From a virus: 32,773 bases of DNA. The stretch covers positions 1 to 32,773 of the IMG/VR virus record IMGVR_UViG_3300025138_000184; one strand, 5' to 3'. Positions 1-32,773 of the stretch are shown in pieces. The notes beneath the pieces were generated by a model. That model was not told the DNA's origin and searched no databases. It was given only the letters and a program-made list of their open reading frames with translations. The position numbers and the translations under genes were made by a program. Position 1 is the first letter of the stretch. The number at the start of each line of letters is the position of its first letter.

Positions 1-421
1 GTAGAAGAAGGCAATGCTTTAAACCCTGTTAACTTCTCAGCTATTCCATTAACAGATGTGGTACTTGATACAGGACCAGATGATAGAATAGATCATGTGT
101 TTCGTGAAAGAGAGATGCGGTTTTCTGAGATAATGATACTTTATCCAAAGGCAGAACTGTCAGAAGATTTAAGACGCTCTATTGCTACAAGCCCTGATTC
201 TAAAACAAAACTTCTTGAGATTGTGTGTAAAGATTACAGCAAAAGAAATGAAGAAGCTTTCTACCAAACAACAATACACGTTCAATCTAAAAGTTTAATA
301 GAACACAAATCGTTTAATGGTGTGGGTTCTAATCCTTTTATTTGTTTTCGTTGGTCGAAATGTGCAGGAGAAATATACGGCAGAGGTCCACTTATGAATG
401 CTCTCTCTGCAATTAAAACAT
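1..421. repeat. Terminal duplication of portal segment, left copy
   Basis: Bases 1-421 match bases 32353-32773 without gaps at 410 of 421 positions. The differing positions in this copy are 114, 129, 136, 180, 192, 199, 237, 306, 316, 345 and 357. Eight are third codon positions and three are first positions (Ile to Val, Ser to Ala, Asn to Asp). Ten are transitions. Both copies keep the frame open. This is how a circular or terminally redundant genome appears when its ends come from slightly different strains. Confidence 0.95.
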
Positions 422-1152
422 CAAACTTAACAATACAATTAATACTTGAGAATGCACAGATGGCTATCTCTGGTATCTATCAAATGGATGATGACGGTGT
501 TGTAAATCCAGATACAATATCATTAATGCCAGGGACTATTATACCTAAAGCTCCAAACAGTGCAGGGCTTCAGCCTATTAGGGCAGCAGGTTCGTTTGAT
601 GTTGCACAGCTTATCCTCTCAGATATGCGTTTGAATATTAAGAGAGCTTTGTATAATGATATGCTTGGCAATCCAGATCGTACACCTGCATCAGCTACAG
701 AGATTGCAGAACGTATGGCTGATTTATCCAGACGTATTGGTTCTGCTTTTGGAAGATTGCAAGCTGAGTTGGTACAGCCTGTATTGCAAAGAGTTGTCTA
801 TATATTAAAGAAGCAAGGACGTATAGAACTTCCAACTATTAATGGTAGAGAAGTAAAGGTAAGGTCTGTATCGCCATTGGCACAAGCACAAAACCAAGCA
901 GACATTACATCTATTGCTCGTTGGATGGAACTTATACAAGGAAACTTTGGACCACAATTATTAAATCTGTTAATTGATAGTGAAGAAGTTGCCAGTGTAT
1001 TAGCTAAAAAGTTTGGTGTTCCTGATACTCTTATTAGAGATAAAGAGCAAAGAAAACAACTTATAGAAATGGCTCAACAAATGGCAGAAAACGCACATCC
1101 AGAAATGCAAGGGGATGGTTTAGCAAAGGAGTTAGCAGGTGTCAGGCAATAA
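1..1152 (+). CDS. Portal (head-tail connector) protein, C-terminal part
   Basis: This is the 3' part of a podovirus head-tail connector, the dodecameric ring through which DNA is packaged and ejected and to which the tail tube attaches. The frame is open from base 1, so the gene is cut by the window edge. Its start is at the other end of the window (31918); joined there, it gives about 528 residues, normal for T7 gp8-like portals, and base 1 corresponds to residue 146. The sequence has the expected features: a mixed alpha/beta clip and stem region, a segment near bases 650-760 rich in Arg and Ala, and a helical, Gln-rich C-terminus ending in a KELAGVRQ-like tail. The next gene starts within its last codons. 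The family assignment is firm; the exact boundary to the missing half depends on the circular reading. Confidence 0.88.
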   Translation, partial: VEEGNALNPVNFSAIPLTDVVLDTGPDDRIDHVFREREMRFSEIMILYPKAELSEDLRRSIATSPDSKTKLLEIVCKDYSKRNEEAFYQTTIHVQSKSLIEHKSFNGVGSNPFICFRWSKCAGEIYGRGPLMNALSAIKTSNLTIQLILENAQMAISGIYQMDDDGVVNPDTISLMPGTIIPKAPNSAGLQPIRAAGSFDVAQLILSDMRLNIKRALYNDMLGNPDRTPASATEIAERMADLSRRIGSAFGRLQAELVQPVLQRVVYILKKQGRIELPTINGREVKVRSVSPLAQAQNQADITSIARWMELIQGNFGPQLLNLLIDSEEVASVLAKKFGVPDTLIRDKEQRKQLIEMAQQMAENAHPEMQGDGLAKELAGVRQ

Positions 1153-1411
1153 CTTTATATCATTAGATGGGTTTCCTAGAAACCGAATTGACGATTCTCG
1201 TATTAGTGTAAACACAGCTTCATTGTTTAATACAGATTTAGGACAAGAAGTATTTAAGTATTTAAAAAGTATAACGATAGATGCTGTTAATGGTCCTAAT
1301 GTTACAGACGCAGAGTTGCGTCACCTCGAAGGTCAGCGTTATATAGTTGGCTTAATAGATAGAAGAATCCAACACGCACATAAGGTGAAAAATAATGAAC
1401 GAGCAAGTTGA
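1139..1411 (+). CDS. Hypothetical 90-aa protein between portal and scaffold
   Basis: I do not recognise a family. It starts at GTG, overlapping the portal end by 14 nt, with a good ribosome site (AAAGGAG, 7 nt before the start). It overlaps the start of the scaffold gene by 17 nt, so the three genes are probably translationally coupled. The protein is mildly polar, with no membrane segment or cysteine motif. A short conserved-looking stretch (residues 35-75) carries a helix followed by LRHLEGQRY and a second helix. Its place between portal and scaffold suggests a minor head or assembly role, but nothing in the sequence proves that. Confidence 0.75.
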   Translation: MSGNNFISLDGFPRNRIDDSRISVNTASLFNTDLGQEVFKYLKSITIDAVNGPNVTDAELRHLEGQRYIVGLIDRRIQHAHKVKNNERAS

Positions 1412-2171
1412 ACAAAACACTGTTGCTGATGTTATGGCAACACAAACAGAAGATAATGTTTCACGTGAAACACCTGCTGTTGATGCAGCAATGGATACTC
1501 TTCCTACACCTGACAGACCCGAATGGTTGCCAGAAAAGTTTACCAAAGCAGAAGACTTAGCTAAGTCTTATACTGAATTGGAAAGTATGGTTGGCAAAAA
1601 AGAAGAAGAGTTTAAAGAAAAGTTTATGAAGGAACAGGAAGAGATTGCATATGCAGATCGTCCTGAGACAAAAGGGGATTACCTTATTACTGAAGAAGCT
1701 CAAGGTCTTTTGGATATGGGGGCTGTTACAGATAATAAATTATTAGATTGGTGGTCAACACACTCATATGAGAATGGATTTAGCCAAGATGAATTTAACT
1801 CTGGCATTATGATGTACCTAGAGCAGATAAGTGAAACACTTCCAAACCCAGAACAGGAAATGCAAAAGCTAGGTGACAATGCAAATGTAAGAGTTGAAGC
1901 TGCATCTTTATTTGCGAATCAATACTTTCCTAAAGATTTAATAGGAGCAGTAGAACAGCTAGCAGCTACGGCTGATGGAGTTAAAGTCCTTGAACATATA
2001 CAAGAACAAAACAAAGGCGTAAATATAAGCCAAGCTTCTGCTGTTACAAACACAACAAATGAAGCACAGCTTAGAGAACTTATGCTCAAAGAAGAGTATT
2101 GGAATCCTAGCAAACGTAATCCTGATGTCGTTAGAGAAGTAGAGAATGGATTCAAGTCAATATATAAATAG
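1395..2171 (+). CDS. Capsid assembly scaffolding protein (T7 gp9-like)
   Basis: Scaffolding proteins guide major capsid assembly into a procapsid and then leave. The 258-aa product is acidic and hydrophilic, with a disordered Thr/Glu-rich N-terminus, then a WLPEKF motif near residue 44 typical of podovirus scaffolds. A Lys/Glu-rich coiled-coil stretch follows at about residues 50-85 (MVGKKEEEFKEKF), with a helical C-terminus. Length is slightly below that of T7 gp9 (about 307 aa). The C-terminal residues 226-256 (EEYWNPSKRNPDVVREVENG) look like the conserved capsid-binding end. The gene sits between portal and capsid, as expected, and overlaps the next start by 26 nt. An AAGGTG ribosome site precedes the ATG. 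Confidence 0.85.
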   Translation: MNEQVEQNTVADVMATQTEDNVSRETPAVDAAMDTLPTPDRPEWLPEKFTKAEDLAKSYTELESMVGKKEEEFKEKFMKEQEEIAYADRPETKGDYLITEEAQGLLDMGAVTDNKLLDWWSTHSYENGFSQDEFNSGIMMYLEQISETLPNPEQEMQKLGDNANVRVEAASLFANQYFPKDLIGAVEQLAATADGVKVLEHIQEQNKGVNISQASAVTNTTNEAQLRELMLKEEYWNPSKRNPDVVREVENGFKSIYK

Positions 2172-2694
2172 AGATATTGTAGCTTCTCTAAGAAATATAT
2201 CATTAGCAAAAGCTAAGATAGCTGATGTAATGCCTGTTTCTCAAAACATGAGACTGCCAGATATACGAGAGTGTGCTATATTTGGCAGTGAACCTTTTTC
2301 AGCTTTAATGGAATCTGTTATAGAGAATCCAGATGAAACCTATACAATCTTAATAAATGGTAAGCCTGTTGCTATGTGTGGCACTACTGAGTATGAAGAT
2401 TTAAAAGGAACAGCTTCAGTATGGATGTTAGGTACAAAAGATATAGATAGAAACTATATGGTATTCCTTCGTGGAGCGAGAGAATGTATAAATATTCTTC
2501 AAGCCGAGTATGAAAACATAGAGAATATAGTTCCAGTAGACCATGAAAAGACAATACAATGGCTTCAATGGTGTGGTTTTTCTTTCCAAGAGATAATAGA
2601 AAATCATTATGGGTATGATTTTTTTCGATTTAATCGTTGCAATAAATTCAAAAGTAGTATTTATAATGAACCATCAAGGCCTGTAATGCACTAA
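2146..2694 (+). CDS. GNAT-like / T7 gp13-like virion-associated protein
   Basis: The 182-aa product resembles the DUF2833 / gp13 group of podovirus proteins, which have an acetyltransferase (GNAT) fold and in T7 are needed for virion assembly. The visible GNAT-type features are a beta strand pair around residues 65-78 (TYTILINGKPVAMCG), a following acidic turn and a VWMLGT strand. A C-terminal motif (EKTIQWLQWCGFSFQE) is the usual W/C-G-F end of the fold. No clear acetyl-CoA loop (R/QxxGxG/A) is visible, so it may be non-catalytic. It starts inside the end of the scaffold gene and precedes the capsid gene, whereas in T7 the gp13 gene follows the tail tubular genes. Confidence 0.7.
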   Translation: MDSSQYINRDIVASLRNISLAKAKIADVMPVSQNMRLPDIRECAIFGSEPFSALMESVIENPDETYTILINGKPVAMCGTTEYEDLKGTASVWMLGTKDIDRNYMVFLRGARECINILQAEYENIENIVPVDHEKTIQWLQWCGFSFQEIIENHYGYDFFRFNRCNKFKSSIYNEPSRPVMH

Positions 2695-2776
2695 GCGACC
2701 CCAAGGGACAATCGTGTTGAGGTGAAAATCAGATAACCAGAGATACCACGCAACTTAATAAAAGGGGATTTGCTCA

Positions 2777-3589
2777 ATGGCAAATACAATCGACACAGCC
2801 TTTATTAAGCAGTTTGAATCTGAAGTTCATATGGCTTACCAAAGAATGGGATCAAAGCTACGGAACACAGTTCGCACAGTAAGCAATGTTGCAGGAAGCG
2901 TTGTTCGTTTCCAAAAGATTGGTACTGGTTCTGCTTCAACAAAGTCTAGAAACGGTATGGTAACTCCAATGGATTTAGCACATACCACAGTAGAAGCTAC
3001 AATGTCTGACTTCTATGCAGCTGAGTATATCGATAAGTTAGATGAACTCAAAACAAACATAGATGAAAGACAAGCTGTTGCAAAATCTGCTGCTGCTGCT
3101 CTAGGTCGGAAGACCGATGAGATACTTGTAACTGCAATGGATGCAGGTGCTAACTCTACTCAAATACATGACACAAGTTCTGCTGTTGAAAAAGCTGACT
3201 TGCTTTCTGTCTTTGAAACATTTGGCACTGCGAATCTACCAGAAGACGGTGGACGATACATTGCTATGCACCCAAAAGGGTTTGCTGATTTATTCTCAAT
3301 CACTGAATTTGCTTCTAGTGATTTTGTTGGTGAGCAAAACCTACCTTACGCAGGTGGGATGACAATGAAACAATTCTTAGGTTTCAATATATTCTCAACC
3401 TCTGCAATCGCAGCAGGTAAGAGTTTGTGTTATCATACTTCTGCTGTTGGTTTAGGAGTTGGTGCAGATGTTAGTACGGAACTTAATTATGTTCCTGAGA
3501 AAGTTTCTCACCTTGCAACCTCAATGATGTCCATGGGTTCTGTTGTTATAGATGACAACGGTATCTATGAGCTTCTTGATAATAACTAA
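2777..3589 (+). CDS. Major capsid protein
   Basis: The 270-aa product resembles the short HK97-fold capsid proteins common in marine phages (Phage_capsid_2-type; assignment from memory). It begins MANTIDTAFIKQFESEV and has a Val/Arg-rich E-loop-like region at residues 30-65. The segment at residues 80-120 is the usual helix-rich 'spine' (DELKTNIDERQAVAKSAAAALGRKTDEIL), and a beta-rich A-domain follows. It lies downstream of portal and scaffold and just before the decoration protein. The 82-nt gap upstream carries a purine-rich AAAAGGGG ribosome site about 9 nt from the ATG; no promoter stood out there. Length is slightly short against T7 gp10A (about 345 aa) but normal for this type. Confidence 0.88.
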   Translation: MANTIDTAFIKQFESEVHMAYQRMGSKLRNTVRTVSNVAGSVVRFQKIGTGSASTKSRNGMVTPMDLAHTTVEATMSDFYAAEYIDKLDELKTNIDERQAVAKSAAAALGRKTDEILVTAMDAGANSTQIHDTSSAVEKADLLSVFETFGTANLPEDGGRYIAMHPKGFADLFSITEFASSDFVGEQNLPYAGGMTMKQFLGFNIFSTSAIAAGKSLCYHTSAVGLGVGADVSTELNYVPEKVSHLATSMMSMGSVVIDDNGIYELLDNN

Positions 3590-3603
3590 TAGGAGGTATA
3601 GAC

Positions 3604-3873
3604 ATGGCTTATGCAGCAAGTGGATTACACCTTATTGGTGGAGCATCAGGACAAAGGCTTTGGTATTATGTTTCTACAGATACTATTGCTGACGCAAACA
3701 CAGCAGGTTATTTTAATGATGCAGCAAATATGCTGAACTTAAATGACTTAATCATTACGGTAACATCTACAGGTGGAACACCTGTTATTACCCATGCTTA
3801 TGTGAATGCAAATAACGGCTCTGTAGTTGATATAACGAACGGTGTTGTTGTTACAAATACTGATGGCGATTAA
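3604..3873 (+). CDS. Head decoration / minor capsid protein, 89 aa
   Basis: Small, beta-rich, neutral protein right after the capsid gene, with a good ribosome site (AGGAGG) 6 nt before ATG. It starts MAYAASGLHLIGGASGQRLW, the style of small proteins that follow Phage_capsid_2-type capsids in marine phages. A TxTGGTPVITHAYVNAN stretch at about residues 55-72 looks like beta hairpins. Such proteins are commonly annotated as head decoration, fibre or unknown. Position and composition make a capsid surface protein likely; there is no catalytic motif. The stop codon is fused to the next gene's ribosome site (TAAAGGAG). Confidence 0.7.
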   Translation: MAYAASGLHLIGGASGQRLWYYVSTDTIADANTAGYFNDAANMLNLNDLIITVTSTGGTPVITHAYVNANNGSVVDITNGVVVTNTDGD

Positions 3874-3908
3874 AGGAGTGGGGGGTTAATAGCCCCCCAT
3901 TTATTAAA
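3872..3908 (+). promoter_or_regulatory. Hairpin between Shine-Dalgarno and start of tail tubular A gene
   Basis: A strong ribosome site AAAGGAG (3872-3878) lies 30 nt from the only credible start, the ATG at 3909. Between them is a hairpin: TGGGGGG (3879-3885) pairs with CCCCCCA (3893-3899) around a 7-nt loop. Removing the hairpin leaves a 9-nt spacing, which is ideal. No other ribosome site lies near the ATG. The hairpin is followed by a weak T-rich stretch (TTTATT), so a leaky terminator or RNase site between capsid and tail genes is the alternative reading. The seven-pair, GC-rich stem is seen directly; its role is inference. Confidence 0.6.
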
Positions 3909-4499
3909 ATGGTAACAAGCACAAAAGCAAACTCACCAGTAGACATAGCAAGTCGAGCATTGATTCTTATCGGTGCTGAACCTATAACATCCTTTGGTGA
4001 TGGCACAACTGAATCTTTGATTACGTCAAACCTCTATGAAGACATTGCACAGACAGCTTTAGTTAATGCTCGTTGGAGATTTGCTACCAATCAAAGTGTT
4101 TTAAATTTACTTACAGATGCACCCACTGGTCGATACGATAAAGCGTATCAGTTACCTACAGATACATTAATGGTTCATGCCGTTACTATAAATGATAACG
4201 TAGTTGATTATCAAATCTATGGGGATAAAATATATGCCGACACTACAGATAATGATATTGTTATTGCTGATTATTCATATCGTGCAAATGAGGTTGATTG
4301 GCCTTCATACTTTTCACTAGCTGTTGAGTATGCACTGGCTGTACCTTTATCTTTTTCTTTAGCAAGGGATGCAAGTCTTGGCTCTCTTATGCAACAACAA
4401 GCGACTGCACTCATGGCAAAAGCACGAAGTATTGATTCTCAACAACAAACATCACGCAAATTAATTACTTCTAGGTTTCTTACAAATAGGAGAAGTTAG
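3909..4499 (+). CDS. Tail tubular protein A (T7 gp11-like adaptor)
   Basis: Adaptor ring between portal and tail nozzle. The 196-aa product has the family signature: an N-terminal helix VDIASRALILIGAEPITSF (residues 11-29), then a second helix with NLYEDIAQTALVNARWRFA. A WRFA / LPTDTL pair follows, and a C-terminal helix AVEYALAVPLSFSLARDASL matches the length of T7 gp11 (196 aa). The initiation region is unusual: a hairpin separates the ribosome site from the ATG. The stop codon overlaps the GTG start of the next gene by one base, as expected for the gp11-gp12 pair. Confidence 0.9.
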   Translation: MVTSTKANSPVDIASRALILIGAEPITSFGDGTTESLITSNLYEDIAQTALVNARWRFATNQSVLNLLTDAPTGRYDKAYQLPTDTLMVHAVTINDNVVDYQIYGDKIYADTTDNDIVIADYSYRANEVDWPSYFSLAVEYALAVPLSFSLARDASLGSLMQQQATALMAKARSIDSQQQTSRKLITSRFLTNRRS

Positions 4500-7072
4500 T
4501 GCAGAAAGTTAAAGTTCCTATACAAAACTTTCAATACGGTGAAGTTAGTCCATCTTTAATTGCTCGTACTGATAGTGAAATATATAATAGTTCTGCTCAA
4601 CGAGTGCAGAACTTTTTCTTACGTGCAGAGGGTGGAGTTATTAAACGCTCTGGAACAAAACATATATACACTTACGATATAACTCTTAATGAAAATGCCT
4701 GTACAATAACTGTAGCTGACTATTCCAACATAGCTGTAGGTGCAACAATAACTCTTACAACATCGGCAGGTGTAGAGGTTGTCTTTACTGCTGAAGCAGC
4801 AGGAGCAAGTGACCCTGCTAGCTCTACAGGATTCAGACCTAATACAAATAACAATACAACAGCGGATAATATTTATACAACTATTAATGCTCACGCTAGT
4901 TTTACAGTAGCCAATCCAAGTGCAGCCGTTATTACTGTAACGGAAACATCTCCTAGTCCTACTGGTTTTCTCACTGCCAAGAGTTCAGATGCAACTCGAC
5001 TTGCTGTTACAAGTGAATCACTGGCTAGAACACAGCAAGCAAGAATAATTCCTTTTATATTCTCAGACGATGAAAGATACATAGTGTCGTTAGAGAATGC
5101 AAAGATAAGAGTATTTTCTATCAGTACAGTAGATGTTGTGACTTTAGTATCAACAATTACACAAGATACAGACAGCGTGAATGTTCCTTTCTCAGATGAA
5201 AAGATACATGAAATAAGTTTTGCTCAGTCTGGTGATACTATGTTTTTAGCTCATCAAACATTTCCAATTAAGAAATTAGTAAGAACAGGCTTAACTTCTT
5301 TTGAATTGCAGACATTTGACTTTGGTACAAACGCTGACAGCACTTTGATATTTCAACCTTACAGTAAGTTTCATACAACAGGATTAACTATTGATCCTAA
5401 TAATTCAACTGGAAGTGGTGTAACATTAACGGCAAGTGCTGCTTACTTTACATCAGATCATGTAGGTGTAACTTTACGTTATCATAATAGTGAAATACTT
5501 ATTACTGGTTTTACAAATACAACAACTGCAACTGGTACAGTACAAGGAACTTTACAAGAGCAACTTGATATTAACGCTTTGCGTACTGTTGATGGTACAG
5601 CTTCAATAGAAATTACTCATGTTGCTCATGGATTAAAAACAAATGATTCAATAGCTATTACAGAAGCAGCAACAATAGCAGGATTAACAGCAGGTAATAT
5701 TAATGGTACACGAACTGTAACATCTGTTGTTGATGAAAATAGATATAGAATTGCTGCTGCAAGTGGCACAGCTAACGCATCTCTTGATGGTGGTGGTGCT
5801 CCAAAGATAACGACTCATGCTCCAACAACAGATTTTAGTGAGCAATCGTATTCTTTGGTTCGTGGCTATCCTGCTGCTGTAGCTTTCCATGAAGGACGGT
5901 TATGGTTTGGAGGTACACCTTCTCAGCCCGATACATTGTGGGGAAGTAAGTCGAGCGAGTTTTTTAACTTTGATGTGGGAACGGCAGCAGATAATGATGC
6001 TATAGAATTGGTTGCAAGTATAGGTGAGATTAATACCATACGACATATTGTATCCAATCGTGATCTACAGGTGTTTACATCTACATCAGAGTTTTATGTC
6101 CCTGCATTTCAGAACTCGCCTATTACTCCTACGAATGCACAGATAAAAAGACAGACACCATTTGGTGCTTCATTCGCAAAACCATTTGTGTTTGATGGTT
6201 CTACTATTTATGCCCAAGCTTCTGGGTCTTCTGTATCCGAATATATTTATGTTGATTCCCAGAACGCTTACTCTTCGATAAATATATCTACAGTGTCATC
6301 TCATTTAATTAAATCTCCACATCAAATGGCTATCCTTCAAGGCTCTCTTGTAAGACCAGAAGCATATTTATTTGCTGTTAATAGTGATGGCACAATGGCT
6401 GTATTTAATTCCAATCGTGCAGAACAAAAAGCAGGATGGACTGAGTTTACAACCAATGGAATCTTTCAATCTGTATGTGTTGTTGATACAAATCTTTATG
6501 TAACAGCATGGTATGACACTGGTGCAGGAACTAAAAAGTTATATCTTATGCAGTTTGATGCAACAAAGAATTTAGATTTAAGCAGAGATTATGTATCCAG
6601 TGCAACCAGTACAATAGCAAGTGTATCAGATGATTGGGTTAATGGTGCAGTCTTAGATGTTATTTCCGATACAGATTATGTTGGTCAGTTTACAATGGCT
6701 AGCAATAAGATTGATACAAGTTCAAGGGAAGCTGTACCTATTAGTACTAAGTTAGAAATAGGTTATACATTTCCAGTAGAGCTTAAAACAAATCCAATAG
6801 ATATAGCTGTAAGCAATGGTCCTGTTACTGGTGAGCCACGCTCAGTTAATAAAGTTATTATTGATATGAATACAACAGGGTCAATAGCCGTGAATGGAAG
6901 TAATCTTATTATTAGACAGACAACAGATGATTTTAGTTTAGGTCGTAAATCTTTTACAGGAAAGAAAGAGTTTCGTTTGCTTGGGTATTCTAAAGACCCA
7001 CAGATAACTGTAACTCAGGAAGCTCCTCTTTCTTTGCAAGTCAATGGTATAGTAGCGGAGGTAACTTTCTAA
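4499..7072 (+). CDS. Tail tubular protein B (T7 gp12-like nozzle)
   Basis: Forms the tail nozzle of podoviruses. The 857-aa product begins VKVPIQNFQYGEVSPSLIAR, the diagnostic N-terminus of this family, followed by AQRVQNFFLRAEGGVIKRSGT. It is beta-propeller-like throughout, with the typical AVAFHEGRLWFGG / LWGSKSSEFFNFD motif (about residues 460-495) and later VSNRDLQVFTSTSEFYVPA. A Thr/Ala-rich insert at residues 60-175 (NEN...TITVADYS, AVITVTETSP) is longer than in T7 and looks like an inserted Ig-like or carbohydrate-binding domain. A second similar insert is at about residues 295-440. The start is GTG with AGGAGAAG just before it. At 857 residues it is somewhat longer than T7 gp12 (794). 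Confidence 0.92.
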   Translation: MQKVKVPIQNFQYGEVSPSLIARTDSEIYNSSAQRVQNFFLRAEGGVIKRSGTKHIYTYDITLNENACTITVADYSNIAVGATITLTTSAGVEVVFTAEAAGASDPASSTGFRPNTNNNTTADNIYTTINAHASFTVANPSAAVITVTETSPSPTGFLTAKSSDATRLAVTSESLARTQQARIIPFIFSDDERYIVSLENAKIRVFSISTVDVVTLVSTITQDTDSVNVPFSDEKIHEISFAQSGDTMFLAHQTFPIKKLVRTGLTSFELQTFDFGTNADSTLIFQPYSKFHTTGLTIDPNNSTGSGVTLTASAAYFTSDHVGVTLRYHNSEILITGFTNTTTATGTVQGTLQEQLDINALRTVDGTASIEITHVAHGLKTNDSIAITEAATIAGLTAGNINGTRTVTSVVDENRYRIAAASGTANASLDGGGAPKITTHAPTTDFSEQSYSLVRGYPAAVAFHEGRLWFGGTPSQPDTLWGSKSSEFFNFDVGTAADNDAIELVASIGEINTIRHIVSNRDLQVFTSTSEFYVPAFQNSPITPTNAQIKRQTPFGASFAKPFVFDGSTIYAQASGSSVSEYIYVDSQNAYSSINISTVSSHLIKSPHQMAILQGSLVRPEAYLFAVNSDGTMAVFNSNRAEQKAGWTEFTTNGIFQSVCVVDTNLYVTAWYDTGAGTKKLYLMQFDATKNLDLSRDYVSSATSTIASVSDDWVNGAVLDVISDTDYVGQFTMASNKIDTSSREAVPISTKLEIGYTFPVELKTNPIDIAVSNGPVTGEPRSVNKVIIDMNTTGSIAVNGSNLIIRQTTDDFSLGRKSFTGKKEFRLLGYSKDPQITVTQEAPLSLQVNGIVAEVTF

Positions 7073-7527
7073 TGTGTACACCAACAGCAGCAGCTATAGC
7101 TTCGGTAGCAGGTACAGCAATACAAATTAAAGGTGCAAAAGAGTCGGGCAAAATTGGTGCTCAAATGGCTGAAGCAAATGCCAAACAAGCTTTGATAGAT
7201 GTTGAACAAAATAAATTAGAAATTGCACAGTTTAATAATGATAGAAACAAACAGTTAGAAGATGATTTGGATACTGCACAAGCTTTCTTTGCTTTTAGTG
7301 GAAGAGATATGGATGCTTCAATACAAGCATATCAAGACAATGAAAGAGATGTTGCTTATACAGATATAGAAAGAGGAACAACACGATCTCTTGTTGCTCA
7401 AGGTCAGGCTGTAGGTCAAGCTCAACAAGGTATTTTTGATGCTAAGAATGAACGACGAACTGCTTCTTTAAAAGCAGCAGGTTATTTAGCCCAAGGTGCG
7501 TATGGGCTTTCTACAATTATAGGATAG
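7072..7527 (+). CDS. Internal virion protein (T7 gp14-like)
   Basis: Small ejection protein in the position of T7 gp14, which forms the outer-membrane pore during DNA ejection. The 151-aa product begins MCTPTAAAIASVAGTAIQI, a Cys-Ala-rich hydrophobic start typical of this group (MC..PT/AAA). A long Gln/Ala/Asn-rich helix follows (residues 25-115), and a short hydrophobic C-terminus ends it (AAGYLAQGAYGLSTIIG). The ATG overlaps the preceding stop (TAATG), so it is coupled to tail tubular protein B. The next two genes are the large internal proteins, completing a gp14-gp15-gp16 order. Confidence 0.85.
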   Translation: MCTPTAAAIASVAGTAIQIKGAKESGKIGAQMAEANAKQALIDVEQNKLEIAQFNNDRNKQLEDDLDTAQAFFAFSGRDMDASIQAYQDNERDVAYTDIERGTTRSLVAQGQAVGQAQQGIFDAKNERRTASLKAAGYLAQGAYGLSTIIG

Positions 7528-7531
7528 TAAT

Positions 7532-10500
7532 ATGTCTGCTAATAGGTTTATTAAAAAATCAACAGTCAGTGTAAGAAATTCACCAGTAAGCACATTTCGT
7601 TTTAATGCTGCTTCTGGTAAAAGATTTGCTAATGAGATTGAACAGCAAGGTAGTATTTTACAAAAAACAGCCCTTGTAGAAGGAGAAAAGATAGCAAAAA
7701 AGAATGCTAAAGAAATTGCTATGGGTCTTGATTCAAGTAAAATTATTACAACAGATGATGAAGGTAAACCCATTGCATTGCAAATGGATTTAGGTCTTGG
7801 TTCTATTGGTCGTGAAACATTTCAATCTGCTATAGATCAGCGTTATGTACAAGAATGGGATAAGAAACTTAAATTAAAAGCTAATGAAATATACAACAGT
7901 TCATTATTAGAAGAACATCCTAATGCTGTATTCAAAACTAGAATGTCTACGTTTATAGAAGAACACGTAAACTCTGTTGAAGATTCTTTTTATAATGGAA
8001 TTGTTAAAAACATTGGTTCAGAATATCAAGCTGAGTATTCACAGAAATATCAGATTAATAAAGTACAACGACAAATACAAGATATTACTCTTACTAAAAC
8101 AGAAGCTGTAGAAGAAGCAGGTCGTGCTTATTTAGATAGTGTAAGATCATTTGGTATTAATCATCCAAGAACCATTGAACAAAAACAATTTCTTGAAACA
8201 AGACAAAATGATCCTCTATATGAAAGACTTGCTAGTCCTGCTGAAAGATTAACAATAAAAAATCAAAATAAAATAAACTTAGCAGGGCTAGCTCACGAAA
8301 AAATTATACAGTATATTACATCAGGTAGATTTACTGACCAAAAAATGAAGTCATTACATCAATCTTTAGGAATATATTCAGAATCAAATATTGATATTAA
8401 AAAATTAAAAAAAGAACACCCAGAAATAGCTAATGAAATAAGAACATTATATGCAAACACAGATGACATTGGTTTTAAAAATGAAAGAGATAAATTACAA
8501 AATGCTTCTGGTGGATTAATAACTGCTGCTTCTAATAAATTTATTACAGCTTCTAATCTTGAAGTTCAATCAACAGAAATAAAATTAAGAGAAGAATCTA
8601 TTATTAGCGAAGGTCAGCTTAATAATAAAATAAATGTTTTATTCAATGAAACAAGAAATACTATAACTCAATTAGCAAAATCAGGAGACTTTGATGCTAT
8701 TGATAAACAAAAAGAAATTTATAAAACACAATTAGCAACTCTTACAAAAAGTTTTCTTGAGTTTTCTGTTGTTGGCTCAAGTGTTAGAAAGCTTGCTCCT
8801 GACAAAGCTAGACTTCTATTGGAAAAAGAACAATCAAATAAAAATATAGTATTAAAAAACCTTAACATTGAAAATACAAGAAATATTGATAGACAATTTG
8901 AAAATCTTAAACTGCAAGGAAAGCTTGAGTATCATTTAAGTAATCAAGAACTTGGAACTTTATATGAAGGATTTACAAATGATTATTTAACATATTTACA
9001 AACTGGTGAAGAAAAATTTAAAGGTAATTTACCAGATGATTTAATAACATCTATTGATTTAATTCGTAATGGAGATCATTGGGTAAAGCATCAAGATCAA
9101 ATTATTAAAGATCAAACAGAGTATTTTTCAAAGCGTGAACAAAAAATAAAAGAAGCAGAAATAAATCATACAAGTCAAAGAACTAAAGAATTTAATGAAG
9201 AACAAAATGAATTATTACAATTAACTGTAGGTATTGCTACAAATACTTTTACTGATGACATGGAAGATTTACCACCAGAACTTACAGCAGGTAAAAGTTT
9301 ATCTGAGGCTCGTCTTGATACTGTTAATAGTCATCTTGATTTAATGTTTGAGCAAATGGATTCTTTTGCTAGTTTGTCTACAACAAGTAATGAATATAAA
9401 GAAAGTTTAGAAAAAACAAAATCATTGTTAAAAGATAGTCTATATCAAGAAGTATTTAATTCTTATGTTTCTAATATTGATGGAACAACTCAAGAAGGAT
9501 TAAATCAATTAATAAATTTACAAGGATATTTTGAAGATGGTTCTGCATTTAAGAAAACAAAGTTATTAGATAATAATAATTTATCAGCTGTTGAAAATAT
9601 CTATAATGAAATAAGTGAAACAACTCAAACAGAATTTATTAAAAAAGTAGAACAATCTATAGCAAGTTCTGTACAAAACTCTGCTCCTTCTCAAGCTGAA
9701 ATTAATCAAGAAAATGCTGTAGAAAGTATTTTGCGTGGTGGTGTATATAATCCAGATAAATTTCAAGAAAAAGCTATGCAAGATATGTTTGATAGTACTG
9801 GTTCTAATTTAACTGATGATTGGAGCAATAAAACTTTTACAGAACTTTCTCAAATTTCTACAATGCTTAAACAAAACTTTGTACCTAAACAAATAATAGG
9901 TCAATTAGATAATTTTGTTAATAATAGTTTATCGCCAGAACAATCAATAAGAGTTTTTGAAAACTTACAAAAACTTACATCTCATATTGGAGATCAAGGA
10001 AGTCCATTTAATGTTGAAATTAATAAAATATTTGCTAATCAAAGCCAATCAGATTTAGCAACTGATATTGAAACAATTTTAATTGGAGCTAATGTTTTAA
10101 AAATTCCTACAGAAGAGATACCAAAATTTATAAGTGACTATAGTAATTTTAATTTAAAAGGTGATGATAATTTACAATTTAAAAATAAAGAAACTTATAA
10201 AGAAATTTACGATCAAGTACGTTTAGGACTATCTAAAGGAAGATTGTTTGAGTCTCAAATAGATCAAGCATTAGGAGCAAAAGCTTCTAATTTTATTATA
10301 GAACGATTATCTAATTTAGTTTTAAATGCTGAAACTATGAAAGGAGATAGTGAATATAGTTTAGGAACTAAACGTATTCAAAAATTAGTTATTAAAGGAT
10401 TAATAGATAGAGTAAATTCTGAGTTTGCACCAAACAATCCATCAGAAGCTTTAATAACTGGACAAGTAAAAAATACATATAGCAATAATAATGTTATGGC

Positions 10501-11014
10501 TACATTCCCTGAAAAAGAAAAACAAAAAAGTTTTTTTAGAACTATGAGTTCTGAACTAGGTTCAATGGTAAAACCTATGGATTCAAATAAAAAATATGTT
10601 TTAGCAGAAGATTTTGAACAAACTATGAGAGTATTTGATGCAGGTACAGATAAAGAAAAATATAGGAATAGTCATATCCCTGTTTATATAACTCCTAATT
10701 TTATGGTAAATGGTAGATACCCTATGTTTATGGCTATGATGCAAGACAAAAATAATAATTTAGTACCTGTAATAGCTAAACATTTATTAGGAGAGCAAGA
10801 AGGTGAAAATGGATATGTTACTTGGGATAGTGAAAATTGGGATAGACAATGGAATGTTGCTACAGCAGGTGGAGTAAATGATTTTAGCCAATCATGGGAT
10901 GTCAACGCAAATAAATTTATTGAAAATTATGCTCTTGCAGGAACATTAAGTGGGAATGAATTTAATATTAGTGCAGAAAAAGGTTATTCATACCCAACAG
11001 ATAGAGATAATTAA
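7532..11014 (+). CDS. Large internal virion protein (T7 gp15-like), 1160 aa
   Basis: Occupies the position of T7 gp15, an ejected core protein. The product is 1160 residues, against 747 in T7, and is almost entirely hydrophilic and helical, with many Asn, Lys, Gln and Glu residues. There is no membrane segment. N-terminal residues 1-35 are Ser/Arg/Asn-rich, followed by helices with EGEKIAKKNAKEIAMGLDSS. The C-terminal part (residues 985-1150) is more globular, with Trp-rich VTWDSENWDRQWNVATAGG. The gene looks even more A+T-rich than its neighbours, with AAA, AAT, GAA and TTA dominant. Sequence similarity to gp15 is not obvious, so the call rests on order, size and composition. Its TAATGG end overlaps the next ATG. 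Confidence 0.8.
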   Translation: MSANRFIKKSTVSVRNSPVSTFRFNAASGKRFANEIEQQGSILQKTALVEGEKIAKKNAKEIAMGLDSSKIITTDDEGKPIALQMDLGLGSIGRETFQSAIDQRYVQEWDKKLKLKANEIYNSSLLEEHPNAVFKTRMSTFIEEHVNSVEDSFYNGIVKNIGSEYQAEYSQKYQINKVQRQIQDITLTKTEAVEEAGRAYLDSVRSFGINHPRTIEQKQFLETRQNDPLYERLASPAERLTIKNQNKINLAGLAHEKIIQYITSGRFTDQKMKSLHQSLGIYSESNIDIKKLKKEHPEIANEIRTLYANTDDIGFKNERDKLQNASGGLITAASNKFITASNLEVQSTEIKLREESIISEGQLNNKINVLFNETRNTITQLAKSGDFDAIDKQKEIYKTQLATLTKSFLEFSVVGSSVRKLAPDKARLLLEKEQSNKNIVLKNLNIENTRNIDRQFENLKLQGKLEYHLSNQELGTLYEGFTNDYLTYLQTGEEKFKGNLPDDLITSIDLIRNGDHWVKHQDQIIKDQTEYFSKREQKIKEAEINHTSQRTKEFNEEQNELLQLTVGIATNTFTDDMEDLPPELTAGKSLSEARLDTVNSHLDLMFEQMDSFASLSTTSNEYKESLEKTKSLLKDSLYQEVFNSYVSNIDGTTQEGLNQLINLQGYFEDGSAFKKTKLLDNNNLSAVENIYNEISETTQTEFIKKVEQSIASSVQNSAPSQAEINQENAVESILRGGVYNPDKFQEKAMQDMFDSTGSNLTDDWSNKTFTELSQISTMLKQNFVPKQIIGQLDNFVNNSLSPEQSIRVFENLQKLTSHIGDQGSPFNVEINKIFANQSQSDLATDIETILIGANVLKIPTEEIPKFISDYSNFNLKGDDNLQFKNKETYKEIYDQVRLGLSKGRLFESQIDQALGAKASNFIIERLSNLVLNAETMKGDSEYSLGTKRIQKLVIKGLIDRVNSEFAPNNPSEALITGQVKNTYSNNNVMATFPEKEKQKSFFRTMSSELGSMVKPMDSNKKYVLAEDFEQTMRVFDAGTDKEKYRNSHIPVYITPNFMVNGRYPMFMAMMQDKNNNLVPVIAKHLLGEQEGENGYVTWDSENWDRQWNVATAGGVNDFSQSWDVNANKFIENYALAGTLSGNEFNISAEKGYSYPTDRDN

Positions 11015-14000
11015 TGGATAATATTGCTAATAAAAAATATGCTTCTTATCTCCCTAGCAACTTTCAGTATGAGTTTCAACAGCAACGAGCTACGTTTGAT
11101 GAAACAACAGACGCTATGTTTGGCTATAGCTACGATGGAACAGTTAAAAAAATAGAAGAAATGTTTCGTTGGAACATTCCGCATTATTTTAAAAACAATC
11201 CTAATCCACCTTTAGGTTTTGGTGCAGGTGTTAGTTATGCTAATGATGATTATGTTCAACCAACAGGTTTAAATATTCCTCCTGATAATGGTTATGACCC
11301 ATACGAAGATATGGGAGATAATTATAGAGGTCATCATCAATTTCTTAGTGGTGCTATTAATTCTGAGCATATGATTTTTTTAAAAAATAGAATTGATAGA
11401 AGCAAACAATTCAGAGAAACATTAGCAAATTCAAGTATGTTAAATATGTTTGCAGCAGGTTTCTTTGATCCTATTAATTTAATTGCATTGCCTTTTGGTG
11501 GTCCTACTATTGGAATAGGTCGTTCTGCTTTGCGAGTTGGGGCAGGTGTTGCAACTATTACTGCTGCTCAAGAAGCATTTAGAGCACCCACTGATCCTTT
11601 AAATGAACCAATAGAAACTGTTTTTAATATTGGTGCTTCTGCTTTAGGTGGGGCTTTATTTGGTGGATTGTTAGGAATACTTCCTACTCGTAGATTCCAA
11701 GCTGCTGAAAAGTTTAGTAAAGATGCTGATGATCTTATGGTAAACTTTGGAGGATTTACTGTAGCTGAGTATCAAGCTATGGACAGGTCTGTATTTGCAA
11801 ATGTTTCTTCTAAAGATTTAGTAAAAAAAATGAATGAGTTGGATTTGCAAAAACAAAAACTTGCAGATGAAGAACAAATCTTGCGTTCTTCTATACGACC
11901 TGAGAGTGGCAAGGCTGTTATTGATGATGCTAATTATGGTAAATTACAAACTATTCAAAAACAAATAGAAGATTTAGGACCAGAAATAAGATCAACAAAA
12001 CTCGAAGTAGGATTTAGAAGGGCTGATGCAGTTCAAAAAGGTGAGATAGATATTGATATACAAAGCGGTGTTGTCGGTAATTCTTTACTGTATAAGCTAT
12101 TTCCTACGCCCTATCGAAGAATGTTAATGGGCAATGCTACAAATAAAGCTAAACTTAATTTTATAGAATCATTTGCAGATAATGGATTTATGAATACTTT
12201 AAATGAAATGGGTATAGCTGCTAAAAATTCTGTTTACTCAAGATCACAAACAAGAATGGGTGATTATTATGATGTTCTTATTAATTTACAATCAGATCAT
12301 GTTGCTCATGCAGGAAAAAAATTAGATAAAGTTTTTCATTATAATATTACTGATACAGTACAAAGGATGAAGAATAAAAGAGATGCGTCTATTCCAGATG
12401 ATTTATTAGAAAGAGCAAATACACCTGCAAAACTTACATTAGAAGATTATGCAGTTATAGCAAACTATCATAGAATAAACAAAACTCCTTTAAGCGAACT
12501 ATCAGAATCTATGACACGTTCTGTTAGAAAGATGGATGATTATTTTAATACTTGGAAAACTGATTTGGTTGATGTTGGTTTGTTAGGTACAAAGAAAAAG
12601 TTTGATGAAAGATTATTAGTTGCAGAAAAACAACTAGCTGATTTAGATGCACAGTTAAAAATAAATAAACAAAAGCTTGCTAATAAACTTGGTGATAGAA
12701 AGCTTTATGAATGGGTAAGCATACAACAAGAAAGACAAACAGCATTAAGAGAAGAAGTAGGTATATTAAAGTTTAATTCAGAAAGTGCTGCTGATGATAT
12801 AGGAGAAGATGTGTTCTTTCCTCGATATTGGGATAAAAAAGCAATACAAAAAAATCGTTCTGAGTTAGAAAAAATATTAGAAGAACATTACACATCAAAT
12901 CCTTATGTATATAAATGGAATCCTAAAGCTAAAACATGGGAACAAGAACAGTTATCTATTGATGCAAATGCAATAGCAGGTCGAGCTAAAAAAACTGTTA
13001 GTGACCTTTTAAATGAAGATGATGTTTCAGATTTTAATAATATGTATTTTGGTAAAGGTGTATCTAAACATTTAAAACATAGATCATTAGATATTTCTAA
13101 CGATAAAGTATTTAAGTTTATTCAAAGTGATCCTCTTAAAGTTATGAAAGCATATCAATCAAGAGTTGCCCCTATATATGAGTACACAAAATATAATAAT
13201 GGTAAAAATGTTGATGAAGTTATTTATGAATTAAAAGAGGATATGTTTAAAAGTGGTATGTCTATTAAAGACATAAATAAAACTATGCGAGATTACATAC
13301 ATATGTATGATCGTGTTATTGGAACTGTAATTCGTAATCCAGATAGATTGGATTTTAGATTTGCAAATACAATTAGAAACTTAGCTCAAGTTAGTTATCT
13401 TGGTCATGCTTTGTTTGCAACTGTATCTGAACCTGCAAAACTATTTCACGATCATAATTGGAAAGATGTATTTCGTGGATTTGCTACACAGATAGATGCA
13501 GCAACAGGTGATACTATGGCTAAGATGTCTAGGGAAGAAATACATTTAGCAGGTGAAGCATTAGATATTGTTTTGCAATCAAGTCATCTTAGATTTATGG
13601 ATGACTTAAAAGCTAATCCTTTAGACAATAGTAGATGGGATAAAATTAAAGATACATTCTTTATGGTTAATGGTTTAGCTCCAGTAACAACAGCTTTGAA
13701 ACAAATTGATGGAATAGTGCGTCAGCATTCTTTGATTCTTTATTCTAAGAATCTTGTAGCAGGTACAGCTACAGATATGGAAACTAAATTCTTAGCACGA
13801 TATGGTATTGATTTGCCAATGGCTTTAAAAATATCTCAGACTCCTCATGAAAAAACTGCCAGGGGTTTATTCTTTGCTAATACAAAAGAATGGGAAAATT
13901 ACAAATCATTTCCAACTATAATGCACAAAGAAACAAATAAACCTTTTGAATTTATTTATTCTAATAGAGAAGAACCAGAATGGCCTAAGAACAAAACACG

Positions 14001-15027
14001 TTCTGCTTTTATACAAAGAAAGACAGGTAAAATATTTATAGATAAAGAAGGTGTTTATGATGATTTTGCTAGAAAAGCTTGGACAGAACCAAAAGCAAAA
14101 GGTGTAAAAGCATTAGCAGAAGATGCGTTTAAAACAAAAGAAGAGTATCTTAACTTTGTAAAAATGCACGAAATTATGCACGCTAAACACGCTGATATAA
14201 GAAGTGAACAAAAAATAAATGAACTTGCTTTAGCTGAATTAAAAAAACAAGTAGATATAGATCAAGAAGTTGTTACTACATTTAGAACAGCTATGAATAG
14301 TGGAACTTTAAATACAATATTAATGGGTACACCTGCTGATAAACCTATTATTAATGATGGAGTTGCTTACATTCCTATGAGTGTTGCCAGAGGTTTTGGC
14401 ATGGCAGAAGATGCTAGAGTTAAAGGATATGCTCGTATTGAAAGTGGTTTAATGGGATTACCGTTTCAGTTCTACAGCTATTCTTTAGCTGCTGTATCAA
14501 AGATAAGTGGTTCATTTTTACAAGGTCAAGTTAAGAACAGAGGTACAGCATTAATAGCTCCAATGTTATTAGCTTACATGGGTTTAAAAATGAGAACAAA
14601 TGAATACACATGGGATAAAATGTCTTATGAAGATAGATTTGCACGTTCTTTTGATTACTCAGGACTTGCTTCTATGCACTCTGCTTTATTCTACGAAGCT
14701 TTACATACATCAATGGCTATGGGTGGACCAGATATAAGTAATGGTATGTTAAGACCAAAGTATAATGTAACAGAAGATGGTGCTGCTGAAACTGTTATAG
14801 GGCTTGGTGGGGCAGGACCAAGCATATTTTGGGATTATACTACAAATGGATTTACACTTGCCACAGGTAAAGAAATTGACTACACAAATGGTGTGATGCA
14901 ATATATAAATGGTGATCGTGGTGCAGCAGGGAAACAAATTATACGAAATTTGCCATTTGCATACTTGCCTTATACAGAAGGAATGGCAAGAGAACTAGGA
15001 AATTTACTAGATGATAGATTGGATTAA
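11014..15027 (+). CDS. Large internal core protein (T7 gp16-like), 1337 aa
   Basis: Occupies the position of T7 gp16 (1318 aa), which forms a channel across the inner membrane and in T7 carries a lytic transglycosylase at its N-terminus. The 1337-residue length fits. I saw no transglycosylase Glu-Ser motif in the N-terminus, which is instead Tyr/Asn/Pro-rich. A hydrophobic Gly/Ala stretch at about residues 148-225 (MFAAGFFDPINLIALPFGG, and ALGGALFGGLLGILP) could insert into the membrane. Coiled-coil segments lie near 275-330 and 540-590 (KQLADLDAQLKINKQKLAN). The C-terminal part (about 1140-1290) carries PFQFYSYSLAAVSKISG, typical of podovirus gp16-like proteins. Cell-wall passage must therefore come from another protein, or the enzyme domain is not recognisable. 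Confidence 0.83.
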   Translation: MDNIANKKYASYLPSNFQYEFQQQRATFDETTDAMFGYSYDGTVKKIEEMFRWNIPHYFKNNPNPPLGFGAGVSYANDDYVQPTGLNIPPDNGYDPYEDMGDNYRGHHQFLSGAINSEHMIFLKNRIDRSKQFRETLANSSMLNMFAAGFFDPINLIALPFGGPTIGIGRSALRVGAGVATITAAQEAFRAPTDPLNEPIETVFNIGASALGGALFGGLLGILPTRRFQAAEKFSKDADDLMVNFGGFTVAEYQAMDRSVFANVSSKDLVKKMNELDLQKQKLADEEQILRSSIRPESGKAVIDDANYGKLQTIQKQIEDLGPEIRSTKLEVGFRRADAVQKGEIDIDIQSGVVGNSLLYKLFPTPYRRMLMGNATNKAKLNFIESFADNGFMNTLNEMGIAAKNSVYSRSQTRMGDYYDVLINLQSDHVAHAGKKLDKVFHYNITDTVQRMKNKRDASIPDDLLERANTPAKLTLEDYAVIANYHRINKTPLSELSESMTRSVRKMDDYFNTWKTDLVDVGLLGTKKKFDERLLVAEKQLADLDAQLKINKQKLANKLGDRKLYEWVSIQQERQTALREEVGILKFNSESAADDIGEDVFFPRYWDKKAIQKNRSELEKILEEHYTSNPYVYKWNPKAKTWEQEQLSIDANAIAGRAKKTVSDLLNEDDVSDFNNMYFGKGVSKHLKHRSLDISNDKVFKFIQSDPLKVMKAYQSRVAPIYEYTKYNNGKNVDEVIYELKEDMFKSGMSIKDINKTMRDYIHMYDRVIGTVIRNPDRLDFRFANTIRNLAQVSYLGHALFATVSEPAKLFHDHNWKDVFRGFATQIDAATGDTMAKMSREEIHLAGEALDIVLQSSHLRFMDDLKANPLDNSRWDKIKDTFFMVNGLAPVTTALKQIDGIVRQHSLILYSKNLVAGTATDMETKFLARYGIDLPMALKISQTPHEKTARGLFFANTKEWENYKSFPTIMHKETNKPFEFIYSNREEPEWPKNKTRSAFIQRKTGKIFIDKEGVYDDFARKAWTEPKAKGVKALAEDAFKTKEEYLNFVKMHEIMHAKHADIRSEQKINELALAELKKQVDIDQEVVTTFRTAMNSGTLNTILMGTPADKPIINDGVAYIPMSVARGFGMAEDARVKGYARIESGLMGLPFQFYSYSLAAVSKISGSFLQGQVKNRGTALIAPMLLAYMGLKMRTNEYTWDKMSYEDRFARSFDYSGLASMHSALFYEALHTSMAMGGPDISNGMLRPKYNVTEDGAAETVIGLGGAGPSIFWDYTTNGFTLATGKEIDYTNGVMQYINGDRGAAGKQIIRNLPFAYLPYTEGMARELGNLLDDRLD

Positions 15028-15030
15028 GCT

Positions 15031-18000
15031 ATGACAATAAGCACATCAGATAACACCCCCCGAATATCGTATTCAGTATCAGAAGGGGCAAGTCAATCAT
15101 CTTTCGCAGTACCATTTGAATTTTTTGCAGATGCAGATTTAAATGTTTATCTTGATGGTACTCTCAAAACAATCTCTACGCACTACTCAGTATCAGGTGG
15201 ATCAGGAACTACTGGCTCTATATCAATGTCGGTTACTGGTGCAAGTGGTGGATCAACTGTAATTATTACCAGAGGCATAGCTTTAGATAGAACAACTGAC
15301 TTTCCAACATCAGGTTCGTTTGCCATTGGTACATTAAACACTGAGCTTGATAGATTTGTAGCTATACAAGCTGACCTCAACGATACCATTACACGTTCTG
15401 TTCGTTTGCAAGATGAAGATACAGCCGTAAGTATGGAGTTGCCGTTGAAGGCTGATCGTGTTGGAGCAGTGTTAGGCTTTAATGCAAGCACTGGTGCAGC
15501 AGAAGCAGGTCCAAAAATTACAGCTGTCCAATCTTTATCAGGAATAACAACATCTGTTAATTTATTAGGTACAGCAGCCGTCGTAGAAGACATGGGCTTA
15601 CTGGCTACATCCGCAGTTATTGAGGATATGGGGTTATTAGCTACGTCAGCTAACGTCACAGCTATGGGATTGCTTGGAGTAAGCGGTGTTATAACCGACA
15701 TGGGGATTTTAGGTACAGCAGCTATAGTAGAAGATATGGGGATTCTCGGTACATCTGCGAATGTAACCGCCATGGGTCTTCTCGGTACAGCAGCCGTTGT
15801 TGAGGACATGGGACTGTTGAGTGCTTCTGCCGTTATTACTGATATGGATTTATTAGCAACGAGTGCAAACGTAACGGCAATGGGAGTGCTAGGTACATCT
15901 GCGAATGTAACAGCGATGGCTGCATTAAGTGCTTCAGCAGTCGTAGCAGATATGGCTTTATTAGGAACAACAGATGTAATTGCAGATATGGCTTTGCTTG
16001 CCAATTCGGATGTAATATCTGACCTAAATACACTAGCGACATCTGACATTGTTTCTGACTTAAACACACTTGCTACTTCTGATATTGTAAGCGACATAAA
16101 TACACTGGCAACAAGCGATATTGTAAGTGACTTAAACACGTTAGCTACATCTGATATTGTAACTGATATTAATTTATTGGCAACATCTGCGATTGTTGAA
16201 GATTTAAATTTATTGGCTACATCTGATGTAATTGCTGACATGGCTGCCCTCGCAGGGTCAGGTGCAAACCCAAATATAACATCTGTTACTGCAAGCGGTG
16301 CAATAACAGCAGGGTCATTTGTAATAGGCAGTGCTGACATCAATGAAAATGATTTGGAATCAATAGACGGTATTACAGCAGGTACAATAGCAGCCAGTAA
16401 AGCAGCAGTCGTAGATGCTAACAAAGACATAACTGGATTTAGAAATATAACTCTTACAGGTGAGCTAGATGCAGGGTCGCTTGATATATCTGGCGATATA
16501 GACGTAGACGGTACAGCCAACCTAGACGTAGTGGACATTGATGGTGCTGTAAACATGGCAACGACTGCCCTCGTAACAGGCGTCCTGACCACCACGGCTG
16601 CAACTGTGTTTAATGGTGGGTTTGCTGCTAATGATGGTTCAACAATTACAACTGCTGATAACACTGCACAGCTTACACTTATATCTACAGATGCAGATGC
16701 AAACGCAGGTCCTAACTTACGAATGCAAAGAGATTCTGCAAGTCCTGCTGATAATGACTTATTAGGTAAAATTACTTTTGTTGGAGATGATGATGGTGGT
16801 AACGAAGTTGATTTTGCAACTATTAATATAAGAGCAAAAGATGTTAGTGATGGTGGTGAGGATGGAGAATTTGATATTAGCACAATGGTTGCAGGAACTT
16901 CTCGTTCAAGAATAAGACTAGATGGTACAGAAACTATTTTTAATGAAAACTCTGTAGACGTAGACTTCCGTGTTGAGTCAAACAATTTTACTCATGCTTT
17001 GTTTGTGCAAGGGTCTGATGGGAATGTGGGTATAAACAAATCAGTTCCTGTCGCCCCTTTACACGTTGTAAGTTCTGATAATCAGAGTGGAAAAATTAGG
17101 CTTGGTGGAGATGGTACGTATTATTCAGAGCTTTTTTGGCATTATTCTGCAAGTATATTGGAGATAAACACTGTCGGTGCGGGTCAAATTGTTTTTTCTA
17201 CAGGTAATAATGCAGAAGCCGTGCGTATCGACAGCAGCGGTGACGTACTTATAAGTAAGACGAGCGTAGATACAACAACAGATGGTCTTGTTCTGCGGGA
17301 GCGTGGTCAAGTTTATGCTACGAGCGACGGCAATACCCCAGTAATTCTGAATAGGAAAAGTTCAGACGGCGACATTGTTCAGGTCCGCAAAGACAACACC
17401 ACGGTGGGGAGTATTGGGACATTAGGCAACCGTATGTCCGTAGGCACTGGTGATGTAGGCTTGTTCTTCAATGACCAAACAGACCAAATACAGCCAATTA
17501 ATACCACTACTAATGCACCTCGTGATAACGCAATAACTCTGGGAGCCACAGATAGACGTTTCCTAAACCTCTACCTCTCAGGCGGTGTTTTTCTTGGCGG
17601 TACTGGTGACGCAAATAAGTTGGACGACTATGAAGAAGGTCTACATACAGCCACACTAACAATGGGTTCTGGTACGGCTGCTTTAAGTTCAAATAGAATG
17701 GGCTACATAAAAACTGGAGCGAGTGTAACTGTTTTTGGCGAACTTGTTGTTGGTTCTATTTCAAGTCCTTCTGGTGGAACAAAATTAAGTTTACCTTTCG
17801 CAACAGCAGTTGCAACAGCAGGTCAAACAGGTAACAGAGAGCATTTTGCAGGAACAGCTATTGTGTCGTACAACACACCTTTTTCTGCAAATAATGCTCC
17901 AGTTTTATTAGCTAACGAACACAATGTAGCAAGTTGTCAAATAGTTTATATGGCAGATGACAGTGGGTTTAGTGCATATACTCCTGCTACAGGAGATACT

Positions 18001-18036
18001 TTTTACATAAGTTTTACTTATTTTACATCAGTTTAA
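15031..18036 (+). CDS. Tail fibre with T7-type N-terminus and 12-residue repeats
   Basis: Host-binding fibre. Residues 1-150 match the T7 gp17 attachment domain style (PRISYSVSEGASQSSFAVPF, then TVIITRGIALDRTTDF, then RSVRLQDEDT). Residues 178-405 are nineteen 12-residue repeats of the type LLATSAxVxDMG. A beta-rich shaft follows at about 410-620, with SGDIDVDGTANLDVVDIDG. Next comes a segment with GNVGINKSVP and SGDVLISK, like fibres of cyanophages and other marine phages. The C-terminal tip starts at the common NKLDDYEEG motif (about residue 864). The bases around 16485-16600 and 17210-17620 use more C- and G-ending codons than neighbouring genes, suggesting exchanged modules. There is no obvious intramolecular chaperone. 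Confidence 0.92.
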   Translation: MTISTSDNTPRISYSVSEGASQSSFAVPFEFFADADLNVYLDGTLKTISTHYSVSGGSGTTGSISMSVTGASGGSTVIITRGIALDRTTDFPTSGSFAIGTLNTELDRFVAIQADLNDTITRSVRLQDEDTAVSMELPLKADRVGAVLGFNASTGAAEAGPKITAVQSLSGITTSVNLLGTAAVVEDMGLLATSAVIEDMGLLATSANVTAMGLLGVSGVITDMGILGTAAIVEDMGILGTSANVTAMGLLGTAAVVEDMGLLSASAVITDMDLLATSANVTAMGVLGTSANVTAMAALSASAVVADMALLGTTDVIADMALLANSDVISDLNTLATSDIVSDLNTLATSDIVSDINTLATSDIVSDLNTLATSDIVTDINLLATSAIVEDLNLLATSDVIADMAALAGSGANPNITSVTASGAITAGSFVIGSADINENDLESIDGITAGTIAASKAAVVDANKDITGFRNITLTGELDAGSLDISGDIDVDGTANLDVVDIDGAVNMATTALVTGVLTTTAATVFNGGFAANDGSTITTADNTAQLTLISTDADANAGPNLRMQRDSASPADNDLLGKITFVGDDDGGNEVDFATINIRAKDVSDGGEDGEFDISTMVAGTSRSRIRLDGTETIFNENSVDVDFRVESNNFTHALFVQGSDGNVGINKSVPVAPLHVVSSDNQSGKIRLGGDGTYYSELFWHYSASILEINTVGAGQIVFSTGNNAEAVRIDSSGDVLISKTSVDTTTDGLVLRERGQVYATSDGNTPVILNRKSSDGDIVQVRKDNTTVGSIGTLGNRMSVGTGDVGLFFNDQTDQIQPINTTTNAPRDNAITLGATDRRFLNLYLSGGVFLGGTGDANKLDDYEEGLHTATLTMGSGTAALSSNRMGYIKTGASVTVFGELVVGSISSPSGGTKLSLPFATAVATAGQTGNREHFAGTAIVSYNTPFSANNAPVLLANEHNVASCQIVYMADDSGFSAYTPATGDTFYISFTYFTSV
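15562..16245 (+). repeat. 36-bp repeats in the tail fibre gene (19 copies)
   Basis: Nineteen tandem units of 36 bp, each coding 12 residues, run without interruption and end in a partial twentieth (ALAGSGAN). Unit classes recur in order: GTAAVVEDMG, ATSAVIEDMG and ATSANVTAMG in the first half, ATSDIVSDLN in the second. The DNA of the units differs mostly at synonymous sites, so the array is old or under selection for protein sequence. Units TLATSDIVSDLN/TLATSDIVSDIN (copies 14-17) are the most alike and could be a recent expansion. Confidence 0.9.
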
Positions 18037-18049
18037 AGGAGATTAAAAA

Positions 18050-18355
18050 ATGGCAAATGGTGATATTACAAAATCTTTAGAGTTTGGAAAGATAGAGGTG
18101 GCAGGTTCTTGGAATATACAAGTTCGCCAAGATACGATTATCTTAGAAGAACAGGCAGACGGTTCTAAAAACGAATTAAGCAGAGCATACAATAGATGGA
18201 CCTTAATGCCATTTAATTCTGCAAAAGATAGTGATGGAAAGTGGACACATACAGCTACAGACATATCAGGTGAGGACGCAACAGTGCAAGCCATAGCTAA
18301 TGCAGCATGGACTGACTCAGTTAAGACAGCGTTTAAAGCAGCACAGGAAGCATAG
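18050..18355 (+). CDS. Hypothetical 101-aa protein after tail fibre
   Basis: Small soluble protein with a good ribosome site (AGGAG, 8 nt before ATG). The central part (GSWNIQVRQDTIILEEQADGSKN) looks like a beta hairpin with an acidic strand, followed by a Trp-rich RWTLMPF and an Ala-rich C-terminal helix (AIANAAWTDSVKTAFKAAQE). I do not recognise its family. It begins a run of three small genes between fibre and lysis cassette, a position often used in marine phages for fibre accessory proteins or unknown virion proteins. No membrane segment or catalytic motif is visible. Confidence 0.78.
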   Translation: MANGDITKSLEFGKIEVAGSWNIQVRQDTIILEEQADGSKNELSRAYNRWTLMPFNSAKDSDGKWTHTATDISGEDATVQAIANAAWTDSVKTAFKAAQEA

Positions 18356-18364
18356 GAGAAACAA

Positions 18365-18667
18365 ATGGCAATATCATACACTTGGAATATACAAACCGTT
18401 GACCGAACAATCGCAACAGGTGGTATCAACACAATACATTGGCGGTGTAATGCAGTTGACGGTGACCACTCAGCAAGTAGCTACGGCACAGTTGGCTGCA
18501 CACCTGACCCAGATGCTTCTGACTTCATTGCTTATGCTGATGTAACTGAAGCGAATTGCATAGCTTGGGTGCAAGCGGATGTTGGCAAAGACGATACTGA
18601 GTCTGGGCTTGCTTCACAGATAGCAACATTAAAAACACCAATCACAGGGAGTGGAACACCATGGTAG
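18365..18667 (+). CDS. Hypothetical 100-aa protein (DUF7936-like)
   Basis: Starts MAISYTWNIQTVDRTIATGG, a form very common in small proteins downstream of marine phage tail fibres; I recall these as DUF7936-like, though the number is from memory. Features are an N-terminal beta strand, a Cys pair (WRCN and VGCTPDP), then FIAYADVTEANCIAWVQADVG and a conserved-looking C-terminus ending GTPW. It is soluble, with ribosome site AGGAG 7 nt before ATG. The last bases overlap the ATG of the next gene by 7 nt, so both are probably co-translated. Function unknown; virion association is plausible by position only. Confidence 0.78.
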   Translation: MAISYTWNIQTVDRTIATGGINTIHWRCNAVDGDHSASSYGTVGCTPDPDASDFIAYADVTEANCIAWVQADVGKDDTESGLASQIATLKTPITGSGTPW

Positions 18668-18891
18668 ATAAAGCAAATGTAATTAGCATCAACGGCACAG
18701 ATCACGATGTTGACACTATGTCGAATGAACAAAAGCATATTATCAACCAGATTAAGGTATGTCAGGCGAAAGCTAATAGTTTAAAAGCGGAACTGCAAAT
18801 CTTTGAGGTTAGCTTGCAAGGTTTTACAAATGCACTTATCAAAAGCGTAGAGCCAGAAGCTGAAGTAGTTGAAGAGGCTACTGCAAGCTAA
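18661..18891 (+). CDS. Small helical protein, DUF6447-like, 76 aa
   Basis: Residues 8-55 read ISINGTDHDVDTMSNEQKHI... followed by a long amphipathic helix (KVCQAKANSLKAELQIFEVSL). This matches small marine-phage proteins I remember as DUF6447 (INGTEY..xLSExAK.. pattern). The C-terminus is acidic and Ala-rich (EAEVVEEATAS). It is soluble and likely forms a helical hairpin or coiled coil. The stop overlaps the next gene's ATG by one base (TAATG). Function is not known; it sits between fibre accessories and lysis genes. Confidence 0.75.
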   Translation: MVDKANVISINGTDHDVDTMSNEQKHIINQIKVCQAKANSLKAELQIFEVSLQGFTNALIKSVEPEAEVVEEATAS

Positions 18892-19052
18892 TGAAAGTGC
18901 TTGAGCTAAAGGCTGCGTTAGACACACACAAGGCTGTCAGTGAAGAGAGGTGGCTAGAGATTATTAGCCGTGTCAAAAGGCTTGAGATGGTGTTGATTGG
19001 CAGTGCAGGTACAACAATAGTATTACTTCTTAGCTTGGTAATTAAAGGTTAA
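18891..19052 (+). CDS. 53-aa XhlA-like membrane protein
   Basis: ATG at 18891 overlaps the previous stop, and the 53-residue product ends at TAA 19050-19052, four bases before the next gene. Residues 1-33 form a charged amphipathic helix (THKAVSEERWLEIISRVK) and residues 34-51 one membrane span (MVLIGSAGTTIVLLLSLVI). This is the layout of XhlA/hemolysin-type lysis proteins, though shorter than usual (about 70-90). It is too short for standard ORF lists. The lysis cassette context supports it; the family label is tentative. Confidence 0.68.
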   Translation: MKVLELKAALDTHKAVSEERWLEIISRVKRLEMVLIGSAGTTIVLLLSLVIKG

Positions 19053-19055
19053 AGA

Positions 19056-19478
19056 ATGGAACCAATTTCTGCTGCCCTCTTAGCTTTCGGTGCTATTAAA
19101 AAAGGAATTAGTTTAGGTAAAGACCTTTCGGCTATGTCGAAGGATGTTAATAATCTTTTTTCTTTTATTGATGGAACTAAAGAGGCACAGAAAACTGGTA
19201 ATAAAAATGATCCGTTGTCTGATTACATAGCTTATGAAAAAGCTTTGGACATGGAGAAACAATTAGAACAAATCATCTGGGAAACAAGAGGCTCAAAGGG
19301 AGTGTCTAAGTTTAAACAGATGAGAGCACAGGCAGCTACAAAAGATCGTGAATCTAAATACGCTGCTGTTGCTAGGAAGAATAAGATATTAAATATATTT
19401 TCAATCTTATTAGGTATTTCAATTACAATTGGTGGTGGGGCAGCACTTATCTGGGCAGCCATTGAGTTTAAGCCGTAA
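19056..19478 (+). CDS. 140-aa membrane-anchored coiled-coil protein (lysis region)
   Basis: The N-terminal 25 residues are hydrophobic and amphipathic (MEPISAALLAFGAIKKGISLG). Residues 60-110 are charged helices with a coiled-coil look (ALDMEKQLEQIIWETRGSKG). Residues 110-136 form a membrane segment (KILNIFSILLGISITIGGG, then AALIWAAIEF). Similar proteins occur widely in marine phage lysis or tail regions without known function. A spanin-like or holin-like role is possible, but there is no lipobox. Ribosome site is weak (TTAAAG). The following tiny reading frame and the holin genes are on the same transcript. Confidence 0.75.
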   Translation: MEPISAALLAFGAIKKGISLGKDLSAMSKDVNNLFSFIDGTKEAQKTGNKNDPLSDYIAYEKALDMEKQLEQIIWETRGSKGVSKFKQMRAQAATKDRESKYAAVARKNKILNIFSILLGISITIGGGAALIWAAIEFKP

Positions 19479-19566
19479 ACAAATTATAGTTTTTACAATT
19501 ATTTTATTAGCTTTATCTTATTATGATGCAATAACTTTTGAACCTCATTGGATGTTAATTAAATGA
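19462..19566 (+). CDS. Possible 34-aa membrane peptide
   Basis: A TTG-start frame overlaps the end of the previous gene by 17 nt and its TGA overlaps the next ATG (ATGA at 19563-19566). The product starts with a basic SLSRKQ and then has a 15-residue hydrophobic stretch (IIVFTIILLALSYYDA). It fills what would otherwise be an 84-nt gap in a tightly packed lysis cassette. The start codon is weak and no clear ribosome site is seen, so it may not be translated. Confidence 0.35.
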   Translation: MSLSRKQIIVFTIILLALSYYDAITFEPHWMLIK

Positions 19567-19763
19567 CACCAGAATATTTAGACAAGTGGAGAATTATACC
19601 TAGACTTATTATGTTGGCTCTTATTGTTATGACATTTAGAGTTATCGAATGGTTTATTTCTTTGCCTGATCCCTCACTTGAGCAAGCAGCATTGCCATCT
19701 GTTATGACAGGTGCATTAACTGGTGCGTTTGCTGTATTTCTAGGAAGTGGAAAAAAAGAATGA
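19563..19763 (+). CDS. Two-span small membrane protein, holin-like, 66 aa
   Basis: The product has a basic N-terminal stretch (DKWRIIPRL) and two membrane spans: residues 14-33 (PRLIMLALIVMTFRVIEWF) and residues 43-62 (ALPSVMTGALTGAFAVFLG). A short basic tail (SGKKE) ends it. The form fits a class II-type holin or a regulator paired with the next gene. Stop and start are coupled: the next ATG at 19760 overlaps the TGA. Presence of a second holin-like gene just downstream means one may be an antiholin. Confidence 0.72.
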   Translation: MTPEYLDKWRIIPRLIMLALIVMTFRVIEWFISLPDPSLEQAALPSVMTGALTGAFAVFLGSGKKE

Positions 19764-20161
19764 GTATTGTTGCAAATCTAATTGGTCCTGTTACTGGTCT
19801 GCTTGATAAGTTTGTAGAAGATAAGGATCAGAAAGCCAAGCTTGCCCATGAGTTAGCAACGATGGCTGATAGTCATGCACAACAGTTGGCTCTTGCACAA
19901 GTGCAGGTGAACTTAGCAGAAGCACAATCTGGTTCTGTGTTTAAAGGTGGGTGGCGACCATTTGTAGGGTGGGTGTGTGGCATTGCACTTTTGTATCATT
20001 TTATTTTAACTCCGTGTATCTTGTTTGGTGTGGCTTTGTCAGGTATAGATATACCACCATTGCCTGAGTTTGACATGAGCAGTTTACTAACTGTGTTGAT
20101 GGGAATGCTTGGGCTAGGTGGACTACGCACGTTTGAAAAAACCAAGGGAGTGACGAAATGA
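19760..20161 (+). CDS. 3TM-type holin (GTA holin family)
   Basis: Matches the 3TM holin family found in gene transfer agents and alphaproteobacterial or marine phages. The N-terminal part (LIGPVTGLLDKFVEDKDQKA) has the family look, followed by a charged helix with KLAHELATMADSHAQQLALA. Then comes GGWRPFVGWVCGIALLYHF, the family hallmark (W-R-P-x-x-G-W), and two or three hydrophobic spans between residues 65 and 125. It ends with LGLGGLRTFEKTKGV. The holin opens the inner membrane so that the lysozyme encoded next reaches the cell wall. The four-base overlap (ATGA) couples it to the lysozyme gene. Confidence 0.88.
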   Translation: MSIVANLIGPVTGLLDKFVEDKDQKAKLAHELATMADSHAQQLALAQVQVNLAEAQSGSVFKGGWRPFVGWVCGIALLYHFILTPCILFGVALSGIDIPPLPEFDMSSLLTVLMGMLGLGGLRTFEKTKGVTK

Positions 20162-20601
20162 ATATTGATAAGCTAAGAAGACAGCTTGAGATTGATGAAG
20201 GTGTTAAGTATGAAGTGTACCTAGATCATTTAAAATTAAAAACTTTTGGAATTGGGCATTTGGTCTTGGATAAAGACCCAGAATCTAAGATGGAAGTTGG
20301 TGATCGTGTACCTGAGAACAGAGTAAACGAAGCTTTTGATAAAGACATTCAGTCTGTGATTGATGATTGTCAAAGATTGTATTCTAACTTCAACGCTTTG
20401 CCAGAGGAATGCAAACAGATTACAGCAAACATGATGTTTAATATGGGCTTGCCAAAAATGAAAGCGTTTAAGAAGATGAATGCAGCTATAGAAGAGGGTG
20501 ATTATTCTAAAGCTGCAACAGAAATGGTTGACAGTAAGTGGTACAAGACTGTTACCAATAGGGCTGATCGTCTTGTACAAAGGATGAAGATGGTTAGCTA
20601 A
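20158..20601 (+). CDS. T4-type lysozyme (endolysin, GH24)
   Basis: Cleaves the MurNAc-GlcNAc bond of peptidoglycan. The 147-residue product keeps the GH24 catalytic triad in the usual spacing: Glu14 (LEIDEG), Asp23 (VYLDH) and Thr29 (KTFGIGH), followed by GIGHLV at 31-36. The C-terminal part has the conserved MFNMGLPKMKAFKKMNAAI and a Trp-Tyr-Asn-Arg region (SKWYKTVTNRADRLV). No signal peptide is visible, so it depends on the holin. It is the last late gene and is followed 26 nt later by the hairpin terminator. Confidence 0.93.
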   Translation: MNIDKLRRQLEIDEGVKYEVYLDHLKLKTFGIGHLVLDKDPESKMEVGDRVPENRVNEAFDKDIQSVIDDCQRLYSNFNALPEECKQITANMMFNMGLPKMKAFKKMNAAIEEGDYSKAATEMVDSKWYKTVTNRADRLVQRMKMVS

Positions 20602-20619
20602 ATTTGATCCTCCCCATTT

Positions 20620-20814
20620 TTAGCTAGAAACCACCGACTTGAGCTTTGGGTTGCTCCGTCGGTGGTTTTTAAATTCTTTATATGTCATTGTATATTGTGC
20701 AGTCGGGTGAGATATATATTCATTATAAGAATTTTTAAATATGTTATTCATTTTTACTCTGTTCTTACCTTTTGCAGAGTTTAATTCACGACTTATTTTA
20801 TTATGATATTTCAT
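20620..20814 (-). CDS. Hypothetical 64-aa basic protein, last gene of the - strand block
   Basis: ATG at 20814 has a good ribosome site (GGAG at 20825-20822, 7-nt spacing), which argues that it is real. The product is basic and Asn/Lys/Tyr-rich (KYHNKISRELNSAKGKNRVK), soluble, with no known domain. Two things are odd. A probable terminator with an 8-T run lies just before its ribosome site. Its last 18 codons (NHRRSNPKLKSVVSS region) are written in the shared late-operon terminator. It may therefore be expressed only by read-through. Function unknown. Confidence 0.55.
   Translation of the reverse strand: MKYHNKISRELNSAKGKNRVKMNNIFKNSYNEYISHPTAQYTMTYKEFKNHRRSNPKLKSVVSS
20628..20670 (+). terminator. 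Intrinsic terminator after the late operon
   Basis: AAACCACCGAC (20628-20638) pairs perfectly with GTCGGTGGTTT (20658-20668) over 11 bp. The loop contains a second short pair (GAGC/GCTC), and TT then AAATTC follow. It lies between the end of the + strand late block and the end of the - strand early block. An A-rich sequence on the left arm gives a U-run for the opposite direction too, so it may act on both strands. It is embedded in the last codons of the 64-aa - strand gene. Confidence 0.85.
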
Positions 20815-20825
20815 TATTATGCTCC

Positions 20826-20870
20826 AAAAAAAAGGGACAAGACCATCCTGTGAAGTAGCAGCCTTGCCCC
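20826..20870 (-). terminator. Intrinsic terminator after the SSB-like gene
   Basis: On the - strand, GGGGCAAG (20870-20863) pairs with CTTGTCCC (20841-20834) over 8 positions, with one G-T pair and a 21-nt loop. It is followed by eight T residues (20833-20826). This is a classical Rho-independent terminator downstream of the SSB-like gene. The next gene's ribosome site (GGAG) begins one base after the T-run, so the terminator may control it. Confidence 0.75.
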
Positions 20871-20883
20871 CAAGTGAGGCAGT

Positions 20884-20935
20884 ATGAGATTAGCGTTTGG
20901 AGAACACTCTCAGCCTCGCTAAAACGGTATCTCAT
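20884..20935 (-). promoter_or_regulatory. Interrupted hairpin over the SSB-like stop codon
   Basis: ATGAGATTAGCG (20884-20895) pairs with CGCTA (20917-20921) and ATCTCAT (20929-20935), 12 pairs with a 7-nt one-sided bulge. The - strand stop codon of the SSB-like gene (20919-20921) lies in the stem. Together with the terminator just downstream, it forms a structured region of about 110 nt, which could protect the 3' end of the mRNA or give a small RNA. Role is inference. Confidence 0.5.
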
Positions 20936-21305
20936 CTCCAAGATTATTGCCAGTAGAAACTTGTTGCCCACCATTATCTTGTTTTTCTGAAACAGTTATA
21001 CTTAAGTATTTATTACCTGTGTTTTCTTGGACACGTTTCCAAGCAGCAAGTTTCATCTCACCTCCTAGATTATCTTGCAATGTACCTGTGTAGTTTGGTG
21101 CTTTCTCATTGTCACTTTGATTGTCAAACATAATACCAATCTCTTGATACACTCTGATAATTTTTTTACCATTCTTTGTTTCACCTGAGATGTAAGCACA
21201 TTGTTTTTCTATACCTTGTACATCGAGCTTACCAGATAAGATAAACTTCTGGTCTGGAAAGGGTGCGAATGCAGCACCTTTGTTTGTGTTGTCGTAGTCT
21301 GACAT
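20919..21305 (-). CDS. SSB-like / DUF736-like protein with GDEIPF tail
   Basis: Product of 128 aa when started at the ATG at 21305 (MSDYDNTNKG), chosen because AGAAGGA lies 8 nt upstream; a longer frame to 21356 would run into the HTH gene. The core (FILSGKLDVQGIEKQCAYIS, then NEKAPNYTG, then MKLAAWKRVQENTGNKYLSI) is beta-rich. It recalls DUF736 (KAPDY...GAAWKK...YLSV pattern). The final GDEIPF closely mimics the acidic tip of bacterial SSB proteins (DDDIPF), which binds SSB partners. It lies next to the annealing protein and exonuclease. A single-strand-binding role is well supported by context, though the fold is not proven. Confidence 0.72.
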   Translation of the reverse strand: MSDYDNTNKGAAFAPFPDQKFILSGKLDVQGIEKQCAYISGETKNGKKIIRVYQEIGIMFDNQSDNEKAPNYTGTLQDNLGGEMKLAAWKRVQENTGNKYLSITVSEKQDNGGQQVSTGNNLGDEIPF

Positions 21306-21306
21306 T

Positions 21307-21498
21307 TTATTTTTCCTTCTTATTAAAAGTTCCATTAAGCATTTCATCAACTGCATTCATAGGAATACAATGTCTTTTACCAATTTTAAAACTTGGTATT
21401 TCACCTGTACTGCACATTCGCCAAACATGAGTTATACTTATTCCCATCATTTCTGAAAACTCTCTCATGCTTACTGCTTTTTTCTCAACATCTTGCAT
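21307..21498 (-). CDS. Excisionase/MerR-type helix-turn-helix protein, 63 aa
   Basis: Residues 10-55 match the small HTH_17/excisionase pattern: SMREFSEMMGISITHVWRMC then GEIPSFKIGKRHCIPM. The first helix, turn and recognition helix are visible, followed by the beta wing (IPSFKIGKRH). Such proteins bind DNA as regulators or, in other phages, as excisionases. No integrase is present, so a regulator is more likely. The ribosome site is strong (GAGGAGG, 7 nt). It abuts the annealing protein gene, the stop of that gene overlapping this start by one base. Confidence 0.82.
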   Translation of the reverse strand: MQDVEKKAVSMREFSEMMGISITHVWRMCSTGEIPSFKIGKRHCIPMNAVDEMLNGTFNKKEK

Positions 21499-21935
21499 TA
21501 AAATGCCTCCTCTTTCTTTGGTGGGATTGGTAGGTTCTTACGTGGTTGTGTTGATGCCTCGTTAGCATCATCATCTTCGGGTGCTATACCTGCCATCTGC
21601 AATGCACCATATCGTCTGGCATATGTGATAGCTGAACCCAAGCCCTGCATAGTTTGCTTGTCTAAGACTAGGTACACTTTGGTTGTATAGGATTCACCTG
21701 TTACATGATGAAGTATAGTCATAACAAAGTCACCGTATTCATCACGACCTGATGGTTGTGATAGAGCAAAGCCATTGTCATTGAATGGTTTCATGCAAGC
21801 TTCAAGGACATTGCCCAGGTCTGCATACTGACTTCTGAAATGTGGGTTGCTTGCATTCTTTAATGCCTTGCCCATTTCTGTCTGTGCTTTTACATAACAC
21901 TCGATTGCTGTTTGCTTTTCTACTTTGGTTGCCAT
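21498..21935 (-). CDS. ERF-family single-strand annealing protein
   Basis: Recombinase that anneals complementary single strands, used with an exonuclease for recombination and concatemer formation. The 145-aa product has the family features: an N-terminal helix with AIECYVKAQTEMGKALKNA and NPHFRSQYADLGNVLEACM. Then come GFALSQPS, VTILHHVTGESY and the diagnostic GLGSAITYARRYGALQMAGI. An acidic Asp/Asn-rich tail follows (EDDDANEAS). It is near the short end of the family (150-250). The ribosome site AAAGGAGAAC precedes ATG. Neighbours are the YqaJ exonuclease upstream and SSB-like protein downstream. Confidence 0.9.
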   Translation of the reverse strand: MATKVEKQTAIECYVKAQTEMGKALKNASNPHFRSQYADLGNVLEACMKPFNDNGFALSQPSGRDEYGDFVMTILHHVTGESYTTKVYLVLDKQTMQGLGSAITYARRYGALQMAGIAPEDDDANEASTQPRKNLPIPPKKEEAF

Positions 21936-21936
21936 C

Positions 21937-22731
21937 TTAGTTCTCCTTTTTTGATGGTGTGATTCTTAAAGAGCCTCGCTTATCTCTGCTGATAGTAAGT
22001 ACATCTGAGTAAACTTCTCTCTCGTTTGCAGCTACCAATTCCTTGAGCATTTTTTTGTATGCGTCATGAGACTTGGCATCATTCATAGTTGCCATGAAGT
22101 CATGGGCAATACTAATGAATTGGTTATCGGCACTTGCATCTCTGCGTACCATGTCATCGACTGGTATCTTGTCTATGTTTGCAGCAGGTGGTGCGCCATC
22201 TGTAGGTGCAGTGTCATCTTCTACACAATTCCAAAACGCTTTGATTGCTTCGTTCATGTGTCGTACATAGTTTTTGTCATATGATACTGACTTGCATTCC
22301 CATCGCCTGTTGCCAAAGATGTTAGCAAAGTAACATCGCTCTACTTTTGATACATACATATAGAATTGTAGCTGTGGCATATACCGAATGAGTTGGTTGC
22401 TCATGGTGTTGCTTTCGTAGGTGTGCTTGCATTCTACTATAGCATCTGGAATACGAGCATCGACTGTACCTTTGTATGGTACACCATTGCAATCTGTTTC
22501 ATAGGTAGCTTGCTCTATTACAGTACCAACTGGGCCTTGTGTTTCTATTCCGTATTCAGAATAAAACTTTTTGATGTTTAATGATTCAGTAGCAATACCT
22601 ATCTGTACTGCTAGGTTGTCAGACAAATCATCTGGTTCTTTGCGACTTGTTTTTTCAGCCCAAAGGTCATACCAATTACCTGTCATGATTCTTGTGGCAT
22701 CACTGCCACCGATAAAGCCTAATCTATTCAT
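21937..22731 (-). CDS. YqaJ-family recombination exonuclease (PD-(D/E)XK)
   Basis: 5'-3' double-strand exonuclease partner of the annealing protein. The 264-aa product opens with the family motif FIGGSDA (residues 6-12). Residue Glu49 sits in IGIATESLNIKKFY. The core catalytic motif is Asp91 (GTVDARIPD) with Glu100-Cys-Lys102 (IVECKH), the PD-(D/E)XK set. A QLQFYMYVSKVERCYFANIF stretch (residues 121-140) matches the typical Q-x-x-x-Y end of the nuclease. The C-terminal 80 residues are helical. The start overlaps the preceding gene by 4 nt (ATGA) and has GGGAGAACAC upstream. Catalytic residues look intact. Confidence 0.9.
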   Translation of the reverse strand: MNRLGFIGGSDATRIMTGNWYDLWAEKTSRKEPDDLSDNLAVQIGIATESLNIKKFYSEYGIETQGPVGTVIEQATYETDCNGVPYKGTVDARIPDAIVECKHTYESNTMSNQLIRYMPQLQFYMYVSKVERCYFANIFGNRRWECKSVSYDKNYVRHMNEAIKAFWNCVEDDTAPTDGAPPAANIDKIPVDDMVRRDASADNQFISIAHDFMATMNDAKSHDAYKKMLKELVAANEREVYSDVLTISRDKRGSLRITPSKKEN

Positions 22732-22931
22732 AAGTGTTCTCCCTTCATATAGAATAGCGGAATGTCTGGTCGAGGTAAAGGTTTTTCTTCATAATAATGA
22801 AACTGTTTGAAGCATCTTTCATCACCATACTTTACGTTCTCGACCTCATAAATTACTTTGGCATACGATGTACATTGCTCAAGCGTTGCAAACTGCATGA
22901 CAAATAAGAAACCATATGTAACCACCTCCAT
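22728..22931 (-). CDS. Hypothetical 67-aa protein, possibly exported
   Basis: The N-terminus (VVTYGFLFVMQFATLEQ) is hydrophobic and could be a signal or membrane segment. The rest has two cysteines (Cys20 and Cys40) that could pair, followed by an acidic/Pro-rich end (EEKPLPRPDIPLF). Such small Cys-pair proteins are frequent in marine phage early regions, with no known role. It overlaps the upstream gene end by 1 nt and the next gene by 4 nt, so it is part of a coupled chain. Confidence 0.6.
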   Translation of the reverse strand: MEVVTYGFLFVMQFATLEQCTSYAKVIYEVENVKYGDERCFKQFHYYEEKPLPRPDIPLFYMKGEHL

Positions 22932-23140
22932 TATTTTTTCTTTCTTGCTAGTTTTAATATCTCAGCACTCTTCTTTGTTGGAGGATTGCCTCTGGTCCAA
23001 CACTCTACAATCTCAATCATTGTTGTCATGTCGTGCTGCACTGCTAACTTTGGGTGATGCCCTTGTGCCCACATGATTAGCCCTTCAGCTAAGTAGGTAG
23101 GCATTGCTTTGAGATCACTCTCTGTTAATTTTATTTCCAT
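22931..23140 (-). CDS. Hypothetical 69-aa helical protein
   Basis: Small soluble protein with amphipathic helices (KLTESDLKAMPTYLAEGLIM and QHDMTTMIEIVECWTRG) and a basic tail (KKSAEILKLARKKK). I know no family. ATG at 23140 is preceded by AAGAAAGG, a fair ribosome site. Its basic C-terminus and its place among replication genes would suit nucleic-acid or protein binding, but that is inference. Confidence 0.65.
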   Translation of the reverse strand: MEIKLTESDLKAMPTYLAEGLIMWAQGHHPKLAVQHDMTTMIEIVECWTRGNPPTKKSAEILKLARKKK

Positions 23141-23164
23141 TAGGATAACCTTTCTTTTTTTTAA

Positions 23165-23749
23165 TTAATCTAACCCTTGTTCTACAGCAAACTTGTCGTT
23201 TTCTTCTGCATCAAAACGTTCTTCTTCACGATCTAATGCAAACAAAAATTGTTTGCGTGCTTCGTATCGCCATAATATATGTTTGTAAAATACAGAATAA
23301 CTAGGAAAATATCTTTCTGTTTTCTGCACTTCATCAATAGCTTTGAGTACAATATCAACAGGATAATTTTGTAGTTGTGTAGCTGTACTATTGATTCTTA
23401 CTTCTAAGTCTTCTGGGCTATCGCCAAACTGCCTCTGTACGAGCGTAGAAAGCATCAGGAGGCGTTGTTTTATGTCTGAGATAGGCAACCCTACCAATGT
23501 CATATAAACTTTAGTGTATGCCTTATTTAAATTATCACGATCTTTACAGGTAATTGTATACCTAGATATATCTCCAATGCGACCAAGCTTAGGTTTTATT
23601 TCAATGTTTGATTCGGTTAGCGATTGTATGGAAGTAAGAAGGTCTGTTTGTGTTTGATCTGGGTTGGTTCGTTTGGTTAGGTAAGCCTGTGCTTTTTTGA
23701 TTTGATTCCCATCTAACTTTGTTCCTAATCCAAGTTCGGTAAGCCCCAT
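23165..23749 (-). CDS. Probable helicase-loader-like replication protein
   Basis: Product of 194 aa if started at ATG 23749 (MGLTELGLGT); the frame stays open to 23878. The C-terminal half resembles phage replisome loaders: LPISDIKQRLLMLSTLVQRQ, then YPVDIVLKAIDEV and FPSYSVFYKHILWRYEARKQ. This P-x-D-x-V-x-x-A-x-x / FPSxxxLxxxxxxxxxxR pattern is common in phage helicase loaders. The protein is acidic at its end (REEERFDAEENDKFAVEQ). It overlaps the DnaT-like gene by 149 nt in a different frame, unusual for two genes. The start is therefore uncertain; a shared or frameshifted protein is possible. Confidence 0.55.
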   Translation of the reverse strand: MGLTELGLGTKLDGNQIKKAQAYLTKRTNPDQTQTDLLTSIQSLTESNIEIKPKLGRIGDISRYTITCKDRDNLNKAYTKVYMTLVGLPISDIKQRLLMLSTLVQRQFGDSPEDLEVRINSTATQLQNYPVDIVLKAIDEVQKTERYFPSYSVFYKHILWRYEARKQFLFALDREEERFDAEENDKFAVEQGLD

Positions 23750-23918
23750 CGAAGATGGCAAGGAGTGAGCCTTGGGCTTGGTGGTAATCAATGAACTTAT
23801 CTGCTTCATCTGCGTAATCCATTTCTCCATACATATCGTACAGTTTATCGAGCGTAGTCTGCTTGGGTTGATAGTCATCTGGTACAGGGTAGCGTGGTAA
23901 CTCTTTACGCTTTGCCAT
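23601..23918 (-). CDS. DnaT/primosome-like replication protein, 105 aa
   Basis: Residues 1-70 form a compact domain: basic-Pro N-terminus (AKRKELPRYPVPDDYQPKQ), then helices with YDMYGEMDYADEADKFIDYH. Next is GSLLAIFDGAYRTWIRNKVRW, recalling the C-terminal DNA-binding domain of DnaT/primosome proteins (FIDYxxxxG...DxxxxxRxWxxxxxRW). Residues 71-105 are Asn/Thr/Pro-rich and not domain-like. They overlap the loader-like gene in the +1 frame. It has a GGGAG ribosome site. If the genome used a +1 shift in the overlap, the DnaT-like domain would be fused to the loader domain. Confidence 0.62.
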   Translation of the reverse strand: MAKRKELPRYPVPDDYQPKQTTLDKLYDMYGEMDYADEADKFIDYHQAQGSLLAIFDGAYRTWIRNKVRWESNQKSTGLPNQTNQPRSNTNRPSYFHTIANRIKH

Positions 23919-24144
23919 GTGTCATCTCCCTATAATTCTTTTGAACTAGATACTCGAATAAATAAATATAAAGGCTTTTGTTTAATTTATATTTTTTATA
24001 TTCTTTGCTGTTTGCAACTGTATTACCATGTTCATCTGTACACTCTTGATAAGCATCATAAAGATCATTTTCATATTGACTTATTGCATCTAATAGATGT
24101 TGATATTGAGTCTCAGTAAGTTTTGGTGTGTAGTATTTAGCCAT
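23905..24144 (-). CDS. Hypothetical 79-aa protein
   Basis: The start at 24144 (MAKYYTPKLTETQY) is chosen because GGAG lies 7 nt upstream; an in-frame ATG at 24171 has no such site. Residues 8-30 form a helix (LTETQYQHLLDAISQYENDL); the middle is Asp/Glu/Asn-rich and the C-terminal helix is basic. No known domain is visible. It overlaps the DnaT-like gene start by 14 nt. Its initiation sequence is nearly the same as that of the preceding gene (ATGGAGAA..ATG..TAA). Confidence 0.65.
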   Translation of the reverse strand: MAKYYTPKLTETQYQHLLDAISQYENDLYDAYQECTDEHGNTVANSKEYKKYKLNKSLYIYLFEYLVQKNYREMTHGKA

Positions 24145-24167
24145 GTGTGTTCTCCATAAATTATTAA

Positions 24168-24515
24168 TCAAATATATTTACAAGCCATGTCATCAATTTC
24201 AACAGGAATTCTGCTTTTTAAATTATCTAAAACTTCTGTCATTGCATTAATTGCATCAACTGTTCTATTAACAGACTCAATATATTCACGTTTCCTTGCA
24301 AGAGGTAACGCATTCCATCTATTCAAATTTCGTATTATTATTTGTTCTTCTTTTTCAGCATGGAATCTATATTTTACTTCTTGTTTACACGTAAGCCATG
24401 TTACATTTTTTTTACATTCTGGTTGTCTTTTAAACCATAAGTCTCGTACTTCGTGATAGTCTTTTGTTTCTTCGTCATCTAAAATAGGTGTTAAGCTTGG
24501 TATTTTTTTAGTCAT
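24168..24515 (-). CDS. Hypothetical 115-aa protein
   Basis: Start at 24515 (MTKKIPSLTPI) is chosen for its GGAG 7 nt upstream; the longer frame to 24539 lacks one. The protein is charged and helical: EETKDYHEVRDLWFKRQPEC, then VTWLTCKQEVKYRFHAEKEE, then RNLNRWNALPLARKREYIES. The last is a repeated aromatic/basic helix like small phage regulatory or DNA-binding proteins. Two Cys residues may bind a metal, though spacing is not diagnostic. The start overlaps the resolvase gene by 8 nt. I do not recognise its family. Confidence 0.65.
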   Translation of the reverse strand: MTKKIPSLTPILDDEETKDYHEVRDLWFKRQPECKKNVTWLTCKQEVKYRFHAEKEEQIIIRNLNRWNALPLARKREYIESVNRTVDAINAMTEVLDNLKSRIPVEIDDMACKYI

Positions 24516-24840
24516 TTGTTTTCTCCATAAATTTTTCAAAAGATTCTTGTGTAAATATTACAAGCACCTGTGATTCGTTATCGACTTTGTGTCTGCGTTT
24601 AAACAGAACTATGTCCTTGTTTTTAAACAAAGAAAAGGGGCTAGGGAATGTGGATTTATCTCTATACTTTACCTCGCAAATAAATCTTTGATCGTTGTGA
24701 TTGATTAAAAGATCACCGATGTATTCACCACCCAAAGCACCAGACATAGGCTGACGTTTGACTGTCATGCCTATTTTTTTGAGCCACGTTTCAAACCACT
24801 TCTCGTGGTAGATTCCCTTGTTGCGATTCTTATTTGCCAT
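24508..24840 (-). CDS. Holliday junction resolvase-like nuclease (Hjc-type)
   Basis: Structure-specific nuclease that would cut branched DNA before packaging. Starting at ATG 24840 (MANKNRNKG) with GGGAG 8 nt upstream, the 110-aa product has the Hjc catalytic set in order and spacing: Glu13 (YHEKWFE), Asp43 (GEYIGDLLI), Glu56-Val-Lys58 (ICEVKYRD). Hjc-type enzymes use the same E...D...ExK set at nearly the same spacing. A basic N-terminus and the SFEKFMEKTND end are ordinary. It overlaps the zinc-ribbon gene. Replication intermediates from recombination-dependent replication are the likely substrate. Confidence 0.82.
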   Translation of the reverse strand: MANKNRNKGIYHEKWFETWLKKIGMTVKRQPMSGALGGEYIGDLLINHNDQRFICEVKYRDKSTFPSPFSLFKNKDIVLFKRRHKVDNESQVLVIFTQESFEKFMEKTND

Positions 24841-24965
24841 GTATCTTTCTCCCAACAGTCGAGACAAATTGTTTGGTACACAGGTGGCTTCATATCCACC
24901 TGCATATCAAGCCAATAGATTGAGCGTGATCCACACGCATAACATTCTCTGACCTTATCGTTCAT
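24771..24965 (-). CDS. Zinc-ribbon protein, 64 aa
   Basis: Residues 8-37 carry two CxxC pairs: Cys8-Tyr-Ala-Cys11 (ECYACGSRS) and Cys34-Leu-Asp-Cys37 (TICLDCWEKD), 22 residues apart, a normal zinc-ribbon spacing. The remainder is basic (RESTTRSGLKRGSKK). It overlaps the resolvase gene by 70 nt (24771-24840). The start lies inside the tiny ORF just upstream. Such small ribbons bind DNA, RNA or proteins. Function unknown. Confidence 0.62.
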   Translation of the reverse strand: MNDKVRECYACGSRSIYWLDMQVDMKPPVYQTICLDCWEKDTWQIRIATRESTTRSGLKRGSKK

Positions 24966-25020
24966 TGAAATACTTCTTGAATGCAGCTATGATTGCTTGC
25001 TCTATGTCATGCTCAGTCAT
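24955..25020 (-). CDS. Possible 21-aa peptide linking two early genes
   Basis: ATG at 25020 overlaps the winged-helix gene's TGA (ATGA), and the stop at 24957-24955 overlaps the zinc-ribbon start region, so the frame bridges both genes. The peptide (TEHDIEQAIIAAFKKYFNE region) would be one amphipathic helix. The tight coupling is suggestive; length and weak ribosome site (AAGAAGAA) make it uncertain. Confidence 0.35.
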   Translation of the reverse strand: MTEHDIEQAIIAAFKKYFNER

Positions 25021-25295
25021 ACTGATTCTTCTTCTGGCATAAGTTTAAATTTATATAATCCATTGCCAAAGTATTGTCTGTCAACAATGCGACCACCAAA
25101 CTTTTCTTTACGTAGGTTTCGTATCTGTGCAGATACACTATTCTCTGGGTAACAAAACCAATCGGCTACCTCTTGGACTGTTAAGTAATCACGACCTTCC
25201 ATATACATTCTTATTTTATCACGCTGTTTCGTTAAGCGTTCTTTATCACGTGCAGAATCATAATCATCGCCATCAAATTCAGCTGTATGAGACAT
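25017..25295 (-). CDS. Winged-helix DNA-binding protein, 92 aa
   Basis: Residues 34-85 show a helix-turn-helix followed by wing: KIRMYMEGRDYLTVQEVADW, then PENSVSAQIRNLRKEKFGGR, then IVDRQYFGNGLYKF. The N-terminal 25 residues are acidic, disordered (AEFDGDDYDSARD). The start has a very good ribosome site (AAAGGAGGAA). It overlaps the next upstream gene by 17 nt, which encodes a second winged-helix-like protein, so the two may be a regulatory pair. A specific family is not recognised. Confidence 0.75.
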   Translation of the reverse strand: MSHTAEFDGDDYDSARDKERLTKQRDKIRMYMEGRDYLTVQEVADWFCYPENSVSAQIRNLRKEKFGGRIVDRQYFGNGLYKFKLMPEEESV

Positions 25296-25734
25296 TGGGT
25301 TCCTCCTTTATAAAGGTTTCGGGTAAAGCGTAGATTGTAATATCATAACGCTGCTTGGTATTTGGAGGTGGCATTAACTTAACCACATCCCCTCGTTTAA
25401 CAGCATGATAAAGTTTAGAACGTACACTTGAAGCAGGTTCTTTTAATAACTTTGCAATTTGTTTTGCTGTTAAGCTATTGTATTGATTGAGTATAGTTAC
25501 AATACGATGGTCTTTACGACCTTGGTTTCCGTTTAAGTATGCACCAAAGTGTGTGCCTTGGTCGGCAGGGAGTGGTAACTTTCTCAGTCCTTTCTTAAAC
25601 CGTTCCCTTTCTATCTCTGTCGACCATTGGTTAAACTTTTCTGCAATCATATTAACATACTCAGTTGGTAGTTTCTTAATTATATTCTGAGTTTCGTTGC
25701 TGTAATAGGATTGGTAGTACTGCTCAAGTATCAT
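25279..25734 (-). CDS. Winged-helix-like protein, 151 aa
   Basis: Residues 70-140 carry a winged helix: RKDHRIVTILNQYNSLTAKQ then IAKLLKEPASSVRSKLYHAV, followed by KRGDVVKLMPPP and a beta strand RYDITIYALP. The N-terminal half is helical and charged (LPTEYVNMIAEKFNQWSTEI). Regulator or replication-accessory roles are both possible. The start overlaps the previous gene's stop by 4 nt (ATGA). A GGGAGA ribosome site lies about 10 nt upstream. Confidence 0.72.
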   Translation of the reverse strand: MILEQYYQSYYSNETQNIIKKLPTEYVNMIAEKFNQWSTEIERERFKKGLRKLPLPADQGTHFGAYLNGNQGRKDHRIVTILNQYNSLTAKQIAKLLKEPASSVRSKLYHAVKRGDVVKLMPPPNTKQRYDITIYALPETFIKEEPNVSYS

Positions 25735-26021
25735 GGGTGTGTGTCTCCCTTGTTATATTTATATTTGGATTCCATCTCATTGATATGAGTTGAATAGAAA
25801 CTTTCCCATTTGTTTATTGCAAGTGCAACTATTTTTTGCTTGGGAAATGAATCAGGAAATGCATGATCAGGTATGATAGAAACAAAAGCTTCGATAGCTT
25901 GAGGCGAATCAAGATTAGCAAGTGCAGTCTGCAATACAGCTACATTAATAGATACAGTTGGCACTTGTGATGCAATCTGTCTGATCTGTTCTAACAGTTT
26001 ATCGTTCATTGGTATTGGCAT
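25731..26021 (-). CDS. Hypothetical 96-aa protein
   Basis: The start at 26021 (MPIPMNDKLLEQI) is chosen for AAAGGAGAACACT directly before it; the frame is open to 26081, but that longer part is the upstream hairpin region. Protein is helical: DKLLEQIRQIASQVPTVSI, VAVLQTALANLDSPQAIEAF, then KQKIVALAINKWESFYSTHI. No known domain. A paired-hairpin region separates it from the DUF932 gene. Confidence 0.65.
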   Translation of the reverse strand: MPIPMNDKLLEQIRQIASQVPTVSINVAVLQTALANLDSPQAIEAFVSIIPDHAFPDSFPKQKIVALAINKWESFYSTHINEMESKYKYNKGDTHP

Positions 26022-26052
26022 AGTGTTCTCCTTTGCTATGCGGTTGGATAAA

Positions 26053-26083
26053 TAGTGCCACAATATAGGGGGTTGTGGCACTA
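26053..26083 (-). promoter_or_regulatory. 11-bp hairpin before the 96-aa gene
   Basis: TAGTGCCACAA (26053-26063) pairs perfectly with TTGTGGCACTA (26073-26083) around a 9-nt loop. On the - strand it is followed by ATTTATCC, a weak U-tract. It may be a partial terminator or an RNase III-type processing signal between the DUF932 gene and the following genes. It sits next to a second 11-bp hairpin. Confidence 0.6.
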
Positions 26084-26087
26084 ATGT

Positions 26088-26120
26088 CGTAGGTTAATTA
26101 ATCGGATTTATTAACCTACG
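26088..26120 (-). promoter_or_regulatory. 11-bp hairpin over the DUF932 stop codon
   Basis: CGTAGGTTAAT (26088-26098) pairs perfectly with ATTAACCTACG (26110-26120) around an 11-nt loop. The DUF932 stop codon (26111-26113) is in the stem. There is no long T-run. It is the first of two tandem hairpins in the - strand transcript and could stabilise the 3' end of the upstream mRNA. Confidence 0.6.
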
Positions 26121-27061
26121 AGTTCTAAGTTGTTGGTTTTGCGTAGTAAAGCAGCGACCTGTGCATCTCTACGATCAGAAGCATTGATAAGTTTAGCTCC
26201 ATCATTGAGAGTGGATTGTCGTGCATCACCTGTCTTATCGGGATGCGATGCCCAGAAGGTCAAAGCATTATATAAAGCCCACTTGTTATCTCCAAGCTCT
26301 TGAACTTGGTCACGATAGATACGCATAAGATTTTCCAACTTGCTTTTGTTGGTGTCATCTTTGTACTTGACTGTGTAGGTGTGCTTGTCTTTGCATAATT
26401 TATTCAAGACAATCTCTGCATCTTCAAATGCTATCCGTTCATTGCACCAGTTGTTGTACAAATCTTTGTTAGCTAAGAATGTATCTGCTCCCATTTGCAT
26501 GGTGTTGATACCAATACCTGCATTGATATTCCCTTTGTGCTTCTGAGTTGTACCTGCAATCTTATCAACAGCAACCATACCATTCATACATAGGATACGT
26601 TTCTGATGTACGTTTGTTTGCAGTGACCACATACTATCGTATGCGTTGCGATACAAAGCAAACATACCTATGTCATCACCTACCTTTAGTGACTTAACAT
26701 TGTATGTTTGATTGGGTAGCCATGCAGTCAGCTGTATCTTAGATGAATCATCTGCATGATTGATACGAAACTTTGCATCTTTATCTGTACGCTCGACAGC
26801 TTCCATCCATCTTGGTATTGCTTCACCGTGAGTTGCATCACCAATGGTATGTGTAGCTGTAGTGTTACAGATTCTTTTACCTGTTTCTTTATTGTAATAA
26901 GCCCATGAATCTGTGCTTGCTTCCTTAGTAATAGGATCAAGAAGTTCCCATTTAACTACGTTCGCATCCATTGCTTCTTTGATTCTTGGACTATTAATGA
27001 CATCATTTAAAGATACATAGTCTTTAAACTGCCGATCAAAATTTGTAGGCATGATATTCAT
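26111..27061 (-). CDS. DUF932 family protein
   Basis: The 316-aa product matches the DUF932 phage/plasmid family, whose function is not established. The recognisable parts are GDDIGMFALYRNAYDSMWSL, QKRILCMNGMVAVDKIAG (residues 135-155) and a C-terminal NKWALYNALTFWASHPDKTG (about residues 257-276), the family core. DUF932 proteins are often in phage early regions and on plasmids near recombination genes. Start ATG at 27061 has AAAGGAGAACAGT upstream, the early-gene initiation sequence. The gene is preceded by an AT-rich 85-nt gap and followed by two hairpins. Confidence 0.85.
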   Translation of the reverse strand: MNIMPTNFDRQFKDYVSLNDVINSPRIKEAMDANVVKWELLDPITKEASTDSWAYYNKETGKRICNTTATHTIGDATHGEAIPRWMEAVERTDKDAKFRINHADDSSKIQLTAWLPNQTYNVKSLKVGDDIGMFALYRNAYDSMWSLQTNVHQKRILCMNGMVAVDKIAGTTQKHKGNINAGIGINTMQMGADTFLANKDLYNNWCNERIAFEDAEIVLNKLCKDKHTYTVKYKDDTNKSKLENLMRIYRDQVQELGDNKWALYNALTFWASHPDKTGDARQSTLNDGAKLINASDRRDAQVAALLRKTNNLELVG

Positions 27062-27146
27062 ACTGTTCTCCTTTGGTATGAAAGTTTATGTTGAACTAGC
27101 TTACTTGTTAATAAAATAAAAATCAAATGAATTTTTTCTATAGCTT

Positions 27147-27239
27147 CTACCACCATTGATAATGTACACCGCATAATCCTACGAAGAAGAATACACAGAT
27201 ACACACCGCAATAATAATCTCCTCAGTCTGTCTGGTCAT
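27147..27239 (-). CDS. 30-aa membrane peptide
   Basis: ATG at 27239 has a perfect ribosome site (GGAGG, 5-nt spacing at 27249-27245). The 30-residue product is TRQTEE at the N-terminus, then one hydrophobic stretch (IIIAVCICVFFFVGLCGV) and a C-terminal HYQWW. It is too short for standard gene finding. Its good initiation site and clear membrane span make it likely to be real. It follows a terminator, so it may be expressed by read-through or a separate promoter. Confidence 0.6.
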   Translation of the reverse strand: MTRQTEEIIIAVCICVFFFVGLCGVHYQWW

Positions 27240-27300
27240 TGTTACCTCCATTGTTAATTGTATGTCCTTTTCTTACACTCACCACAGATGCGATGAGCAT

Positions 27301-27331
27301 AAAAAAAGGACAGACTGTTAAGCCTGTCCTT
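27301..27331 (-). terminator. Intrinsic terminator after the first early gene
   Basis: On the - strand AAGGACAG (27331-27324) pairs with CTGTCCTT (27313-27306) over 8 bp around a 10-nt loop, and the transcript runs into seven T residues (27307-27301). A further small hairpin (GCCTC/GAGGC, 27334-27347) holds the stop codon. This would terminate transcription after the 131-aa gene and reduce expression of the genes downstream. Confidence 0.78.
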
Positions 27332-27338
27332 GTGCCTC

Positions 27339-27734
27339 CTAAGAGGCTTTGAGGTGAGAGAAGTCTTTTGCAACAACTTTCTTTGCAGGTGCGTTATGCT
27401 CGTACTTTTTACCAAATGCTTCTTTGTAAAGTGCATTGAGAGTTGCAATAACTTCTAATTGCTTGCGGTAATTTACAAATGCGTCATGTGCATTATCACC
27501 ATCTCTATTGTACTTAGTAGGATTAGTATCAGCTATACCATTTGTCTCATTATCTTGATGTATAGTCTGCATCCTATCATATCTCTGTTTAAGACCTTCA
27601 AATCGATCTGACTCGATAGTTTGATTCATAGCTCTGTGAGCATTGTAAGTTAAGTTGCGAACTTGTTGATTATATTCAAAAGGTGAGTAACCAGTAAGTA
27701 TATCTTTGTAAGATGATGCGAGTGTATTAGACAT
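27339..27734 (-). CDS. Hypothetical 131-aa protein, first early gene
   Basis: Nearest to the divergent control region, so it is probably made first and in large amounts. ATG at 27734 has TAGGAG 7 nt upstream. The product is polar and helical, with YDRMQTIHQDNETNG, then KQLEVIATLNALYKEAFGKK, and a basic C-terminus (APAKKVVAKDFSHLKAS). No domain is recognised. It is followed by a terminator. By position it could be a host-takeover or regulatory protein, but there is no sequence support for a specific role. Confidence 0.7.
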   Translation of the reverse strand: MSNTLASSYKDILTGYSPFEYNQQVRNLTYNAHRAMNQTIESDRFEGLKQRYDRMQTIHQDNETNGIADTNPTKYNRDGDNAHDAFVNYRKQLEVIATLNALYKEAFGKKYEHNAPAKKVVAKDFSHLKAS

Positions 27735-27753
27735 TGTAAGTCTCCTAGTTGTG

Positions 27754-27781
27754 TTTAAATTAAGTCAGACGTATCTGACAA
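27754..27781 (-). promoter_or_regulatory. Possible early - strand promoter with operator-like inverted repeat
   Basis: On the - strand a -35-like TTGTCA (27781-27776) is 16 nt from a -10-like TTTAAA (27759-27754). The inverted repeat GTCAGA-CGTA-TCTGAC (27764-27779) overlaps the -35 and spacer. Thus a promoter that a dimeric repressor could block is plausible. The -10 is only 4/6 to consensus and the transcript start would fall next to the ribosome site, so the call is tentative. Confidence 0.4.
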
Positions 27782-27909
27782 GGAGAGTTAGACACAGCTT
27801 CTTCGACCTCTTGGTCGCTTGTGTGACAGCAAGATTCACGAAGTGACGAGCAGGGCGAGCTTGATCTTGCGGTTACAAAGTAGGTGTGAGAGAACACGGA
27901 TTGGCAGAT

Positions 27910-28020
27910 ATGTCTGAACTTATAACACAACTAGGTGACGCAACAGTGGCTAAGAAGCGAGTGTCTTCTGGAGAAGATATACTTACTGGTTGCTTGCCTT
28001 CCTGCGTTAAGATGCGTTAA
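27910..28020 (+). CDS. Weak candidate 36-aa leader ORF
   Basis: ATG at 27910 leads to TAA at 28018-28020. The peptide (SELITQLGDATVAKKRVSSG, then DILTGCLP...VKMR) has no recognisable feature and only a poor ribosome site. Its last codons overlap the TGCGTTAA direct repeats. It could be a leader peptide, but is more likely noncoding. Confidence 0.2.
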   Translation: MSELITQLGDATVAKKRVSSGEDILTGCLPSCVKMR

Positions 28021-28046
28021 TACTACACTTGTTGCAAAGTTACGTC

Positions 28047-28076
28047 TTGACACGTGCTTTTGACATAGTCCATAAG
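28047..28076 (+). promoter_or_regulatory. Candidate late promoter before the small terminase
   Basis: TTGACA (28047-28052, perfect -35) is separated by 18 nt from CATAAG (28071-28076, 4/6 to the -10 consensus). It lies 24 nt upstream of the small terminase ATG and before the G-rich TAAGGGGGG tandem that may serve as ribosome site. A second TTGACA-like sequence occurs at about 28060. Strength is uncertain because the -10 is weak. Confidence 0.5.
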
Positions 28077-28099
28077 GGGGGTAAGGGGGGATCTCTAGT

Positions 28100-28471
28100 A
28101 TGAACCAATTAGTTAAGTTAACGGATAAACAGAGTAAGTTAGTTGATACACTCGTAGCGACAGGTTGTAGTATAACAGAAGCTGCGAAGATAGCAGGATA
28201 TGCAAGTGGAGATAGTGGTAGAGTCACTGCTAGCAAGGCGTTAAAGGTTCCACACGTTCAAGAGTATATGATGAGATGTATACAGGATAGTATAGGAATG
28301 AATGCTACGATTGCTAGCAGTAAGCTTGTGAGACTTGCTCAAGGGGCTAAGAGTGAGTACGTTCAGTTGGAAGCGAGTAAGGATATATTAGACAGAGCAG
28401 GATTCAAAGCACCAGATAAACATCTGCATTTGCATCAAGGTGATATTAAGGTGTCTATTGATTTAGGTTAA
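28100..28471 (+). CDS. Small terminase subunit
   Basis: DNA-recognition partner of the large terminase. The 123-aa product has a helix-turn-helix in residues 8-35: DKQSKLVDTLVATGCSITEA then AKIAGYASGDSGRVTASKAL, followed by VPHVQEYMM, the typical N-terminal arrangement of small terminases. The central helical part (GMNATIASSKLVRLAQGAKS, EYVQLEASKDILDRAGF) is characteristic of oligomerisation, and the C-terminus (LHLHQGDIKVSIDLG) is a common end of this family. It opens the late block; the large terminase is 1.5 kb downstream after small genes. Confidence 0.88.
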   Translation: MNQLVKLTDKQSKLVDTLVATGCSITEAAKIAGYASGDSGRVTASKALKVPHVQEYMMRCIQDSIGMNATIASSKLVRLAQGAKSEYVQLEASKDILDRAGFKAPDKHLHLHQGDIKVSIDLG

Positions 28472-28518
28472 TACTCTGTGCTACATGGGAATTAATGTTT
28501 ATCCATGCTTCGTATCTA

Positions 28519-28573
28519 GTGAGGGTGGGTTAAAAACAGAGAGGTATCGAGTAGCTAGTTCTCTACCCCTCAC
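28519..28573 (+). promoter_or_regulatory. Imperfect hairpin after the small terminase gene
   Basis: GTGAGGGTGG (28519-28528) pairs with CTACCCCTCAC (28563-28573) with one bulged C and one G-T pair, giving a 10-bp stem with a large loop holding smaller stems. It is followed by ATTATTTGTTAAAAAAG rather than a clean T-run. It could be a weak terminator after the small terminase or mRNA structure. A better promoter follows at once. Confidence 0.45.
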
Positions 28574-28578
28574 ATTAT

Positions 28579-28607
28579 TTGTTAAAAAAGCTTTTCAAAA
28601 ATATATT
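28579..28607 (+). promoter_or_regulatory. Candidate promoter for the small-protein and terminase genes
   Basis: TTGTTA (28579-28584, 4/6) is exactly 17 nt from TATATT (28602-28607, 5/6 to TATAAT) in an AT-rich stretch. The downstream gene starts at 28628 with AAAGGTAAAAAC as ribosome site. Coming after the hairpin at 28519-28573, it would start a second transcript for the large terminase and structural genes. Confidence 0.5.
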
Positions 28608-28627
28608 TTTACTGTAAAGGTAAAAAC

Positions 28628-28912
28628 ATGGCAACACCTGCATGGACTAGATCAGAAGGAAAGAACCCCAAGGGTGGGTTAAATGCTAAGGGTCGTGAAG
28701 GCACTGGTATGAAAGCACCTGTTAAGAGTGGTGATAATCCTCGTCGTGCTTCCTTCTTAGCTCGCATGGGTAAGATGCGTGGTCCAGAGAAAGATGCAAA
28801 GGGAAAGCCAACAAGATTGCTTCTCAGCCTCAGAGTGTGGGGAGCAAGTAGTAAAGCCGATGCAGTAAAGAAAGCAAGAGCGATTAGCAAACGAAACAAA
28901 GCAAAAGCATAA
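28628..28912 (+). CDS. DUF6321-type basic protein, 94 aa
   Basis: The pattern ATPAWTRSEGKNPKGGLNAK, then FLARMGKMRGPEKDAKGKPT and RLLLSLRVWG is that of DUF6321 small proteins in marine viruses (number from memory). The product is very basic (Lys, Arg, Gly) and ends KARAISKRNKAKA. Function is unknown; a virion DNA-binding role is possible. Ribosome site AAAGG lies about 8 nt before ATG. It starts a string of small basic genes leading to the large terminase. Confidence 0.78.
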   Translation: MATPAWTRSEGKNPKGGLNAKGREGTGMKAPVKSGDNPRRASFLARMGKMRGPEKDAKGKPTRLLLSLRVWGASSKADAVKKARAISKRNKAKA

Positions 28913-28923
28913 GGAGTATTGAT

Positions 28924-29058
28924 ATGCCGATGGGTAAAGGGACGTACGGAAGTAAGAAAGGCAGACCACCTGCTAAGAATGGTGCTAAGAAAATGACAGC
29001 TGCCCAGAAGAAGTTACCTGCTTCTTTGCAAAAGAAAATTATGGCAAGTAAGAAGTAA
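28924..29058 (+). CDS. 44-aa basic protein
   Basis: ATG at 28924 with AAGGAG about 10 nt upstream; stop at 29056-29058 overlaps the next ATG by one base (TAATG). The product starts PMGKGTYGSKKGRPPAKNG and continues with a basic helix (AQKKLPASLQKKIMASKK). The MGKGTYGSKxGRPP type is common in marine phages next to capsid or packaging genes and resembles AT-hook-like GRPP motifs. It may bind DNA minor grooves. It is too short for standard ORF lists. Confidence 0.72.
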   Translation: MPMGKGTYGSKKGRPPAKNGAKKMTAAQKKLPASLQKKIMASKK

Positions 29059-29330
29059 TGGCTGTTGATCCAAAAGTAACTGCTCGATCTGCTGCTAAGA
29101 AAGCAAGTAAAGCAAAGAAGCCAACAGCATCTGCCAAAGATTTAAAAGCTGTTGAAGTCGCAGGTGTAAGTGATGATTTAAAGAAAAAGTTATTTGGTGG
29201 TACGTTTATTAATACTGAAAAAGCTTTCAAATTGTATATGCAGTATAGAAAAGATGGATCAAATCCATCACGAGCATACGAAGATGTATTTGATATAAGT
29301 GTAACTAATGGTGATATTATTCGTAAATAA
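29058..29330 (+). CDS. Hypothetical 90-aa basic protein
   Basis: The N-terminal third is a Lys/Ala-rich disordered or helical tail (ARSAAKKASKAKKPTASAKD), like histone or DNA-binding tails. The rest (SDDLKKKLFGGTFINTEKAF, then YMQYRKDGSNPSRAYEDVFD) is a helical domain. It overlaps the preceding stop by one base and lacks its own ribosome site, so it is translated by coupling. Family unknown. Confidence 0.7.
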   Translation: MAVDPKVTARSAAKKASKAKKPTASAKDLKAVEVAGVSDDLKKKLFGGTFINTEKAFKLYMQYRKDGSNPSRAYEDVFDISVTNGDIIRK

Positions 29331-29349
29331 TAAATAATAGGTATAAATA

Positions 29350-29517
29350 ATGGCAGTTAATGCTTCTGGTAATTACACCAAACCTGCAATGCGTAAGAGA
29401 TTGTTTAGCCAGATAAAGAGTGGCACAAAGGGTGGCAATGCAGGTCAATGGTCAGCACGTAAGGCTCAGTTATTAGCAAGGGCTTATAAGAAAAAGGGTG
29501 GTGGTTATAAGTCATGA
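29350..29517 (+). CDS. 55-aa basic protein near terminase
   Basis: ATG at 29350, stop overlaps the next ATG by 4 nt (ATGA at 29514-29517). The product is basic and Gly/Lys-rich: NYTKPAMRKRLFSQIKSGTK, then GGNAGQWSARKAQLLARAYK. The NYTKPxLRxxLxxxIKxGxKGGxxGQWSARKAQLL pattern is recurrent in marine viruses. It is below the size of normal ORF lists. Function unknown; it forms a pair with the next gene. Confidence 0.75.
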   Translation: MAVNASGNYTKPAMRKRLFSQIKSGTKGGNAGQWSARKAQLLARAYKKKGGGYKS

Positions 29518-29756
29518 AGAAACCACAGCGGAGTTTAAAGGCATGGTCAGATCAGAAGTGGAAAACCAAGTCTGGCAAACCATCTTTAAAAACTGGGGAG
29601 AGATACTTACCAGAGAAAGCTATTAATGCTTTAAGTGATGAAGAGTATCGCAGAACCACACGCAAGAAGAGAGCAGCCATGCGTAAGGGCAAGCAAGTAT
29701 CCAAGCAGCCTGATTCTATTTCTAAGAAGACGGCTCGTTATAGAAAGGTAAGTTAA
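29514..29756 (+). CDS. DUF5872-type basic protein, 80 aa
   Basis: Pattern LKAWSDQKWKTKSGKPSLKT, then GERYLPEKAINALSDEEYRR, then TTRKKRAAMRKGKQVSKQP is that of DUF5872 small proteins of phages and giant viruses (number from memory). It is strongly basic with a compact centre. Start is coupled to the 55-aa gene by ATGA. The same two-protein combination occurs in many marine viruses, so it may be a functional pair. The ATG of the next gene overlaps its stop. Confidence 0.78.
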   Translation: MKKPQRSLKAWSDQKWKTKSGKPSLKTGERYLPEKAINALSDEEYRRTTRKKRAAMRKGKQVSKQPDSISKKTARYRKVS

Positions 29757-29950
29757 TGGCTTGGCTTCATAAACTATCTAAAGAAGATAGAAGCATTCTT
29801 AGGACTGTGGTAAAACAGGTACACATGAAACATTTTCCGAAAGAGTTCTGTACTGATTATGAAGCTGACAAGTTAATCTCCTCCCTAGCCCCTTCCACTT
29901 TAGATAAGCTAGAGAAAATAGGTAAGGACTATCGGGTTGATAGAATTTAA
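29756..29950 (+). CDS. Hypothetical 64-aa protein before terminase
   Basis: Small helical protein: WLHKLSKEDRSILRTVVKQV, then HMKHFPKEFCTDYEADKLIS. It overlaps the stop of the previous gene by one base (TAATG) and its end overlaps the large terminase start by 14 nt. It may be part of the packaging region. No known domain is seen. Basic/acidic residues are balanced, unlike the preceding basic genes. Confidence 0.65.
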   Translation: MAWLHKLSKEDRSILRTVVKQVHMKHFPKEFCTDYEADKLISSLAPSTLDKLEKIGKDYRVDRI

Positions 29951-31454
29951 GTACAAGCCTGATGGTCAGGTGCTTAAAGACTTCATGCGTGATGATACTT
30001 TCTTTCGTGGCATAAGAGGACCAGTAGGCAGTGGCAAGTCTGTTAGTTGCTGTGTTGAAGTCTTCCGCAGATCAATAATGCAAAAACCAAATAAGGATGG
30101 AGTGCGTAGAAGCCGATGGGCGATTATACGAAACACCAATCCTCAGTTAAGAACCACCACAATAAAGACTTGGCTTGATTGGTTTCCCGAAGAAGAGTGG
30201 GGAAAGTTTATGTGGTCTGTGCCATTTACGCATCACATTAAGAAAGCCGATTTGGATATGGAGGTTTTGTTCTTAGCCCTTGATCGACCAGAGGATGTTA
30301 AGAAACTTCTATCATTAGAACTTACTGGCATATGGATTAACGAAGCAAGAGAAATACCTAAGAGTATTATTGATGCGTGTACTATGAGAGTGGGTCGATT
30401 CCCTTCCATGCGAGAAGGTGGACCAAGTTGGTCAGGAGTTATTGCAGATACCAACGCACCAGAAGAAGATCATTGGTGGCCTATAATGTCTGGAGAAGTT
30501 CCAATACCAGATCACATTCCTATTGAACAAGCACGTATGTTGGTAAAGCCTGACAACTGGAGCTTCTATTCTCAGCCCCCTGCTATGGAGGAAAAGCTAA
30601 CGGACGAAGGTTCTATAGATGATTATCTTGAAAGCAACAAAGCAGAAAACAAAAAGAATATGCTCAAGACATATTATCCCAACTTAGTAAAAGGAAAAAC
30701 TAAGAGTTGGATAGATGTTTATGTTATGAATAGACTTGGAACTATACAGGAAGGTAAGCCTGTGTATCCACACTTTGTTACTGAAACTCATGTGGCTACA
30801 GAAGAAATACCTATAGCTGTTGGTGTTCCTTTGTATATTGGAGTTGACTTTGGTTTAACTCCTGCTGCTGTATTTGGTCAGAAGGTAAGAGGTCGATGGC
30901 TCATACAGTCAGAGATTGTAGCTATTGATATGGGGATAGTTCGTTTCTCAGAACTTCTTAGACAAGAGATAGCAACACGGTTTAGTGATTTGGAAGTTCT
31001 TATATATGGCGATCCTGCAGGAGACTTTAGAGCACAGACAGATGAAAGTACACCATTTCAAATATTAAGAGGTGCAGGACTGCGAGCAACACCTGCTCCA
31101 AGCAATAGTGTTGACTTAAGATTGGAGTCTGTTACCTCTCAGTTAAACAAGATGGCAGATGGTAAGTCTGCTTTTTTAGTTGACCGACGATGCCCAAGTC
31201 TGATAAAGGGTTTTGAAGGTGGTTATGCCTACAAAAGAATACAAGCCTCTGGGGAACGATATGATGTTAAGCCCGAAAAGAATATGTATTCACACATACA
31301 CGATGCTTTGCAGTACTTACTTATTGGTGCAGGGGAAGGTAGAAGTCTTATGAATAACCAAAAGATGGCAATGCCTTTTCAAGCTCGTACAGGATTTGAT
31401 GTGTTTAATCGCAAGCCAACTGTTCAACGTAAATCATTTTGGTCGAGGATGTAA
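29937..31454 (+). CDS. Terminase large subunit
   Basis: ATP-driven motor and nuclease that packages DNA. The 505-aa product has Walker A GPVGSGKS (residues 28-35) and Walker B LTGIWINEAREI (about 129-140). Asn replaces the usual first Asp, the Glu136 being kept, as in related podovirus terminases. The nuclease domain has YIGVDFGLTPAA (about residue 300), VLIYGDPAGDFRA and HIHDALQYLLIGAG near the end. The start is a TTG with AAGGA 8 nt upstream, overlapping the previous gene by 14 nt. The length fits the family. Confidence 0.94.
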   Translation: MIEFKYKPDGQVLKDFMRDDTFFRGIRGPVGSGKSVSCCVEVFRRSIMQKPNKDGVRRSRWAIIRNTNPQLRTTTIKTWLDWFPEEEWGKFMWSVPFTHHIKKADLDMEVLFLALDRPEDVKKLLSLELTGIWINEAREIPKSIIDACTMRVGRFPSMREGGPSWSGVIADTNAPEEDHWWPIMSGEVPIPDHIPIEQARMLVKPDNWSFYSQPPAMEEKLTDEGSIDDYLESNKAENKKNMLKTYYPNLVKGKTKSWIDVYVMNRLGTIQEGKPVYPHFVTETHVATEEIPIAVGVPLYIGVDFGLTPAAVFGQKVRGRWLIQSEIVAIDMGIVRFSELLRQEIATRFSDLEVLIYGDPAGDFRAQTDESTPFQILRGAGLRATPAPSNSVDLRLESVTSQLNKMADGKSAFLVDRRCPSLIKGFEGGYAYKRIQASGERYDVKPEKNMYSHIHDALQYLLIGAGEGRSLMNNQKMAMPFQARTGFDVFNRKPTVQRKSFWSRM

Positions 31455-31456
31455 CC

Positions 31457-31906
31457 ATGTGTAAAAAAAGAAGAAGAGCACCAAAAGGAATAATTAATTC
31501 TGCAACAGGTGAGTCAATGACAGAAGAAGAAGCACGTGCTGAGATTGCAAGACTCAATGCAGAAACAAAAAGGATTCAAGCCAATACAGCTACAATACTT
31601 TCAAAAACAGAAGATATAAAAGCTAGTAATTTAGATAAAGTCCAAGCTGAAGATACGGCTGCTGCTACAACAACAAGTCTTGATGAAACACTTGCGTCTA
31701 TGGGTGGAACAACACAAGCTATATCTGAAATACAAGAAGAAACTTTTCAAGAAGTTAAGGGTGCATCTGAAAAAGAAAAGATGGAAACTCGTAAGCGTAA
31801 AGAACAACAACTGCAAAGGGCTGTTCGTCAAAGAAGAAGATCAGGCACAATGGGCAGACGATCTTTAATTACAGGTCAATTTGGTGGTCGTGGGTATAGG
31901 GGTTAA
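31457..31906 (+). CDS. Hypothetical 149-aa coiled-coil protein before portal
   Basis: Start at 31457 (MCKKRRRAPKG) is chosen because GAGG lies 8 nt upstream and the extra upstream residues overlap the terminase. The protein has a basic N-terminus, then a long helix with heptad-like Glu/Ile/Asn pattern (EEARAEIARLNAETKRIQAN), a Thr/Ser-rich middle and a basic Arg-Gly tail (RQRRRSGTMGRRSLITGQFG). It resembles small virion proteins that bind DNA or portal. It is eleven bases upstream of the portal gene. Family not recognised. Confidence 0.68.
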   Translation: MCKKRRRAPKGIINSATGESMTEEEARAEIARLNAETKRIQANTATILSKTEDIKASNLDKVQAEDTAAATTTSLDETLASMGGTTQAISEIQEETFQEVKGASEKEKMETRKRKEQQLQRAVRQRRRSGTMGRRSLITGQFGGRGYRG

Positions 31907-31917
31907 AGGATAAGTAT

Positions 31918-32773
31918 ATGAATATAGTTGATCCTAATTTTTCAGCGGATGAAAATATTAAGTCTTTATTAAGTCGTTATGAAAAAGCAACTGGTATTAA
32001 AGATCAGTTTAAAGATTTGTTTGAAGAGTGCTATGAAGTTGCTTTCCCTCAACGCAGAGGGTTCTTTAGTGAAACAATAGGTGAGAGAAGAGATGAAAAG
32101 ATTTTTGATGAAACTTGTGTCGTGGGTGTACAAGAGTTCGCCTCCCGACTCCAACAAGGACTTGTCCCCAACTTCGCAAGGTGGGCAGACTTCCAAGCAG
32201 GTTCGGAAACCCCCAAAGAAGAAAAAGAAGCGATCAACAACGAACTCGACGAAGTAACAGAGTACGTATTTGAAGTCTTGCAAAACTCAAACTTTAGCCA
32301 AGAGATACATGAATCCTTTATGGACTTGGCTGTTGGCACAGGAATACTTGGTGTAGAAGAAGGCAATGCTTTAAACCCTGTTAACTTCTCAGCTATTCCA
32401 TTAACAGATGTGGTACTTGATACAGGACCAGATGATAGAATAGATCATGTGTTTCGTGAAAGAGAAATGCGGTTTTCTGAAATAATGGTACTTTATCCAA
32501 AGGCAGAACTGTCAGAAGATTTAAGACGCTCCATTGCTACAAGTCCTGATGCTAAAACAAAACTTCTTGAGATTGTGTGTAAAGATTATAGCAAAAGAAA
32601 TGAAGAAGCTTTCTACCAAACAACAATACACGTTCAATCTAAAAGTTTAATAGAACATAAATCGTTTGATGGTGTGGGTTCTAATCCTTTTATTTGCTTT
32701 CGTTGGTCAAAATGTGCAGGAGAAATATACGGCAGAGGTCCACTTATGAATGCTCTCTCTGCAATTAAAACAT
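31918..32773 (+). CDS. Portal (head-tail connector) protein, N-terminal part
   Basis: Start of the portal gene, which is cut by the window end and continues at base 1 in the circular reading. It begins NIVDPNFSADENIKSLLSRY with a helix, then AFPQRRGFF and GVQEFASRLQQGLVPNFARW, matching podovirus connectors (WxxF/P..R and RLQQGL motifs). AAAGGATAAGTAT precedes ATG. The stretch 32119-32297 uses mostly C-ending codons, unlike the T-ending codons around it. Residue 146 corresponds to base 32353. Confidence 0.88.
   Translation, partial: MNIVDPNFSADENIKSLLSRYEKATGIKDQFKDLFEECYEVAFPQRRGFFSETIGERRDEKIFDETCVVGVQEFASRLQQGLVPNFARWADFQAGSETPKEEKEAINNELDEVTEYVFEVLQNSNFSQEIHESFMDLAVGTGILGVEEGNALNPVNFSAIPLTDVVLDTGPDDRIDHVFREREMRFSEIMVLYPKAELSEDLRRSIATSPDAKTKLLEIVCKDYSKRNEEAFYQTTIHVQSKSLIEHKSFDGVGSNPFICFRWSKCAGEIYGRGPLMNALSAIKT
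32353..32773. repeat. Terminal duplication of portal segment, right copy
   Basis: The right copy of the 421-nt duplication with bases 1-421. It differs at 11 sites, of which 8 are third codon positions, 3 are conservative first-position changes and 10 are transitions. Substitution pattern and intact frame show natural strain variation rather than random sequencing error. Confidence 0.95.

Follow-up and report, generated by a model that had tools for sequence, protein, structure and literature searches.

A conserved hairpin as the likely bridge within a split ribosome binding site at the head-to-tail gene junction of a marine phage family

In a virus record of 32.8 kb, the tail tubular A gene very likely starts from a split ribosome binding site, in which a hairpin would serve as a structural spacer between the Shine-Dalgarno sequence (SD) and the ATG. 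This reading draws on sequence comparison among relatives, which indicates that the hairpin is conserved, that its pairs covary, that the spacing through the folded hairpin is held and that the SD changes sides at larger hairpin-ATG distances. Judged from these sequences, the bridged tail-gene start looks like a family-wide version, in a large marine phage family, of a trick known from a few genes.

Results

Layout of the junction

In the window, that is, the whole stretch of 32,773 nt analysed here, the head-to-tail junction on the plus strand reads TAAAGGAG-TGGGGGG-TTAATAG-CCCCCCA-TTTATTAAA-ATG and has the following features:

2777..3589, plus strand: major capsid protein (MCP) gene (Pfam Phage_capsid_2, phrog_3437)
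3604..3873, plus strand: 89-aa upstream gene (phrog_18004), whose stop TAA at 3871-3873 overlaps the SD
3872..3878, plus strand: SD AAAGGAG, the only SD open to the tail tubular A start
3879..3885, plus strand: 5′ arm of the putative bridging stem, UGGGGGG
3886..3892, plus strand: hairpin loop UUAAUAG, with two more inner pairs possible
3893..3899, plus strand: 3′ arm of the putative bridging stem, CCCCCCA
3900..3908, plus strand: stem-to-ATG spacer UUUAUUAAA, 9 nt and A/U-rich, possibly the remnant of a U-tract (judged from its sequence and the tail composition of its class)
3909..4499, plus strand: tail tubular A-like (adaptor) gene, ATG at 3909-3911 (Pfam Tube PF17212, phrog_394)

On re-reading the sequence, the coordinates and counts in an earlier note for AAAGGAG (3872-3878), the stem-loop and the ATG (3909) are correct: the end of the SD lies 30 nt from the ATG, the stem-loop at 3879-3899 takes up 21 nt and 9 nt remain. 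What that note called a 7-bp G/C stem does have 7 bp around a 7-nt loop, but is composed of six G-C pairs and one outer U-A pair. AAAGGAG was rightly taken as the sole SD for tail tubular A, with an upstream SD energy of -6.2 kcal and no SD downstream of the hairpin. Another start codon with a closer SD was rejected, as the stretch from the preceding in-frame stop to 3909 has no other in-frame ATG, GTG or TTG.

Folding of the hairpin

The core stem of the window has an energy of -13.2 kcal and a stem probability of 0.9998 (computed within the identical locus L001). Stem probability exceeds 0.9 in 90/90 window-type junctions. RNAfold extends the window stem to 12 bp (3876-3902; z = -3.2 against shuffles) by weak outer G-U and A-U pairs that overlap the GGAG. 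Part of the GGAG is thereby paired with UUU and the SD has an unpaired probability of ~0.4; such pairing could mean weaker rather than better initiation.

We scanned all ATG, GTG and TTG on both strands for an SD of at most -3.5 kcal, a hairpin of at most -10 kcal and a folded spacing of 3-11. A single site in 3,577 passes, and it is the start at 3909. Within the family, 84% of the tail tubular A genes have a fold of -10 kcal or lower in the 40 nt 5′ of the start, compared to 0% of the MCP genes, 2% of the 89-aa genes and 0% of the tail tubular B genes. A chance arrangement is rejected on these grounds, with one passing site among the start-like sites and neighbouring genes that are without leader hairpins. 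The junction has no Rfam match in the seven loci searched (E <= 0.5).

Three arrangements among relatives

Protein-based scans of IMG/VR and of isolated phages gave ~400 loci with 179 distinct junction sequences. The hairpin is kept in 178 of these 179 head-to-tail junctions, the exception being Vibrio ZCVPP1 (L162), whose hairpin-free junction of 8 nt has an SD-like GGTGA close by. Stemless relatives with an equally long SD-ATG spacing, which the earlier note had named as evidence against bridging, were looked for and none was found among the 179. The hairpins vary widely in sequence, in stem (about 5-12 bp) and in loop (UUCG, GAAA, GCAA, UUAAUAG or long). For example, L234 has an intact hairpin with the stem GGGAGAGGC/GCTTCTCCC and one G-U pair, and differs from L233 by one double change (by eye).

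Most junctions follow one of two layouts. In type A (90 distinct junctions, including the window), the SD stands directly 5′ of the hairpin, the hairpin lies 6-12 nt from the ATG and nothing SD-like follows it. In type B (52 distinct junctions), the hairpin lies 18-28 nt from the ATG and is followed by a pyrimidine-rich tail and then by an ordinary SD; in four with an insert, this distance is ~60 nt. A third group of 35, mostly from the pelagiphage Hodr branch, has a clear SD on neither side of the hairpin.

In a few type B phages (L243, L329, L331, L350, L362 and L407; for example L407 8290-8345, minus strand), the hairpin and its downstream SD are set apart by a rare structured insert of ~40 nt (CCCCC..TTGGYTAGGRYTYGCACTGCGATAGGGGG). 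Its pattern occurs in six contigs only in IMG/VR and has no Rfam match.

In the Hodr branch (L159 2938-3000; L244-L317), tail tubular A has no SD, and the MCP and 89-aa genes at these loci have strong SDs. The persistence of the hairpin there without an SD means that it has, or had, another role.

Spacing is held through the folded hairpin

Across the 90 distinct type A junctions, the unfolded SD-ATG distance is 29.7 ± 5.5 nt (range 22-45). With the hairpin removed, it becomes 6.9 ± 1.8, and 6.9 ± 1.0 for strong SDs (n = 33). These values match the SD spacing of ordinary genes at the same loci, namely 6.9 ± 1.1 for the 89-aa gene and 6.1 ± 0.9 for MCP. The aligned spacing in the window with the hairpin folded is 8, within the normal range of these controls, in keeping with the earlier note, which took the 9 nt left by folding as the optimal spacing.

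The same note had suggested looking for a constant distance after folding in relatives, and we found one that is nearly constant over hairpin lengths of 16-38 nt. Hairpin length predicts the unfolded SD-ATG distance with a slope of 0.97 (r 0.95). When hairpin lengths were swapped among sequences (20,000 trials), the standard deviation of the spacing rose to 7.7, with a minimum of 5.9. Counting each distinct hairpin sequence once (66) leaves the folded spacing at 7.0 ± 1.9.

Type A tail tubular A starts have nil SD at -20 to -1 (median 0.0 kcal). Their upstream SDs have a mean of -4.46 kcal compared to -3.36 ± 0.21 in letter-shuffled segments (0/100 shuffles).

The stem covaries

Covariation was scored on the base pair just outside the G/C block, a pair not used in locating the block; this pair was chosen because MAFFT columns slipped in G/C runs. 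Of 56 distinct type A sequences, 43 have a Watson-Crick pair there compared to 22.2 ± 3.5 with partners shuffled, and the 43 comprise 21 A-T, 17 T-A and 5 C-G pairs. Compensatory changes of the kind anticipated for relatives are therefore present. Members with long stems also show inner-stem changes, for example GGGGAAGGT/ACCTTCCCC and GGGGAGGT/ACCTCCCC.

The SD relocates with the hairpin

The distance between hairpin and ATG is bimodal, either 6-13 nt or 18 nt and more. Splitting the junctions by this distance alone, the upstream SD is at -4.4 kcal in the near class compared to -0.9 kcal in the far class (p = 6e-17). Among near rows, 77 have the upstream SD only; among far rows, 45 have the downstream SD only and one has neither. 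The cases off the pattern are nine near rows with no clear SD on either side and seven far rows with SDs on both sides.

On the tail tubular A protein tree, the arrangement changes ~6 times outside the Hodr branch. For example, the bridged L072 and L060, which has a downstream SD, are 92% identical in tail tubular A, and their junctions read TAATAGGAG[TGGGGGCTTCGGCCCCCA]TACTTTTATATG (L072) and TAATAGAGT[GGGGGCTTTTGCCCCC]CTCTTTTCATAGGGGTTTATAATG (L060). A second pair of opposite arrangement, L047 and L052, is 89% identical in tail tubular A. A sign test on tree-independent pairs is not significant owing to the relatedness of the sequences and the small number of independent switches (4-6), with only four pairs on well-supported branches.

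We also considered that the stem might serve in processing the abundant head mRNA or in stabilising its 3′ end. That the hairpin is kept in every arrangement, even without any SD, agrees with such a role; nonetheless this account leaves both the constant folded spacing and the SD relocation unexplained and the stem is short (mostly 6-12 bp), which makes it very unlikely.

Terminator character of the hairpin

The hairpin of the window has a G/C-rich stem and is flagged as terminator-like. The window genome contains two other hairpins for comparison:

20628..20671, plus strand: textbook terminator AAACCACCGAC...GTCGGTGGTTTTT, situated downstream of the late genes
27331-27306, minus strand: second terminator with a clear U-tract

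These true terminators have U5 or longer. The tail after the junction stem of the window is AUUUAUUAAA, and type A tails have a mean of 3.2 U in 8, some having 0-1. Overall, U makes up 40% and A 35% of type A tails, against a U background of 25% in control leaders; in type B tails, U accounts for 56% and pyrimidines for 92%. Stems of the near type are nevertheless more stable (-15.9 kcal) than those of the far type (-12.4 kcal).

At the same junction, distant phages carry textbook intrinsic terminators (a stem with U5-U8) followed by an SD; these are Vibrio 1.138.O (L412), Vibrio CKB-S2 (L415), Yersinia YeP5 (L161) and MT838907 (L163). In Acinetobacter phage TPWB-05 (L413, 309-392), a terminator-like hairpin CCCCGAAG...CTTCGGGGTTTTCTT abuts the ATG of a tail protein with no SD between.

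The hairpin could be only an intrinsic terminator or attenuator between head and tail genes, with the position of the SD incidental. The four distant relatives with their own SD after a textbook terminator, the U-rich tails of the far type and the terminator-like flag of the window hairpin all fit this. Nonetheless it predicts neither a constant folded spacing nor SD relocation, and near-type tails with almost no U in some members (AACCACAC) accompany the more stable stems, so we regard it as improbable. The terminator alternative raised in the earlier note stands in part, as history, for a true terminator is present at this junction in distant relatives, but little of its U-tract character is left in window-type tails.

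More plausible, though we hold it only tentatively, is a dual use in which partial termination cuts tail mRNA and the SD is bridged on read-through RNA; it extends rather than excludes bridging. It fits all the results found for bridging, the position is common to terminators, tail U is above background (0.40 vs 0.25) and the window tail contains UUUAUU. The poor U-tracts in many near-type members speak against it. Residual termination at the window hairpin is possible.

Outside the structural genes, no window ORF is long enough for a single-subunit phage RNA polymerase, and the host polymerase is therefore the likely reader of the genes of the window. The host polymerase obeys intrinsic terminators. 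At 15031-18036, the window has a tail-fibre-like ORF with many short repeats of the LLATSDIVSDLNT type. Owing to these repeats, a 600-aa antisense frame (15183-16985) stays open as well; it is most likely no gene.

Returning to bridging, a head/tail terminator has probably been put to new use in the window hairpin, which would bridge the ribosome site in the manner of T4 genes 25 and 38. The simplest history would be that the terminator lost its U-tract and turned into a bridge once an SD stood before it. This direction of change, from terminator to bridge, is only inferred because the root of the tree is uncertain.

The upstream gene and its stop codon

Neither the sequence nor the fold of the 89-aa product matches a PDB entry; its AlphaFold model has a pLDDT of 88, and the best viral matches are uncharacterised phage homologues. 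These searches lend no support to the earlier note's label of decoration protein, and a ratio of decoration protein to adaptor set by the hairpin would be hypothetical. The bridged layout also occurs where the 89-aa gene is not found and the MCP stop lies directly 5′ of the hairpin (for example in L047, L072 and L035). With the upstream stop only a few nt 5′ of the stem, ribosomes that terminate there might cover the 5′ arm and compete with folding.

This proximity also bears on termination-reinitiation, in which the hairpin would bring the ATG to ~14 nt from the stop and the SD would only assist. The stop overlaps or shortly precedes the SD, and the stop-to-ATG distance of type A after folding is 14.3 ± 2.4, as this reading would have it. 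For strong SDs, however, the SD-ATG distance is the tighter one (sd 1.0 vs 2.8 for stop-ATG, p = 0.04), a difference that weakly separates SD bridging from reinitiation, and the layout is the same whether the upstream gene is the 89-aa gene or MCP. We consider reinitiation unlikely.

Discussion

In the mechanism that we propose, the 30S subunit would pair with AAAGGAG, which adjoins and overlaps the stop of the upstream head gene. With the 21-nt hairpin folded and looped out, the SD-AUG distance would shrink from ~30 to ~9 nt and tail tubular A would be initiated, the 30S presumably accommodating the folded hairpin. The low-copy tail adaptor may in this way be made at a moderated level compared with the products of the head genes. 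The hairpin would descend from the head/tail intrinsic terminator of distant relatives and may still end some transcripts.

Split ribosome sites are so far a handful of single genes. In T4 genes 25 and 38, the SD lies 27 and 22 nt from the AUG and a stem shortens this distance to 11 and 5 nt, respectively; the gene 25 stem is conserved in close T-even phages (PMC3014915). The change from 27 to 11 nt bears out gene 25 as the precedent cited in the earlier note for a structure that joins ribosome site and start (PMC3014915). The window family shares with these two genes the distant SD, the intervening stem that restores spacing and the setting in phage structural genes. Unlike them, it comprises more than 60 distinct hairpin sequences of 16-38 nt, which share a common folded spacing throughout a broad family; bridged and downstream-SD arrangements take turns on its tree, and its hairpin stands at the head/tail terminator site.

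At the split site of E. coli thrS (Sacerdot et al., cited in PMC3936740), the ribosome accommodates a long folded hairpin in its binding region. The window family likewise has a long folded hairpin inside the ribosome binding region. The thrS site is an autoregulated operator divided by a larger multi-domain leader, whereas the window family is without a known regulator. Searching the literature for other hairpin-bridged phage sites, we found only the T4 and thrS cases.

T7 T-phi is an intrinsic terminator between capsid and tail genes. The window hairpin shares its gene junction and its G/C hairpin, and distant relatives also have a U-rich tail after the stem. Unlike T-phi, the window-type tail is short and A/U-mixed, with an SD before the hairpin and none after.

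The family provides a large natural hairpin series with a more than twofold length range and one effective spacing, in which the ribosome measuring through a folded hairpin becomes testable. It is also a likely case of a terminator hairpin taken over for translation. A more speculative version, which we consider possible but less likely than not, is a conversion of the terminator, throughout this family of marine short-tailed phages, into a stem that both attenuates transcription and forms an obligatory SD bridge on read-through mRNA, swappable in evolution with a downstream SD. If true, a single stem would control tail-gene output at both the transcriptional and the translational level.

Start-finders that seek an SD within ~15 nt would, given the spacing, call such genes SD-less. 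Among the records used, a tail tubular A homologue (MW202742.1, L410, 398-964) is labelled major capsid protein, as in several Manatee Spring records, and is probably misannotated. The locus tags of two pelagiphages (OQ414635.1 / OQ414636.1; L159, L411) appear swapped, the Hodr record having EXVC032PBaldr and the Baldr record EXVC031PHodr.
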